Notes under the pieces: model-generated | What the model was told of the DNA's origin: nothing | The model's database searches: none | Seen by the model: the letters and a program-made list of their open reading frames with translations, nothing else | Part shown: piece by piece, positions 1 to 64,000 of the stretch | Position numbering within the stretch: the first letter of the stretch is position 1 | Layout: each line of letters opens with the position of its first letter | Program-made: the position numbers and the translations under genes | Assembly: GCF_000299415.1 (NCBI RefSeq) | Contig: NZ_AMPG01000002.1 | Location: 434,001-498,000, forward strand | DNA from: Candidatus Microthrix parvicella Bio17-1 | GTDB lineage: Bacteria; Actinomycetota; Acidimicrobiia; Acidimicrobiales; Microtrichaceae | DNA length: 64,000 nucleotides | Direction of reading: 5' to 3'

Positions 1-1307
1 ATGCCGCCTGGGATTCCGCCGTAAATCGCTGCGCTGTCCGGCGTGCCGTCGGAGTTCTCCGTGGCGTAGACGACCGCCTCGGCCAGGTCCTTCTCGAACG
101 CCTCGGCCACGCCCTCCTGGGTCTGGGGGCGGGTGACCGCCATGTGGATGGCGTTGGGGTACTGCTGGCCGTTGAAGCGCCAGCCGCGCAGCTTCATGAA
201 GTCGTTGACGTGGTAGATGTCGAACTCGTCAGAGGTGAAGCTGAACAGGAACGTGGGGTCGCCCATGATCCTCAGCTCGGGGTGCGAGCGCACGGCTGCG
301 ATCATCTTGTCGGCCGTCTCGAAGATCTCCTTGGCGTACTTGAGGTAGCCGTCGCGGCCCAGCTTCACCATCGAGGCCCAGGTGGCGGCGAGCAGGCCGC
401 CGCTGCGCGATCCGTCCATCGACGGCGAGCAGTACTTTCCACCGGTCCACTCGGTCTCGTAGAAGTACTGGCCCCGACGCAGCGCCGTGTCACGGAACGT
501 CACCACGGACGAGCCCTTCAGCCCGTAGCCGTACTTGTGGGTGTCCGAGCTCATCGAGGTCACGCCGGGGAGGCGGTAGTCGAACACCTCGAACGGGTAG
601 CCCAGCTCCTGGCCGAAGGGCAGGATGAACCCGCCCAGGCAGCCGTCGACGTGCAGGCCGACGCCGCGCTCGACCGCCAGCTCGGACATCTCGCCGATCG
701 GGTCGATCGTGCCGTAGCCGTAGTTGCAGGCCGAGCCGATGATCGCCACCGTGTTCTCGTCGATCTGGGCGCGCACCGCAGCCATGTCGGCCTTGGTGCT
801 CACGGGGTCGATCGCCACGTTCCGCTGCTCGAGGCCGAACAGCTGGGCGGCCTTGCCGAAGGCGGGGTGCGCCGTCTCGGCCTTCACGATGTTGGGGTTG
901 GTGATCCCGCGCGCCCGGCCGGCCTCGCGGTAGGCGAGGATCGCGTGGGCGATCGACGCGGTGCCACCCGAGGTGACGATGCCCACCGGCGTGCCGTCGG
1001 TGACCGCGTCGGCATGGAACAGGTCGAGCGTCATGGCGATGATCTCGCCCTCGAAGCGGGTGGCCGACGGGCAGATGTCGCGCTGCAACGCGTTGACGTG
1101 GGCGAAGAGCGCGAACGCCTCGTTGAGAAACTCGTAGTGATCGTGGTCGCCGCAATACATCGTGCCCGACACCTTGCCGTCCTCCCAGGAGGTGTCCTCC
1201 TCGGTGGCCAGGGTGCGCAGCTCGTCGATGATCTCACCCGGGTCCCTGCCCTCCTTCGGAAGGGTGCGGTTGACGGGGAAACGATCGGCGTAGGGGTAGG
1301 CGCTCAT
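1..1307 (-). CDS. PLP-dependent decarboxylase, sphingosine-1-phosphate lyase-like (3' end outside window)
   Basis: Reading the minus strand from ATG at 1307 gives 435 codons with no stop before the window edge, so the C-terminus is missing. The protein is a group II PLP decarboxylase. The Schiff-base lysine is about residue 258 in S-S-D-T-H-K-Y-G-Y-G, and the cofactor aspartate lies upstream in L-H-V-D-G-C-L-G-G-F. The H-V-D-x-C-L-G-G-F signature and overall length resemble sphingosine-1-phosphate lyase (Dpl1) more than glutamate decarboxylase. Such enzymes cleave phosphorylated long-chain bases or decarboxylate amino acids; the substrate here cannot be fixed from sequence. It is divergent from galK. 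The GC-rich complementary strand carries a long open frame that I treat as a shadow. Confidence 0.85.
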   Translation of the reverse strand, partial: MSAYPYADRFPVNRTLPKEGRDPGEIIDELRTLATEEDTSWEDGKVSGTMYCGDHDHYEFLNEAFALFAHVNALQRDICPSATRFEGEIIAMTLDLFHADAVTDGTPVGIVTSGGTASIAHAILAYREAGRARGITNPNIVKAETAHPAFGKAAQLFGLEQRNVAIDPVSTKADMAAVRAQIDENTVAIIGSACNYGYGTIDPIGEMSELAVERGVGLHVDGCLGGFILPFGQELGYPFEVFDYRLPGVTSMSSDTHKYGYGLKGSSVVTFRDTALRRGQYFYETEWTGGKYCSPSMDGSRSGGLLAATWASMVKLGRDGYLKYAKEIFETADKMIAAVRSHPELRIMGDPTFLFSFTSDEFDIYHVNDFMKLRGWRFNGQQYPNAIHMAVTRPQTQEGVAEAFEKDLAEAVVYATENSDGTPDSAAIYGGIPGG

Positions 1308-1483
1308 GAGTGCTGACCGTAGCTGAAAGGGGCCAATCAACCCACGGGAGGCACTGTGACCATTGACCCACCGTTCGCGTTCGGTTTGTCTCCGCTCACG
1401 TGCCCGGTCGCCGGCCGACCCGATAGTTTCGCCCCGATGACCAGATCTCACGCTCTGACGACACACCTTCGAAGGGCACGTTG

Positions 1484-2512
1484 ATGGTCACCGAAACCCT
1501 TCGGTCCTGGGCACCGGGCCGAGTCAACCTCATCGGAGATCACACCGACTACGCAGGCGGTCTGGTGTTGCCAATGGCGATCAACCTGGGCACGACGGTC
1601 ACGTTGCAGCCGGGGGGCAACACGCTCCACCTGCGATCGGCACGACGCCAGTCGCTGCACCTCGACCTGCCTCTCGGCGGTGTGCTGGCCGAAGACCTGA
1701 CGACGTTGGAGCCCGCCTGGGGTCGATTTGTCGCAGCGGCCGCCTTGGAACTGGCATCCACCGTGGGCGGATCCGGCGAGGTCACCACCACCCTGCCCGT
1801 CGGGGCCGGACTGTCGTCGTCGTCGTCGCTGGAATTGGCGGTGGCCCTTGCCCTGGGGTTCGACGGGTCACCGCTTGAGCTCGCCCGCTTCGGTCAGCGG
1901 GCCGAGCAGGTCGCGTCGGGCGTACCCTCCGGCATCATGGACCAGTTGACGATCGCCGCCGGCGTCGCTGGACACGCCCTCCTGATCGACTGCGCCACCG
2001 AGCGCCACCGAGTAGTGAGGATGCCGGACTCGGTGGAGGTGTGGGTGCTGCATTCGGGAGTGCCCCGCCGACTCGCCGACTCCGCTTATGCCGAACGGCG
2101 CCGCGCCACCGAGGTCGCAGCCAAGCTGGTGGGCCCGCTCGCCGAGGCATCGCTGGACGACATCGAGGCAATCGACGACCCGGTTCTCGTGCGTCGTGCC
2201 CGCCACGTCCGTACCGAGTGCGATCGGGTTCGGGTTGCTGCCGCTGCGCTGGAGGCCGACGACCCCACCGAGGTGGGCCAGCTGATGCTGCAAAGCCATG
2301 CGTCGCTCCGTGACGACTTCAACGTGTCGGTGCCCGAACTCGACCACCTGGTGCTGGAGTTGTCATCACGGGGCGACGTTTTCGGGGCCCGGCTGACCGG
2401 GGCGGGATTCGGTGGCTGCGTCGTGGTGTTGGCCCGGCCGGGCACCGACCTCTCCACCGTTCGATCCGACGCGTGGCTCGTTCAGGCCGGGGATGGTGCC
2501 CGACTGTTGTAG
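1484..2512 (+). CDS. galK: Galactokinase (GHMP kinase family)
   Basis: This 342-residue protein carries all three GHMP-kinase motifs. The galactokinase signature G-R-V-N-L-I-G-D-H-T-D-Y is near residue 13, the phosphate loop L-P-V-G-A-G-L-S-S-S-S-S near 105, and the C-terminal L-T-G-A-G-F-G-G near 305. It would phosphorylate galactose at C1 with ATP for the Leloir pathway; a related sugar is possible because no other gal gene is present. ATG 1484 is preferred over TTG 1481 because GAAGGG at 1471-1476 is well placed. It is slightly shorter than the usual 380-400 residues. The aldo/keto reductase follows 65 bp downstream in the same direction. Confidence 0.85.
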   Translation: MVTETLRSWAPGRVNLIGDHTDYAGGLVLPMAINLGTTVTLQPGGNTLHLRSARRQSLHLDLPLGGVLAEDLTTLEPAWGRFVAAAALELASTVGGSGEVTTTLPVGAGLSSSSSLELAVALALGFDGSPLELARFGQRAEQVASGVPSGIMDQLTIAAGVAGHALLIDCATERHRVVRMPDSVEVWVLHSGVPRRLADSAYAERRRATEVAAKLVGPLAEASLDDIEAIDDPVLVRRARHVRTECDRVRVAAAALEADDPTEVGQLMLQSHASLRDDFNVSVPELDHLVLELSSRGDVFGARLTGAGFGGCVVVLARPGTDLSTVRSDAWLVQAGDGARLL

Positions 2513-2577
2513 CCACTCCAACCGATCGGTCGTGGCCAGCCGTAGCCTGGCGCCTTCCGACCACAAGGAGCACCTCG

Positions 2578-3426
2578 ATGACCACCGACGCCACAACCAC
2601 CTTCGACATCGGCGGTGATCTGACGGTCAACCGGCTGGGCTACGGGGCGATGCAGCTGCCGGGGCCCGGAGTGTGGGGTCCGTCGGAGGACCACGACGGC
2701 GCCCTCGCCGTCCTGCGCTGCGCCGTTGAACTTGGTGTCGACTTCATCGACACCGCCAACTCCTATGGCCCGTATGTGGCGGACGAACTGATCGCCGAAG
2801 CCCTCGCCCCATATGGCGACGTCACCATCGCCACCAAGGCCGGTCTGGTTCGGACCGGACCGGGCGAGTGGCACCCTGTCGGCCGCCCGGAGTACCTGCG
2901 CCAGGAGGCCGAGCTCACCCTGCGCCGTCTCGGCGTCGAGCGCCTCGACTTGTTCCAGCTCCACAGAATCGATCCGGCGGTTCCCCGGGAGGAACAGTTT
3001 GGCGTGCTCGGTGACCTGCGCGACGAGGGCAAGGTGCGCCACATCGGCCTCTCCGAGGTGTCGGTCGAGGAGCTCAACGCAGCCCGCGAGCAGATCCCGG
3101 TTGCCACCGTGCAGAATCGGTTCAACCTGATCGAACGGGCCTCTGAGGACGTCCTCGACCGCTGCACCGAACTGGGCATCGGGTTCATTCCCTGGTTTCC
3201 AATCGCCACCGGCAGGTTGGCGGAGCCGGGCGGGCCCGTGGACCACGTGGTCCGTGACGTGGGCGCCTCACCGACCCAGGTCGCACTGGCATGGCTGCTC
3301 CAGCGGTCACCGGTGGTACTTCCCATTCCCGGCACGAAGTCGATCGATCACCTCAAGGACAACATGCGCGCCGCCTCGGTCACCCTGTCGCCCACTCAGG
3401 TCGCCGCCCTCGACGCGGTGGCCTGA
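2578..3426 (+). CDS. Aldo/keto reductase
   Basis: A 282-residue AKR-fold oxidoreductase that should reduce an aldehyde or ketone with NADPH. Visible family features are the N-terminal L-G-Y-G-A-M-Q-L strand, the catalytic D-x-A-x-x-Y arrangement (F-I-D-T-A-N-S-Y-G near residue 60), a lysine in I-A-T-K-A-G, H-R-I-D near 125, and the cofactor-phosphate region I-P-G-T-K-S near 260. ATG 2578 has AAGGAG at 2565-2570. The usual active-site histidine region reads L-H-R-I-D, as in the YajO/Tas-like subgroup. Substrate unknown. It may be co-transcribed with galK. Confidence 0.85.
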   Translation: MTTDATTTFDIGGDLTVNRLGYGAMQLPGPGVWGPSEDHDGALAVLRCAVELGVDFIDTANSYGPYVADELIAEALAPYGDVTIATKAGLVRTGPGEWHPVGRPEYLRQEAELTLRRLGVERLDLFQLHRIDPAVPREEQFGVLGDLRDEGKVRHIGLSEVSVEELNAAREQIPVATVQNRFNLIERASEDVLDRCTELGIGFIPWFPIATGRLAEPGGPVDHVVRDVGASPTQVALAWLLQRSPVVLPIPGTKSIDHLKDNMRAASVTLSPTQVAALDAVA

Positions 3427-3507
3427 GCTCAGCAGTCACCCCTCCGGATGGTGGCCGGGCCGGCAATGGGAGGTGTGTTGGGCCCCTGCTCCGGTACGGT
3501 TCCTTCC

Positions 3508-3819
3508 GTGCACGACCCCGCCCGTCCCCCAAAGGTGATCATCTGTGTCGACTGCGGCTTCGAGGCCCACCTCCTCGTCGACCCCACCGACCCGGAGGCG
3601 TCCGATGCTCCGTGGTCCAACCCGGTCGGCGCCGCGGCGCCGTCCACCGAAGCCGGCGCCAACCTCGACCCGTGGGACCGGGCGGAGTTGTCCGGTATCC
3701 CCACCGGCGACAGCTTCGATGGCGAACCCGACGAAATCACTGACGGAATCCCACTGGTGTACCGCTGCAGCGGCTGCAACGACCGCTGGGACCTGGTGTG
3801 GTCGCCCGATCCCGACTGA
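3508..3819 (+). CDS. Small CxxC-CxxC zinc-ribbon-like protein, function unknown
   Basis: The frame encodes about 103 residues from GTG 3508; it could start earlier at GTG 3448. I-C-V-D-C-G near the start and C-S-G-C-N near the end form two CxxC knuckles that could bind one zinc. The middle is acidic and rich in D, E and P. I do not recognise a named family. The repeated palindrome GGCGCCGCGGCGCC lies inside the coding sequence at 3628-3641. Third-codon-position GC is as high as in neighbouring genes, which supports real coding. Confidence 0.6.
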   Translation: MHDPARPPKVIICVDCGFEAHLLVDPTDPEASDAPWSNPVGAAAPSTEAGANLDPWDRAELSGIPTGDSFDGEPDEITDGIPLVYRCSGCNDRWDLVWSPDPD

Positions 3820-3849
3820 CCAGGTCCGAGCAGCGCAAACCGGAGGGGC

Positions 3850-4497
3850 TCAGGCCAGCAGGTTGGCTTTGTGGGTTTCAAACTCCTCGTCGGTGAGTAC
3901 ACCCTTCTCACGCAATTCCGCCAGCTTCTCAAGCTGCTCGGCCACGGTGATCGGACCGGTCTGTGCCGTCGACGCGCTGTAGGCGCGGGCACCCTCGGCA
4001 GCCTCCTGGCCGATGCGATCAAACTTGCGATTCTCGTTGGCCTCCATCTGGGTGTAGATCTCGTGCTGCACCTCGGGCGGGTTGCGAATGTCGTGGAAGT
4101 ACTCCTTGCCGGTTTCACCGCCCGACTCGATGGCCAGGTCGCCGGCGCCCAGCATCCGCTCGAACAGGGTCTGCTGGAAAAACACGGTGTTGATGCGCTC
4201 GAGGGGCATCTCCACCCCGGAGGTCACGAGCGCCCCAGACCGGTAGATACATCGGTCGGTCGTGAGAATGAACGTGGTGGTGCGCCAGAGGATGAATCGC
4301 TTGATGAACCAACCGAGTGCAATGAGGACCACCAGCCCCAGCGGGACCTGAACCACCCGTTCCTGATTCAGCACGAAGAGGCCGCCAACGATGCTGAGCA
4401 CCAAGATGAGCGTGGGCCAGAACAGGTACTTCCAGTGCGGATTCAGTTCGAGGACGACCTCCTCGTCGGGTTGCAGCAGGTTGGTGGGATATGCCAT
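3850..4497 (-). CDS. Membrane protein with bacterial PH domain and C-terminal SHOCT domain
   Basis: About 215 residues. Two hydrophobic segments near residues 23-43 and 48-65 are followed by a bacterial PH-like domain (T-D-R-C-I-Y-R-S-G, then the conserved I-N-T-V-F-F-Q-Q). A linker leads to a C-terminal SHOCT helix pair: Q-L-E-K-L-A-E-L-R-E-K-G-V-L-T-D-E-E-F. YdbS-like proteins of this layout are thought to act in membrane organisation, and SHOCT modules mediate oligomerisation. ATG 4497 is chosen because the protein opens with the family-like P-D-E-E-V-V-L-E; an upstream in-frame start at 4614 would overlap the helicase start. It is divergent from uvrD2. Confidence 0.8.
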   Translation of the reverse strand: MAYPTNLLQPDEEVVLELNPHWKYLFWPTLILVLSIVGGLFVLNQERVVQVPLGLVVLIALGWFIKRFILWRTTTFILTTDRCIYRSGALVTSGVEMPLERINTVFFQQTLFERMLGAGDLAIESGGETGKEYFHDIRNPPEVQHEIYTQMEANENRKFDRIGQEAAEGARAYSASTAQTGPITVAEQLEKLAELREKGVLTDEEFETHKANLLA

Positions 4498-4601
4498 GGG
4501 TGCTCCTGAGATCTCGGCGCCAACGATATCGGGACGAAGATGACCGTGGGCGAACGATTGACCCGACTTGAGTGTCACCGGCGGCCGGTACGCTCGCCCG
4601 G

Positions 4602-6767
4602 GTGAGCGAATCATCCACAGAGCCGAATGCTCTGGTCGCCGGCCTCAATCCCGAGCAGCGGGAAGCGGCCACCCATGAGTCCCTCCGCCTCCGCATCCTG
4701 GCCGGTGCCGGGTCGGGTAAAACCCGCGTGCTCACCCGGCGCATCGCCTACCAGTCCGCCACCGGAGCCATCGACCCACGGGCGGTGCTGGCCGTCACGT
4801 TCACACGCAAGGCCGCCTCCGAACTGCGCAGCCGGTTGGGCCAACTCGGCCTTCGCGACGGCGTACAGGCCGGCACGTTCCACTCGATCGCATGGGCCCA
4901 GCTCCGTCAGCGCTGGGCGGAACGGGGTATCACTCCCCCCGAGCTGATCACGTCCAAGCTGGGCATGATCCGAAGCGTCAGCGGGGAGCGCACCACCACA
5001 GCGCTGCTGGACGTGATGAGCGAAATCGAATGGGCCAACGCCCGCTGCGTCGAGCCGGAGGATTATCCGGCCGCCGCAACGACCGCCCGCCGGGATCCGC
5101 CTTACGACCCCACCCGCATGGCCGAGATCATGGCCGCCTACGTCAACCACAAGCGTCGCCAGCGGGTTGTGGACTTCGATGACCTCCTGCGCCTGGCCGC
5201 CCGCGACCTGCGCGCCGACCCCGTCTACGCCTCGGGGCGTCAATGGATGAACCGGTTCCTGTTCGTCGACGAGTTTCAGGACGTCAACCCCCGCCAGTTT
5301 CAGCTGCTGTCGGCATGGATGGGCGAGGGCGCTCACCTCACCGTGGTCGGCGACCCACATCAGGCGATCTATGCCTGGAACGGGGCCGACGCGAGCTACC
5401 TGGTGGACATGCCCCGGTATTTCCAGGAAACGGCCACGGTCAGCCTCACCCGCAACTACCGCTCGTCGCCGCAGATCCTCACGGTGGCCAACCAGGTGCT
5501 GCGCGACGGCAGCGATCAGCGGGGCGCCGCACTGGTGCCCACCCGGCCCGACGGGCCCATCCCCACCGTCGCAGTCCATCCCGACGAGGTCCAGGAGGCC
5601 CGCCACATCGCACGGGAGCTGCGATCGGCACGCCGACCCGGGCGCCGCTGGGCCGACCTTGCCGTGCTGGTACGCACCAACGCGCAGCTTGCCCCCCTGA
5701 CCCAGGCCCTCGGAGCTGCCGGTATCCCCCATCGCACCCGGGGGGGCGGCGGTCTGCTGGACCAGCCCGAGGTGAACGACGTCCTCCGCAGCCTCCGGCG
5801 GGCCCGCGAGGTGGGCACCTGGATCGGCGATCTGGCCCGGGAGTTGCGGGAGGTGCGTCCGCAGGTGGAACGCAGCGAGGCGTTGCTCGATGGCGACGAC
5901 GACGACAACTTCGACGACAACTTCGACGAAGCCACAGCTGCAGCCGAGCCCTCCGGGCCCGTTCCTCGGGGGGCTGTGCCCAACCGGCGCGAGACCGCAG
6001 CGGGTCCGTCGGGCCACGCTGGTCGCATCGCACCGCAGCACCTCACAGCCGATCGGCTGGCCAACCTGGACGAGTTGGTGCGGATGGGCCGCGAGTACCT
6101 CGACCTCGACCCTGCCGGCACCCCCACCGGGTTCTCCGCCTGGCTGCGATCCAGCCTGGCCGATGCCGGCGGTTCGGATACCGACGTGGTGGAGTTGTCC
6201 ACCTTTCACGCCGCAAAGGGCCTCGAATGGAAGGTGGTGCACCTGGCCGGGGTGGAGAAAGGCCTGATCCCAATCCATTTCGCCGAGACCCAGGGCGAGC
6301 TGGCCGAGGAGACCCGGCTGTTCTACGTGGCGATCACCCGTGCCGAGGACGAGCTGGTGCTGCATCGGGCCGAAAAACGCACCACCGGCACCCGGGAGAT
6401 GCGCCGCAAGCCGTCGGCATTTCTCGAACCGGTCGAGGCGGCACTCGACTTCCTCAACGGTGTGGAACACCGGCGGCCACGCGCTCCTCGATCCAGGCAG
6501 GGCCACAAGTCGGCGCCCGTCACCAAGGCCGGGCTCACCGGCGCCGACGCCGAGCTGTTCGGTCGGCTGCGTGCCTGGCGTCTGGAACAGTCGCGTGCCG
6601 CAAAAAAGCCCGCATTCGTCATCCTCACCGACGACGTGCTCACCCGGTTGGCGAGCGACCGCCCCGTCACCCGCGCCCAACTCCTCGAAACCCGCGGCAT
6701 CGGCCCCACCAAAGCGGACCTCTTCGGCCAAGCGCTCCTGAAGCTCATCGCCGACTCCGACTCCTAA
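4602..6767 (+). CDS. uvrD2: Superfamily 1A DNA helicase with HRDC domain (UvrD2-like)
   Basis: A 721-residue 3'-5' DNA helicase for repair or replication restart. Motif I (G-A-G-S-G-K-T, Lys near residue 40), motif II (F-V-D-E-F-Q-D), motif III (V-G-D-P-H-Q-A-I-Y-A-W), motif IV (T-R-N-Y-R-S), motif V (S-T-F-H-A-A-K-G-L-E-W) and motif VI (F-Y-V-A-I-T-R-A) are intact. An HRDC domain fills the last 75 residues, which is the UvrD2 layout. An Asp/Asn-rich insert lies near residues 430-450. The four-cysteine motif of mycobacterial UvrD2 between the motor and HRDC appears absent. GTG 4602 is preferred over 4572 because the protein then begins just before the Q-motif region. Its stop abuts the convergent thioesterase stop (TAATCA). 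Confidence 0.9.
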   Translation: MSESSTEPNALVAGLNPEQREAATHESLRLRILAGAGSGKTRVLTRRIAYQSATGAIDPRAVLAVTFTRKAASELRSRLGQLGLRDGVQAGTFHSIAWAQLRQRWAERGITPPELITSKLGMIRSVSGERTTTALLDVMSEIEWANARCVEPEDYPAAATTARRDPPYDPTRMAEIMAAYVNHKRRQRVVDFDDLLRLAARDLRADPVYASGRQWMNRFLFVDEFQDVNPRQFQLLSAWMGEGAHLTVVGDPHQAIYAWNGADASYLVDMPRYFQETATVSLTRNYRSSPQILTVANQVLRDGSDQRGAALVPTRPDGPIPTVAVHPDEVQEARHIARELRSARRPGRRWADLAVLVRTNAQLAPLTQALGAAGIPHRTRGGGGLLDQPEVNDVLRSLRRAREVGTWIGDLARELREVRPQVERSEALLDGDDDDNFDDNFDEATAAAEPSGPVPRGAVPNRRETAAGPSGHAGRIAPQHLTADRLANLDELVRMGREYLDLDPAGTPTGFSAWLRSSLADAGGSDTDVVELSTFHAAKGLEWKVVHLAGVEKGLIPIHFAETQGELAEETRLFYVAITRAEDELVLHRAEKRTTGTREMRRKPSAFLEPVEAALDFLNGVEHRRPRAPRSRQGHKSAPVTKAGLTGADAELFGRLRAWRLEQSRAAKKPAFVILTDDVLTRLASDRPVTRAQLLETRGIGPTKADLFGQALLKLIADSDS

Positions 6768-7556
6768 TCAGGCGTCGTCGAGCTCGGCGCGGTCGTTGAG
6801 CAACTGCTTGAAGACGCCCGGCTGCATCGAAATGAACAGCCCCTCGCACTCGGCGGTCAGCCGCTCGCCGGCGTGAATGGTGCCACGTACCCGGATCTTG
6901 CGGTCCACCCGATCGTGCACCCACGCCCTCATGGTCAGCTCGGTGTGCAGCGGCGTCGGCGACCGATAGTCGGTGTGGAGGTAGGCGGTCATACCCTGGG
7001 CACCCGAGAGCCCCTGGGTGGAGCCCAACAGCTCGTCGAACACGGCTGCGACGTAACCGCCGTGCACGTTGCCGGGCGGCCCTTCGTACGCCGAACCAAA
7101 CGTGACCGTGCCGGTGACTTCGTCGCTGTGCATATGCAGGCTCATGGGCGGCGAAAGCGGATTGGCCAGGCCGATGAACGGGCTGTGGTCGAACGTGGCG
7201 TACATCTCGGCCGCCAACGCCTGGACCTCGGGGTTGTCGGGCGTCAGTCTCCCGGCGTTGGCCAGCTCGGCGAAGCCTTCGTAGACCCGCCCCTTGGGGT
7301 GTTCGGCGATCAAGGTGGCAATATCGGCAAGCTCGGAGGCAATGCCATCGAGCGCGGCGGCGTCGGTGCTGGTGGAGGTCAGTCCCTCGATGATCGCCCG
7401 CATCTCGGCGGCGACGCGCCGGAGCGCCACCCGCTGCGGCGTGATCTCGATCTGATCCAGCCGCTCGATGCGACTGATCGTGCTTGAGTTCGGGAAGGTG
7501 GCCGTACTCGCCACCTCGGCCTCGGTCGCACTGTCGCCCGTTGCTGCACTACTCAT
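6768..7556 (-). CDS. Hotdog-fold acyl-CoA thioesterase (PaaI/YbgC-like)
   Basis: A 262-residue protein with a helical N-terminal half and a C-terminal hotdog domain. The hotdog core is marked by E-G-P-P-G-N-V-H-G-G-Y-V-A-A-V-F-D-E-L-L, the PaaI-type H-G-G with a downstream acidic residue. It should hydrolyse acyl- or aryl-CoA thioesters. ATG 7556 overlaps the end of the upstream exonuclease gene by 8 bp (20 bp if ATG 7568 is used), so the two are probably translationally coupled. The N-terminal 110 residues have no domain I recognise. Confidence 0.8.
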   Translation of the reverse strand: MSSAATGDSATEAEVASTATFPNSSTISRIERLDQIEITPQRVALRRVAAEMRAIIEGLTSTSTDAAALDGIASELADIATLIAEHPKGRVYEGFAELANAGRLTPDNPEVQALAAEMYATFDHSPFIGLANPLSPPMSLHMHSDEVTGTVTFGSAYEGPPGNVHGGYVAAVFDELLGSTQGLSGAQGMTAYLHTDYRSPTPLHTELTMRAWVHDRVDRKIRVRGTIHAGERLTAECEGLFISMQPGVFKQLLNDRAELDDA

Positions 7557-8358
7557 GATGTCCCCCATCGAGGTTGTACAGGGCCAGCACCGGCGCGTGG
7601 TCGGATGGCTTGGTGCCCTTTCGAGCGTTGCGGTCCACCAGGTCGCTCACCACTGCATCGGCCAACGTGGGGTTGGACAGCAGAAAGTCGATACGCATGC
7701 CCTTTCGCTTGTGAAAGTTGCCGCCCCGATAGTCCCACCAGCTGTACAGGTCACCGTCGGCGGGGTACCGCTCCCGGAAGGTGTCACGCAGGCCGACGTC
7801 GGTGATCGCCAACAGCGCGTCCCGTTCGGGGACTGACACGTGGGTGGAGTTGTCGTCGAACACGCCGACGTCCCACACGTCGGCATCGGTGGGCGCGATG
7901 TTCCAATCACCACCGATGACGAAGTGTTCTGCCGCGGCCACTTCGTCCACAAGATCACTCCGCAACCGTTCAAGCCACGCCAGCTTGAATCGGTAATGGT
8001 CGTTGGACACCTCGCGGCCGTTTGGCACGTAGACGCATGCGCAGCGAACAGGTCCACAGGTTGCCCACAACAGCCGTGCCTCCGCCGGGTGGTCCCAGCC
8101 CGCCGGATCGTCACCGCGAAACCCGCTGTGGACGTCGCTCAGACCAACCTTGGAGATGATGGCCACGCCATTCCAGCGACCCTCACCGAAGTGGGCTGTC
8201 TCATATCCCATCGATTGAAAGCTCAAGTGAGGGAACTTGTCATCGGCCAGCTTGGTCTCCTGCATCATCAGCACGTCGGGCTGCACCATCTCAACCCATT
8301 CCTCCACACGCTGCATGCGGGCGTTGAGCGAGTTGACGTTCCAGGTGGCGACCAGCAC
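7549..8358 (-). CDS. xthA: Exodeoxyribonuclease III
   Basis: A 269-residue Mg-dependent EEP-family nuclease acting as AP endonuclease and 3'-5' exonuclease in base excision repair. Family motifs in order: T-W-N-V-N-S-L at the N-terminus, M-M-Q-E-T-K-L (metal Glu), V-Y-V-P-N-G, G-G-D-W-N-I-A-P-T, D-Y-R-G-G-N-F, R-I-D-F-L-L-S and the C-terminal S-D-H-A-P-V. The start is set at GTG 8358 because AAGGAG lies at 8364-8369 and the protein then begins directly with the first strand. An upstream extension of the open frame to 9000 is antisense to kgd and is not credible. Confidence 0.92.
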   Translation of the reverse strand: MLVATWNVNSLNARMQRVEEWVEMVQPDVLMMQETKLADDKFPHLSFQSMGYETAHFGEGRWNGVAIISKVGLSDVHSGFRGDDPAGWDHPAEARLLWATCGPVRCACVYVPNGREVSNDHYRFKLAWLERLRSDLVDEVAAAEHFVIGGDWNIAPTDADVWDVGVFDDNSTHVSVPERDALLAITDVGLRDTFRERYPADGDLYSWWDYRGGNFHKRKGMRIDFLLSNPTLADAVVSDLVDRNARKGTKPSDHAPVLALYNLDGGHHE

Positions 8359-8494
8359 TGCAGGCTCCTTGGGGCGAATCGGCGACCGAACGAGACCGAT
8401 CGGATGACGCGGGGCGCCCCACCGTAGCGGCGCCGATGCCGACTGGAATCGGGAGGTGCCGCTTGCGTGGTGCGGGTTTGTAGGCTCGGCCTTG

Positions 8495-11400
8495 ATGAGC
8501 ACCTCACCTGATGAACTGCTGGGCCCCAACAGCTGGTTGGTGGACGAGTACCGCGACGCATACAACCAAGACCCTGCATCGGTGTCCGAGGAGTGGCGCG
8601 AGTACTTCGGCGGCGATGGCTCCGCGAACGGCGCCGGTCGTTCCGCCCAGCCTTCACAGCAGAACGCACCGGTCGCTGATGGGGCTCCCGAACAGCAGGT
8701 GGCCCCAAAGCAGGCTCCGCCCAAGCAGGCAGCGCCCCCAAAGCAGGCTCCGCCCAAGCAGGCAGCGCCCCCAAAGCCGCCGGCAGCCACCGGTGAGACC
8801 AAGCCCATCCGGGGCATCGGCGCTGCGATCGCCGAAAACATGGAGGCCTCACTCGGGGTTCCGACCGCCACCTCGGTTCGCGATGTTCCGGCAAAGCTGC
8901 TCGAGGTCAACCGCGGGGTCATCAACGGGCACCTGGGCCGCACCCGCGGTGGCAAGGTCAGCTTCACGCACATCATCGGGTACGCCATCGTGCGGGCCAT
9001 CGCCGACCATCACCCGGACATGGCGGTGACCTTCAGCCGGGACGACGATGGGAAGCCGCAGGTGACCCGCCACAGCGAGATCGGCATGGGGCTGGCCATC
9101 GATGTGGAACGTCGTGGCGAGCGCCTGCTGATGGTGCCGGTGATCAAGGGCGCCCAATCGATGAACTTCCGCGAATTCGTCGACGCCTATGGCGACGTGG
9201 TCGACCGCACGATGGCCAACAAGCTGACCGTCGATGATTTCCAGGGTGCGTTGGTCAGCCTGACCAACCCGGGCACGATCGGTACGGTGCTGTCGGTGCC
9301 CAGGTTGATGTCTGGACAGTCGGTGATCGTCGGGGTGGGCAAGCTTGCCTACCCCACCGCCTATCAAGGCGCAGACCCCGAAACGATCGCCAACCTGGGC
9401 ATCTCCAAGGTGCTGACCCTCACCTCCACCTACGACCACCGGGTGATCCAGGGAGCCGAATCCGGCTCGTTCCTCAGAACCGTCGAGCGACTCCTTCTGG
9501 GCGATGAGGATTTTTACCGTCGCATATTCGCCGACATCGGCGTGCCGTACGTTGCGGTGGAGTGGCGTCAGGACTCCAACCCCGCCGATCACCTGGGCGG
9601 GCTCATCCAGAAGCAGATGAGCATCGCCATGCTGGTCAACATGTACCGCAGCCGCGGCCACCTCATCGCCGAACTCGATCCGCTGGCGGCCAAGATCCCC
9701 GAGATTCACGAGGAACTTGACCCGGTCACCTACGGCCTCACCATCTGGGACCTCGACCGCGAGTTTCAGACCGGTCCGGGGAGCATCTACGCCAGCGTCG
9801 GCGGCCAGGATCGCCTGCCCCTCAGCGAGATCCTCCGGGTGCTGCGCAACGCTTACTGCCGAACCATCGGCGTCGAGTTCATGCACATGCAGGAGGTGGA
9901 CGAGAAGCGCTGGATCCAGGAGAAGATGGAGAGCGGAAAAACCTTCACCCTGACCGGCGACGAGCAGATCCACATCCTCGACCTGCTCAACAAGGCCGAT
10001 GCGCTCGAACAGTTCCTCGGCACGAAGTTTCTTGGCCAGAAGCGTTTTGGTCTGGAAGGGGCCGAGTCGGCCATTCCGATCCTCGACGAGGTGCTCACGC
10101 TGGCCGCTGCCAATCACATGGACTCGGCGGTGTTGGGCATGGCCCACCGCGGACGTCTCAACGTGCTGGTGAACATCGTCGGCAAGCGCTACCAGGACCT
10201 GTTCGGCGAGTTCGAGCAGATCATCGACGAGGACGCGGTGCAGGGCTCCGGCGACGTGAAGTACCACCTCGGCCAGCGCGGCCAGTTCAAGTCGGTCGCC
10301 GGCAACGTGATCGATCTGGAACTGGCGGCCAACCCGTCACACCTGGAGACGGTGGACCCGATCGTTCTCGGCATCGCCCGGGCCAAAATGGACCAGATCC
10401 CGAAGAACGTCGAGAACAAGTATCCGGTGCTGCCCATCCTGGTGCATGGCGACGCGGCATTCGCCGGCCAAGGCGTGGTGGCCGAGACGCTCAACCTCTC
10501 CAGCATCAAGGGTTACAAGGCGGGCGGCACCATCCACCTGGTGATCAACAACCAGTTGGGTTTCACCACCCCGCCCGAGTCGGCCCGCAGCTCCGAATAC
10601 CCCACCGATGTGGCCAAAATGGTGCAGGCGCCGATCTTTCACGTCAACGGCAACGACCCCGAGGCGTGTGTGCGCGTGGCACGGCTGGCGTACGAGTACC
10701 GGCGCGAGTTCGGCAAAGACGTTGTGATCGACATGGTCTGCTACCGCAAGCACGGCCACAACGAGGGTGACGACCCCAGCTACACCCAACCGCTGATGTA
10801 TCAACGGATCGACAACATGGCGCCGGTGCGCGAGCTGTACACCGAATCGCTGGTCGGGCGGGGCCACATCAGCCTGGAGCAGGCCGAGAAGGCGGCAGAC
10901 GCCTACCACGCCGAACTGACCAACGCACTGGAATCCACCCGGGAGGCCAAACCTTCGGAACCACGCACGGTGCCGGCTCCCCCGAACCCGGAGGGAGTCA
11001 TCGGTCCGGTCGCCACCGGCGTTGACCGCACCGAGCTCGACCGCATCTTCGAGGCGCTCAATACGGTACCGGCCGACTTCACCATCCACCCCAAGCTGGC
11101 CAAGCAGTTCGACACCCGCCGCAAAATGTTTGAGGCGGGTGAGGTCGATTGGTCGCTCGGCGAGGCCTTGGCGTTCGGCTCGCTGCTGGCCGAGGGCACC
11201 CCGGTGCGCCTCGCAGGTCAGGACAGCCGCCGAGGTACCTTCTCTCAGCGCCACGCGGCCCTGGTGGACTTTCACACCGGTGACGACTACCTGCCCCTCA
11301 GCGCCCTGACCACCGACGGCTCCGAGCTCTGGATCTACGACTCGCTGCTCTCGGAGTACGCGGCACTCGGCTTCGAGTATGGCTATTCGGTGGAGAACCC

Positions 11401-12202
11401 CGACGCGCTGGTGATGTGGGAGGCCCAGTTCGGCGACTTCGTCAACGGCGCCTCGATCATCGTCGATCAGTACCTGGTGGCCGCCGAGGACAAGTGGAAG
11501 CAAACCTCCGACCTGGTGATGTTGTTGCCCCACGGCTACGAGGGTCAGGGACCCGAGCACTCATCGGCCCGCATCGAGCGATTCCTGATCCTGGCGGCCG
11601 AGGACAACATCCAGTTGTGCAACGTCACCTCCGCCGCCCAGTACTTTCACCTGCTGCGCCGCCAGATCCACCGAGACGGCAACAAGCCGCTGATCATCTT
11701 CACGCCCAAGTCGGGCCTGCGGGCAAAGAGTTACCGATCACCGATTTCCCAGTTCACGGACGGCCACTTCTGCGAGCTGCTGCCCGATGACTCCGGCCTC
11801 GACCCCGAGACGGTCACCCGGGTGGTGTTGGCCTCGGGCAAGGTGGCCCACGAAGCAATCGAGCGACGCAACCAACTGAACGTACCCATGGCAGTCGCCC
11901 GCGTGGAGCAACTGTTCCCATGGCCGTTCGCTGCCATCGAGGCCGAACTTGATCGATACCCCAACTGCAACGAGATCGTGTGGTTGCAGGAGGAGCCCGA
12001 AAACATGGGACCGTGGAACGGCATCAAGGGTCGCTTGTACGAGGCGTTCGAAGGCCGCGGTATGCAGATCCGTCGGGTCAGTCGGGTGGCCTCGGGCAGC
12101 CCTGCCACCGGGTCGTCGCTGATCCACCGCCAGGAGCAGGACGAGATTCTCACCAAATCCTTCGGTCCCCTGCCAGAGAAGGACCGGCGGGAATTCGCCT
12201 GA
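8495..12202 (+). CDS. kgd: Multifunctional 2-oxoglutarate decarboxylase / dehydrogenase E1-E2o fusion
   Basis: At 1235 residues this matches actinobacterial Kgd/OdhA. The order is a short E1 N-terminal helix (L-L-G-P-N-S-W-L-V-D-E-Y), a Pro/Ala/Lys/Gln linker near 70-100, an E2o-type acyltransferase domain with the D-H-R-V motif (His near 315), then the thiamine-diphosphate E1 domains. In the E1 part I see G-M-A-H-R-G-R-L-N, H-G-D-A-A-F-A-G-Q-G and N-N-Q-L-G-F-T. It lacks a lipoyl domain, as usual for the family, and links 2-oxoglutarate to succinyl-CoA or succinate semialdehyde in the TCA cycle. ATG 8495 gives the family N-terminus. The linker DNA holds a 33-bp unit repeated twice. Confidence 0.93.
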   Translation: MSTSPDELLGPNSWLVDEYRDAYNQDPASVSEEWREYFGGDGSANGAGRSAQPSQQNAPVADGAPEQQVAPKQAPPKQAAPPKQAPPKQAAPPKPPAATGETKPIRGIGAAIAENMEASLGVPTATSVRDVPAKLLEVNRGVINGHLGRTRGGKVSFTHIIGYAIVRAIADHHPDMAVTFSRDDDGKPQVTRHSEIGMGLAIDVERRGERLLMVPVIKGAQSMNFREFVDAYGDVVDRTMANKLTVDDFQGALVSLTNPGTIGTVLSVPRLMSGQSVIVGVGKLAYPTAYQGADPETIANLGISKVLTLTSTYDHRVIQGAESGSFLRTVERLLLGDEDFYRRIFADIGVPYVAVEWRQDSNPADHLGGLIQKQMSIAMLVNMYRSRGHLIAELDPLAAKIPEIHEELDPVTYGLTIWDLDREFQTGPGSIYASVGGQDRLPLSEILRVLRNAYCRTIGVEFMHMQEVDEKRWIQEKMESGKTFTLTGDEQIHILDLLNKADALEQFLGTKFLGQKRFGLEGAESAIPILDEVLTLAAANHMDSAVLGMAHRGRLNVLVNIVGKRYQDLFGEFEQIIDEDAVQGSGDVKYHLGQRGQFKSVAGNVIDLELAANPSHLETVDPIVLGIARAKMDQIPKNVENKYPVLPILVHGDAAFAGQGVVAETLNLSSIKGYKAGGTIHLVINNQLGFTTPPESARSSEYPTDVAKMVQAPIFHVNGNDPEACVRVARLAYEYRREFGKDVVIDMVCYRKHGHNEGDDPSYTQPLMYQRIDNMAPVRELYTESLVGRGHISLEQAEKAADAYHAELTNALESTREAKPSEPRTVPAPPNPEGVIGPVATGVDRTELDRIFEALNTVPADFTIHPKLAKQFDTRRKMFEAGEVDWSLGEALAFGSLLAEGTPVRLAGQDSRRGTFSQRHAALVDFHTGDDYLPLSALTTDGSELWIYDSLLSEYAALGFEYGYSVENPDALVMWEAQFGDFVNGASIIVDQYLVAAEDKWKQTSDLVMLLPHGYEGQGPEHSSARIERFLILAAEDNIQLCNVTSAAQYFHLLRRQIHRDGNKPLIIFTPKSGLRAKSYRSPISQFTDGHFCELLPDDSGLDPETVTRVVLASGKVAHEAIERRNQLNVPMAVARVEQLFPWPFAAIEAELDRYPNCNEIVWLQEEPENMGPWNGIKGRLYEAFEGRGMQIRRVSRVASGSPATGSSLIHRQEQDEILTKSFGPLPEKDRREFA

Positions 12203-12237
12203 GCGCGTTCACCCGCTTGGGCCCGATTACCCGCTGC

Positions 12238-12259
12238 GGCGCCGTCACGTGACGGCGCC
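12238..12259. promoter_or_regulatory. 22-bp perfect palindrome overlapping the MFS gene start
   Basis: The 11-mer GGCGCCGTCAC is followed directly by its exact reverse complement. The GTG start of the MFS transporter (12249) is the first base of the second arm. There is no spacer, no T-run and no Shine-Dalgarno sequence next to the start. A TetR/MarR-type operator is likelier than a terminator, though no regulator gene is adjacent. Inference only. Confidence 0.5.
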
Positions 12260-13811
12260 CCACACCCCGCTCTACGAGGATCCTCACATCCATGAGCGAC
12301 GCTGGATGATCCTGGGTGTGATGGCCGCGTCCTTGACGTTGGTGGTCATGTCGGTCTCGGGGTTGAATGTGGCCCTTCCCACCATTCAGGAATCGCTGGA
12401 GGCCTCCAACTCTGCGCTGCAGTGGATCATCGACTCCTACGCCCTGGTTTTCGCCGGGCTGTTGTTGATGGCCGGGGCGCTCGGTGACCGTTTCGGGCGT
12501 CGCAACGCACTGCTCGTCGGATTGTCGATCTTCGCCACCGGCGCGGCCGTCGGAGGTCTGGCGGCGAGCGCCGTCCAGGTGATCGCCGGTCGCGTGGTGA
12601 TGGGTGCAGGAGCAGCCTTCGTCATGCCCGCCACGCTGTCGCTGGTGACCACGGTGTTTCCACCCGACGAACGCCGACGGGCGATCGCCGTCTGGGCCGG
12701 TTTCGCGGGCGCCGGTGCCGCAATCGGGCCGATCGTGTCCGGCACCCTGCTTGAGGCCTTCTGGTGGGGCTCGGCGCTGCTGGTGAACATCCCCATTGTG
12801 ATCCTCCTGATGATCGCCATCGCCATGTTGGCTCCCCACTCACGAGATCCCCACAACACGCCACTCGACCCGGCGGGAACCGTGCTGTCGCTCATCGGCA
12901 TCACCGCGTTGGTGTTTGCCATTATCGAGGGCCCCAACCTGGGTTGGACCAACCCAGGCGTGCTCATCGGTTTCGGGACGGCTGCCCTGACGCTGTTCGG
13001 CTTCGTCGCACGTCAGCGCAGCGCCGCCCACCCGATGCTGCCGCTCGAGCTGTTTGGCGACCTGCGTTTCGCAGTGGGCAGCGCCGTGATCACCGTGACC
13101 TTCTTCGCCATGATCGGTTTCTTTTTTCTCAATACCCTGTACCTCCAGTTCGTACGCGGCTACTCGGCGTTGTACGCCGGGCTGGCAGCAGTGCCTGTTG
13201 CGGTGATGCAGGTGTGGGTTGCACCGCGTAGTTCGTCGCTGAGCGACCGCTTCGGCAGCGGGCGGGTGATCGCCACAGGCTTTGGCTTCATCGCCGCCGG
13301 GTTTGCCGTGCTCACCATGGCCACACCCCAGTGGCCCTATCTGCCTCTCGGGTTCGCCTACGCACTGCTGGGTACCGGCATGGGCATCACCGCAGCCCCG
13401 GCGACCGGCAACATCATGTCGGCGGTGCCCGACGCAAAGGCCGGGGTGGGCTCCGCCGTCAACGACACCACACGGGAGTTTGGCGGGGCGCTGGGCATCG
13501 CCGTGCTGGGCAGCATCATCACCAGCGCCTACCAGGCCGGCCTCCGCCTTGACGGGCTCGGTCTCAGCCCGGCGCAGGCAGCCGAGGCAAGGGACTCGGT
13601 CGGCGGAGCCGGGCAGGTCGCCAAGGCGTCGGGCAGCGGCGCTGAGCTCATCGAACGCGCCGGCGTGGCGTTCACCAGCGCGTTCAACATCGCCAATGGG
13701 GTGTCGGCACTGCTCGCCTTCACCGCTGCCGTCGCCGTCGCCGTCGTGTTCAGCCCGTCGCGGGAGGAGGCGGCGGCCCGTGCCGCGGCCGGGCTGTCAG
13801 CGCCGCGCTGA
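12249..13811 (+). CDS. MFS drug exporter, DHA2 (EmrB/QacA) family, 14 TM
   Basis: A 520-residue integral membrane protein. Long hydrophobic segments are spaced as in 14-TM DHA2 proton antiporters. Motif A is seen as G-A-L-G-D-R-F-G-R-R after TM2, the TM1 motif as L-N-V-A-L-P-T-I, and motif C as the glycine-rich G-F-A-G-A-G-A-A-I-G-P of TM5. The predicted role is export of drugs or amphiphilic metabolites. GTG 12249 lacks a ribosome-binding site and sits inside a palindrome; ATG 12306, just before TM1, is an alternative start. The 3' end overlaps the convergent HAD gene by 62 bp. Confidence 0.88.
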   Translation: MTAPHTPLYEDPHIHERRWMILGVMAASLTLVVMSVSGLNVALPTIQESLEASNSALQWIIDSYALVFAGLLLMAGALGDRFGRRNALLVGLSIFATGAAVGGLAASAVQVIAGRVVMGAGAAFVMPATLSLVTTVFPPDERRRAIAVWAGFAGAGAAIGPIVSGTLLEAFWWGSALLVNIPIVILLMIAIAMLAPHSRDPHNTPLDPAGTVLSLIGITALVFAIIEGPNLGWTNPGVLIGFGTAALTLFGFVARQRSAAHPMLPLELFGDLRFAVGSAVITVTFFAMIGFFFLNTLYLQFVRGYSALYAGLAAVPVAVMQVWVAPRSSSLSDRFGSGRVIATGFGFIAAGFAVLTMATPQWPYLPLGFAYALLGTGMGITAAPATGNIMSAVPDAKAGVGSAVNDTTREFGGALGIAVLGSIITSAYQAGLRLDGLGLSPAQAAEARDSVGGAGQVAKASGSGAELIERAGVAFTSAFNIANGVSALLAFTAAVAVAVVFSPSREEAAARAAAGLSAPR

Positions 13812-14448
13812 GCTCGCTCATCGCCACCTGCGGATCGTCCACCTTGATCGTGGTCATGCCCATGGCCCGCGCAGGCTTCAGGTTGACTCCGAGGTCGTCC
13901 AGAAACGCCGTCCGGTCTGCCTCGACCCCAAGGGCGCCAAGCGCCACCCGATAGAACGCCGCTTCGGGCTTTCTCATCCCCAGCACGGCCGACTCGATGA
14001 CGGCGTCCACCGCACCCAGCAACTCGGCCAACCCGTCGGGCAGCACGTCCGACACCTCGCTGAAGGGCACCCCATTGTTGGTCAGGAAGGCCACGCCGTA
14101 GCCCTCCTCAAGCAGTCTGAACACCTCGGTCGCCATCTGCGGACGAACCTCCCCCACCAGCATTCCCAGGATCGCCCGTCCATCCAGGGCACCACCGGCG
14201 GCGCGAGCCTCGGATTCAAAGACCTGAGCGAAGCCTGCCTCATCCAACTCGCCCCGCTCCAGCCGCGCCCAAGCGTTGTCGTCGTGGTTGTCCATGTTGA
14301 GCCGGCGGATGAACCCCTCTGGAAGACCCAACCGGACCTCGTAGCGGGCGAACGCCTCGAACGGGCTGGTCAACACGACCCCACCAAGATCGAAGATCAC
14401 CGCTTCAATTGGAGGCTCGGACGACGCTGGCAAGGCGGGCGGGTTCAT
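13750..14448 (-). CDS. HAD-superfamily hydrolase (HAD-IA)
   Basis: A 232-residue phosphatase-like protein. Motif I is V-I-F-D-L-G-G-V-V near residue 18; the second aspartate is replaced by Gly, as in the ACAD10/epoxide-hydrolase N-terminal HAD subgroup. Motif II is F-L-T-N-N-G near 122, the motif III lysine is in G-M-R-K-P-E, and motif IV is F-L-D-D-L-G-V-N. The missing second Asp questions phosphatase activity in the strict sense. The C-terminal tail is a low-complexity Pro run arising where the gene overlaps the 3' end of the MFS gene. The start is ATG 14448. Confidence 0.8.
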   Translation of the reverse strand: MNPPALPASSEPPIEAVIFDLGGVVLTSPFEAFARYEVRLGLPEGFIRRLNMDNHDDNAWARLERGELDEAGFAQVFESEARAAGGALDGRAILGMLVGEVRPQMATEVFRLLEEGYGVAFLTNNGVPFSEVSDVLPDGLAELLGAVDAVIESAVLGMRKPEAAFYRVALGALGVEADRTAFLDDLGVNLKPARAMGMTTIKVDDPQVAMSELSAALTARPRHGPPPPPATG

Positions 14449-14517
14449 GACCGACGATGGTAGGCAACAAACGCGATCCCCACCTTGCGCAGCCGGAGGT
14501 GATTGACTGGTGCGGTC

Positions 14518-16002
14518 ATGACCCTTTCACATGTGGTCGTTGACGGTTCCAACATTGCAACCGAAGGGCGAACCAAACCCAGTCTGAACCAACTCGATGA
14601 GGCAATCGAAGCATTCGCTGCCGAACATCCCCAGGCCGACATCACGGTCATTGTGGACGCGACATTTGGGCATCGAATCTCCAGTAAGGAAAGCGACGAC
14701 TACGAGGCACGCGTGCTCAACGGGTCAATCGTTGCTCCTCCCGCCGGCGTAGTCGGCCGTGGGGACGCATTCATCCTTCAGGTGGCCGACAAGGCCAACG
14801 CTTCGGTGTTCTCCAACGACTCCTTTCAGGAGTTCCACGGCGAACACACCTGGCTCTTCGACAAGGATCGGCTGTGGGGCGGCAAGCCCGTCACCGGAGT
14901 GGGGTGGGTATTCGTCGCCCGCACTCCTGTGCGGGGTTCGGTGAGCAGACGAGCCGTCAAAGAGGCCAAAACAGACTCCAAGTCCACGCCACCGTCCAAG
15001 AGGGACGCGGCACCAGCCAAAAGGGGCGCGGCGCCCGCGCCCAAGAAGACCCCCACCAAGCGGTCGGGCTCGTCCGGTGGGGACAAGCCCAAGGTGGGCG
15101 ATTCCAAACCCGACGGCGCCGCGGCGCCGCGGTCCCGGGCGGCCAAACAGAAGGCGGCAGGGGGCGCTCAGCGGTCCGCTTCTCCAGATGGCGGCCGCAA
15201 CGAGCGGGGCGGTTCGTCCAAGCGCCGCTCGTCCACGCCCAGCCCCGTCAATTCGCCCGGCGATTTTCTTCGCTTCATCAGCGAGCATCAGCCGGGCGAC
15301 ACCGTCACCGGCACCGTGGTGGAGTTCTCGTCCCACGGCGCCTACATCGATGTGAACGGCACCAAGGCGTATCTGCCGCTCAGGGCATTGGCCGACCCTC
15401 CGCCCACCCGTGCCCGCGACTACATGTCGATGGGCGCCGAGTTGACGCTGGAGGTCGAGGGCTACGACACACCGTTGCGCAGCGTCGACCTGCGGTTGCC
15501 GGCCGGCAGCACGATGGCGCCGCTTGACTCCAAGGGCACCTCCAAGTCGCCGCCCGCCGAGTCCCCTTCCGCACAGGAACCACCCGCCAAGAAGGCACCC
15601 GCCAAGAAGGCAGGGCCGGTCAAGAAGGCGGCACCCGCCAAGAAGGCACCCGCCAAGAAGGCCGCACCTGCCAAGAAGGCCGCACCTGCCAAGAAAGCGC
15701 CGGCAAAGAAGGCACCGGTTAAAAAGGCACCCGCCAAAAAGGCCGCGGCCAAGAAAGCGCCGGCAAAGAAGGCACCGGTTAAAAAGGCACCCGCCAAAAA
15801 GGCCGCGGTCAAGAAAGCGTCGGCAAAGAAGGCACCTGCCAAAAAGGCCACGGTCAAAAAGGCACCTGCCAAGAAAGCGCCGGCAAAGAAGGCACCGGCG
15901 AAGAAGGCGGCACCCGTCAAGAAGGCAGCACCCGAGCAACACGCTCCGGTGAAGTCTGAGCACGCCAAACGCATGGCCGCCGCCCGGGACAACGCCGACT
16001 GA
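14518..16002 (+). CDS. NYN/Zc3h12a-type RNase domain + S1 RNA-binding domain + histone H1-like Lys/Ala tail
   Basis: About 494 residues in three parts. Residues 1-140 resemble the NYN/PIN-like Zc3h12a RNase fold (V-V-V-D-G-S-N-I-A at the N-terminus, I-V-D-A-T-F-G later, acidic residues at strand ends). After a basic linker an S1 domain runs near 255-330 ([19 protein letters not shown]). The last 130 residues are repeats of P-A-K-K-A like H1 or HupB tails, including an exact-looking 60-bp tandem unit in the DNA. RNA cleavage or RNA/nucleoid association is inferred. ATG 14518 is chosen; TTG 14503 is an alternative but is too close to GGAGG at 14495-14499. Confidence 0.72.
15691..15810 (+). repeat. 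60-bp tandem duplication in the Lys/Ala tail
   Basis: Two adjacent 60-bp units (15691-15750 and 15751-15810) are nearly identical, differing at the end of the unit. Each encodes four K-K-A-P/V/A-type repeats. Recent tail expansion by slippage is likely. Confidence 0.8.
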
Positions 16003-16140
16003 GTCACAGCCGGTTCGATACGGAGCCATCGACGACGACACCGCCGTCCGGGCAAGGCCGGCGCGGGCTGTACCATCGACGATCCGCCCGGTTGGCGCTG
16101 CACACGCCCGGGCTTCCCTCCCACCGTCGCTGGAGCATGC

Positions 16141-17847
<1,707 letters not shown>

Positions 17848-17870
17848 CCATCCAACCACCGGAGGCCCTG

Positions 17871-18296
17871 ATGTCATCGACCGTGATCACCTGTCCAAGC
17901 TGCACCACCAAGAACCGCGTCCCCGATATCGCGTCGGGCAAGCCGCAGTGCGCCGGCTGCCATACCAAGCTCCCATGGCTGATCGAGGTCGACGAGGCTG
18001 GTTTCACCCAGGTGGTCAAGGGGTCTTCGTTGCCGGTGGTGGTCGACCTCTGGGCGCCTTGGTGCGGACCATGTCGCATGGTCGCCCCCGAACTGGAGAA
18101 GCTGGCGTCCGAACGAGCCGGCGAGTTGCGAGTGGTGAAGGTCAACGTGGACGAGGCCCCCGGGGTGTCGGCCCGTTTGGGTGTTCAGGGCATACCCACC
18201 CTGCTGTTGTTTCACGACGGCAACGAGGTGGGCCGCCAGGTGGGTGCCCTTCCCGGCCCCGCTCTGCGCAGTTGGATTGACGACACGCTGGCCTGA
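17871..18296 (+). CDS. trxC: Thioredoxin 2 with N-terminal zinc finger
   Basis: 141 residues. An N-terminal zinc knuckle (C-P-S-C and C-A-G-C-H) precedes a thioredoxin fold with the redox site W-C-G-P-C near residue 64 and the cis-proline region G-I-P-T-L. This is the Trx2/TrxC layout, a cytosolic disulfide reductase linked to oxidative stress. GGAGG at 17861-17865 supports ATG 17871. It is probably co-transcribed with ettA. Confidence 0.9.
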   Translation: MSSTVITCPSCTTKNRVPDIASGKPQCAGCHTKLPWLIEVDEAGFTQVVKGSSLPVVVDLWAPWCGPCRMVAPELEKLASERAGELRVVKVNVDEAPGVSARLGVQGIPTLLLFHDGNEVGRQVGALPGPALRSWIDDTLA

Positions 18297-18345
18297 CCGG
18301 TCGAAGAACCGGCCTGCCTACCCTCCAGGCTGCTTGTTGGCGTGA

Positions 18346-19218
18346 TCAGGCCGCCGGAACGACCGTGGTCGGGCAACGCAGGTGGTCGAGGGTGTGGCTG
18401 GTCACCGAACCGAGGAGCAGCCCCATGAACCCCCCGTGGCCGCGAGTGCCCAGTACCAGCATGGACGCGCCATGGGCGGCCTCATCGAGCGCATGCTTCG
18501 GCGAGCCCTCGTGCAGCAGCGTTTCCAGACGGAGCGAGTCGGGAAGCGCCGCCGCTTGAATGGCCTCGTCCAGCATCTCCTGTGCCTGGGCCTCCAACAC
18601 TTGATCCGCCGGAAGCACATCGCTGAACTCGGGAGCCGGTCGCCAACCTGCCGACTCGCCCCGCCACGCCATCGTCACCCGCAGCAGCGAATCGGTGCGA
18701 ACAGCCCGTTGGGCCGCCCACTGGAGCGCGGTCATGGAGTTGGCGGATCCGTCGATGCCCACCACGACCGGTCCGCTCGCAGCGACCCCCGCATCGTTGA
18801 CTCCCCCGTCGACGTCTGCGGGAGGGATCACGGTGAGCGGGCACGGTGTGTGGCTGGCAAGCTGCCGGCTCACCGAACCCAGGACGGTGCGCTGCAACCT
18901 GTTGAGACCACGCGAACCCACCACCAGTTGATCGGCATCGGCGGCAGCATCCAGCAGGGCTCCCCCTGCCGAACCCGACGCCGCCAGCTTCGTCACGTCG
19001 GCACCCTTCGCCCCAAGCACCTCGTCGATGAACTCACCCATCCATGGGATCATTGCGTCGTCAACGTGCTCTTGGCTGAGGTACCTCGCCGAATGGGTCG
19101 ACACTTCCCACACGGTGACGGCAAGCAGATCCGCCCCGGTGGCACCCGCTTCCGCAGCGGCGAAGCGCAACGCGTCGGTCGACTCCGCCGAACCATCAAT
19201 TCCAACCACGATCTTCAT
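18346..19218 (-). CDS. Tandem-domain universal stress protein
   Basis: 290 residues made of two UspA domains. Each begins with a V-V-G-I-D-G-S strand and ends with the ATP-binding G-S-R-G/G-T-R-G-H-G-G glycine motif, then G-S-V-S or G-S-V-T and C-P. The second domain keeps the full G-(2)x-G-(9)x-G-(S/T) site. It is a paralogue of the pair at 30.0-31.7 kb; the N-terminus M-K-I-V-V-G is shared. Actinobacterial two-domain Usps are commonly dormancy or hypoxia induced. I see no DosR-like box in the 193 bp upstream, only a 7-bp inverted repeat at 19306-19330. Confidence 0.9.
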   Translation of the reverse strand: MKIVVGIDGSAESTDALRFAAAEAGATGADLLAVTVWEVSTHSARYLSQEHVDDAMIPWMGEFIDEVLGAKGADVTKLAASGSAGGALLDAAADADQLVVGSRGLNRLQRTVLGSVSRQLASHTPCPLTVIPPADVDGGVNDAGVAASGPVVVGIDGSANSMTALQWAAQRAVRTDSLLRVTMAWRGESAGWRPAPEFSDVLPADQVLEAQAQEMLDEAIQAAALPDSLRLETLLHEGSPKHALDEAAHGASMLVLGTRGHGGFMGLLLGSVTSHTLDHLRCPTTVVPAA

Positions 19219-19305
19219 CGGTTACCTCGTCTCGACAGCTCGCCATCATGCCAAACCCCACGCCCACCCGCTAGCCGCCGTGGGTTCTTGTGGTTGTGCC
19301 GTGAT

Positions 19306-19330
19306 GCACGGAGTAGACACTGATCCGTGC
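19306..19330. repeat. Inverted repeat GCACGGA-N11-TCCGTGC
   Basis: Perfect 7-bp arms sit in the divergent spacer between a universal stress gene and an ABC operon, consistent with an operator for either. No T-run. Functional meaning is unproven. Confidence 0.4.
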
Positions 19331-19411
19331 CACCGAATCTGCAGACAGGTGCACCCGCAGACGTGCCCCCTTCTCGTGTCGGCACCGTTTACGTGGTCGT
19401 GGATTGACCTG

Positions 19412-20322
<911 letters not shown>

Positions 20323-20326
<4 letters not shown>

Positions 20327-21117
20327 GCGCCACCCGCGCCGTGTTCGTGAAGACGCTTACCGATCAGCGGCGGGGCCTCATCGGGTGGGGCACCGGGGTG
20401 GGCGGCACCGTCCTGCTGATGTCGGCCATGTGGCCGTCGTTCTCAGACATCGACTTCGACGCTCTTCTGGATCAGTACCCGAAGGGCCTGATGGAGGTGT
20501 TCAACGTTGCCGACATGTCGACCCCCATCGGCTTTCTGAACGCCGAGGTGTTCAGCCTGATGCTGCCGATCATGTTCGTCGTGTACGCCATCGGAAGGGG
20601 TGCCCGGCTGATCGGCGCCAAGGAGGAGGACGGCACCATGGAGGTGCTGGCCACCACCCCGATCACCCGCCGGGCCCTGCTGGTGGGGAAGGCCGGTGGC
20701 TTGGTGACGGGTGTGGCCGCGCTGGGAGCCGTGCTGTGGGCCTGCACCATCTTGTCGTCGCTGCTCTTCGGGCTGAACATCGGCCTGCTCGACAGCCTGA
20801 ACGGCGTGGTGGCGACCACGCTGCTCGGCATCGAGTTCGGTCTGATATCCCTGGCGGCCGGCGCTGCCACCGGCCGCCGAGGCCTGGCGGTTGGCATTGC
20901 ATCCGGACTCGCCGGGGCCTCCTACGTGCTGTACGTGGCCGGGCAACTGCTCGACTCGCTCAAGCCGTACCGGAAGCTTTCACCCTTCTACCAGGCGATC
21001 TCCGGCGGGCCGTTGGCCCCGTCGCTGCCGATGATGGTGGTCGTGATGCCCGTCGTCGGCCTGGCACTTTTTGCTGCGTCCATCCCGGTCTTTGACCGTC
21101 GCGACCTCCTGTTGTAG
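20323..21117 (+). CDS. ABC-2 type permease
   Basis: 264 residues with six hydrophobic segments: residues 20-38, about 65-85, 115-140, 150-175, 190-212 and 232-252. An N-terminal cytosolic stretch (V-F-V-K-T-L-T-D-Q-R-R) and the E-E-D-G-T-M-E-V-L-A-T-T-P-I coupling segment are typical of ABC-2 permeases. The 4-bp overlap with the ATPase marks a two-gene exporter. The gene is intact, unlike the second ABC pair decayed 1 kb downstream. Confidence 0.88.
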
Positions 21118-21525
21118 GCGGTTCGTCCGGAAGATGATCTGGCCGCCGGCGGCGCTCTCGTAGAACTCGCCAACGGTGACGATTTCAAGGTGAACACCCG
21201 CTCCATCCAGCCGGGGCCGATCATGCCCTCGGTCTCCTCGGGTACCAGCGCTGCGCCGGATGCGACGATCAACACGTCATAGGTCAGAGCGCCGCCTTCA
21301 GCGAGTTGCACCGTGTTGGTCTCGATATCGACGAGTTCGACGGCCGACTCGACAAAGTCGATCCCACGGTGCAGTTGGCGCGAACGCGACCGCACGATCT
21401 CATCGGGATGGGCCAGTGCGAAGGCGACGAACAGGATGCCCGGTTGGTAGACATGGCGGTCGTCCTGGTCAACGACGGTGATCGTTGCCTCGTCGACGGT
21501 GTCAAGGAAGGTCTCAACATGCCGG
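21115..21525 (-). pseudogene. Remnant of FAD-dependent NAD(P)/sulfide:quinone oxidoreductase-like protein
   Basis: On the minus strand a stretch reads T-I-T-V-V-D, R-H-V-Y-Q-P-G, then L-T-Y-D-V-L-I-V-A-S-G-A. This is the part after the N-terminal dinucleotide fold of Sqr or type II NADH dehydrogenase. The GxGxxG start is missing, and a frameshift follows near 21190, after which F-Y-E-S-A-A-G-G can be read in the next frame. The fragment then runs into the permease 3' end. The rest of the gene is absent. It is a non-functional relic. Confidence 0.7.
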
Positions 21526-21990
21526 GGTGACTCACACTTCGCGGTCTGGGTCCGATAGGTGGGTTATGGCGCGGGACCATTGGCGCATTGCTGCGACTGG
21601 CCCAACTCCCTGGCGGGATCCCTCCGTGCCCCCGAACGGCATCGCCTTGTTCGGGGGCACGGGCATGCTCCCGATTGCGGACCTTCTCCCAGGAACGGCG
21701 GTTCGGGCCCACAAGAATCGGTCGGATACCCCAGGCGAGGAGCGTTCGATGCAGGTTCTGCCGACCTCACCCGCCGGTGACCGCCGAGACCATCTTCGGC
21801 CAGCGAGACGCTCGGCACCCGTGTCGAGCGTCTGCAGCCAGGAGACCAATCGCGGCGACGGCATCCGTGCCGCTGCGAGGGAGTGGGATCTGGTTCGACC
21901 AGAACCAAGAACGTGTTTGCCCCATCAACACTGCCCAGTACCTCGCCACGGTCGGACAGCAACCTGACACGTCACGCCGAGGATGCCCGA
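21526..21990. other. Non-coding decay region with a 12-bp inverted repeat
   Basis: I find no convincing gene here; open frames on both strands lack recognisable domains. It contains a strong hairpin: GTGCCCCCGAAC at 21626-21637 and its exact reverse complement at 21649-21660, with an 11-nt loop that can pair further (GGC/GCC). There is no T-run after either arm, so a simple terminator is unlikely. Confidence 0.55.
21626..21660. repeat. Perfect 12-bp inverted repeat with 11-nt loop
   Basis: Arms GTGCCCCCGAAC and GTTCGGGGGCAC are exact reverse complements. They lie inside a pseudogene block, so they may be a relic of a mobile element or a bidirectional terminator lacking a T-tract. Confidence 0.7.
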
Positions 21991-22393
21991 TCACTCAAGG
22001 TCGATCACCTGACGAAGTGCTACGACGGCAACACCGTCGTCGACGATCTCACCTTCGTGGTGCCGCCGGGCGAGTCACCGGCTTTCTCGGGCCGAACGGT
22101 TCGGGCTCGCCGACGCCGCTCATCGCAACGCGGGGACGTACTCCCTCGGAATGCGACAACGATTGGGCCTCGACCCTCAGGGCACCCGCACGCTGCGCGA
22201 CCTACTCCGAACCCACGCGGCGAACGGCGGGACGGTCCTGGTGTCCAGCCACAACCTCGCCGAGGTCGAACACCTCGCCGACGACGTCATCGTCATCAAT
22301 CGAGGCCGGCTCGTCACCCACGGAGCGCTCGAAGAGCTGATCCTGACCTGGACCTCCGAGCTGACGGCTTCCGATGAGGACACCCGATCATGA
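21991..22393 (+). pseudogene. Decayed ABC transporter ATP-binding subunit
   Basis: The start L-K-V-D-H-L-T-K-C-Y-D-G is a normal ABC N-terminus. After a frameshift, G-F-L-G-P-N-G-S-G-S-P-T-P replaces Walker A (the Lys is lost). The region to the signature is deleted; Y-S-L-G-M-R-Q-R-L-G is followed immediately by L-D-P-Q-G, so Walker B is also gone. The end, S-S-H-N-L-A-E-V-E-H-L-A-D-D-V, is intact. At least two internal deletions and a frameshift make it non-functional. It keeps a 4-bp ATGA overlap with the permease relic. Confidence 0.85.
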
Positions 22394-22612
22394 GACGACT
22401 CATTCGTTCCGAGTTCCGCAAGCTCACGAGTACCAAGATGCCGCTGGCACTTCTTGGGGTCCTCATCCTCTTTGCGATCATCAACGCATTCATCGTGATC
22501 GCCTTCGCGTCCAATGGGTTCATCCTGGCCGCGCTGTTCGGTGCCATCGCCGTCACTCGCGAAGACGGGAACCACACGGTCATTCCCACCTTCCTCGCGG
22601 AGCTCGCTCGAG
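22390..22612 (+). pseudogene. Truncated ABC-2 permease
   Basis: ATG 22390 overlaps the stop of the ATPase relic. The first 75 residues look like a bacitracin/ABC-2 permease: M-R-R-L-I-R-S-E-F-R-K-L, one TM segment, then V-T-R-E-D-G-N-H-T-V-I-P-T-F-L. Sequence between TM1 and this motif is shorter than usual. After about 22612 the reading frame passes into an unrelated epimerase relic. Only one or two of six membrane segments remain. Confidence 0.8.
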
Positions 22613-22613
22613 A

Positions 22614-23014
22614 GCAGCCGATATCACGGATGCCAGCGACGCCCGCCGGGTTATCTCGGGCGCAAGCGTGGGGTTTCAGTGTGCCGGGCCGCCGTGCCAC
22701 CGGTGGGCCGAGGAGTTCCCGCCGCTTCAACGCAGCGTGCTCAACGCCTGTGCGTCCGCCAACGCTCCGCTGACCGCTGCCGAGAACGTCTACGGCGTCG
22801 TGGCGACCGGGGTCCGCCCACGACTGCGTCTGGTCCCTGCCTGGCAGCTTCGGTGATGGGCGTATTCGTCCCCATGGTCAAGGAGTCGATCGAGCTGCTG
22901 TATCAGTTCGATCGAGACTTCGTGGTCGACTCGGGCGAGTTCGAGCAGCGATTTGAATGGGGCCCGGTCCCACTCGAATCATCGATCGCCACGACCGCCC
23001 GGGCCTCCCGCTGA
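22614..23014 (+). pseudogene. Decayed NAD-dependent epimerase/dehydratase
   Basis: Two frames hold consecutive parts of an extended-SDR epimerase. The first (22614-22800) reads A-D-I-T-D-A-S-D-A, then A-E-E-F-P-P-L-Q-R-S-V-L and A-E-N-V-Y-G. The second (22856-23014) reads E-L-L-Y-Q-F-D-R-D-F-V-V-D-S, the typical C-terminus of the family, and ends with TGA at 23012. The Rossmann start and most of the middle are missing. It is fused to the permease relic. Confidence 0.75.
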
Positions 23015-23163
23015 GCGGCGTTGTACCGCTTCAGTTCGTTCCACTTGTAGCCCTCAGCGGGAAAGAACACGTCCCTACCGGCTCGGCCGTCGCTGCGTCG
23101 ATCTCGGGCAGAAGCTTTGGCGCTGTGGGTTCGCTCGCGAGAGCGCGAATATCATGCGGCTCC

Positions 23164-24426
23164 ATGAATGAGGCAACAACCATGGTGGCAACGAACGTCA
23201 AAGTGTTCGACGGAGTTCACGAAGAGCTCGTCGAAGGGCACGTCGTTGTCTCGGGCAGCAAGATCGTCGAGGTCACCGAGACGATGCCGAGCACCGGCGA
23301 CGACGTCGAGGTGATCGACGGCGACGGTCGGGTGCTGATGCCCGGCCTCACCGACGCTCACTGCCACATCATGGGTATGTGTCATTCGCTGCCAGCGATG
23401 ATGCAGGGCGACATCGGCTGGATCTACGCGAACACGGTCGCTGCGGCGGAACGCACCCTGATGCGCGGGTTTACCACCGTGCGCGACGCCGGCGGTCCGG
23501 TGTTCGGGATCAAGCAGGCGATCGATCTGGGAACGATTCCCGGACCGCGGATCTACCCGAGCGGCGCCATGATCTCCCAGACCGCCGGTCACGGCGACTT
23601 CTCGATGACGTACGACGTCGCGACCGCTCTGGGTGGCGTCCCAACCCGAGGTGATTCGGTCGGCATGACGCTCGTCGCCGACGGCCCCGACCGGGTTCTC
23701 GCCGGCGCACGCGAGCAGCTGAAGAAGGGTGCCACGCAGATCAAGATGATGGTCGGCGGCGGTGTGACCTCGGCCTACGACTCACTCGACTCGCAGCAGT
23801 TCACGATGGACGAGATCCGCGCGGCGGTCAATGCCGCCGCCGACTGGGGCACGTACGTACTGTCCCACGTCTACAACGTCGAGGGGATCCACCGCGCCAT
23901 CGATGCTGGGGTCCGCTCGATCGAGCACGCTCACCTCGCCGACGAGGACACGGTCAAGCACATGAAGGACAAGAACATCTGGCTCAGCACTCAGCCGTTC
24001 GTGTCGCATGACCACCACTTCCCCGACCCCCGCACCCAGGCCAAGCACGAGCAGGTGTGTTCGGGAACCGGCAACCTGTACGAGTGGTCGAAGAAGTACG
24101 GCGTGAACACGGCGTTCGGCACCGACATCCTCCTCGAGCCCGAAAAGGAAACCCACCAGATCACCATGTTCGCCCGCCTGTCGGAGTTCATGGAACCGAT
24201 CGAGGCCGTACGCATGGCCACGTCAACGAACGCCGAACTCTTCCGCATGTGCGGCCTGCGCGACCCCTACATCGACGCTCCGATCGGCGTGGTCAAGCCC
24301 GGCGCATGGGCCGACTTCCTCCTGGTCGACGGTGACCCCACCAAGGACCTGAGCTTCTTCAACGACTACCAGGACACCCTGCGCGTGATCGTCAAGAACG
24401 GCGTCGCCCACAAGAACACCCTCTGA
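23164..24426 (+). CDS. Metal-dependent amidohydrolase (Xaa-Pro dipeptidase / imidazolonepropionase-like)
   Basis: A 420-residue amidohydrolase-superfamily enzyme with a TIM-barrel metal centre: D-A-H-C-H-I near residue 62 (HxH), Lys in Q-I-K-M-M-V-G-G-G near 196 as carboxylated ligand, H-V-Y-N near 240, E-H-A-H-L near 260 and the final Asp in F-G-T-D near 319. The family hydrolyses cyclic amides or proline dipeptides. The substrate is unknown. ATG 23164 starts the protein at the usual beta-sandwich (an in-frame ATG at 23182 is close behind); an upstream in-frame extension overlaps the pseudogene block and is not used. Confidence 0.87.
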   Translation: MNEATTMVATNVKVFDGVHEELVEGHVVVSGSKIVEVTETMPSTGDDVEVIDGDGRVLMPGLTDAHCHIMGMCHSLPAMMQGDIGWIYANTVAAAERTLMRGFTTVRDAGGPVFGIKQAIDLGTIPGPRIYPSGAMISQTAGHGDFSMTYDVATALGGVPTRGDSVGMTLVADGPDRVLAGAREQLKKGATQIKMMVGGGVTSAYDSLDSQQFTMDEIRAAVNAAADWGTYVLSHVYNVEGIHRAIDAGVRSIEHAHLADEDTVKHMKDKNIWLSTQPFVSHDHHFPDPRTQAKHEQVCSGTGNLYEWSKKYGVNTAFGTDILLEPEKETHQITMFARLSEFMEPIEAVRMATSTNAELFRMCGLRDPYIDAPIGVVKPGAWADFLLVDGDPTKDLSFFNDYQDTLRVIVKNGVAHKNTL

Positions 24427-24569
24427 CCCCCCGAACTGAACCGAGCTTCGGCACCGCGTTCCACCGGCGACTGCGCGATCTGTAGCTCCGAGACGCGGAC
24501 CTTGTGCTCTAGGCGACGTCGTTCCGCCGGGCAACACTGACCGAGAGGCCAGTCCGAGGGAGCGATCGC

Positions 24570-27005
24570 ATGCAGAGCACCGAGACCGGGTGGATCATCC
24601 CACTTGAGCAATTGACCATCGACGATGTGGGCATCGCCGGCGGCAAGAACGCCTCGCTGGGGGAGATGATTCGCCACCTCGGGGCCGCAGGCGTGCGGGT
24701 GCCGGGCGGGTTTGCGGTCACGTCCGCCGCCTACTGGCACGTTGTCGACGACCAGGGGCTGCGACCGGCCATCTCAGCGGTCGGTGCCGGGATGTCCGAT
24801 CATCCCGAGTCGCTCAGGTCGATCGGCTCCACCGTACGTGCCGCATTTCGAGCCGCCCGCGTGAGCGAGGCACTCGAGCGCGACATTCGGGCCGCCTATG
24901 ACGATCTGTGTAGCCGGATCGGCGAACTCGACGTGCCGGTCGCCGTCCGTTCTTCGGCCACGGCGGAGGACCTGCCCGAGGCCAGCTTCGCCGGGCAGCA
25001 GGAGAGCTTCCTCAACGTGCGCGGCGCCGATGCGGTGGTCGCGGCGTACCACCGCTGCGTCGTCTCGCTGTTCGGCGACAGGGCGATCGCCTACCGGACC
25101 AAGAACGGCTTCGATCACCTGGACGTCGCACTGTCGGTCGGCATCCAGCAGATGGTCCGGTCCGACACCGGTTCGGCCGGGGTGATCTTCACCATCGACC
25201 CGGAGAGCGGCTTTCCCCACCACGTGCTGATCGACGCCGCATGGGGGCTGGGCGAGGCCGTCGTGTCGGGCGTGGTCGACTCCGACCGCTATCGGGTGTT
25301 CAAGGCGTTCCTCGACGACCAGTCGTTGACCCCCATCGTCGAGCGGTCGCTCGGGCGCAAGCGTCTCAAGATCATCAATAACGACGGAGTCGGCGGCCAC
25401 GACGACCAGGCCGGTCCCACGGCGACGGTCGACACCACCGAGGACGAGCGAAATCGGTTGGTGCTCGACGACCCCGACCTGTTGGCCCTGGCACGGTGGG
25501 CGGTCATCATCGAGGACCACTACGGGCGTCCGATGGACATCGAGTGGGCGAAGGACGGCGTGACCGGCGATCTGTTCATCGTGCAGGCCCGGCCCGAGAC
25601 GGTGGAGGCCCGCCGCAGCGGTGCCACCCTGACGACGTACGACGTCTCCGGTCACGGGCCGGTGCTGCTCAAGGGCCTGTCGGTCGGCGCCGGCGCCGCC
25701 ACGGGGGTCGTGTGTCGACTCGACTCGCCCGACGAGGGCGACCGATTTTCCGATGGGGCGATCTTGGTGGCCGACACCACCGACCCCGACTGGGTGCCGG
25801 TGATGCAGCGGGCGGCCGCCGTGGTCACCAACCGTGGTGGACGAACCTCTCATGCGGCGATCGTCAGCCGCGAGCTGGGTGTGCCCGCGGTCGTCGGCGC
25901 CGTCGATGCGACCACCACGCTGGTCGAGGGCCAACGGGTCACCGTGTCGTGCGCCGGTGGTGACGTCGGGATCGTCTTCGACGGGTCCGCAACCATCGAC
26001 ACGCGTGAGCTGTCGCTCGACGACGTGCCTCCCACCCGAACCAAGGTCATGGTCAACCTGGCCAATCCACAGGCGGCGTTGAAGTGGTGGCGGCTCCCGA
26101 CCGCCGGCATCGGGCTGGCCCGCATGGAGTTCATCATCGGCGAGCACATCGGGGCCCATCCCATGGCCCTGGCCCACCCCGACCGCATCACCGATCCCGA
26201 GGTCCGGCAGGCGATCGAGGAGCTCGCCGGGCACCACTCGAGCCCGGCGGAGTACTTCGTCGACAGGTTGTCGTCCGGCATCGCCGCACTGGCGGCCACC
26301 TGGGCCGACCGCCCGATGATCGTGCGCATGAGCGACTTCAAGACCAACGAGTACGCCGGGCTGTTGGGCGGCGAGCAGTTCGAGCCCACCGAGGCCAACC
26401 CGATGCTGGGGTGGCGGGGCGCGTCCCGCTACGACCACCCCGGCTATCGCGACGGATTCGCTCTGGAGTGTCAGGCGGTCGCGCGGGTGCGCAACGAGAT
26501 CGGCTTCGACAACGTGATCGTCATGATCCCGTTCTGCCGCACCCCCGACGAGGCTGATCGGGTCCTCCGGGTGATGGCGGAGGAGGGTCTGGCCCGCGGC
26601 GCCAACGGGCTCAAGGTCTACGTGATGGCGGAGATCCCCTCGAACGTGATCAGAGCCACCGAATTTGCCGAGCGGTTCGACGGGTTTTCCATTGGCTCCA
26701 ACGACCTCACACAACTCACGTTGGGAGTCGATCGCGACTCGGCCGAACTTGCCACGCAGTTCGGGGCGGACGATCCGGCCGTGCTCAGCCTCATTCGACA
26801 GCTGATCGAGGCTGCCCACGCCGCCGGCAAACCGGTTGGGTTCTGTGGCCAGGCTCCGAGCAACGACCCCGAGTACGCACGGCTTCTGGTGGAAGCCGGC
26901 ATCGATTCAGTGTCGGTCACGCCCGACGCCTTCTTCGCTGTCAGCAACCGGATTGCAGACGCCGAAGCGTTACTGGCCCCCAAGGGGCCCGCAGCGTTGG
27001 CCTAA
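24570..27005 (+). CDS. ppsA: Phosphoenolpyruvate synthase (pyruvate, water dikinase)
   Basis: 811 residues with the PPDK order: N-terminal ATP-grasp (G-G-K-N-A-S-L-G-E-M, V-R-S-S-A-T-A-E-D), central swivelling phospho-His domain (G-G-R-T-S-H-A-A-I-V, His near 428) and C-terminal PEP-binding barrel (G-S-N-D-L-T-Q, G-F-C-G-Q-A-P-S). It makes PEP from pyruvate and ATP for gluconeogenesis. ATG 24570 follows GGGAG. Its TAA overlaps the TAG of the convergent kinase by two bases. Neighbourhood to the stress-regulator block may be chance. Confidence 0.93.
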   Translation: MQSTETGWIIPLEQLTIDDVGIAGGKNASLGEMIRHLGAAGVRVPGGFAVTSAAYWHVVDDQGLRPAISAVGAGMSDHPESLRSIGSTVRAAFRAARVSEALERDIRAAYDDLCSRIGELDVPVAVRSSATAEDLPEASFAGQQESFLNVRGADAVVAAYHRCVVSLFGDRAIAYRTKNGFDHLDVALSVGIQQMVRSDTGSAGVIFTIDPESGFPHHVLIDAAWGLGEAVVSGVVDSDRYRVFKAFLDDQSLTPIVERSLGRKRLKIINNDGVGGHDDQAGPTATVDTTEDERNRLVLDDPDLLALARWAVIIEDHYGRPMDIEWAKDGVTGDLFIVQARPETVEARRSGATLTTYDVSGHGPVLLKGLSVGAGAATGVVCRLDSPDEGDRFSDGAILVADTTDPDWVPVMQRAAAVVTNRGGRTSHAAIVSRELGVPAVVGAVDATTTLVEGQRVTVSCAGGDVGIVFDGSATIDTRELSLDDVPPTRTKVMVNLANPQAALKWWRLPTAGIGLARMEFIIGEHIGAHPMALAHPDRITDPEVRQAIEELAGHHSSPAEYFVDRLSSGIAALAATWADRPMIVRMSDFKTNEYAGLLGGEQFEPTEANPMLGWRGASRYDHPGYRDGFALECQAVARVRNEIGFDNVIVMIPFCRTPDEADRVLRVMAEEGLARGANGLKVYVMAEIPSNVIRATEFAERFDGFSIGSNDLTQLTLGVDRDSAELATQFGADDPAVLSLIRQLIEAAHAAGKPVGFCGQAPSNDPEYARLLVEAGIDSVSVTPDAFFAVSNRIADAEALLAPKGPAALA

Positions 27006-29194
27006 CGACCGCTCTCGGGTTGGTCGGACGGCAGCGGCACCCACCAGCGAAGTGTCGACCCGGCGCCGGGACCGTTTGGGCTCATCACCAGGTTGCCGCC
27101 GCGCCGCTCCGCCCGCCCCGCCATATTGCTCATGCCATGCCCGGTGGACGCGGTGGCCGGCTTCGAGCCGACCCCGTTGTCGTCAACGACCAGTTCGAGC
27201 GACTCGTCGTCCACCGTGACGGCGACCGATGCGGCAGTGGCCGCTGCGTGTCGTGCGACGTTGGTCAGGGATTCCCGGACCACCGCCAGGAGGTCCACCT
27301 CCACCTCGATGTCCAGGTCCTCGATCACCCCCTCAAAGCGCACGTCAGGCCGAAACCCCAGCACACGGGTGGCTTCATCGATCACCGCCAAAACATCTCG
27401 TCGGACCCCGGACGCTCCGCCCGAGGGGGTTTGGTGAAGCTCAAAAACCGAGGTGCGCAGCTCGCGGATCACCAGATCCAGTTCGTCCACCGCCTGCCCC
27501 AACCTGGCTGCGATTCGAGCGTCGGCGGTGCGGCTTTGCGTGCTTTGCAACGAGATGCCGGTGGCGAATATTCGTTGGATCACCCGATCGTGCAGGTCGC
27601 GGGCAATCCGCTCCCGTTCATCAGCGGCCACCAAAACAGCGTTGGCGGTGTCCAGGTCGTTCTCAAAGCGGCGACGAATCGACAGATCGGAAAACAACAC
27701 GAGGGCCTGATCCGGGTGACCGGCGATTCGGTCGGCTGTCACCAGCACCGGAATCCTGGAGCCATCCGGGCGGACCAACTCGGTGCTGAACTCCACGTGG
27801 CCGACCTCGGCGAGGATCATCCACGTCGCCTCAAACTCGCTGTTGCCCTCGCGCTCGGACAGGAACGAAAACGGTCGGCGGCTGTTGAGCACCTCGGTAT
27901 GCGACAAACCCACCAATCCGCAGAACGCCGGGTTGGCCTCCAGCACCGTGCCCTCGATGCTCACCGTCAGCATGCCCTGGCTCATCGACCGGTGGGTTGC
28001 GTCGAGCCGGTCCCGCTCCCATGCCGCCGCCTGGCGTGACGCCTCGAGCTCGCCAACATCGACCGCCGTGCCGATCACCTCGACCACTTCGGATCCATCG
28101 CCGATCACCGGCTGAAAGCTGATTTGTCGGCTCTCGCCGCCCACGCTGACGACCGTGGAGGTATCAACCCCGCCAAGCGCCTCGTCAAATGCCGCCACCA
28201 CCGTCGGGAAGGACTCGAACAACTCGGCGATACCGCGGCCGACTGCGTCGCCAAGACGCCCGAGGTGGCTCAACTCGGCCCCTTGGGCAAACACCACGGT
28301 ACCTTCGCGATCGAGCGTCCAGATCGAGATGCCGGCGGACACCGCCACACGCCGGAGCTTGTCCAGTACCGCCCGGTGCTGATCCTGGGCCTGGCGCCGA
28401 TCGGACACGTCCCTGCCAAACAACACACAAACCGCTGCGTCCCCTCCGGGGACACCGTCCACAAAGGTGGCCCAGATCTCCAGCGGCAGCCGTCGGCCGT
28501 CCGAGTGCTGCAGGTCCGTCTCGGCCGTCGCCTGGCCATCCGTTCGAGCCCTCGCCACCAGCGCCGAAAATTCCGCGCGACTCATCCCGGGGAGGAGGGT
28601 CAACGGCGTCATGGAGGTGAGCTCGTCCACCGGATAGCCGGACATCCTCCGGGCGCCATCGTTGGCGTATCCGATCCAGAGGTTGTCCGGGTCGATGACC
28701 ACCACCAGGCTGGGCAATGAGTCGAGGCTGGCAAGCACCCGCCGGTGGTCCCGGTCGAGTTGCACCCGATCGCTGATGTCGCGCACGGCGGCAACCACGT
28801 AGGTCGCTCCGCCATATTGACAGGGGCTCAGGTTGATCTCGGTGGGGAAGACCGAGCCATGGCTGGTGATCCCTGTCAGCCGCTGGCCACATGTGCCCAT
28901 CGATCGCCGCAGCGGCTGGTGATGGTAGTGCTCCCTCAGCTCCTCGTGACGCTGACGAAGACCGAGCGGAACCAATGACTCCACCTTCATCCCCAACATC
29001 GAGCCAGGCTCATATCTGAACAGCGCCTCGGCTTCGGCGTTGGACAGCACAATCCGGCCATCGTCGTCAACCACCAGCACCGCATCGGGCATGGCATCCA
29101 GCAGTACCCGGGCAGACTCGGGAAAGTCGCTCAACGTGGTCGACGGCGCCGCTCGGTCTGAAGAACCCTCGCCGGAGTGCACATTCGGTTTCAA
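27002..29194 (-). CDS. Multi-PAS sensor histidine kinase (NarX/DevS-type transmitter)
   Basis: 730 residues, no obvious TM segments, so cytosolic. Four PAS-like units: residues 25-145 (A-M-P-D-A-V-L-V-V-D), 155-270, 280-395 and 405-515. Then a HisKA_3 dimerisation box with the phospho-acceptor in E-R-I-A-R-D-L-H-D-R-V-I-Q near 540 and an HATPase domain (N-box E-S-L-T-N-V-A-R-H-A, G1 D-D-N-G-V-G, G2 G-H-G-M-S-N-M). The cognate regulator lies divergently 110 bp away. The start is uncertain: TTG 29194 is the longest, and GTG at codon 5 is possible. DevS uses GAF haem domains, so this sensor differs in input. Confidence 0.87.
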   Translation of the reverse strand: MKPNVHSGEGSSDRAAPSTTLSDFPESARVLLDAMPDAVLVVDDDGRIVLSNAEAEALFRYEPGSMLGMKVESLVPLGLRQRHEELREHYHHQPLRRSMGTCGQRLTGITSHGSVFPTEINLSPCQYGGATYVVAAVRDISDRVQLDRDHRRVLASLDSLPSLVVVIDPDNLWIGYANDGARRMSGYPVDELTSMTPLTLLPGMSRAEFSALVARARTDGQATAETDLQHSDGRRLPLEIWATFVDGVPGGDAAVCVLFGRDVSDRRQAQDQHRAVLDKLRRVAVSAGISIWTLDREGTVVFAQGAELSHLGRLGDAVGRGIAELFESFPTVVAAFDEALGGVDTSTVVSVGGESRQISFQPVIGDGSEVVEVIGTAVDVGELEASRQAAAWERDRLDATHRSMSQGMLTVSIEGTVLEANPAFCGLVGLSHTEVLNSRRPFSFLSEREGNSEFEATWMILAEVGHVEFSTELVRPDGSRIPVLVTADRIAGHPDQALVLFSDLSIRRRFENDLDTANAVLVAADERERIARDLHDRVIQRIFATGISLQSTQSRTADARIAARLGQAVDELDLVIRELRTSVFELHQTPSGGASGVRRDVLAVIDEATRVLGFRPDVRFEGVIEDLDIEVEVDLLAVVRESLTNVARHAAATAASVAVTVDDESLELVVDDNGVGSKPATASTGHGMSNMAGRAERRGGNLVMSPNGPGAGSTLRWWVPLPSDQPESGR

Positions 29195-29262
29195 GTTCGT
29201 CCGATCTCATCGCCTGGGATGGATGCTCACGCAGCGGATCGCCGGCGTCAAGCGAACGGGGA

Positions 29263-29276
29263 GGGACTTTGGCCCC
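29263..29276. promoter_or_regulatory. DosR-box-like site
   Basis: GGGACTTTGGCCCC matches 12 of 14 positions of the core mycobacterial DosR consensus GGGACTWWAGTCCC. It lies 37-50 bp before the DevR-like start and 69 bp before the divergent kinase start, so it could autoregulate both. Flanking consensus bases are not conserved. Confidence 0.55.
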
Positions 29277-29312
29277 TGCCCCTTGCGGCCACGATCGACC
29301 AAGATGTGCTCG

Positions 29313-29972
29313 ATGACCGGCGCTGGGCGAATCAGGATCTTTCTGGTGGACGACCATGAGGTGGTTCGGCGCGGGTTGATCGACCTGTTCGACGGCACCG
29401 GCGATCTCGAGGTGGTCGGTGAGGCGGGCACACTCGCCTCCGCCCTGGCACTCGTGGAGGTGCTCAGCTTTGACGTCGCCGTGTTGGACGTTCGCCTCCC
29501 GGACGGCTCGGGCATCGAGTTGTGCCGGGAGATCAGGTCTGGCCGGCCGGCGGTCCGCTGTCTGATGCTGTCGTCATTCGCAGACGACGAGGCGCTGGTG
29601 GACGCATCGATGGCCGGCGCCCACGGGTATATCTCGAAGCAGATTCGCGGCGATGAGATCACCCACGCCATCCGCCAGGTGGCCAATGGCAACTCACTGT
29701 TGGATCCCGGTGCGGTCCGGCGGGCGCTCGAGCGCGTGCGACGCCAGTCCGGTCGGCAGAACGCAGTCGACCTGCTCAGCCCTCAGGAGCAGCGCATTTT
29801 CGAGCTGATCGGCGAGGGCATGTCCAATCGCCAGATCGCCGATGTGATGTACCTGGCAGAGAAAACGGTCAAGAACTACGTCTCCAACGTGCTGATGAAG
29901 TTGGGCATGGAACGACGAACCGAGGCGGCCGCACTGGCCGCCCGCCTCGACGAGCGGCAGAAACGAATCTGA
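29313..29972 (+). CDS. devR: NarL/LuxR-family response regulator, DevR/DosR-like
   Basis: 219 residues. The receiver has the acidic pair D-D-H-E-V-V-R-R-G and phospho-acceptor Asp near 55 in A-V-L-D-V-R-L-P-D-G-S-G-I-E-L-C; the Lys is in I-S-K-Q. The C-terminal LuxR helix-turn-helix reads N-R-Q-I-A-D-V-M-Y-L-A-E-K-T-V-K-N-Y-V-S, then K-L-G-M-E-R-R-T. From memory this is very close to mycobacterial DevR, including the D-V-R-L-P-D-G and A-E-K-T-V-K-N-Y-V blocks. It is probably phosphorylated by the divergent multi-PAS kinase. ATG 29304 is an equally possible start. The orthology call is inference. Confidence 0.85.
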   Translation: MTGAGRIRIFLVDDHEVVRRGLIDLFDGTGDLEVVGEAGTLASALALVEVLSFDVAVLDVRLPDGSGIELCREIRSGRPAVRCLMLSSFADDEALVDASMAGAHGYISKQIRGDEITHAIRQVANGNSLLDPGAVRRALERVRRQSGRQNAVDLLSPQEQRIFELIGEGMSNRQIADVMYLAEKTVKNYVSNVLMKLGMERRTEAAALAARLDERQKRI

Positions 29973-30009
29973 ACCGTCCCACCGCCCTGGTTCTCGAACG
30001 GGGCCTCGC

Positions 30010-30891
30010 CTACCTTCGTTGTTTTTCAGATGGAACGACGACGACCGGGCACGGTGCCAGATGCGTCACCCGGCGGGCCACCGATCCCAACAACAGTCCG
30101 GCAAACCCGCCCAGGCCACGGCTGCCCACCACCACCATGTCTGCGTCCTCGGCCGCCTCCAGCAGAACCTGAGCCGGTGGTCCACGTCGCACCGAACCGG
30201 TCACCGAAACTCCATCCGGAACGTCGAGGGCCGACATGAACCTGTCCATGCGCTCCTCTGCGTCGTGTTCCAGCGCGGCCGAAGGTGGCATGGCCATCAT
30301 CAGATCGCCGCCGACGAGCATCGGCTCCTCCCAGGAGTGCACCACCCGCACCGCAGCGTTGCGCCGCTCGGCCTCGCCGAGCGTCCACCGCAACGCCTCG
30401 TTCGCCGAATCCGAAAAGTCCATACCGACGGCCAACGTCACGTCGCCGGAGCGATCCGGGCGCTCCCAGTCCGACGGCACCACCATGACCGGCACGGGCG
30501 AGTGGCGCACGCACTGGTCGGCCACCGATCCGAGGACCAGGTGCCGAAGCCGTGACCGGTCGCGCCGTCCCACCACCAGCAGTTCGCACCCGACGGCCAG
30601 GTCGATCAGCACCTTGCCTGGCGCTCCCTGCCGCACGTCCACCTTGATGGTCAACTCGGAGTTGTGCCCCTCGTGTCGAAGCCGATCAACCGTCTCCCCC
30701 ACCCGCTCGATCGTTTCGGCCTCCACGGCCGACGCCGTGGTCAACAGGCGCTCCTCGGCGGACAGCGGCGGATAGGACCAGACCGAGACGACCTTCAACA
30801 CCGAACCGCGCAGGTGTGCCTCGCTCAGCGCCTCGCGCAGCGCCGCCGTCGGCATCGATGAGGCGTCAACCCCAACAACGACGCGGCTCAT
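30010..30891 (-). CDS. Tandem-domain universal stress protein (second of a pair)
   Basis: 293 residues, two UspA domains. Domain 1 opens with V-V-V-G-V-D-A-S and domain 2 with L-A-V-G-M-D-F-S-D-S-A-N. The ATP-loop G-S-R-G-L-G-G-F-A-G-L-L-L-G-S-V is complete only in domain 2; domain 1 has G-R-R-D-R-S-R-L-R. ATG 30891 overlaps the TGA of the upstream usp gene by 4 bp, so both are one operon with the kinase at 31.8-33.4 kb. The start is not taken further upstream because that would run through the neighbour. Confidence 0.9.
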   Translation of the reverse strand: MSRVVVGVDASSMPTAALREALSEAHLRGSVLKVVSVWSYPPLSAEERLLTTASAVEAETIERVGETVDRLRHEGHNSELTIKVDVRQGAPGKVLIDLAVGCELLVVGRRDRSRLRHLVLGSVADQCVRHSPVPVMVVPSDWERPDRSGDVTLAVGMDFSDSANEALRWTLGEAERRNAAVRVVHSWEEPMLVGGDLMMAMPPSAALEHDAEERMDRFMSALDVPDGVSVTGSVRRGPPAQVLLEAAEDADMVVVGSRGLGGFAGLLLGSVARRVTHLAPCPVVVVPSEKQRR

Positions 30892-31745
30892 GACGACGGC
30901 ACCACCGTGGTGGGTCCTTCCAGATGGTTCAGAAGATGGGCGGTCACCGAGCCCAGCAGCAGCCCCATGAAGCCACCCCTCCCACGGGCACCCAAAACCA
31001 GCATCGAAGCCCCACCGCACGCCTCACGAATCACCGTCGCCGGTGCCCCTTCCCCAAGCACCAGGTCGACCTCAAGGGAATCCGGCAGCCTGGCCTCGTC
31101 CACCACCTCGGTCAGCATGTCACGGGCCTGCGCCTTGAAGTCATCGTCGGCGGGCCATTCATCCAGCACGTCCGTGCCTGCCAGCCATCCCGCAACCTCG
31201 CCTCGCCATGCCATCACCACCCGAAGCCGCCGCCCCAATCGGACGGCCCGGTCGGCCGCCCAGTGGAGGGCGGCGGTGGCGTTGGACGAACCATCAACCC
31301 CCACCACGATGGGGCCGTCGGGATCATGGCTGGACCCGTCGCGTGGCGCAGGCAGCACGGTCAGCGGGCAGTCGGCATGGTTGGCCAGTTGGTTACTGAC
31401 CGAGCCCAGGATCACTCCGGCCAGCGCGCCGTGGCCACGCGAGCCCACCACCAACAGGTCGGCGTCCTCGGCAACCCGCAACAACGCGGCGCTCGCCGAT
31501 CCGGTCTCGACCCGCCTGGTTACCTTCTCCCCCGCCTCGCCCAGGGTTGCGTCAACCGCTTTTTCCAACCACGGGTCCATGGCGCCGCTCGCGTCCGCGG
31601 CCGACACATAGCCCAGGGCCAACGGCGGCATCTCCCACACCGTGACGGCCGTCAGGTCCGCATCGAGCGTCTCGGCCTCGTCGGCCGCAAATCGCAACGC
31701 CTCGATCGACGCGTCCGAACCATCCATTCCAACAACGATCTTCAT
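30888..31745 (-). CDS. Tandem-domain universal stress protein (first of a pair)
   Basis: 285 residues with two UspA domains, each with a complete nucleotide loop (G-S-R-G-H-G-A and G-A-R-G-R-G-G-F-M-G-L-L-L-G-S-V). It begins M-K-I-V-V-G-M-D-G-S-D-A-S. It is close to the Usp at 18.3 kb in layout and in A-L-R-F-A-A-D-E-A. In M. tuberculosis the two-domain Usp Rv2005c sits next to the Rv2004c kinase in the DosR regulon; the same pairing occurs here. A weak box-like sequence (GGACAAGGGCCC, 31806-31817) lies 61 bp upstream. Confidence 0.9.
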   Translation of the reverse strand: MKIVVGMDGSDASIEALRFAADEAETLDADLTAVTVWEMPPLALGYVSAADASGAMDPWLEKAVDATLGEAGEKVTRRVETGSASAALLRVAEDADLLVVGSRGHGALAGVILGSVSNQLANHADCPLTVLPAPRDGSSHDPDGPIVVGVDGSSNATAALHWAADRAVRLGRRLRVVMAWRGEVAGWLAGTDVLDEWPADDDFKAQARDMLTEVVDEARLPDSLEVDLVLGEGAPATVIREACGGASMLVLGARGRGGFMGLLLGSVTAHLLNHLEGPTTVVPSS

Positions 31746-31842
31746 TCCACTCCTTCGGTCGACTCGACCCACCCAGGGTGGCGCGGGTTCCAACGGCAGG
31801 CTAGAGGACAAGGGCCCGACCGAGCCGTGGGCCCGAGACCGA

Positions 31843-33360
31843 TCAGCGCGTCCGAACCAGGCCGTGAACTACCGTCAACGCTTGTTGGAGCACCACCTCC
31901 TGTGCCTGCTCGGTATCCAGGCCGGCCGCCGCTTCCCACGGGTCTCTGAGGCCGTTCAGGTAGTCCACGACGTCGGCGGTGGCATCAGAGTTGCTGCCCC
32001 CGGCTGCGCGACGCTCGGAAATGCGTTCCTTGGCCACGGCGGGGTCCAGCCGGCACTCGAGCTCAACAAGTTCGGCGTGTGTCTCCTCCGCCAGCCTGCG
32101 CACGACCTGCCGATGGTCCTCGCTGGTCCACGAGGCATCCAGCACCACGCTTTCACCCGAGTTCAGCAGCAGCCTCGCCTGGCGAACCAGTTCCTGGTAC
32201 GCCGCATCCCTGCCCGCAGCGCCGTAGGCCCCCTCGCCCGGCGCCACGGCACCCGGCACCTCACCCTGCGCTGCGACAACCCCGCGACGCACGTCGTCGG
32301 TCCGCACCACCGCCCATCCAAGCTGATCGGCCAGTCCGTTGGCCAACACGGTTTTACCGGTGCCGGGCCCACCACCAACCAGCACCAAACGCACCCGTGC
32401 GCACTCCAGGTGGTGGAGTGCCAGGTCGTGGTACTCGCGTGCCAGCGAGGCGCTCGCCGCGTCGCCCTGCTGCCAACGCAGACAGGCCACCTTCGCCCGA
32501 ACATGAGCCCGGTAGGCCACGTAGTGGTGCGCGAGCGATGAGGGGTGTTGTTCCGCGGCGAACTCCTGATACCAGGCGAGCAGGGCCATGGCGTCCGCCC
32601 GTCCGGCCACACGGTGCACGTCCATCACGAGGAAGGCGATGTCCAGGAGCACGTCGCCGATGCGCCACTCGTCGTTGAACGCCAGACAGTCAATAATGCG
32701 GGGACCATCATCGAGGCAGAAGACGTCATCTGCGATCAGGTCGCCGTGCCCGTCCCGCACGAATCCGTCGGCGGCACGTCGCTGCATCAGCGGACCTCGG
32801 CCGGCCAGGTATCGCCGGGCCAACTCCTTGACCCGGTCGATGTCCTCGTTGGGCACTCCGGCTCCGACCAGCGCATCGGTGACAGCAAAGTTGTCGGTCC
32901 AGTTGTCGCCCAGCGCGCCGGCCAGCGCCGCCTCGTGGTCAAACACCGGCGCCTGCGCCGCGTGGAACGCTGCCACCGTTCGTGCAACGGAGCGAAGCTG
33001 ATCCTCGAAGCCCGGGGTACCGGCCAACTGCGACAGCCGACGGTCGGCGGGCAGACGACGCATCACGATCATCCGGTCGGTCAACGCTGCACCCTCCGCT
33101 CCGCCCCCCTCGCGGACGTCTGCCAAACCCAGATACACGTCAGGGGCGATGCGGGCATTGAGTTCAAACTCACGCTCGGCGGCGGCGATTCGCACCTCGG
33201 TCTCAGATCGGTCGATAAACGGCAGGGTGACCGGCTTGAGCAGCTTGAATGCACGGTCGCCGGCCATGAACACCCACGACATGTGTGTCTCGACGGCCTG
33301 GGTGCCACCGGCGGTCTCCGCTCCGCCTGGCGCTCCGCTCCGCTGATCGGTGCCGCTCAT
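31843..33360 (-). CDS. APH-like + AAA/gluconate-kinase-like fusion (Rv2004c family)
   Basis: 505 residues in two halves. Residues 1-320 resemble an aminoglycoside-phosphotransferase fold: Lys in F-K-L-L-K-P-V, catalytic loop H-G-D-L-I-A-D-D near 203, I-I-D-C-L-A-F-N-D (DxD-like) next. Residues 345-505 form a P-loop kinase with Walker A G-G-P-G-T-G-K-T and a D-A-S-W-T Walker-B-like strand. The same fusion is known as Rv2004c, a DosR-regulon member. The substrate is unknown. It is followed after 97 bp by the two usp genes. ATG 33360 is used because upstream codons are low-complexity. Confidence 0.82.
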   Translation of the reverse strand: MSGTDQRSGAPGGAETAGGTQAVETHMSWVFMAGDRAFKLLKPVTLPFIDRSETEVRIAAAEREFELNARIAPDVYLGLADVREGGGAEGAALTDRMIVMRRLPADRRLSQLAGTPGFEDQLRSVARTVAAFHAAQAPVFDHEAALAGALGDNWTDNFAVTDALVGAGVPNEDIDRVKELARRYLAGRGPLMQRRAADGFVRDGHGDLIADDVFCLDDGPRIIDCLAFNDEWRIGDVLLDIAFLVMDVHRVAGRADAMALLAWYQEFAAEQHPSSLAHHYVAYRAHVRAKVACLRWQQGDAASASLAREYHDLALHHLECARVRLVLVGGGPGTGKTVLANGLADQLGWAVVRTDDVRRGVVAAQGEVPGAVAPGEGAYGAAGRDAAYQELVRQARLLLNSGESVVLDASWTSEDHRQVVRRLAEETHAELVELECRLDPAVAKERISERRAAGGSNSDATADVVDYLNGLRDPWEAAAGLDTEQAQEVVLQQALTVVHGLVRTR

Positions 33361-33438
33361 CGTGCTCCCTTCTCCGGCCACCGCAACGACGGGAGCCGCA
33401 CACCCCATGTTGCCCGCTCACGCACCCGTCTGCCTCGT

Positions 33439-34203
33439 TCAGGAACTCCAGCCCAGTTGGGCCAAGGTGGCCGCGACGCGCTCGTGCACGCCCGGGTGGC
33501 AGATCAAGATGTCCGGCAGCCAGGGGTCCGGGCGGTTGTAGCGCAGCGGCGACCCGTTCAGCCGGGAGCACCACAGCCCGGCGGCGCGGGCCACCGCCAC
33601 CGGTGCGCAACTGTCCCACTCGTATTGCCCTCCGGCATGGGGGTAGCAGTCCACCAGTCCGGTGGCCACCGCCATGGCCTTCGCACCCGCCGACCCCATG
33701 GGCACCAGTTCGGCATCCAAGGCTTCGGCCAACGCCATCGCCTCCAACAGTGGGCGGCTGCGTGAGACCGCCAGCCGGGGTGGAGCGTTGGGCGCATCGA
33801 GTATCACGGGCGGTTCCGCCGTGGAATACGTGACACCCAATGCCGGGAGCGCGACGGCCCCGGCGGTTGGCTCGCCGTCCTCCACCAGTGCCACGTGCAC
33901 CGCCCAGTCGCTGCGGGGCACCTGGGAAAACTCCCGGGTTCCGTCGAGCGGGTCGACGATCCACACCCGGTCTGCGCTCAGCCGCCCCAGGTGATCGCGG
34001 CCCTCCTCGGACAGCACGGCGTCGTCGGGGCGGGCCTCGGCCAATGCCCTCACGAGCAGCACGTGCGCCGCCCGGTCGCCCTGCGCCTTCAGCACGCTCG
34101 GCGGGGCACCCTCGGAAGCGAGTTTCGCCCGAAGTTCCACCAGCATCGAGCCGGCGTCCGTGGCCAGCTGGTGGGCCAGTCGATGGTCATCCAAGTGGGC
34201 CAT
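33439..34203 (-). CDS. cysQ: Inositol-monophosphatase-family phosphatase, CysQ-like
   Basis: 254 residues. Metal-binding motifs of the IMPase/FBPase superfamily: the E-E of L-S-E-E-G near residue 67, W-I-V-D-P-L-D-G-T-R-E-F near 81 and W-D-S-C-A-P near 195. R-E-F after the D-G-T and the length favour 3'(2'),5'-bisphosphate nucleotidase (CysQ), which recycles PAP in sulfate assimilation; other IMPase substrates are possible. ATG 34203 is chosen; the frame opens further upstream without a better signal. It is divergent from the UbiB-like gene, with only 59 bp between the starts. Confidence 0.78.
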   Translation of the reverse strand: MAHLDDHRLAHQLATDAGSMLVELRAKLASEGAPPSVLKAQGDRAAHVLLVRALAEARPDDAVLSEEGRDHLGRLSADRVWIVDPLDGTREFSQVPRSDWAVHVALVEDGEPTAGAVALPALGVTYSTAEPPVILDAPNAPPRLAVSRSRPLLEAMALAEALDAELVPMGSAGAKAMAVATGLVDCYPHAGGQYEWDSCAPVAVARAAGLWCSRLNGSPLRYNRPDPWLPDILICHPGVHERVAATLAQLGWSS

Positions 34204-34262
34204 GATCCAGGCACTGTAGAGGCCCGCTCGCCACGGGCCACGCTCTCGGGGGATCATGGACC

Positions 34263-35903
34263 ATGGCTCGCCCCGCCCAACCGCCCGCAGCATCGCCCAC
34301 CCAACCACCCGCAACCTCGCCGGGTACCGCCCCGGACACCGACCGGTTCGCCTTCACCGACGCCGCCCCATGGGTGGTGGATCGAGACCACTTGGACTGG
34401 GACGTCGGGCTCGGGGTCATTCGAGCCGCACTGGCCCGTGAGGTACCGCGGCTGACCGCACCCAAGCGCATCCCGCCGCTTGGCCGCCTGGCCCGGGTAT
34501 CGGGCCGTCTGGCGTGGGCGGTGGCGCCATGGCTGTTGCGGGAGCGCCGTTTGTCGGACTCAACCCGACGTATCGATGGCCTGTCCCGCCGCCTACGCGA
34601 GGCGGCCGAGGACCTGGGACCCACCTACATCAAGCTGGGTCAGATCATCAGCTCGGGTGCCGGCATCTTCCCCGACGAATTGGTGGCGCAGTTCTCCCTG
34701 CTCCGGGACAAGGTGCCTGCCGAGAGCTTCGAGGTGGTGCGCGAGGTGGTCGAATCCGACCTGGGCCGACCGCTGGAGGATGTGTTCGCCACGTTCGACC
34801 GAAAGCCACTTGCCGCTGCCTCGATCGCCCAGGTGCACGTTGCCACGCTGCACACCGGCGAGGAGGTGGTGGTCAAAGTGCAGCGACCGACCATCCGCAC
34901 CCAGGTCTATCGAGACCTCGAGGTGATGGCCTGGCTGGCGCCGTTTCTCATCGGTCGCATCCCGGTCTCGGCGTTGGCCAATCCGCCCGCGCTCGTCGAG
35001 CTGTTTACCGAAACGATCACCGAGGAGCTCGACTTTCGCCTCGAGGCCGAGAACATGCTGGACGTCGCCGAGGCGTTCGCTCAGCTGGACCAGCGCGGCT
35101 TCGTCGTGGCCCGCCCCCACCCCACGCTGGTGACCCGGCGGGTGCTGGTGATGGAACGCCTGTCCGGCTACGGCTGGGAGGACATCGACGGCATGATCGC
35201 CGCCGGGATCAGTGGCCACGATGTGGTGCGCACCGGCATGGTCGGCTTCACCGAGGGCGCCATGGTGCAGGGCATCTTCCACGGCGATCTGCATGGCGGC
35301 AACCTGTTTGTGCTCGAGGACGGGCGCATCGCATTGTTGGACTTCGGCATCACCGCCCGCATGACCGAGAAGGAGCGCCTGGCGTTCCTTCGCATGATGA
35401 TCACCGGGGCAACGGGCGACATCAGAGGCCAGTTGGCTGCGTTCCGCGACCTGGGAGCGTTGCCCGACGACGTCGATCTCGACTGGGTGATGTCCGAGCT
35501 CCGCCTGGACGGCGATGTGATCGACCCCACTCAGCTCAGCCAGGACGAAATGATGGCCGAGCTGCAGCGGATCACCAAGGCGCTCCTGGGCATGGGCGCC
35601 CGGCTACCGAAGATCCTCATGCTCTATGTGAAGAACCTGGTGTTTCTCGACGGTGCCATCGCCACCTTGGCGCCCGATCTGGACATCATGGCCGAGATCA
35701 TGAACCTGTGGATGTCGATGGCCGGCCGTCACGGCGAAGTATTGGCCGCCCAGTTGGGTATCGCCGCCGACGACATGATCGGGGTGGACGAAACCTCCGT
35801 TCGAGCCGCTTTCGGTATCACCGAGCAGGACGCCAGCCCGCTGACCCACGAGGAGTTACGACGCCGCAGGGACCTGATCCGCGCCCGCATGCGCAAGCGG
35901 TAG
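34263..35903 (+). CDS. UbiB/ABC1/AarF atypical kinase
   Basis: 546 residues of the ADCK/UbiB family. Diagnostic K-x-G-Q motif appears as Y-I-K-L-G-Q-I-I-S-S near 125; the Ala-rich nucleotide loop A-A-A-S-I-A-Q-V-H is near 192; the invariant Lys is in V-V-V-K-V-Q-R-P. E-E-L-D-F near 255, catalytic H-G-D-L-H-G-G-N near 340 and D-F-G near 362 follow. Family members support isoprenoid quinone/lipid metabolism. The first 30 residues are Pro/Ala/Thr rich. GGGGG at 34248-34252 precedes ATG 34263. Confidence 0.88.
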   Translation: MARPAQPPAASPTQPPATSPGTAPDTDRFAFTDAAPWVVDRDHLDWDVGLGVIRAALAREVPRLTAPKRIPPLGRLARVSGRLAWAVAPWLLRERRLSDSTRRIDGLSRRLREAAEDLGPTYIKLGQIISSGAGIFPDELVAQFSLLRDKVPAESFEVVREVVESDLGRPLEDVFATFDRKPLAAASIAQVHVATLHTGEEVVVKVQRPTIRTQVYRDLEVMAWLAPFLIGRIPVSALANPPALVELFTETITEELDFRLEAENMLDVAEAFAQLDQRGFVVARPHPTLVTRRVLVMERLSGYGWEDIDGMIAAGISGHDVVRTGMVGFTEGAMVQGIFHGDLHGGNLFVLEDGRIALLDFGITARMTEKERLAFLRMMITGATGDIRGQLAAFRDLGALPDDVDLDWVMSELRLDGDVIDPTQLSQDEMMAELQRITKALLGMGARLPKILMLYVKNLVFLDGAIATLAPDLDIMAEIMNLWMSMAGRHGEVLAAQLGIAADDMIGVDETSVRAAFGITEQDASPLTHEELRRRRDLIRARMRKR

Positions 35904-35964
35904 GACGTTCGCCACAACGCCTGGTTTCGGCCGGACGATTGGCACGTCGTCGCCCGATGGTGTC

Positions 35965-37242
35965 TCAGCCAAGAAGCTGGCCGATGGTGTAGATCACCAC
36001 ACCGGCGAGGGCGCCGACCACGGTGCCGTTGATTCGCACGAACTGAAGGTCGCGTCCCACCTGCAACTCGATGCGCTGGGCGGCTTCGGCGGTGTCCCAA
36101 CCCTGAACGGTGGTGGCGATGTAGTTGCCGATCTCGTCGCGAGACTGGTCGGCCAGCGACACGGCCGTGGTGGTCAACCAGCCGTTTGCTTTGGCACTCA
36201 GCGCCGGGTCGTCCACCAGCCCGCGGCCGAACCCGGCGATGGCCGCGGCGATGCGGGCCAACGTGGCCTCGTCGGGGTCCGCAGCGGTTGCCTTGATTCG
36301 TTCCTTGAGGTCGACCCAGATCGAGCCGGTCCATTCGCGCAACTGCGGATGATCCAGCAACTCGTCGCGCAGTTCGTCGGCGCGCCGACCGGTCGCCGGA
36401 TCGCGAGCAAGATCGATCACCAACTGCTCCATCTGGAGGTCGATCGATTGCCGCAACTGGTGGTCAGGATCGGCCGCCAGGTCGAACAGGTAGCGGGTGG
36501 CCACATCGTGAAGCCGGTCGAACACCACGTCGTCGACCGTGTTGGGCACCCACCACGGCGATTCGGTGTACATGCGGGTGCGCAGCGTCTCCCGGTTGAC
36601 CTCCAGCACCTCACCCAGGCGCTTCAGGATGACCGAGAGCAGCTTCTGATGACGGCCCTCGTCAACAACCAACTCCAGAACCCTGGCTGCGGCGGGCCCG
36701 GTTGGGGTGGTGCGCAATCGCCGCACCACCGCATCCTCGATGGCTTCGCGCACTTCGTCCTCGCGCACGGCGTCCAGCATGCTCCCGCCCACCGTCAGCA
36801 ACTGGCGGGCAAACCTGTCGGCGTTGGCGGGCTCTGCCATCCAGGCACCAAGACGCTCGGCAACGTGAGCCTCACCGAGGCGCTCGGTGATCCCCTCCGG
36901 CGTGAGGAAGTAGTCGGAAACAAACGAGCCGAGACCGGAACCGATGTCGTCCTTGCGCTTCTGGATGATGGCGGTGTGTGGGATGGGAATGCCCAGCGGG
37001 TGCTTGAACAGCGCGGTGACGGCAAACCAGTCGGCCAAGCCGCCCACCATGCCCGCTTCGGCCGCAGCCCTCACATAGGCCACCCAACCGGGCGCATCCT
37101 CACCAGCCAGTGCGCTTGCCACGAACACCGCCGTGGCCACCAGCAGGAGGCCGACGGCGGTCGCCTTCATCCGCCGCAGTTCCGCCCGACGACGGGCCTC
37201 GTCTCCTGTAAGCGGCATCGGAACCGCTGGTGGCGACGTCAC
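35965..37242 (-). CDS. DUF445 membrane-anchored protein
   Basis: 425 residues with two N-terminal hydrophobic segments (about 28-47 and 52-75) and a C-terminal one (405-423) bracketing a large helical domain. G-L-A-D-W-F-A-V-T-A-L-F and the following H-P-L-G-I-P-I-P-H-T-A-I-I are the DUF445 (YheB/YjiN-like) signature. The function is unknown. The start is GTG 37242; ATG at codon 9 is an alternative. It is divergent from the acyl-CoA dehydrogenase across a 143-bp spacer with regulatory-looking repeats. Confidence 0.85.
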   Translation of the reverse strand: MTSPPAVPMPLTGDEARRRAELRRMKATAVGLLLVATAVFVASALAGEDAPGWVAYVRAAAEAGMVGGLADWFAVTALFKHPLGIPIPHTAIIQKRKDDIGSGLGSFVSDYFLTPEGITERLGEAHVAERLGAWMAEPANADRFARQLLTVGGSMLDAVREDEVREAIEDAVVRRLRTTPTGPAAARVLELVVDEGRHQKLLSVILKRLGEVLEVNRETLRTRMYTESPWWVPNTVDDVVFDRLHDVATRYLFDLAADPDHQLRQSIDLQMEQLVIDLARDPATGRRADELRDELLDHPQLREWTGSIWVDLKERIKATAADPDEATLARIAAAIAGFGRGLVDDPALSAKANGWLTTTAVSLADQSRDEIGNYIATTVQGWDTAEAAQRIELQVGRDLQFVRINGTVVGALAGVVIYTIGQLLG

Positions 37243-37296
37243 GGCACGAAACCGTAGCGGCGCCGCGGCGCATCCAAGTCAACGCGTCACCGTCCG

Positions 37297-37330
37297 CCAC
37301 CCAATCGGCCACCCAATCGGCCACCAGATC
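37297..37330 (+). repeat. 12-bp tandem repeat in divergent spacer
   Basis: Two full copies and a partial third of CCACCCAATCGG lie upstream of the acyl-CoA dehydrogenase. Such phased short repeats can bind a regulator; none is identified. Confidence 0.5.
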
Positions 37331-37336
37331 AAACTT

Positions 37337-37348
37337 GACCGCGCGGTC
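37337..37348. promoter_or_regulatory. Candidate TetR-type operator GACCGCGCGGTC
   Basis: A perfect 12-bp palindrome 38 bp before the acyl-CoA dehydrogenase start. Its GACCG-N2-CGGTC shape is common among TetR-family operators that control acyl-CoA genes. It overlaps a TTGACC hexamer that could serve as a -35 element. Confidence 0.45.
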
Positions 37349-37385
37349 TAGTCCCAGCCGACGCCCGGCGGTAGCATCAACGTCC

Positions 37386-38696
37386 ATGAGCGACGCCACC
37401 ACGAGCACCGACAAGCCCAGCGAACCCTCGGATCGCGACAACTCAGAGCTACGCGCCGAGGTGTCGTCGTGGGTGACCGCCAACTGGGACCCGGATCTCA
37501 CCGTCGGCGAATGGTGGACGATGTTGCGCGACGCCCACTGGTCGGTGCCCGCGTGGCCGTCAGAGTGGTTCGGCCGCGACCTGTCCCGGGGCGAGGCCGT
37601 CGTGGTGGCCGAGGAGATCGCCAAGGCCGGCGCCATCGGCCCTCCCGGCGGTCTGGGCCTGCTGCTCGCCGGACCCACGATCATCGCCCAAGGTACCGAC
37701 GAACAGAAGCAGCGCTACATCCCCTCGATCGTCGACGGCTCCGAGGCGTGGTGCCAGCTGTTCTCCGAGCCCGAGGCCGGTTCCGACCTTGCGTCGATCC
37801 GTACCTCGGCGCTCCGAGACGGCGACGAGTGGATCATCAACGGTCAGAAGGTGTGGACCTCGGCCGGGCACATCGCCGACCTGGGCATGTTGATGGCCCG
37901 CACCGACCCCACCGTGCCCAAGCACGCCGGCATCAGCTACTTCGCGCTGCCCATGCATCAGGACGGCATCGACATTCGCCCCCTCAAGGAGATGACCGGC
38001 CGGGCGCTGTTCAACGAGGTGTTCATTTCGGACGCCCGAGTGGCCCACGATGCGCTGATCGGCGGCGAGGGCAAAGGTTGGGCGGTGGCCAACACCACGC
38101 TGATGTTCGAGCGCTCCGGCCTGGGCGCCGGCGGCACGGGCGCCACCAGCTCGGCGGTGCCCGGCACCGTGCACGGCCACCTCGACAAGCGGGTGGGTGA
38201 CTTCGTCCGTGGCGACACCTCCGGGTCCGGCGCGGCGATGGCCGGAGGGGGCGCCTCCGCCATCCTCAAGCTGGCAACGTCCAGCGGAGCCGCCATGAGT
38301 GATCCCGTGCTGCGCGACGACATCATGAAGCTGCACACGCTGGTGGAGCTGGCCAAGATGACCAACAAGCGGGCCAAGGCCGCCAAGGCGATCGGCCTGG
38401 AGATCCCCGGCCTGGCCAACCTGTCCAAGTTGATGATGAGCGACATGATGCGGGCCATCGTCGACCTCGGCCCGCGCATCCTGGGTCCCGCCGGTCAGCT
38501 CGCCGGGGCGTCGGCCCCTCACGATGGTGCGGTCACCGAGATGGTGCTGTTCGCCCCCGGCCCGTCCATTTACGGCGGCACTGACCAGATCCAACGCAAC
38601 ATCATCGGCGAGCGCGTCCTGGGCCTGCCCTCCGAGCCTCGCAATGACAAGACGCTGCCCTTCAACGAGCTGCGCACCTCCAAGGGCGCCGAGTAG
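37386..38696 (+). CDS. Acyl-CoA dehydrogenase
   Basis: 436 residues of the flavin acyl-CoA dehydrogenase fold. F-S-E-P-E-A-G-S-D-L-A near residue 123 and W-I-I-N-G-Q-K-V-W-T-S near 150 bind FAD; G-T-D-Q-I-Q-R-N-I-I-G-E-R-V-L-G is the conserved C-terminal FAD loop. It performs alpha,beta-oxidation of an acyl-CoA; chain length is unknown. The usual catalytic Glu position is not clear by eye. ATG 37386 is used. The possible operator upstream suggests regulation by acyl-CoA. Confidence 0.88.
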   Translation: MSDATTSTDKPSEPSDRDNSELRAEVSSWVTANWDPDLTVGEWWTMLRDAHWSVPAWPSEWFGRDLSRGEAVVVAEEIAKAGAIGPPGGLGLLLAGPTIIAQGTDEQKQRYIPSIVDGSEAWCQLFSEPEAGSDLASIRTSALRDGDEWIINGQKVWTSAGHIADLGMLMARTDPTVPKHAGISYFALPMHQDGIDIRPLKEMTGRALFNEVFISDARVAHDALIGGEGKGWAVANTTLMFERSGLGAGGTGATSSAVPGTVHGHLDKRVGDFVRGDTSGSGAAMAGGGASAILKLATSSGAAMSDPVLRDDIMKLHTLVELAKMTNKRAKAAKAIGLEIPGLANLSKLMMSDMMRAIVDLGPRILGPAGQLAGASAPHDGAVTEMVLFAPGPSIYGGTDQIQRNIIGERVLGLPSEPRNDKTLPFNELRTSKGAE

Positions 38697-38712
38697 CAAT
38701 CCGGCTGTCGGT

Positions 38713-38726
38713 GGCGCCGCGGCGCC
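38713..38726. repeat. Palindrome GGCGCCGCGGCGCC, CRISPR-side copy
   Basis: A perfect 14-bp palindrome in the spacer after the acyl-CoA dehydrogenase. Exact copies occur at 3628-3641 and 15115-15128; copies with one mismatch occur at 37259-37272 and 55584-55597. The latter is on the other side of the CRISPR module. Confidence 0.7.
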
Positions 38727-38748
38727 TTGTTTGGTCGGCTGAAGGTGG

Positions 38749-38777
38749 TTGAGCACCGCCAACGAAGCGCGTACGAT
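38749..38777 (+). promoter_or_regulatory. Sigma-70-type promoter TTGAGC-N17-TACGAT
   Basis: The -35 (38749-38754) and -10 (38772-38777) hexamers have the ideal 17-bp spacing. Transcription would begin near 38784 and could drive either a short RNA ending at the hairpin below or, by read-through, the cas operon. Confidence 0.55.
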
Positions 38778-38783
38778 GGACAG

Positions 38784-38848
38784 CGCCAACGGCACTAGCC
38801 AGCGGAAGTGAACCCGGCCCATCTCCGGACGGTGAGCGGCCGGGTTTT
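38784..38848 (+). ncRNA. Candidate ~65-nt small RNA upstream of cas operon
   Basis: It starts just after the promoter and ends at a hairpin plus T4. A small GGC-ACTA-GCC hairpin (38791-38800) precedes the terminator stem. No open frame fits. It could be a true sRNA or a transcription attenuator for the cas genes. No known family is recognised. Confidence 0.35.
38811..38848 (+). terminator. Hairpin with T4, possible intrinsic terminator
   Basis: Arms AACCCGGCC (38811-38819) and GGCCGGGTT (38838-38846) are perfectly complementary, with an 18-nt loop; the T-run is at 38845-38848. Confidence 0.55.
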
Positions 38849-39050
38849 GCGCGTGGGGCGAGCGGGCGCCTCGGCGCCGTTCATCGCGTTCACCGCGTTC
38901 ATCGCGTTCATCGCGCGCAATCCCGTCACGTCGGGCGTTCCAACGCTCATTGTCACAGCGGTGCGTCATGATGTTCACGAAGCTTCACGACGGCGGGTCG
39001 AGTCGCTCCGCCTCGACCGCCGGTCGAGGTTCACCCAGGAGACCAACCCC
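38849..39050. other. Non-coding stretch with 9-bp tandem repeat
   Basis: Contains four copies of TTCATCGCG (one with a C for T) at 38880-38915. I see no gene; it forms the upstream region of the cas operon. Confidence 0.6.
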
Positions 39051-39224
39051 ATGACCTCGCCATCCGCACCACCCCGGCTGAGCCGATCAGTGCCCGCGAA
39101 GTTGCTGCCACCTCAGAGCGACCTCTGCCATCCCCCAAACGACCCTCAGCAAGATCAACCCGACGCCTGCGGCCCCGAAGCGAGTGTTTGGCGAGGTTTT
39201 TGGAATGAAGGAACACCCCAATGA
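39051..39224 (+). CDS. Small ORF coupled to cas3, function unknown
   Basis: 57 codons from ATG 39051, preceded by AGGAG at 39037-39041 with 9-nt spacing. Its TGA overlaps the cas3 ATG (ATGA), the same coupling seen between cas3 and csx17. The peptide is Pro/Gln/Asp rich with two Cys and ends G-F-W-N-E-G-T-P-Q. No domain is recognised. It could be a regulatory leader ORF, a genuine small Cas-associated protein, or chance. A 7-codon frame at 39204 also overlaps the cas3 start. Confidence 0.4.
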   Translation: MTSPSAPPRLSRSVPAKLLPPQSDLCHPPNDPQQDQPDACGPEASVWRGFWNEGTPQ

Positions 39225-41695
39225 ATGACATCTCGTCCGAGTTCGAGCGCATCACGGGCTTGCCCCCCTACCGATGGCAGCGACGCCTCGTCGAATCTGG
39301 GCTGCCCGAGACGCTGGAGATTCCAACGGGATGCGGCAAGACCGAGGCGGTGTTCATGGCCTGGGCTTACCGCCGCCGTCTCCACCCAGATCTCGCCGTG
39401 CGAGCTGCCACCCCCCGACGGCTGGTGATCGTCCTCCCCCAACGCTCACTGGTTGAGCAGACCCGGGATCGCCTGACCAATTGGGCAGCCAACGCTGGGT
39501 GGGCCGACGCCGACACCCCCGATCACCTGCCGATCCACGTGCTCATGGGCGGCGAGTCGGTTGACCGCTGGCAGCTCGCTCCGCACAAGGACGCCGTGAT
39601 CGTCGGAACGCTCGACATGGTGTTGTCGCGCAGCCTCAACCGGGGCTATGCCATGAACCGCTATGCCTGGCCCGTGGACTTCGGGCTACTCAACAACGAC
39701 TGCCACTACGTCCTCGACGAGGTGCAGCTCATGGGCGCCGCCGTGACCACCAGCCGACAGATGGACGCCTTTCGGCACACTCTGGGTACGGCAATCCCCT
39801 GCACCACGACGTGGATGTCGGCAACCCTTGATCCTGAGCGCCTCTCAACGGTGGACAACCCCACGGTGGCCAAGGCGTTCGCGCTACTACCGGACGAGAT
39901 GACGGACCGGCTGGCAGAGCGCCTCGGAGCCAAACGAACGGTTGCGCGCTGGTTCGGCGACGACACGTCGAACGCGCGGCCCGACAAGAAGCAGCTGCCA
40001 TCGCTGCGGGCGAAGGTCGTCGCCGACCGCCATCGGCCGGGCACGCTCACGCTTGTGGTCGTCAACCAGGTCGACGTGGCCAGGGAGCTCCACAAGCAGC
40101 TCAACAAACTCGTCATCGACGGGACGGAATTGGTGTTGCTCCACTCCCGCTACCGGCCTGCAGACCGGGCTGAGCAAATGCGGAAAGTGTTGGCCGTCCC
40201 CCCTGCCGAAGGCACGGTAGTGGTTACTACCCAGGTGGTTGAGGCCGGGGTCGACCTGAACGCGACCACGCTGTTCACAGAGTCCGCGCCGTGGTCGTCG
40301 ATCGTGCAGCGCTCGGGGCGCTGCAATCGCGACGGCAAGGTCATCGATGCTCACATGTTCTGGGATCCGCCCGTTTCTCCTGCGCCGTATGACATCGACG
40401 ATGCCGCTGCTGCCGAGGCACAGTTGACCCGACTGACCGGTCACGAGGTCACGACGGGTGAACTCGATGCGTTGGAGGTGGCCGAGTCGGGCGGCGAAGA
40501 ACCGCTCGTGTTGCGGCGCCGTGACCTGTTGGGTCTCTTCGACACCACGCCCGACCTCACCGGCAACGACCTCGACATCGCTCCGTTCCTTCGCAGCGGA
40601 GACGATCTCAGCGTCTGGGTGTGCTGGCGTGATCTCGCCGAAGACGGTCAGCGCACTCCCAACCGCGATGAGCTGTGCCAGGTTCCGGTCGGTCAGCTCA
40701 CCGCCTGGTTGAAGAAGAAGTCCTCCTCGCGCAAGCCAACTGCATTACGTCTGGAGCATGTCGGTCGACGAACCAAAACGTGGGTAAACCTGGGCACCGA
40801 ACGGGTGCGGCCCGGCATGGTGCTGATGGTGAATGCCGCTCTCGGCGGCTACTCACCCGACACGGGATGGGACCCCGCTGGAACGCAGCCCGTGCCACCG
40901 CCCCGCTCCGCCGCTGAAACGCCTCCGGCAGGCAGCGGTGTGCAGCCCGACATGGCACCGCTGGACGAGCGGGAGGGCGACGACCCCGCCACCTACGCAG
41001 GTCGGTGGATGACGTTAGAGCAGCATCTTCAAGATGCTGGCAACGATGCTCATGATCTCCTGGCTGCGATGGACACCCCAGGTCTGGATTCTCACCACCG
41101 TGCCGCCGCCATCCGTGCGGCACGCCTTCACGACCTTGGCAAGGCCCACCCGGTATTCCAGGCAACGCTGAAGGCAGCCGCTGGGGAGGACCCGATTCCC
41201 ATCGCGGGGCCTTGGGCCAAGTCGGGATCCTCCAAACGGGCCCATCACAGTCGCCCCTACTTCCGCCACGAGCTCGTCTCGGCCCTAGCGCTCCTAGGGG
41301 GCGCCAGTTCGCTCCTGGATGGCTACGAGGAACGCAGCCTGATTTGCTACCTCACGGCCGCGCACCACGGAAAGGTGCGGACCGCTATTCGGTCCATGCC
41401 CGAAGAGCGGTTACCCGACGAGTATGAGGGTCCTCCAGGCAGCCGGATCGCCCTGGGGGTCATCGATGGTGACGAGCTTCCCGCAGTGACCGTGGACGGG
41501 CAGGTGGTCGGCCCGATGACTCTCGACCTCATGGTCATGGGCGCTGGCGGCACCCCCACTGGGCCTTCATGGACCTCGATGGCCCAAGCCTTGGTCGATC
41601 GCACCGATCTGGGGCCATTCAGATTGGGGTTCTTGGAGGCGATCGTTCGAGTGGCCGACTGGCGAGCAAGCGCAATGACGGAGGCCAACCGATGA
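39221..41695 (+). CDS. cas3: CRISPR-associated helicase-nuclease Cas3, type I-G
   Basis: 824 residues. The superfamily 2 helicase comes first: Walker A I-P-T-G-C-G-K-T-E (Lys40), D-E-V-Q box near 167, M-S-A-T, then V-E-A-G-V-D and Q-R-S-G-R-C-N-R-D-G. The HD nuclease is C-terminal: H-D-L-G-K at about 637 and A-A-H-H-G-K near 710. Helicase-then-HD is the I-G/I-U order, reversed from type I-E. It degrades DNA recruited by Cascade. ATG 39221 has GAAGGA at 39206-39211. It overlaps csx17 by 4 bp. Confidence 0.92.
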   Translation: MNDISSEFERITGLPPYRWQRRLVESGLPETLEIPTGCGKTEAVFMAWAYRRRLHPDLAVRAATPRRLVIVLPQRSLVEQTRDRLTNWAANAGWADADTPDHLPIHVLMGGESVDRWQLAPHKDAVIVGTLDMVLSRSLNRGYAMNRYAWPVDFGLLNNDCHYVLDEVQLMGAAVTTSRQMDAFRHTLGTAIPCTTTWMSATLDPERLSTVDNPTVAKAFALLPDEMTDRLAERLGAKRTVARWFGDDTSNARPDKKQLPSLRAKVVADRHRPGTLTLVVVNQVDVARELHKQLNKLVIDGTELVLLHSRYRPADRAEQMRKVLAVPPAEGTVVVTTQVVEAGVDLNATTLFTESAPWSSIVQRSGRCNRDGKVIDAHMFWDPPVSPAPYDIDDAAAAEAQLTRLTGHEVTTGELDALEVAESGGEEPLVLRRRDLLGLFDTTPDLTGNDLDIAPFLRSGDDLSVWVCWRDLAEDGQRTPNRDELCQVPVGQLTAWLKKKSSSRKPTALRLEHVGRRTKTWVNLGTERVRPGMVLMVNAALGGYSPDTGWDPAGTQPVPPPRSAAETPPAGSGVQPDMAPLDEREGDDPATYAGRWMTLEQHLQDAGNDAHDLLAAMDTPGLDSHHRAAAIRAARLHDLGKAHPVFQATLKAAAGEDPIPIAGPWAKSGSSKRAHHSRPYFRHELVSALALLGGASSLLDGYEERSLICYLTAAHHGKVRTAIRSMPEERLPDEYEGPPGSRIALGVIDGDELPAVTVDGQVVGPMTLDLMVMGAGGTPTGPSWTSMAQALVDRTDLGPFRLGFLEAIVRVADWRASAMTEANR

Positions 41696-44067
41696 ACCAG
41701 CACGATTCCCCAACCAGGATCCATGACCACAACCGGGTCGTGCTCGCCGGCCTGGACGCTGCCGTGCTCGGCGAATACCTGGCGGCCATCGGGCTTCACC
41801 GCCTCGTGGCGGGTCAGGCAGATTCCGAGGCAACGCTGAGCTGGCGTGGCTCCACGCCCGTACTTGTCACCGGTCTGTCGTTGGCCCAAGTACGTGAGTT
41901 CCTGTTGGATGATGCTCAACCTGCGCCGCTGGTCGCCCCATGGAACGGCAAAGACGTCGGTGGTTTCCACACGACCGAAAATACCCGTGGCACGCGTCTG
42001 TGGGAACTCTTCCGCAACTCGACCCAAGACCGCCTGGCTGCGTATCGGGCGACGATCTTGGCTGTCGACCACGCCGTGGGGCGCTACGGGTGGGCCCACA
42101 ACCTGGCAGGTGACGAAAAGGCCTTCGCCATCAGGGTGCTCCGCAACACGCTGCCCGACGCGGCGCTCGACTTTCTCGATGCGTCTGTGGTGATATCCGA
42201 CGATTCCGTTCGTTACCCACCGTTGCTGGGAACCGGCGGCAACATCGGTCGCCTCGACCTGGTGCTCAACTATGCCGAGCATCTGGCGTTGTTGCTTGGA
42301 TTGACCGACCCCCCAAAGCGAGGTGCTCCACCCGACCCTGCGATCTGGTTAGACGAGGTATTCGATCCGGCTCCTCAGCCGCGCGTCAAGGGCACCCCGG
42401 GTCAATACGACGGCGCCGGGGTCGGTGGAACCAACCTCGGCAGGCGCAGTGATGGGCGAGCATTGGTGAACCCCTGGGTCTACGTGCTCGGCATGCACGG
42501 AACGCTCGCCTTTGCTTCCGCGATGAGTCGCCGGCAGGGTGCTGATAGCGGGATTGCCTCCGCACCCTTCTACGTCATCGGCGTGGCCGCCGACTATGCC
42601 TCAGCAGCCGAGTCCGAACCGGGCAAGGGCGAGTTCTGGGCCCCAATCTGGGATCAGGGCCTGACAGCGGCCGAGATCAGCGCTCTGGCGGGCGAAGGCC
42701 GCATGGAGTGGCGCGGTCGTCAGGCCCGCACCGGGACCGACGCCGTCCGCTCCCTCAAGGCCTTTGGCGTTGACCGGGGCATTAGTCGCTTCGAGCGTTT
42801 CGGGTTCATCGAACGGAACGGGCAGGCGCCGGTTGCAGTGCACGTCGGTAACTACGCCACCTCTGACGAGCCACGAGTTCGCCTCACCGCACACCTCGAC
42901 CGTTGGGTCGACACCCTCAATCGGGTCGGGGATGACCGAACCCCAGCGGGTGTTCGCACCACACGACGTCGCCTCATCCGAACTCTGTTCGTTGCCGGCG
43001 CGCGTCCGTCGCCCGAGACGCTGCGTGGTTTGCTGGTGGCCGCCGCGAGCGCTGAGCGGGCCGCGTCTAGGTCAACCGGGTTCCGTGAGAGCGCATCGCT
43101 CAGCCCAATTCAGCCACTCAATAGCCATGAATGGCTTCCAGAGTTGGACGACGGCTCCGTCGAATTCGGTATCGCTGCTGCCCTCATGTTGGGTAGAGAC
43201 TCCGTGCCACCCGGCGACCGCGCCCACCTCTCAGAAACCATCGAAGGTGCCCCGACCACCCTCCGAGACTGTCTGCGCGCCACCCAACCCACCCTGGAGA
43301 AGTACGAGCGGCTCGAATGGGCCCGAAACGGTCCGACGGTTCCGGGATTGGGCGAGCGCCCAATCGGGGATGTTCTCGCTGACGTGATGGTGTTGCGTTC
43401 CCACACGCGGCATGACCCAATCGTCCGCCCGGGCGACGATGTCCCACTCCCGTTTCGCGGGATCCGGCCCCAGTTTGGCGGTGTGTGGCATTGGCGGGTA
43501 CCCGCCTCCCATGCCGAGGAGTTCGCGGCCGGACGTTGCGACCAGTCGTTGCTGTCAGAGTGGCTGGAAGCGCTGCTGCTACTGAGCCCGCTACACCCGT
43601 GGGCCACTAAGGATCGTGACGACCAGTCCGAGCCGGACAGACGGACCGCCGCGATGGAACCGGTATCCATTGGCGCCAGCCCACTTTGGCGGATGTTGGC
43701 CCCGTGGGCCTCGGGCCTCGTCCTGCGCCCAACCGGAGAATCAAGGGTGGCAACCGTGATGCCCAGCACCTGGCCAACCCGACTCCGAGCCGGATCGGTG
43801 GCCGACGTAACCGCAGATGCGATCAATCGCTACGCCATGTCTGGCCACATCGCGATCCTCGGTAGATCCGGGGTTTCGGCACTCGCTACTGCCGCCGACG
43901 CCAAGGCGGCACGGCTCACACTCGGGGCGTTGCTCGTTCCCACGCGAGTCGACGACCTGTCCCACATCTTCGGCAGCAACACCATGCCCATGGTCGGCGC
44001 CGGTGCTGACCTCACCGCTCGGGACAAGCAAACCCAAGCAGCCGCTGACGAACCCGTCACTCAGTAG
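41692..44067 (+). CDS. csx17: Csx17 (Cas8-like large subunit), type I-G
   Basis: 791 residues. The start V-L-A-G-L-D-A-A-V-L-G-E-Y-L-A-A-I-G-L-H-R, the length and the position between cas3 and csb1 identify Csx17, the large subunit (Cas8u2/Cas8g) thought to recognise PAM and DNA. W-V-Y-V-L-G-M-H-G-T-L-A-F-A-S-A lies in the middle. No catalytic motif is expected or seen. The ATG is inside the cas3 stop (ATGA). Confidence 0.85.
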   Translation: MNQHDSPTRIHDHNRVVLAGLDAAVLGEYLAAIGLHRLVAGQADSEATLSWRGSTPVLVTGLSLAQVREFLLDDAQPAPLVAPWNGKDVGGFHTTENTRGTRLWELFRNSTQDRLAAYRATILAVDHAVGRYGWAHNLAGDEKAFAIRVLRNTLPDAALDFLDASVVISDDSVRYPPLLGTGGNIGRLDLVLNYAEHLALLLGLTDPPKRGAPPDPAIWLDEVFDPAPQPRVKGTPGQYDGAGVGGTNLGRRSDGRALVNPWVYVLGMHGTLAFASAMSRRQGADSGIASAPFYVIGVAADYASAAESEPGKGEFWAPIWDQGLTAAEISALAGEGRMEWRGRQARTGTDAVRSLKAFGVDRGISRFERFGFIERNGQAPVAVHVGNYATSDEPRVRLTAHLDRWVDTLNRVGDDRTPAGVRTTRRRLIRTLFVAGARPSPETLRGLLVAAASAERAASRSTGFRESASLSPIQPLNSHEWLPELDDGSVEFGIAAALMLGRDSVPPGDRAHLSETIEGAPTTLRDCLRATQPTLEKYERLEWARNGPTVPGLGERPIGDVLADVMVLRSHTRHDPIVRPGDDVPLPFRGIRPQFGGVWHWRVPASHAEEFAAGRCDQSLLSEWLEALLLLSPLHPWATKDRDDQSEPDRRTAAMEPVSIGASPLWRMLAPWASGLVLRPTGESRVATVMPSTWPTRLRAGSVADVTADAINRYAMSGHIAILGRSGVSALATAADAKAARLTLGALLVPTRVDDLSHIFGSNTMPMVGAGADLTARDKQTQAAADEPVTQ

Positions 44068-44123
44068 CGCAGATATTTGCCATCGATCTCGCCACACAAC
44101 ACCTCACCAACAAGGAGAATCCC

Positions 44124-45098
44124 ATGCCCACCCAACGAACCGTCCTCCGAGTGCAAATGCGACCCATCGCCGGCTCCCGCTTTCAACCGACTGGGTTCCC
44201 CGACCTCGGGCCTGCGACCTTCCAACGGCCCGTCGGCGAAACCGAGATGCAGCAGTGCGTACTGGTGGAGTCGAACCAGTCGATGGCCAACCGGTTGGAG
44301 GGCACGCTGTGGTCAGAGGGCGACCAGGCCCCGGTCGAGATGATTGCGGCCCTCCCATGGATTCGAGTCACCGCCGCCGATGACGGGCGCTACGTCACAT
44401 CGAGCCGCACCGAAGCCCACCGATTGGCGAGTGCCTTCGTCAAGCAGTCCGAGCTCGACGGTGTTGGCATGACCGAGACCATCAAGGAGCGTCTGGCTCT
44501 TCGCGACGACACGCCGCTTGCACCACGGCATCTGGCTCGTGCGATCTTTGCGCTCGACCCGATGTGTCTCCTCCATGGTGTGTTCTTTGCCGACTCGGCC
44601 TGGCCCGGTCAACCCAAGGTGGCCCGGGCCATCACTGGAGCAGTAGAGGCCCACGATGTCGCCGAGGCTGTGTCAGGCGGTGTGAAGTTTGACCGTGTTC
44701 GCCATTCACTCGGCGAGTCTGAAGGCGGCACAGCCGAGGGGTATGGCACCGTGCCGTTCCACCGTATGGAGTTCACTGCGCGCTCGATCGAGGCCACGTT
44801 CGTGCTGGACCTTGCCCAACTGGATGCGTACGGTTTGCCCGAAGGGCCTCGCGATCTACTGGAAGCCTTGGCGCTGTGGGAAGTGCGTTCGCTCATCGAC
44901 GGCGGCATGCGCCTGCGTACAGCCTGCGACCTGGAACCGATCGAGGCTGCCGACCTCAGCGAGCTGCCCGAGGCCGCGGAACTTGAGGACCGGATCGGCA
45001 CCGCAATCACGGCAAGCGGTGATCTGCTGCCCACGACCGGACCGATCGACGTGATCTGGTCGGGCGGCAAGGCCAGTAAGAAGAAGGGCGAGAAGTGA
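44124..45098 (+). CDS. csb1: Csb1 / Cas7 (GSU0053 family), type I-G backbone
   Basis: 324 residues. The family start P-I-A-G-S-R-F-Q-P-T-G-F-P-D-L-G-P-A and the internal V-E-S-N-Q-S-M-A-N-R-L-E match Csb1, the RAMP/Cas7 subunit that coats crRNA. The C-terminus is basic (K-A-S-K-K-K-G-E-K). AAGGAG lies just ahead of ATG 44124. A 56-bp gap separates it from csx17, the largest inside the operon. It overlaps csb2 by GTGA. Confidence 0.88.
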   Translation: MPTQRTVLRVQMRPIAGSRFQPTGFPDLGPATFQRPVGETEMQQCVLVESNQSMANRLEGTLWSEGDQAPVEMIAALPWIRVTAADDGRYVTSSRTEAHRLASAFVKQSELDGVGMTETIKERLALRDDTPLAPRHLARAIFALDPMCLLHGVFFADSAWPGQPKVARAITGAVEAHDVAEAVSGGVKFDRVRHSLGESEGGTAEGYGTVPFHRMEFTARSIEATFVLDLAQLDAYGLPEGPRDLLEALALWEVRSLIDGGMRLRTACDLEPIEAADLSELPEAAELEDRIGTAITASGDLLPTTGPIDVIWSGGKASKKKGEK

Positions 45099-46624
45099 GC
45101 CTGAACGTCCAAGTCTCGTTCCCTCTGGGCCGCTATCACGCTACCCCTTGGGATCGACACGTCAACGAAGGGGCCGTCGAATGGCCACCCTCGCCGTGGC
45201 GCATGGTTCGAGCCCTGATCGCGGTGTGGCACGATCGGTGCCCCGAACTCGATCAGCCTGACGTGGTGCAGGTGCTCAACGTGGTGGGAGCGTCGCCTAC
45301 CTACCACTTACCGCGATCGGTTGCTGCTGGCACGAGGCACTACTACCCCGGAAGCGCTCAGCAGCTGCCAACGAAGCCCGACACCTCGAAGGTGCTCGAT
45401 ACGTTCCGTGCTGTCGATCCGGCGGCGGTGGTGCAGATCACGTGGCCCGGCGAGCTGAGCGAACAAGCTCGCAAGGCTGCGACGGTGCTCTTCGAACGCA
45501 TGAGTTATCTGGGCCGGGCCGACAGTATCTGCGAAGCGAGGGTGGTGACACCTGCCCTGTCGAACCACCCCACTGCCGACCCGCCCCACGAAGTCACACC
45601 GGACCCAGACGGCGAGCTCGCCCTGCTTTCGCCCGGGTTGCCGATCGATCTTGGCCAGGTGACCGTCGGTACCGACGCCATGCGAAGCGCTGGGTATGCC
45701 CAGCCCAAGGGATCTCACCTTGTGCGTTTCCGGGTATCACCGCCCCTCGAACGCTCCGCAATCCGGGCTACCCGGGTCCCACCTTCGCGTCGCCCGAACC
45801 CTACGGTTGCGGTTCTGGCGGTATCAGGGCGCCCCGCGCCGATGCATGAGCTGAGCCTGGTGGTCGCCGAACGAGTTCGGAGTGCATTGCAGAGCGTGTA
45901 CGGCCAGCGGTCAGATCGAGCAACGAGCCCAACCTTCGCGGGACATCGTGCAGGCGTGGTCGACAGTCCCGCTCGCCTCGACGATCACCAACATCTGCAT
46001 CTGCTCCCCGTCGCAGGCGCCGACCGAAGGATCGATCGCATCATCGCCTGGGCACCAGAGGGGTTCGGCCCAGCCGAGGTGGCCGCCCTGGCGGAAGTCA
46101 GTGCCGTGTACCCACCGGGACAGTCGCCGGGTAGGAGGCAACCACCATCCGGACGGTCCCAACGCCAGGTCGTCCGGGGTCTGGCGACGTTCCACGTTGT
46201 ACTCGCTGCATTGGGGGAACCCGACGAGATCCTTGCGGCATCGTCGGGACTCGATCTGGTTGGCCCTTCCCGGGTATGGCGGTCCTTGTCTCCCATGATG
46301 CCCACCGGCCATCCGAACCGACAGGACCGCGCTGACGCTGACCGCATGGGCGGCGTCTCGCTTCGCTTCGTCCGGCGGCGCATGGCTCCCGAGCTCCGCT
46401 ACCGCAGCAAGGCCGAGCCAACCTCGGTGGAGTTCCTCGATCAGCCACCTCGGCCAGCCCAGCGATACCGCAGACATCGGATCGGAGCAACGATCAAAGA
46501 TGCTCGCCCTGCAACCTGGCTCCGTCTCACCTTCGATGCCGAGATCGCTGGCCCGCTATCGCTCGGGCGGTTCAGCCACCTTGGCCTTGGACTCTTCGAA
46601 CCCGAACCCTCCAAGATCCGATAG
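45095..46624 (+). CDS. csb2: Csb2 / Cas5-Cas6 fusion (GSU0054 family)
   Basis: 509 residues from GTG 45095, which overlaps the csb1 stop by 4 bp. N-terminal L-G-R-Y-H-A-T-P-W and W-P-P-S-P-W-R-M-V-R-A-L fit the Cas5 part; the C-terminal L-G-L-G-L-F-E-P is the glycine-rich loop of a Cas6-like RAMP. This protein should cap crRNA at the 5' end and process the precursor, which explains why no separate cas6 is present. Catalytic residues cannot be fixed by eye. Confidence 0.86.
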   Translation: MSLNVQVSFPLGRYHATPWDRHVNEGAVEWPPSPWRMVRALIAVWHDRCPELDQPDVVQVLNVVGASPTYHLPRSVAAGTRHYYPGSAQQLPTKPDTSKVLDTFRAVDPAAVVQITWPGELSEQARKAATVLFERMSYLGRADSICEARVVTPALSNHPTADPPHEVTPDPDGELALLSPGLPIDLGQVTVGTDAMRSAGYAQPKGSHLVRFRVSPPLERSAIRATRVPPSRRPNPTVAVLAVSGRPAPMHELSLVVAERVRSALQSVYGQRSDRATSPTFAGHRAGVVDSPARLDDHQHLHLLPVAGADRRIDRIIAWAPEGFGPAEVAALAEVSAVYPPGQSPGRRQPPSGRSQRQVVRGLATFHVVLAALGEPDEILAASSGLDLVGPSRVWRSLSPMMPTGHPNRQDRADADRMGGVSLRFVRRRMAPELRYRSKAEPTSVEFLDQPPRPAQRYRRHRIGATIKDARPATWLRLTFDAEIAGPLSLGRFSHLGLGLFEPEPSKIR

Positions 46625-46627
46625 GCC

Positions 46628-48274
46628 ATGGGCTCACTTCCCGCCGTCGTGCCAGCCCGCATGGTCAACGAGTTCGCCTATTGCCCACGCCTCTTCCACT
46701 TGGAGTGGGTAGGTCGGGAGTGGGCAGACAACGCCGATACCGCTGAGGGAGATCACCAGCACCGACGTGTCGACCAAGCTCGGGGCAACATCTCCGCCGA
46801 TGGGCTGCCGTTCTCCGCAACATCGATGAAGGTCACGTCTGACCGCTTGGGGTTGACGGCCGTCATCGACGTGTTGGAAAGCGACGGCACCGAGCTGCGG
46901 CCCGTCGATGTCAAGAAGGGCAAGCCACCTCCAGCGCACTACGAGGAGACCGCGTGGCTGAGTGATCGCGTCCAGTTGTGCGTGCAGGCGCTGATTCTGC
47001 GTGACCATGGCCACCTGTGTAACCACGGAGAGCTGTTCTACGGTGCCACCCGCCAACGGGTCGTCGTACCGATCAACGACGAGCTGTTGACGACCACCCT
47101 GGCCATGCTGCTGGAACTCCGAACGGTCGCAGCAGAGCCGGTGCCGCCACCACCATTGGTAGACAGCCCGAAGTGTCCTCGTTGCTCGCTGGTCTCGATC
47201 TGCCTCCCAGACGAGAAGAACACGCTGACGCAACGACAAGCCACACCCACCCGCCGATACCTGGCCAGAGATCCGTCGTCCAGGCCCCTGCACGTCACCG
47301 AGCAGGGGGCGCGCTTGTCCAAGAAGGGCGAACGACTGCTGGTCATCAAGGGTGACGAAGAACTGGGATCACTTCGCCTCATCGACGTCGTATCGGTGTC
47401 GCTCCACGGCAACATTTCGGTTTCGCCCCAGCTGCTTCGAACGTTGTTGCGCAAGGACATCACCGTGGCGTGGTTCAGCACTGGCGGATGGCTCGATGGC
47501 GTCGGAACCAGCGGATGGAGTGGTTCGGTGGAGCTTCGCCGCCGTCAGGTTCTCGCAGCCGAACGAGGGGCGGTGCACCCGGCCAAGGAGATCGTCCGCG
47601 GAAAGGTAGCCAACAGTCGAACCATCCTCAGACGAAACACGCGAACTGGGGCGAAACAAGAGCTGCGCGAGTTGGCTCGCGTACTGCGATCCCTCGACAA
47701 CGTGTCCGACCAGGCGACGCTGCTTGGTTCCGAGGGAAACGCCGCCCGTGTGTACTTCTCAGCGTTCTCGTCGATGCTCGCCCCTCGGGAGTTCCCAGGG
47801 GGGAGTTTCCAATTCGACGGGCGTAACCGTCGCCCGCCCAAGGATGCCGTCAACGCTTTGCTCTCCTTCGTCTACGGATTGATCGTGAGAGATCTCACCG
47901 GCGCAATCACGGTTGTGGGGCTCGATCCTTACTGCGGGCTTTACCACCGGCCCCGTTTCGGGCGACCGTCCCTTGCTCTCGATCTGGCTGAGGAATTCCG
48001 GCCGCTCGTCGGGGACTCGGTGGCGATATCACTCATCAACAACGAGGAGATCAACCCCGGGCATTTCATCCAACGCGGCGAGGGTGTCGCCCTCACCAGC
48101 GATGGTCGCCGGAAGGTCATCGCCGCCTACGAGCGGCGACTCGATGTCGAGGTCAAGCATCCGATCTTCGGCTATCAGGTCACCTACCGGCGCCTCTATG
48201 AGCTTCAGGTGAGGTTGCTTGCGGGATGGTTGATGGACGAGATAGAGCGGTACGAACCGTTCGTCACCAGGTGA
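46628..48274 (+). CDS. cas4-cas1: Cas4-Cas1 fusion adaptation protein
   Basis: 548 residues. The Cas4 nuclease part (1-about 205) has the four Fe-S cysteines Cys19, Cys183, Cys186 and Cys192. The Cas1 part starts near 215 (L-H-V-T-E-Q-G-A-R-L) and has catalytic Glu369 (G-S-E-G-N-A-A-R), His440 (L-Y-H-R-P-R-F-G-R-P) and Asp452/Glu455 (D-L-A-E-E-F-R-P). The fusion couples prespacer trimming and PAM choice to integration, as in Geobacter I-G. It is 3 bp after csb2. Confidence 0.93.
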   Translation: MGSLPAVVPARMVNEFAYCPRLFHLEWVGREWADNADTAEGDHQHRRVDQARGNISADGLPFSATSMKVTSDRLGLTAVIDVLESDGTELRPVDVKKGKPPPAHYEETAWLSDRVQLCVQALILRDHGHLCNHGELFYGATRQRVVVPINDELLTTTLAMLLELRTVAAEPVPPPPLVDSPKCPRCSLVSICLPDEKNTLTQRQATPTRRYLARDPSSRPLHVTEQGARLSKKGERLLVIKGDEELGSLRLIDVVSVSLHGNISVSPQLLRTLLRKDITVAWFSTGGWLDGVGTSGWSGSVELRRRQVLAAERGAVHPAKEIVRGKVANSRTILRRNTRTGAKQELRELARVLRSLDNVSDQATLLGSEGNAARVYFSAFSSMLAPREFPGGSFQFDGRNRRPPKDAVNALLSFVYGLIVRDLTGAITVVGLDPYCGLYHRPRFGRPSLALDLAEEFRPLVGDSVAISLINNEEINPGHFIQRGEGVALTSDGRRKVIAAYERRLDVEVKHPIFGYQVTYRRLYELQVRLLAGWLMDEIERYEPFVTR

Positions 48275-48281
48275 CGGTGCC

Positions 48282-48572
48282 ATGGCTCGGCGCAGATTCG
48301 TGGTCTGTTACGACATCGCCTCGCCAGCGCGGTGGAGGCAGGTGTATCGGATCATGCAAGGCCATGGCGAATGGATCCAGCTCTCCGTCTTCTTGTGCGA
48401 CTTGGACGACGTGGAACGAATCCGACTTGAGAGTCTGCTGGCTGAGGTGATCCACCACCGGGATGATTCCGTATGCTTTGCCGACCTTGGCCAAGTCGAG
48501 AAGGATGCAGTGAAGGTAGTCTTCATGGGCAAATCACGAAGACTGCCAAATCCCGGGCCGGCGATCTTCTAA
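48282..48572 (+). CDS. cas2: Cas2 endoribonuclease-fold adaptation protein
   Basis: 96 residues. The ferredoxin-fold start F-V-V-C-Y-D-I-A-S-P (Asp11) and R-W-R-Q-V-Y-R-I-M-Q-G-H-G are typical. It should form the Cas1-Cas2 integrase core. It is 7 bp after the cas4-cas1 stop and ends the operon; the array leader follows directly. Confidence 0.93.
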   Translation: MARRRFVVCYDIASPARWRQVYRIMQGHGEWIQLSVFLCDLDDVERIRLESLLAEVIHHRDDSVCFADLGQVEKDAVKVVFMGKSRRLPNPGPAIF

Positions 48573-48744
48573 GCGAGCGCTCGGGTGATGGACATTCCCC
48601 CGGGCAGCGCTCGAAACCCTTGAGCCACCGGGAGGTTTGGTTGGTCTTTGACAACAGCATCAGGATGCGATGACCCACCGTCGTTGGGACCGCTCGAAAT
48701 CGCCCGAAAGATACCTGCTCTCCCAAGGGCTCCCATCAGGGGCC
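48573..48744 (+). promoter_or_regulatory. CRISPR leader
   Basis: 172 bp between cas2 and the first repeat without a gene. A TTGACA hexamer at 48648-48653 suggests the array promoter, though the -10 is weak. CGCTCGAAA occurs twice (48608-48616, 48691-48699). The last 18 bases form an imperfect hairpin with the same ATCA loop as the repeats (48727-48745). Confidence 0.7.
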
Positions 48745-51700
48745 CTTCCCCCGGCCATCAGGCCGGGGCTCCATTGCGGCATTCTGTACCGCCTTATCTA
48801 TTTGTTGAATGAGATAGCTTCCCCCGGCCATCAGGCCGGGGCTCCATTGCGGCAGCACGCCACCATCGTGTCCGGTCCCGACGGGGTCGCGCTTCCCCCG
48901 GCCATCAGGCCGGGGCTCCATTGCGGCAGGTAGTTGGCTCTGGTGAGGCCATGGCTCCGGGCTATCTCTTCCCCCGGCCATCAGGCCGGGGCTCCATTGC
49001 GGCGGGTTCCGCGCGATCGCTGACCGGTGGGTGTTCGATGGCGCTTCCCCCGGCCATCAGGCCGGGGCTCCATTGCGGCGACCGTCCTGCCGGTTGCTGA
49101 CGGTACCGACGCCGGCTTCCCCCGGCCATCAGGCCGGGGCTCCATTGCGGCGATACGACACCGATCTTCCAGTCGGCGGTGCAGGCGCGCTTCCCCCGGC
49201 CATCAGGCCGGGGCTCCATTGCGGCGGTCGATGGCACCTACATTGCCCGCTGGCCTGATGCCCTTCCCCCGGCCATCAGGCCGGGGCTCCATTGCGGCCA
49301 GGTGGCGTCCAAGGCCGGCAACACGAACCGGCACTTCCCCCGGCCATCAGGCCGGGGCTCCATTGCGGCACGGTGGCCCGGTCGGTGCTCCGTGATGGCA
49401 CGATCCCTTCCCCCGGCCATCAGGCCGGGGCTCCATTGCGGCCGCGTCACGCCGGTGACGTCGAACACGACGGTGCCGGACCTTCCCCCGGCCATCAGGC
49501 CGGGGCTCCATTGCGGCGGGTGGGATGCGTTCCCGGAGTCGGCCGGAACGTGGGAGCTTCCCCCGGCCATCAGGCCGGGGCTCCATTGCGGCGCTGGGGT
49601 GTTGCTCATTGGGTTGCCTCCTGGCAATTGCTTCCCCCGGCCATCAGGCCGGGGCTCCATTGCGGCGTCTCGATGCTGCTTGCGGCGGTCCGCTTGCTCC
49701 ACCTTCCCCCGGCCATCAGGCCGGGGCTCCATTGCGGCCTGATTCACGGTGAGGGTGACCGGTTCGCTCAGCCGTCTTCCCCCGGCCATCAGGCCGGGGC
49801 TCCATTGCGGCGAAGTGCCCGAGCTGCTCCACGACCAGTTGGGCAAGCTTCCCCCGGCCATCAGGCCGGGGCTCCATTGCGGCGAGGTGGAGTTGGGTCG
49901 ACTTGTACCGCTCGCGGAGGACTTCCCCCGGCCATCAGGCCGGGGCTCCATTGCGGCGACACGATCATCGGCAAGCTCCAGGAGACTCAGGGCGACCTTC
50001 CCCCGGCCATCAGGCCGGGGCTCCATTGCGGCGAGACGGCGAGGAGCCGTGAGGTTTCCTCCGATGTGGTCTTCCCCCGGCCATCAGGCCGGGGCTCCAT
50101 TGCGGCTGGTTGGATCCGGCCCCGCTGATCGACGAGGCCCGCGACTTCCCCCGGCCATCAGGCCGGGGCTCCATTGCGGCATGAGTGCCAGCCGTTGGGC
50201 TGGGGGGCCAAACTTGCCTCTTCCCCCGGCCATCAGGCCGGGGCTCCATTGCGGCGGGTCAGCCCTTCGCTGCGGCGACAGCGGAGTTTGCGGCTTCCCC
50301 CGGCCATCAGGCCGGGGCTCCATTGCGGCTTCCAGTGCTGCGTTGTCATCAGAACATCAATCTGAACTTCCCCCGGCCATCAGGCCGGGGCTCCATTGCG
50401 GCGAGGTCCGCCCCGAGCGCTGCGCCATGTGCAGGGGTACTTCCCCCGGCCATCAGGCCGGGGCTCCATTGCGGCAGCGACCTCCAATTGATCCTCCGGG
50501 ACTAGCTCCCGGACTTCCCCCGGCCATCAGGCCGGGGCTCCATTGCGGCTGGTCGAGCTAGGCACATCGCCTGTAGGGACTGGGCGGCTTCCCCCGGCCA
50601 TCAGGCCGGGGCTCCATTGCGGCTCTCTGGTGATCAGCATGGATCACACCAACACTGGGACTTCCCCCGGCCATCAGGCCGGGGCTCCATTGCGGCAGTG
50701 CCTGGTCGACGGGGGACAGCAGGCCGATCACAGGCTTCCCCCGGCCATCAGGCCGGGGCTCCATTGCGGCGTCGAGCAGACGGATGCGGACACATACGAT
50801 CTGAACCTTCCCCCGGCCATCAGGCCGGGGCTCCATTGCGGCATCGCCACGGTCACGTTCGTTGGCTGACCGAAGTCTGACTTCCCCCGGCCATCAGGCC
50901 GGGGCTCCATTGCGGCACGGTTCGGTTGGCCGCCTTGGGGAACGATGGTTAAGCCTTCCCCCGGCCATCAGGCCGGGGCTCCATTGCGGCATCTGGGACA
51001 ACGCCGACCGCGAAGCTCAGCTGCTCCGCTTCCCCCGGCCATCAGGCCGGGGCTCCATTGCGGCGCCGCGACGTCGTCGGTCTCGGCGAGCTGTTCGCGC
51101 AGCTTCCCCCGGCCATCAGGCCGGGGCTCCATTGCGGCAGTACTGACGAGATCGAACGCGCTGGCCGCCGGAAGACTTCCCCCGGCCATCAGGCCGGGGC
51201 TCCATTGCGGCGCTGCCGGCGGTGAGTCGGTGGCGGTCGAACTCGGAACTTCCCCCGGCCATCAGGCCGGGGCTCCATTGCGGCAGCGTCAGCCCCGCCG
51301 CCCAGCGCTTCACGTGGCCGCTTCCCCCGGCCATCAGGCCGGGGCTCCATTGCGGCTGGGACTTGATTGACTTGATCTCGGCGCCGCACGCGAGCTTCCC
51401 CCGGCCATCAGGCCGGGGCTCCATTGCGGCGGAACGCCGATCGTCATACCGCCGAACGTCGGCCCCGCTTCCCCCGGCCATCAGGCCGGGGCTCCATTGC
51501 GGCGTGCCACGCAGGTCGAGGGCGGCACGCAGCGCAGCGGGCTTCCCCCGGCCATCAGGCCGGGGCTCCATTGCGGCTGTGAGACGTGTGGGTCCTCGCC
51601 CGTGTAGGGGTGCCCTTCCCCCGGCCATCAGGCCGGGGCTCCATTGCGGCCCAAGGGTCTGGCGGATGCCGCCCAGGTGTCGACGCCTTCCCCCGGCCAT

Positions 51701-54700
51701 CAGGCCGGGGCTCCATTGCGGCGGTCATCGATCGACGATGAGGGGTCAAGGCTGGCCCGGGCTTCCCCCGGCCATCAGGCCGGGGCTCCATTGCGGCACC
51801 GCGAACGGGGCAACCCGTTCGGGTGTTTCCTCGGCTTCCCCCGGCCATCAGGCCGGGGCTCCATTGCGGCGCCGTCGATCCACACGATGCGCTCGTTCAC
51901 GCTGGTCCTTCCCCCGGCCATCAGGCCGGGGCTCCATTGCGGCCGGATCAACATGCCGACCGGTGTGTCGTCGTGGGCGTGGCTTCCCCCGGCCATCAGG
52001 CCGGGGCTCCATTGCGGCGTGGCGGTCGCAGGCTGGCCACTTGAGCCGGATGTCAGTCTTCCCCCGGCCATCAGGCCGGGGCTCCATTGCGGCACCAACA
52101 TCGTGGCGGGCAACAACGCCGCCAGCTACCCTTCCCCCGGCCATCAGGCCGGGGCTCCATTGCGGCTGCCCGTTAGTGCGTGCCTCGACGTACTGGCGCC
52201 ACGTTCTTCCCCCGGCCATCAGGCCGGGGCTCCATTGCGGCTACTGCCCGTTCCAGTCACCGAGGTCGTGGGCCGAGCTTCCCCCGGCCATCAGGCCGGG
52301 GCTCCATTGCGGCAGCCACGATGTCGCATGGGCGACGAACTTGGGGTCGCTCCTTCCCCCGGCCATCAGGCCGGGGCTCCATTGCGGCTGCCCCGTCCGC
52401 ACGTTCGCGATCGTCCTGCGCAGGTACTTCCCCCGGCCATCAGGCCGGGGCTCCATTGCGGCCCGGGGGTCGGGATCGTCGCGCCAGATAGCTGCGTAAC
52501 TTCCCCCGGCCATCAGGCCGGGGCTCCATTGCGGCACCGAGTCGACGGCGTACCGCCATCACAGTGGGTGCACTTCCCCCGGCCATCAGGCCGGGGCTCC
52601 ATTGCGGCCTCCTCATCGGTCAATCATCATCATCGTGACTCATGGCTTCCCCCGGCCATCAGGCCGGGGCTCCATTGCGGCAGGGCGATCGAGACCGTTG
52701 CGGTCATCCCTGCGTCCCCCTTCCCCCGGCCATCAGGCCGGGGCTCCATTGCGGCACGTTGGGGAACGTGACTGCACCCGGCGAGGGCGAGACCTTCCCC
52801 CGGCCATCAGGCCGGGGCTCCATTGCGGCGTGGCGCGTAGGTCGAGGGCCGCACGGAGCGCGGCGGGCTTCCCCCGGCCATCAGGCCGGGGCTCCATTGC
52901 GGCTCGACGAGGGGGGTCAGCGTGTCGATCAGGTCGGCGACTTCCCCCGGCCATCAGGCCGGGGCTCCATTGCGGCCCCTGGATGTTCAGCAACACGTCG
53001 GCGACGTCGCCCGCCTTCCCCAGGCCATCAGGCCAGGGGCTCCATTGCGGCACCCCGTCGACGTCCGGCGTAGCGTCGCACGGTACCCCGCTTCCCCCGG
53101 CCATCAGGCCGGGGCTCCATTGCGGCTCGTCCGCCTTGTGGACAGAATGACAGTGTTCAGAGCTTCCCCCGGCCATCAGGCCGGGGCTCCATTGCGGCGC
53201 CACTCGCAACGCCTGGCGCACAACGGCCGCCTACCTTCCCCCGGCCATCAGGCCGGGGCTCCATTGCGGCGGGCAGGTTGCGTTGCCGGTGATAAAGGCG
53301 CTGGCCACGGCCTTCCCCCGGCCATCAGGCCGGGGCTCCATTGCGGCGTCTTGGCCATGGCGCTGTTGAGCGCCTGCGCCTCAACTTCCCCCGGCCATCA
53401 GGCCGGGGCTCCATTGCGGCGCTGATTCGTCGTATGCGGATGCGTCGGCGCACGGTGCTTCCCCCGGCCATCAGGCCGGGGCTCCATTGCGGCTCGGTCG
53501 ACGGGAACGACTTGCCCTGGTGAACAGCAACTTCCCCCGGCCATCAGGCCGGGGCTCCATTGCGGCGACGAGTCCGACCGGACACAGAAGGGTTGGCTTG
53601 ATCCTTCCCCCGGCCATCAGGCCGGGGCTCCATTGCGGCTCCGAGGGCGCAGGCACCGCGCTCGCCACCGCATCCTACTTCCCCCGGCCATCAGGCCGGG
53701 GCTCCATTGCGGCCGAAGGTCCGGAGGGCGACACGACGTCGCTGGGTGAACTTCCCCCGGCCATCAGGTCGGGGCTCCATTGCGGCTGGTAGTCCCGCTC
53801 GGCCTGCTTACACGCCTCGTCGAGCTTCCCCCGGCCATCAGGCCGGGGCTCCATTGCGGCGGCGACTGGGTGCTCTCACAGTTGGCGATCGGGTTCGCTT
53901 CCCCCGGCCATCAGGCCGGGGCTCCATTGCGGCCACCCGACGGGAGGTCTAGCAGTGATGAGCCAGTGGCCTTCCCCCGGCCATCAGGCCGGGGCTCCAT
54001 TGCGGCTCTTGCTCCGCGTGTCGTGACGACGGTTCCGGTGAGCTTCCCCCGGCCATCAGGCCGGGGCTCCATTGCGGCACCGGTTACGGAACGGTGTTTC
54101 TCGCCCGCATCCTCGGACTTCCCCCGGCCATCAGGCCGGGGCTCCATTGCGGCGCGTAGTGCAGCTAGGGCCACGCCGTAGGGTAGGCCAACTTACCCCG
54201 GCCATCAGGCCGGGGCTCCATTGCGGCGTGTCGTCGCGGTAGTCGTCGAGAAGCTTCTCGACCTTGCTTCCCCCGGCCATCAGGCCGGGGCTCCATTGCG
54301 GCCACGATGATGGGATCACGACTGTGCACACGTGCCCCCGCTTCCCCCGGCCATCAGGCCGGGGCTCCATTGCGGCTGGGTGACGCGGCTGATGGTGACG
54401 GTCAGGTAGCTCGCTTCCCCCGGCCATCAGGCCGGGGCTCCATTGCGGCCATCGGCACGTCGACCCCGTCAGGCCACGCCCTGAGTCTTCCCCCGGCAAT
54501 CAGGCCGGGGCTCCATTGCGGCGCGGGGTCTTTGATCAGCCACGGCAGCTCGGCCCTGACTTCCCCCGGCCATCAGGCCGGGGCTCCATTGCGGCGAGGA
54601 TCCGGCCGGCGCGATGAAGGTCCTCGAAGCGTCGTCTTCCCCCGGCCATCAGGCCGGGGCTCCATTGCGGCGGGGCGTCGGGGGTCACTGTGCCAGTGGT

Positions 54701-55262
54701 GGACGGACTTCCCCCGGCCATCAGGCCGGGGCTCCATTGCGGCCACAGCCACTGTGCAGCGGTGGCGATCCCGGTGGCCACCTTCCCCCGGCCATCAGGC
54801 CGGGGCTCCATTGCGGCCCCATAGTGCGAGAACGCACCGCACGTTTCCGGCGCCACCTTCCCCCGGCCATCAGGCCGGGGCTCCATTGCGGCGAGCTCGA
54901 GCGGCTCTCGTTCGATAGGTGGGGATCGAACTTCCCCCGGCCATCAGGCCGGGGCTCCATTGCGGCAACCGGGCGGCGAAGGTCCGCAGCAACACGTTGC
55001 GTGCTTCCCCCGGCCATCAGGCCGGGGCTCCATTGCGGCCATCCCCACACACCCCGAAGGAAACACGACCATGACACTTCCCCCGGCCATCAGGCCGGGG
55101 CTCCATTGCGGCGCTTGGCTGGTGTTGTGCACGGTTGTGCTCGTCACAGGTCTTCCCCCGGCCATCAGGCCGGGGCTCCATTGCGGCTAGCCGCCGGTGT
55201 CAGCCGCGCGTGTCTTGTACCCCCAGCTTCCCCCGGCCATCAGGCCGGGGCTCCATTGCGGC
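48745..55262 (+). CRISPR. CRISPR array, 89 repeats of 36 bp and 88 spacers
   Basis: I located each repeat start by hand from 48745 to 55227 and counted 89. The unit is 36 bp with 8-bp arms CCCCGGCC/GGCCGGGG around ATCA and a 3' tail ending ATTGCGGC; spacers are about 35-41 bp (mean near 37.7). Degenerate copies are at 53015 (37 bp, A substitution in the left arm, A insertion in the right), 53751 (position 19 T), 54192 (position 4 A) and 54487 (position 12 A). All are in the distal third, so the leader is at the cas2 end and the array is transcribed on the plus strand. Spurious open frames run through it because the repeat carries no stop in most frames. Confidence 0.98.
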
Positions 55263-55573
55263 CGCTGGACAGCCCCGTGGCGGTGCAGTTCCTGCACCGT
55301 TGGTTGGCGGTGGTCGTTGTCGTCGGCGCGTTGGTAGAGGCAGCCAGGTTGTACCGGGCGGGGGCACGGCCCCACGCGTTGGCGCTCAAGGTCGCCGTGG
55401 TGGCGCAGTTCCTACTCGGCGTATTCACGTTGGTGTACGCGGTGCCCGTCGCGTTGGGCTTCGCCCACCAGGCGGGGGCGGTAGTGCTCCTGGTCGTCAC
55501 CGTCGTGGCCGCGCACTGGTCGATGGGTGGCGCCCGCGGCACTGCCGGGCAGCGTCGGGAGGCTGCTCGCTAA
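55263..55573 (+). pseudogene. C-terminal remnant of COX15-type heme A synthase abutting the last repeat
   Basis: The first base after the last repeat is already inside a reading frame of about 103 codons that ends at TAA 55571. It reads V-Q-F-L-H-R-W-L-A, then a TM helix, V-V-A-Q-F-L-L-G-V-F-T-L-V-Y-A-V-P, then A-H-Q-A-G-A-V-V-L-L-V. These are the last three helices of COX15 with both haem-ligand histidines (HR and HQ). The N-terminal five helices are absent from the window. GTG 55275 could start a short peptide, but a truncated enzyme cannot be functional. Confidence 0.75.
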
Positions 55574-55583
55574 TCCGTTCCGT

Positions 55584-55597
55584 GGCACCGCGGCGCC
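55584..55597. repeat. Palindrome copy (13/14) on the array's distal flank
   Basis: GGCACCGCGGCGCC differs by one base from the copy at 38713-38726. Both are preceded by GT, giving a 16-bp near match bracketing the CRISPR-cas module. Confidence 0.6.
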
Positions 55598-55654
55598 GTT
55601 CTCTTCACGGTGAGTAGCGGCACGAACGCGCTCCGAAGTACTTTCAGAAATAGG

Positions 55655-55683
55655 TTGACGACGGCCTGCTTTTCCGTCATACT
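55655..55683 (+). promoter_or_regulatory. Promoter TTGACG-N17-CATACT giving a leaderless mRNA
   Basis: The hexamers at 55655-55660 and 55678-55683 have ideal spacing; the expected start at about 55690 coincides with ATG 55691. No Shine-Dalgarno sequence precedes the gene. Confidence 0.6.
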
Positions 55684-55690
55684 CGAACAC

Positions 55691-57337
55691 ATGTACGACT
55701 TGGAGATCCCGGGCGAACCAACCCCGATCGACCCAACTTCAACCGGAGGCCCATCCGCCAATCCGGTCGGCGCCGAACCATCCGCGACCCAGTTCACCAA
55801 CTGGGCAACCGGTGGGGCCGACGAGACAATCGGCTGGGCCGCCCCGCCGACCGGATTGCATGCCGAGATCGTGGCGCAGCTTCATGACGATTGCGCTTAC
55901 AAGACTGATGGGCCGACCGGTGAAATCACCGAGGCCGAGGGTGCCCAGCTGAACGAGACTGTGCGAGCGCTCGCCGGCGTGGTGAACGCCACCCACGGCC
56001 GCATGGTGCTCGCCATGAGCCGAATCCTCGAAACCGGCTGGTGGAACAGCGACGGCATCCTCTCCGCCAAACACTGGCTGTCGATCCACTGGTCCACCAC
56101 CTCCGCCAACATCACCCGGGTCATCGCCGTCGCCAAGAAGGCCAACACCTACCCCGAGGTGATCGACGCCCTCGTCGCCGGAGAGATCAGCCTCGAAGCC
56201 GCCCAACTGATCTGTCGTCGGGTCCCCACCGAATTCCAAACCGATTTCGTCGGCTATGCCCGCAACATGACCATGACTCAGCTTCGGTCATGCACGCCGG
56301 CGGTTCCGGCCCCAAACGACGAGGCGGAACCCGAGCCAGGGCTGGACCCAACCGGTGAAGCCGGCGACGAGACCGAGCAGGCCACCGACGCGGCCAACGA
56401 AGGTGACGCCCCCCAGAACGAGTCGGCCACCGCCGACCCGCCCAACCGGGTGTCGTTCGGGCTCCACGGCGATGGCCGCTGGTCGCTCAACGCCAACCTG
56501 TCAGCCGAGGACGGCGCTCTGTTCGAAACCGCCCTCCAACAGGTCAGGGACTTGGCGTTCAACGCTGCCGAGGACCCCGACGAGAAACTCCGACTCACCT
56601 GGGCCGACGCGTTCATCGGTCTGGCCCGACGGTCGCTCGACCACGCCGATGCCGACACGGCCGACGGCCGTCCCACCGACCGCTCCCTCGTCCACTTCCA
56701 CTACCAACTCGGGCGCCTCTACCTCGACGGATCGAGCGAACCGCTCCCCCACGCCATCGCCCGCCAGATCCTCTGTGACACCAACCTGGTCGCCATCGGG
56801 TTTCGCAACGGCCGCCCGGTCGACCTGGGCCGCAAGACCAGAACGATCCCCGACCGGCTCCGCCGTATCGTGCTCCGACGCGACGGCGGCTGTGTCGTCC
56901 CAGGCTGCGGCGCCACCCGCGGCTTGGAGATCCACCACCGCATCCACTGGGAGGACGGCGGCCCCACCGATGCCTCCAACCTCATCGCAGCCTGCAAAGC
57001 CCACCACCGAGCCCACCACCACGGCCTCCTCCACATCCATGGCGACCCCTACTCCGGGCTGACGTTCACCAACGCCAATGGCAAACCGATCTGCGCCCAA
57101 CCACCGATCACACCGTCGGAATCCAGCCCCGAACGGCTCACCGACGACGCCCAAACCCACGGCATGACCGACCCCGAGCAGCAACGACTCGGACCTGTCG
57201 GCGGCAAGCTTCAACGCTGGGCGATCCTCCCCTGGCCGAAGCCCATTCCACCACGATCACCCAACCTCACCCCGATCACACCCGTTCCCTCCGAAACTGG
57301 CGTCAACATCCCACCAACGCTCGTCCGCCGGGAATAG
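55691..57337 (+). CDS. DUF222 / 13E12-repeat HNH endonuclease-like protein
   Basis: 548 residues. The N-terminal two-thirds is a DUF222 helical domain (E-T-G-W-W-N-S-D-G, A-G-E-I-S-L-E-A-A-Q-L-I). An acidic insert lies near 205-245, and an HNH domain near 400-445 has C-V-V-P-G-C, E-I-H-H-R-I-H-W-E-D-G-G and H-H-R-A-H-H-H-G. The family is expanded in actinobacteria (13E12 repeats), probably mobile nucleases; substrates are unknown. A promoter with ideal spacing suggests a leaderless message from ATG 55691. Its position directly beyond the CRISPR module may reflect an insertion hot spot. Confidence 0.87.
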   Translation: MYDLEIPGEPTPIDPTSTGGPSANPVGAEPSATQFTNWATGGADETIGWAAPPTGLHAEIVAQLHDDCAYKTDGPTGEITEAEGAQLNETVRALAGVVNATHGRMVLAMSRILETGWWNSDGILSAKHWLSIHWSTTSANITRVIAVAKKANTYPEVIDALVAGEISLEAAQLICRRVPTEFQTDFVGYARNMTMTQLRSCTPAVPAPNDEAEPEPGLDPTGEAGDETEQATDAANEGDAPQNESATADPPNRVSFGLHGDGRWSLNANLSAEDGALFETALQQVRDLAFNAAEDPDEKLRLTWADAFIGLARRSLDHADADTADGRPTDRSLVHFHYQLGRLYLDGSSEPLPHAIARQILCDTNLVAIGFRNGRPVDLGRKTRTIPDRLRRIVLRRDGGCVVPGCGATRGLEIHHRIHWEDGGPTDASNLIAACKAHHRAHHHGLLHIHGDPYSGLTFTNANGKPICAQPPITPSESSPERLTDDAQTHGMTDPEQQRLGPVGGKLQRWAILPWPKPIPPRSPNLTPITPVPSETGVNIPPTLVRRE

Positions 57338-57606
57338 CCCAGCAGTCTTGGTCGGCATCAAAGACACCGCTCACGCCCGGTCCGCCAACGGTGGACCGGG
57401 ACCCGGCGCGCAATTGGCTCGGTTCAGCCGGAGGCTACCCGGAGGTAGACCGACGTCATTGAGGACGAGCGGGGTGCCGACATCGAGCACGCCTCCGCTG
57501 GTCACCCGCAATGGGCGGACGTTAAACGGTCATTCGCAGTCCGCCATCCACCCGGATGAGATCATCGTCGTCCCCGCCACGCACTTCAGTGCTCGATCGG
57601 TGACCG

Positions 57607-58392
57607 TCACAGCCGATCGGCGACGAGGGCGGCGATCTTGCGGTTGGCGGTTCGCGGCAACACGGTCGTGATCGCTGCGGAGACCCGATTGGCCATGCCC
57701 GTGACCCGAACCGTCTTGCCGGAGGCGGTGGCGACCAGCGCCTCGGTGGCCACTTGATCCGCGCTCTGCCAGAGAAACCCTGGTAGATCATCGCCGGTGG
57801 CGCCGCCGGTCTCGCCGAACTCGGTATGCGTGGCGCCAGGACAGATCGCCGTGACAACGACGTGAGAGGAATTGAGTTCTTCATGTAGCGATTCGCTGAA
57901 GCTCGTGACGAACGCCTTGGTGGCGGAGTAGACCGCGAAACCCGGCCCCGGTGCGTGCCCGCCGAGTGACGAGATGTTCATGATCCAGCCGCGTTCCCGC
58001 TCACGCATGGGCGTCACGGCCGCGTGCGAGAGCTCGACCAGCGCCGTGACGTTCAGGTCGATGACCTGACGGTAGGCATCGAAGTCACCCTCCGCGAACG
58101 GACCGCTCGCTCCCACGCCGGCGCAGTTCACGAGGAGGTCCACCGGCCGGTCGGGGTCGGTGAGACGGGCGACGACCTCAGCCATCGAGGCCGGGTTGGT
58201 CAGATCGGCGACGAGGGTGTCAACCTGACCCCGACCTGGTCCGGCGAGCCCGGTGACCAGTTCGTCGAGTCGGTCTCGGCGGCGAGCCACGACCGTCAAG
58301 TCGACGCCGGCGATGGCGAGTTGTCGTGCGATGGCCGCGCCAATGCCGCTGGATGCTCCGGTGACGAGGGCGGTGTTCCAGGGATGCTGCAC
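57607..58392 (-). CDS. Short-chain dehydrogenase/reductase
   Basis: 261 residues of a classical SDR. NAD(P) loop T-G-A-S-S-G-I-G near residue 11, an R-R after strand 2 that favours NADPH, N-C-A-G near 88, catalytic Ser in N-I-S-S-L-G and Y-S-A-T-K (Tyr and Lys) near 155. It reduces or oxidises a carbonyl/alcohol; the substrate is unknown. ATG 58392. The 269 bp to the HNH gene holds nothing that I recognise. Confidence 0.88.
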   Translation of the reverse strand: MQHPWNTALVTGASSGIGAAIARQLAIAGVDLTVVARRRDRLDELVTGLAGPGRGQVDTLVADLTNPASMAEVVARLTDPDRPVDLLVNCAGVGASGPFAEGDFDAYRQVIDLNVTALVELSHAAVTPMRERERGWIMNISSLGGHAPGPGFAVYSATKAFVTSFSESLHEELNSSHVVVTAICPGATHTEFGETGGATGDDLPGFLWQSADQVATEALVATASGKTVRVTGMANRVSAAITTVLPRTANRKIAALVADRL

Positions 58393-58529
58393 CGGCTCAG
58401 GCTAAACCGACCGGGTTCAGCCCCTGGTCGATGGAGTAAGCGTCTGGTCCGAGATTCAGGCATCCGCCGCCGACACCCAACGCACGTGACGTTCAATCAC
58501 CGTCACATCCGTCGCCCTGAATGCCGCCG

Positions 58530-58779
58530 GAGTGATCTATGTGACGGAGACATCGATCTGACCTTCGGGCCGGCAGACCCACGCCAGGGCTTCGCCGAGT
58601 GAGATGCCGATGCGATCGACGTCAAGATCGCCGCTGGGCTTGTCGTTCGGGTCGCGAACCTTGACGCGGTCATCGACTCCAGACGGGCCGCCGGACGCCT
58701 CAAGGACCAGGCTGCGCTTCCGTACCTTGAGTCGCTCAGGGCGGAGATCACACGGGAGTCCGCCCCCGACGCTGGATAG
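58530..58779 (+). pseudogene. Remnant of nucleotidyltransferase-domain protein
   Basis: The frame reads G-D-I-D-L-T-F-G, then an in-frame TGA at 58600-58602, then I-A-A-G-L-V-V-R-V-A-N-L-D-A-V-I-D-S-R-R and K-D-Q-A-A-L-P-Y-L-E before TAG 58777. This fits the end of an MNT/AbiEii-like nucleotidyltransferase (V-A-x-L, K-D, L-P-x-L-E). The N-terminal G-S catalytic part is not seen. The premature stop and the missing start make it a relic, perhaps of a toxin-antitoxin or defence gene. Confidence 0.6.
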
Positions 58780-58982
58780 TTCTCGACGATCGCGTCGCCG
58801 CGGCGGGGTTGCAGGCCAACGTGCGGCTCCCGGTGACGGCGAAACGGGTCGACGGTGTGCAGCGGTTAAGCTGGTCACCCCCCAAATCTCACGTCGCGCG
58901 CGCCGCACTCCAACGGTCACACCCACCGTCGCCAGCGCGCTGCTTTCTGGCCAGCGACGTCCAAGCTCTGAGTCGAGGCCCA

Positions 58983-60926
<1,944 letters not shown>

Positions 60927-60936
60927 CTGCAGAGCG

Positions 60937-60966
60937 GAGGTCTGACCGCCGCTGCCGAGGTCTGAC
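60937..60966. promoter_or_regulatory. Phased direct repeat GAGGTCTGAC upstream of nucS
   Basis: Two exact 10-bp copies (60937-60946, 60957-60966) start 20 bp apart, two helical turns. The second ends 11 bp before the nucS ATG. A regulator site or chance duplication. Confidence 0.45.
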
Positions 60967-60977
60967 AAGCTACGGCG

Positions 60978-61637
60978 ATGAGAGTTGTGATCGCTCGTTG
61001 CTCGGTCAACTACGAAGGACGACTGAGCGCGCACCTGCCCAGCGCCGTGCGCCTGATCATGGTGAAGGCCGACGGCTGCGTGGCGATCCACGCAGACGGA
61101 GGCGCCTACAAGCCGCTGAACTGGATGAACGCCCCCAACCGCCTGATTGAGGAGCCCCACGAGTGGCGGGTGACCAACACCAAGGGCGACACCCTGCGCA
61201 TCACCATGGAGGAACTGCTCAGCGACTCGTCCTGGGAGTTTGGGGTGGACCCGGGGCTTCAGAAGGACGGGGTGGAGGCGCACCTTCAGGAGCTGCTGGC
61301 CGCTGACCCAACCCGCATTGAGGACGGCCTCACCTTGGTGCGACGCGAGCATTCGACCGACATCGGCCCGGTCGACCTGCTGTGCCGCGACCCAGCGGGG
61401 GTGGCAGTGGTGATCGAGGTCAAGCGTCGCGGCGAAATCGACGGCGTGGAGCAACTCACCCGCTACCTTGCCCGCATGGAGCGCGACCCCACGCTTCGGC
61501 CCCTGCGGGGCATCTTCGTGGCCCAGAGCATCAAGCCACAGGCCAAGGTCTTGGCCCAGTCCCGCGACATCGCCTGCGTCGAGGTCGACTACGACTCACT
61601 GCGCGGCATCGAGTCGCCACAACAGGCCCTTTTCTAG
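60978..61637 (+). CDS. nucS: Mismatch-specific endonuclease NucS (EndoMS)
   Basis: 219 residues. The N-terminal binding domain starts [14 protein letters not shown]; the C-terminal RecB-like nuclease has D in I-G-P-V-D-L-L-C and E-x-K in [17 protein letters not shown]. It cuts mismatched duplexes on both strands and replaces MutS-MutL repair in many actinobacteria, whose presence here fits the host group. It follows typA by 51 bp. Confidence 0.92.
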
Positions 61638-61660
61638 AGACACATTCCGAGGAGTTCCTC

Positions 61661-62173
61661 ATGCAAACCTGCCGCAGCTGTCAGAGCGCCAACCTCGACG
61701 CGGCCGTGACGTGTTCGGTATGTGGCGAGTCGCTGGAGAGTTACTCGATCACCGAAGCTCCCGCTACCCCACCGCCCTACGCGCCACCACCACCCCAACC
61801 GCCCTACGCGCCACCACCTGGATACGGGGCACCACCACCTCCCGGGCCGCCATCGGCCACCGTGTATGCACCTCCGGGAACGCCGGGTGGATACATGGCG
61901 ACCAACCCCACCAACAACATGGCGATCACGTCGCTGGTGCTGTCCATCGTTGGCGTCGCCACAGCGCCGCTGTGCTACCTGCCGATCCTGCTCGCACCGG
62001 TCGGAGCCATTATCGGCCACATGGCCCTGAACCGCATCAAGACCTCCGGTCAGGAGGGTCGAGGTCTGGCGCTGGCGGGGATCATCATCGGCTGGTTCGG
62101 CACCCTGCTGGCGGTGGGAGTGGTGATTCTGATCATCGTGCTCGTCGCTGCCGGCTCGGGTTCCACCACCTGA
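61661..62173 (+). CDS. DUF4190 membrane protein with N-terminal zinc ribbon
   Basis: 170 residues. C-R-S-C and C-S-V-C-G form a zinc ribbon; a Pro/Tyr-rich stretch (P-Y-A-P-P-P repeats) follows to residue 75; then two hydrophobic helices (about 88-118 and 140-166) with I-G-H-M-A-L-N-R-I-K, the DUF4190 core. The function is unknown. ATG 61661 has GAGGAG a few bases upstream. Confidence 0.82.
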   Translation: MQTCRSCQSANLDAAVTCSVCGESLESYSITEAPATPPPYAPPPPQPPYAPPPGYGAPPPPGPPSATVYAPPGTPGGYMATNPTNNMAITSLVLSIVGVATAPLCYLPILLAPVGAIIGHMALNRIKTSGQEGRGLALAGIIIGWFGTLLAVGVVILIIVLVAAGSGSTT

Positions 62174-62178
62174 GGGCC

Positions 62179-63531
62179 ATGACGGCAGCAGTTGTGCAGC
62201 GCGCCGGTCTGGCCGACGATGCCCAGGCGCGGTCGGCGGGGTGGCTGATCAACACGGGGTTGCGCCCTGGCGACCGCCTCGCCATCTCGGCTCCCAGCAG
62301 TCTCGACTATCTCAACGTGGCCCTGGGTGCGCTGCGCAGCGGGATGATACCGGTGTTGATCAACACGTCGCTCCTGAAGGACGAGGTCGAGTACATCCTG
62401 AGCGACGCCCGGCCCGCCATCGTAATGGGAGAACACGAGGTGGTTGCAGCCACCAAACATCACCGGCGTGCCGCCTTGTCACGGTGGCCCCTGGGGCGGC
62501 CGATGGCCTACACGTCCGGCACCACCGGACAGCCCAAAGGCGTCTACTCGGGGGTCCTCAGCGAGACGGAGGCCCAGTCGCTCTGGGCCGAGGAAATCGA
62601 TCTGTGGGGCATCACCGCCGCAGACACCTACGTACAGATCGGTCCGCTCTATCACTCCGCTCCGCTGCGCTTCGCAGCCTGCGTGCAACTGGCGGGCGGG
62701 TCCGTGGTCGTTCCGGGCCCGTTCCAAGCGGAACGCACCCTGAAGGCCATCCTGGAGCACTCCCCCTCGGTCGGTTTCGCTGCACCCATCCATCTCAAAA
62801 GGTTGTTCGCCGTCGACCCTGACGATGCCTGGACCGACATGCGTCTGCTGGCCCACGCCGGCGCGCCGTGCCCACCGGAGGTGTCTGCGGAAGCCAGGCG
62901 ACGCTTTGGAGACGAAGCGGTTTGGGAGTTCTATGGCAGCACCGAGGGTCAGTTCACCGTGTGCTCGCCGGCCGATCGGCTGGCTGCGCCCGGGTCGGTT
63001 GGTCGAGCTCGACCCAACCGCAGGCTCCGGCTGGACGACGACGGCCACATCTGGTGCACCGCCCCGCCCGCCGCCGCCTTCACCTACTGGGACGACCCGG
63101 AGCGCACCAAGCTCGCATGGCGAACCACGTCGGATGGCCACGCCGAATTCACCGTGGGTGATCTGGGCCGCCTGGTGGATGGTTACCTGTACCTGGACGG
63201 GCGGCGGGACGACCTGATCATCTCGGGTGGGGTCAACGTCTACCCGGCCGAGGTCGAGCGGGTGTTGCGCCAGGTGGACGGCGTGGAGGACGTCGCAGTG
63301 TTCGGCGTCGCCGATGATGAGTGGGGCGAGGCGGTCAACGCCGTGGTGGTGCCGCGCTCACCCGCCGATCACACCGCAGACACCACCTTGATCGACGCCG
63401 TCAACGCGCACGCCCACGCTTCCTTGGCGCCCTACAAGCGCCCCAAGCGGGTTCTGGTGCGCGCCTCGATCCCCGTGAGCTCGACCGGAAAGGTACGTCG
63501 CTCGACCCTGTCGAGCGAGTTGGCCCGTTAG
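62179..63531 (+). CDS. AMP-forming acyl-CoA ligase/synthetase
   Basis: 450 residues, somewhat short because the region before the P-loop is trimmed. The phosphate motif Y-T-S-G-T-T-G-Q-P-K-G is near residue 115, Y-G-S-T-E-G near 255, and the hinge/adenylation D-D-L-I-I-S-G-G-V-N-V-Y-P-A-E near 350; the catalytic Lys of S-S-T-G-K-V-R is at the end. It activates a carboxylic acid as its CoA ester. ATG 62179 follows the DUF4190 stop by 5 bp. Its TAG overlaps the TAA of the convergent MaoC gene. Confidence 0.86.
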   Translation: MTAAVVQRAGLADDAQARSAGWLINTGLRPGDRLAISAPSSLDYLNVALGALRSGMIPVLINTSLLKDEVEYILSDARPAIVMGEHEVVAATKHHRRAALSRWPLGRPMAYTSGTTGQPKGVYSGVLSETEAQSLWAEEIDLWGITAADTYVQIGPLYHSAPLRFAACVQLAGGSVVVPGPFQAERTLKAILEHSPSVGFAAPIHLKRLFAVDPDDAWTDMRLLAHAGAPCPPEVSAEARRRFGDEAVWEFYGSTEGQFTVCSPADRLAAPGSVGRARPNRRLRLDDDGHIWCTAPPAAAFTYWDDPERTKLAWRTTSDGHAEFTVGDLGRLVDGYLYLDGRRDDLIISGGVNVYPAEVERVLRQVDGVEDVAVFGVADDEWGEAVNAVVVPRSPADHTADTTLIDAVNAHAHASLAPYKRPKRVLVRASIPVSSTGKVRRSTLSSELAR

Positions 63532-64000
63532 GCCGGATCGAACGTGACCCGACCTGCGTCCAACACGACGCGCCCGTCACCGCCGTGGGTGGAAAACCGC
63601 GCTGCGCCGTCGCCATCACGCCACATCCGCACCGTAAGCGACTCACCAGGAAACACGGGAGACGAGAACCGGCCCTCCATCGAGCGGAACCGGGCAGGAT
63701 CACCCTCGCACAGCCCCTGCAACAACGCCCGACCAGTGAACCCATAGGTGCACAGCCCATGGAGTATCGGTCGGTCGAAACCGGCCAACGCGGCGAAGGA
63801 CGGATCCGAGTGCAGCGGGTTTCGGTCGCCCGACAGGCGGTAGGTCAGCGCCTGATCCTCCCGGGTGGTCAACGTCACCTCAAGATCGGGGGTCGACCCC
63901 TCGTGCGGCATGCTGCGGGACCCCGAGGGCCCACGCTCACCGCCGAAGCCGCCCTCGCCACGGATGAACACCGACATGACCTTGTCAAACATGGGCTCAC
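63528..64000 (-). CDS. MaoC-type enoyl-CoA hydratase 2 (5' end outside window)
   Basis: The minus-strand frame is open to the window edge; M at 63992 is unlikely to be the true start because F-I-R-G-E-G-G-F-G-G is the usual linker between the two hotdog halves of about 285-residue hydratase 2 proteins. The visible half has S-G-D-R-N-P-L-H-S-D-P and H-G-L-C-T-Y-G-F, the hydratase-2 Asp/His motif. It hydrates trans-2-enoyl-CoA. Together with the neighbouring ligase it suggests fatty-acid use. Confidence 0.82.
   Translation of the reverse strand, partial: EPMFDKVMSVFIRGEGGFGGERGPSGSRSMPHEGSTPDLEVTLTTREDQALTYRLSGDRNPLHSDPSFAALAGFDRPILHGLCTYGFTGRALLQGLCEGDPARFRSMEGRFSSPVFPGESLTVRMWRDGDGAARFSTHGGDGRVVLDAGRVTFDPA

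Follow-up and report, generated by a model that had tools for sequence, protein, structure and literature searches.

Two diverged spacers in a type I-G CRISPR array of 'Candidatus Microthrix parvicella' as probable captures of one site

The CRISPR array described here, in a 64,000-nucleotide stretch of the 'Candidatus Microthrix parvicella' Bio17-1 genome (the window), contains two spacers, 38 and 56, that are close relatives of each other. They probably stem from independent captures of one protospacer on separate occasions, from two related but diverged forms of a mobile element, whether a phage or a plasmid. Judged from sequence, the captured site most likely lies within a protein-coding gene. 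That the differences between the two spacers arose outside the array is the best-supported view, since the repeats vary little and the neighbours of the pair are unrelated.

The type I-G locus and its array

A complete type I-G gene set stands beside the array, with six cas genes on the + strand, each of which is matched by its NCBIfam model above cut-off (Table 1). As listed, the cas8g open reading frame shares 127 bases with the 3' end of cas3g; the match to the Csx17 profile begins only at residue 58, and therefore the real start of cas8g probably lies further downstream, near 41690-41740. Two relatives in the family have a cas4-cas1 of 50% identity, located on short stretches. A CRISPR locus of 'Candidatus Microthrix parvicella' with six cas genes and a large spacer pool has been described in a wastewater time series (PMC7752763), and the locus in the window resembles it in having six cas genes.

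Table 1. Features of the type I-G locus and CRISPR array, in window coordinates.
Feature	Position	Strand	Evidence or remark
cas3g (type I-G helicase-nuclease)	39221..41695	+	NCBIfam TIGR02621, 724 bits
cas8g1/csx17, ORF as listed	41569..44067	+	NCBIfam TIGR04113, 359 bits
cas7g/csb1	44124..45098	+	NCBIfam TIGR02570, 81 bits
csb2 (Cas5-Cas6 type)	45095..46624	+	NCBIfam TIGR02165, 129 bits
cas4-cas1 fusion	46628..48274	+	NCBIfam NF049935, 706 bits
cas2	48282..48572	+	NCBIfam TIGR01573, 27 bits, barely above cut-off
Presumed leader, cas2 to first repeat	48573..48744	+	Position; variant repeats at opposite end
CRISPR array, 89 repeats and 88 spacers	48745..55262	+	Array parsing
Spacer 38	51504..51541	+	Presumed later capture of shared site
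Spacer 56	52830..52867	+	Presumed earlier capture of shared site
Variant repeat, two changes and one extra base	53015..53052	+	Bounds uncertain by 1-2 nt
Other variant repeat	53751-53786		
Other variant repeat	54192-54227		
Other variant repeat	54487-54522		

The repeats are 36 nt long; 85 of the 89 are exact and 4 are variant, and variation among them is ~0.19% (about 0.2%) per base. All four variant repeats fall within the distal 40% of the array, from 53015 onward, and would thus serve as a natural marker of its old, distal end. The repeat folds into a hairpin of -18.9 kcal/mol with an 8-bp stem and a 12-nt 3' tail terminating in ATTGCGGC. Together, the hairpin with its 3' tail, the side on which cas2 lies and the distal position of the variant repeats suggest that crRNAs carry the + strand sequence and that new spacers enter the array next to cas2. 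Spacer lengths range from 35 to 41 nt, with 38 nt in 27 of 88. Several spacers can be read as plausible coding peptides, an example being spacer 31 (IWDNADREAQLL).

Similarity of the two spacers and codon phase of their differences

Spacer 38 (GTGCCACGCAGGTCGAGGGCGGCACGCAGCGCAGCGGG, 38 nt) and spacer 56 (GTGGCGCGTAGGTCGAGGGCCGCACGGAGCGCGGCGGG, 38 nt) are identical at 32 of 38 positions, with zero offset and identical boundaries, and differ at positions 4, 6, 9, 21, 27 and 33. An earlier note on this DNA had given the same lengths and the same six differences, and its positions proved exact on re-parsing of the array. This is the best of the 3828 spacer pairs, with 32 matches at zero offset against 21 for the runners-up; the spacer pairs ranking next, 44/75 and 23/56, are at noise level. 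Since both spacers are GC-rich and rich in Ala, Leu and Arg codons, it could be argued that two unrelated GC-rich coding fragments have come to look alike by chance. However, in 300 sets of 88 random 38-mers drawn from the window no pair matched at more than 26/38 positions, and in 300 sets taken entirely in coding phase none at more than 25/38; no random set reached 32/38. Because these maxima fall so far short of 32, chance and a shared codon bias are excluded as the source of the resemblance, and we give this reading almost no weight.

Positions divisible by three account for five of the six differences, with P=0.008 if that phase is specified and P=0.032 if any phase is allowed, and when the same six substitution types were placed at random sites, one amino-acid change or fewer in the best frame resulted in 1.8% of trials; these P values were computed post hoc, the pattern having been spotted before it was tested. 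The wobble signal is genuine but moderate, at P about 0.02-0.03, and is suggestive, not conclusive. The claim of the earlier note that five of the six differences share one codon phase is therefore confirmed, although the effect is modest (P about 0.03, any phase). Five differences of synonymous type point to long divergence and away from a fresh escape mutant, for which a divergence of 16% is in any case too large.

In minus frame 1 both spacers encode PAALRAALDLR followed by G or A, so that one residue is changed; plus frame 1 gives V P/A RRSRAARSAA, likewise with one residue changed. Multiples of three in a 38-mer are third positions of frame 1 on either strand, and both strands consequently fit the wobble pattern. 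The fit to the codons of the cas genes of the window, expressed as mean log frequency, is -3.54/-3.61 for the minus strand against -4.09/-4.07 for the plus strand, and thus codon usage alone favours the site being coded on the minus strand; the crRNA would then be complementary to the mRNA. The Ala/Leu-rich minus-strand peptide put forward previously does exist and is favoured by its codons, but plus frame 1 fits too. Similarly, wobble divergence in a selected gene had been proposed: that the two sequences diverged under coding constraint while outside the array is indeed the best-supported account, but the wobble pattern does not settle it.

Source of the two spacers

Blastn of spacers 38 and 56 against INPHARED gave partial matches only, at E 0.04 or worse among the matches listed, and a single query of the 88 spacers concatenated with N had no match at E 0.5 in the same collection (50,697 phage records). 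Against PLSDB the two spacers gave two weak partial matches and no protospacer, and their patterns with the wobble positions left free gave zero matches in IMG/VR. The check suggested with the original observation, a comparison with phage and virome contigs, thus yielded no protospacer in INPHARED or IMG/VR. Two IMG/VR matches to the back-translated peptide AALRAALDLR lie in unrelated genes and share with the spacers no more than the pattern itself, and two GTDB contig matches, one in a TonB-type protein and one in an unrelated ORF, were judged to be chance. Wobble patterns of spacers 7, 11, 17, 19 and 31, with which source elements and a PAM were sought in IMG/VR, matched nothing; none of the searches yielded a protospacer beside whose 5' end a type I-G PAM could be read.

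The host genome, which is 95% complete and comprises 4202850 bases in 13 contigs, was searched with as many as 3 mismatches allowed and the wobble positions left free; this gave no copy apart from the two spacers themselves, and therefore the spacers are not self-derived as far as the genome is assembled; a search of 397 genomes of the host's order for the spacer site gave zero matches. Models for the portal (PF04860) and the terminase ATPase (PF03354) had no match in the whole host genome, which thus has no obvious tailed prophage of these portal and terminase families. Across all these searches, which used exact patterns, patterns with mismatches and patterns with free wobble positions, no credible source came up. 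The collections searched seem to contain hardly any of the host's mobile elements, so that a missing protospacer says little. In the time-series report, 64 spacers of the 'Candidatus Microthrix parvicella' population match plasmids and 24 match phages (PMC7752763), and a phage source is not to be assumed for this reason. Of the earlier proposal that one site was captured twice from related phages, the two captures are the best-supported part; the source may be a plasmid as well as a phage, no protospacer having been found.

Three further origins of the pair can be weighed against these results. Natural arrays do contain duplicated spacers, near-identical ones in Bifidobacterium among them (PMC12915315), and a spacer could be duplicated in the array by repeat-repeat recombination and then mutate. 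Yet the pair carries six changes per 38 nt, against ~0.2% per base in the repeats, and the differences track codon phase. At the repeat rate of 0.19%, six changes in a 38-nt copy would have P about 1e-8, a value that presumes equal mutation of repeats and spacers and no homogenisation of the repeats, neither of which is certain. Independently of this rate argument, the neighbours of the two spacers are not duplicated: 38+k and 56+k show no resemblance for k from -8 to 8, which excludes block duplication. An intra-array origin of the pair is thus very unlikely. Equally small is the probability that both spacers are aimed not at a mobile element but at a family of host or host-like genes present in many copies; Ala/Leu/Arg-rich peptides are frequent in high-GC host proteins, but matches are absent from the host genome and from the genomes of its order, and the GTDB contigs contributed nothing beyond the two chance matches.

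The alternative that deserves more attention, although we still think it unlikely, is that one element carries two paralogous or internally repeated gene segments, such as those of an Ala/Leu-rich helical repeat, and that each segment was captured once. Third-position divergence is expected of paralogous copies too, the peptide PAALRAALDLR is helical-looking, and a site duplicated within one element would give the same picture as two elements. Against this, the identical boundaries of the spacers demand that the PAM be conserved in both copies, and no two-copy element is present in the searched collections, though no one-copy element is either.

Proposed sequence of captures and its significance

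If the spacers are two captures of one site from diverged relatives, Cas4-Cas1-Cas2 would have acquired the same 38 bp on both occasions, next to the same PAM, with the leader-distal spacer 56 acquired first and the cas2-proximal spacer 38 later. The seed of type I systems comprises positions 1-5 and 7-8, every sixth nucleotide being flipped (PMC11127173); these are general rules of type I and Class 1 systems and are assumed for the I-G system considered here. If the crRNA is oriented as the repeat hairpin and the location of cas2 indicate, the difference at position 4 falls in the seed. The site of the later relative would thus mismatch spacer 56 at seed position 4 and also at 9, 21, 27 and 33; the difference at position 6 would lie in the flipped-out register and probably have little effect. 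The spacer 56 crRNA should then bind the later relative poorly and give weak or no protection, and because of this a second capture, as spacer 38, would be useful and a gain for the cell. It is possible that the capture of spacer 38 was primed by the weakly matching spacer 56, but priming is not required.

In the type I-C system of Legionella pneumophila, overlapping spacers are directed against LME-1, the older ones with a seed or PAM mismatch and the newer ones perfect (PMC5071653). The Microthrix pair is similar in that an older and a newer spacer would address the same region of an element, the older with a seed mismatch; it differs in that the Legionella element is known and matched perfectly by the newer spacers, whereas no source of the Microthrix pair was found in the collections searched, and in that it belongs to subtype I-G and combines exact shared boundaries with 16% divergence (PMC5071653). 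Near-identical repeated spacers have also been described in Bifidobacterium animalis subsp. lactis, in arrays that are mostly I-E with one I-G (PMC12915315). There too, in the portion of the article available, spacers of one genome lie a few nucleotides apart and are sorted by seed difference; divergence in coding phase is not described in that portion, and some of the copies are identical, which array duplication fits as well. For 'Candidatus Microthrix parvicella' itself, paired diverged spacers go unmentioned in the part of PMC7752763 at hand.

With 3000 PAM sites, the expected number of coincident pairs runs from ~0.01, if one tenth of the spacers come from one family of elements, to 1.3, if all do. 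About one such pair is therefore expected if the 88 spacers derive in large measure from one family; if only one tenth of them do, the pair would be a ~1% event and a hint of a hotspot. Only tentatively, then, might the site be regarded as a hotspot, captured repeatedly within a conserved mobile-element gene, at which the array updates its memory of the same 38 bp as the lineage diverges by ~16%; we are inclined to doubt it. The pair is a clean, isolated and ordinary example of a kind already described. Were its sources to be found, it would date two encounters with one invader lineage within a single array, and would show how much divergence a type I-G spacer tolerates before recapture pays.
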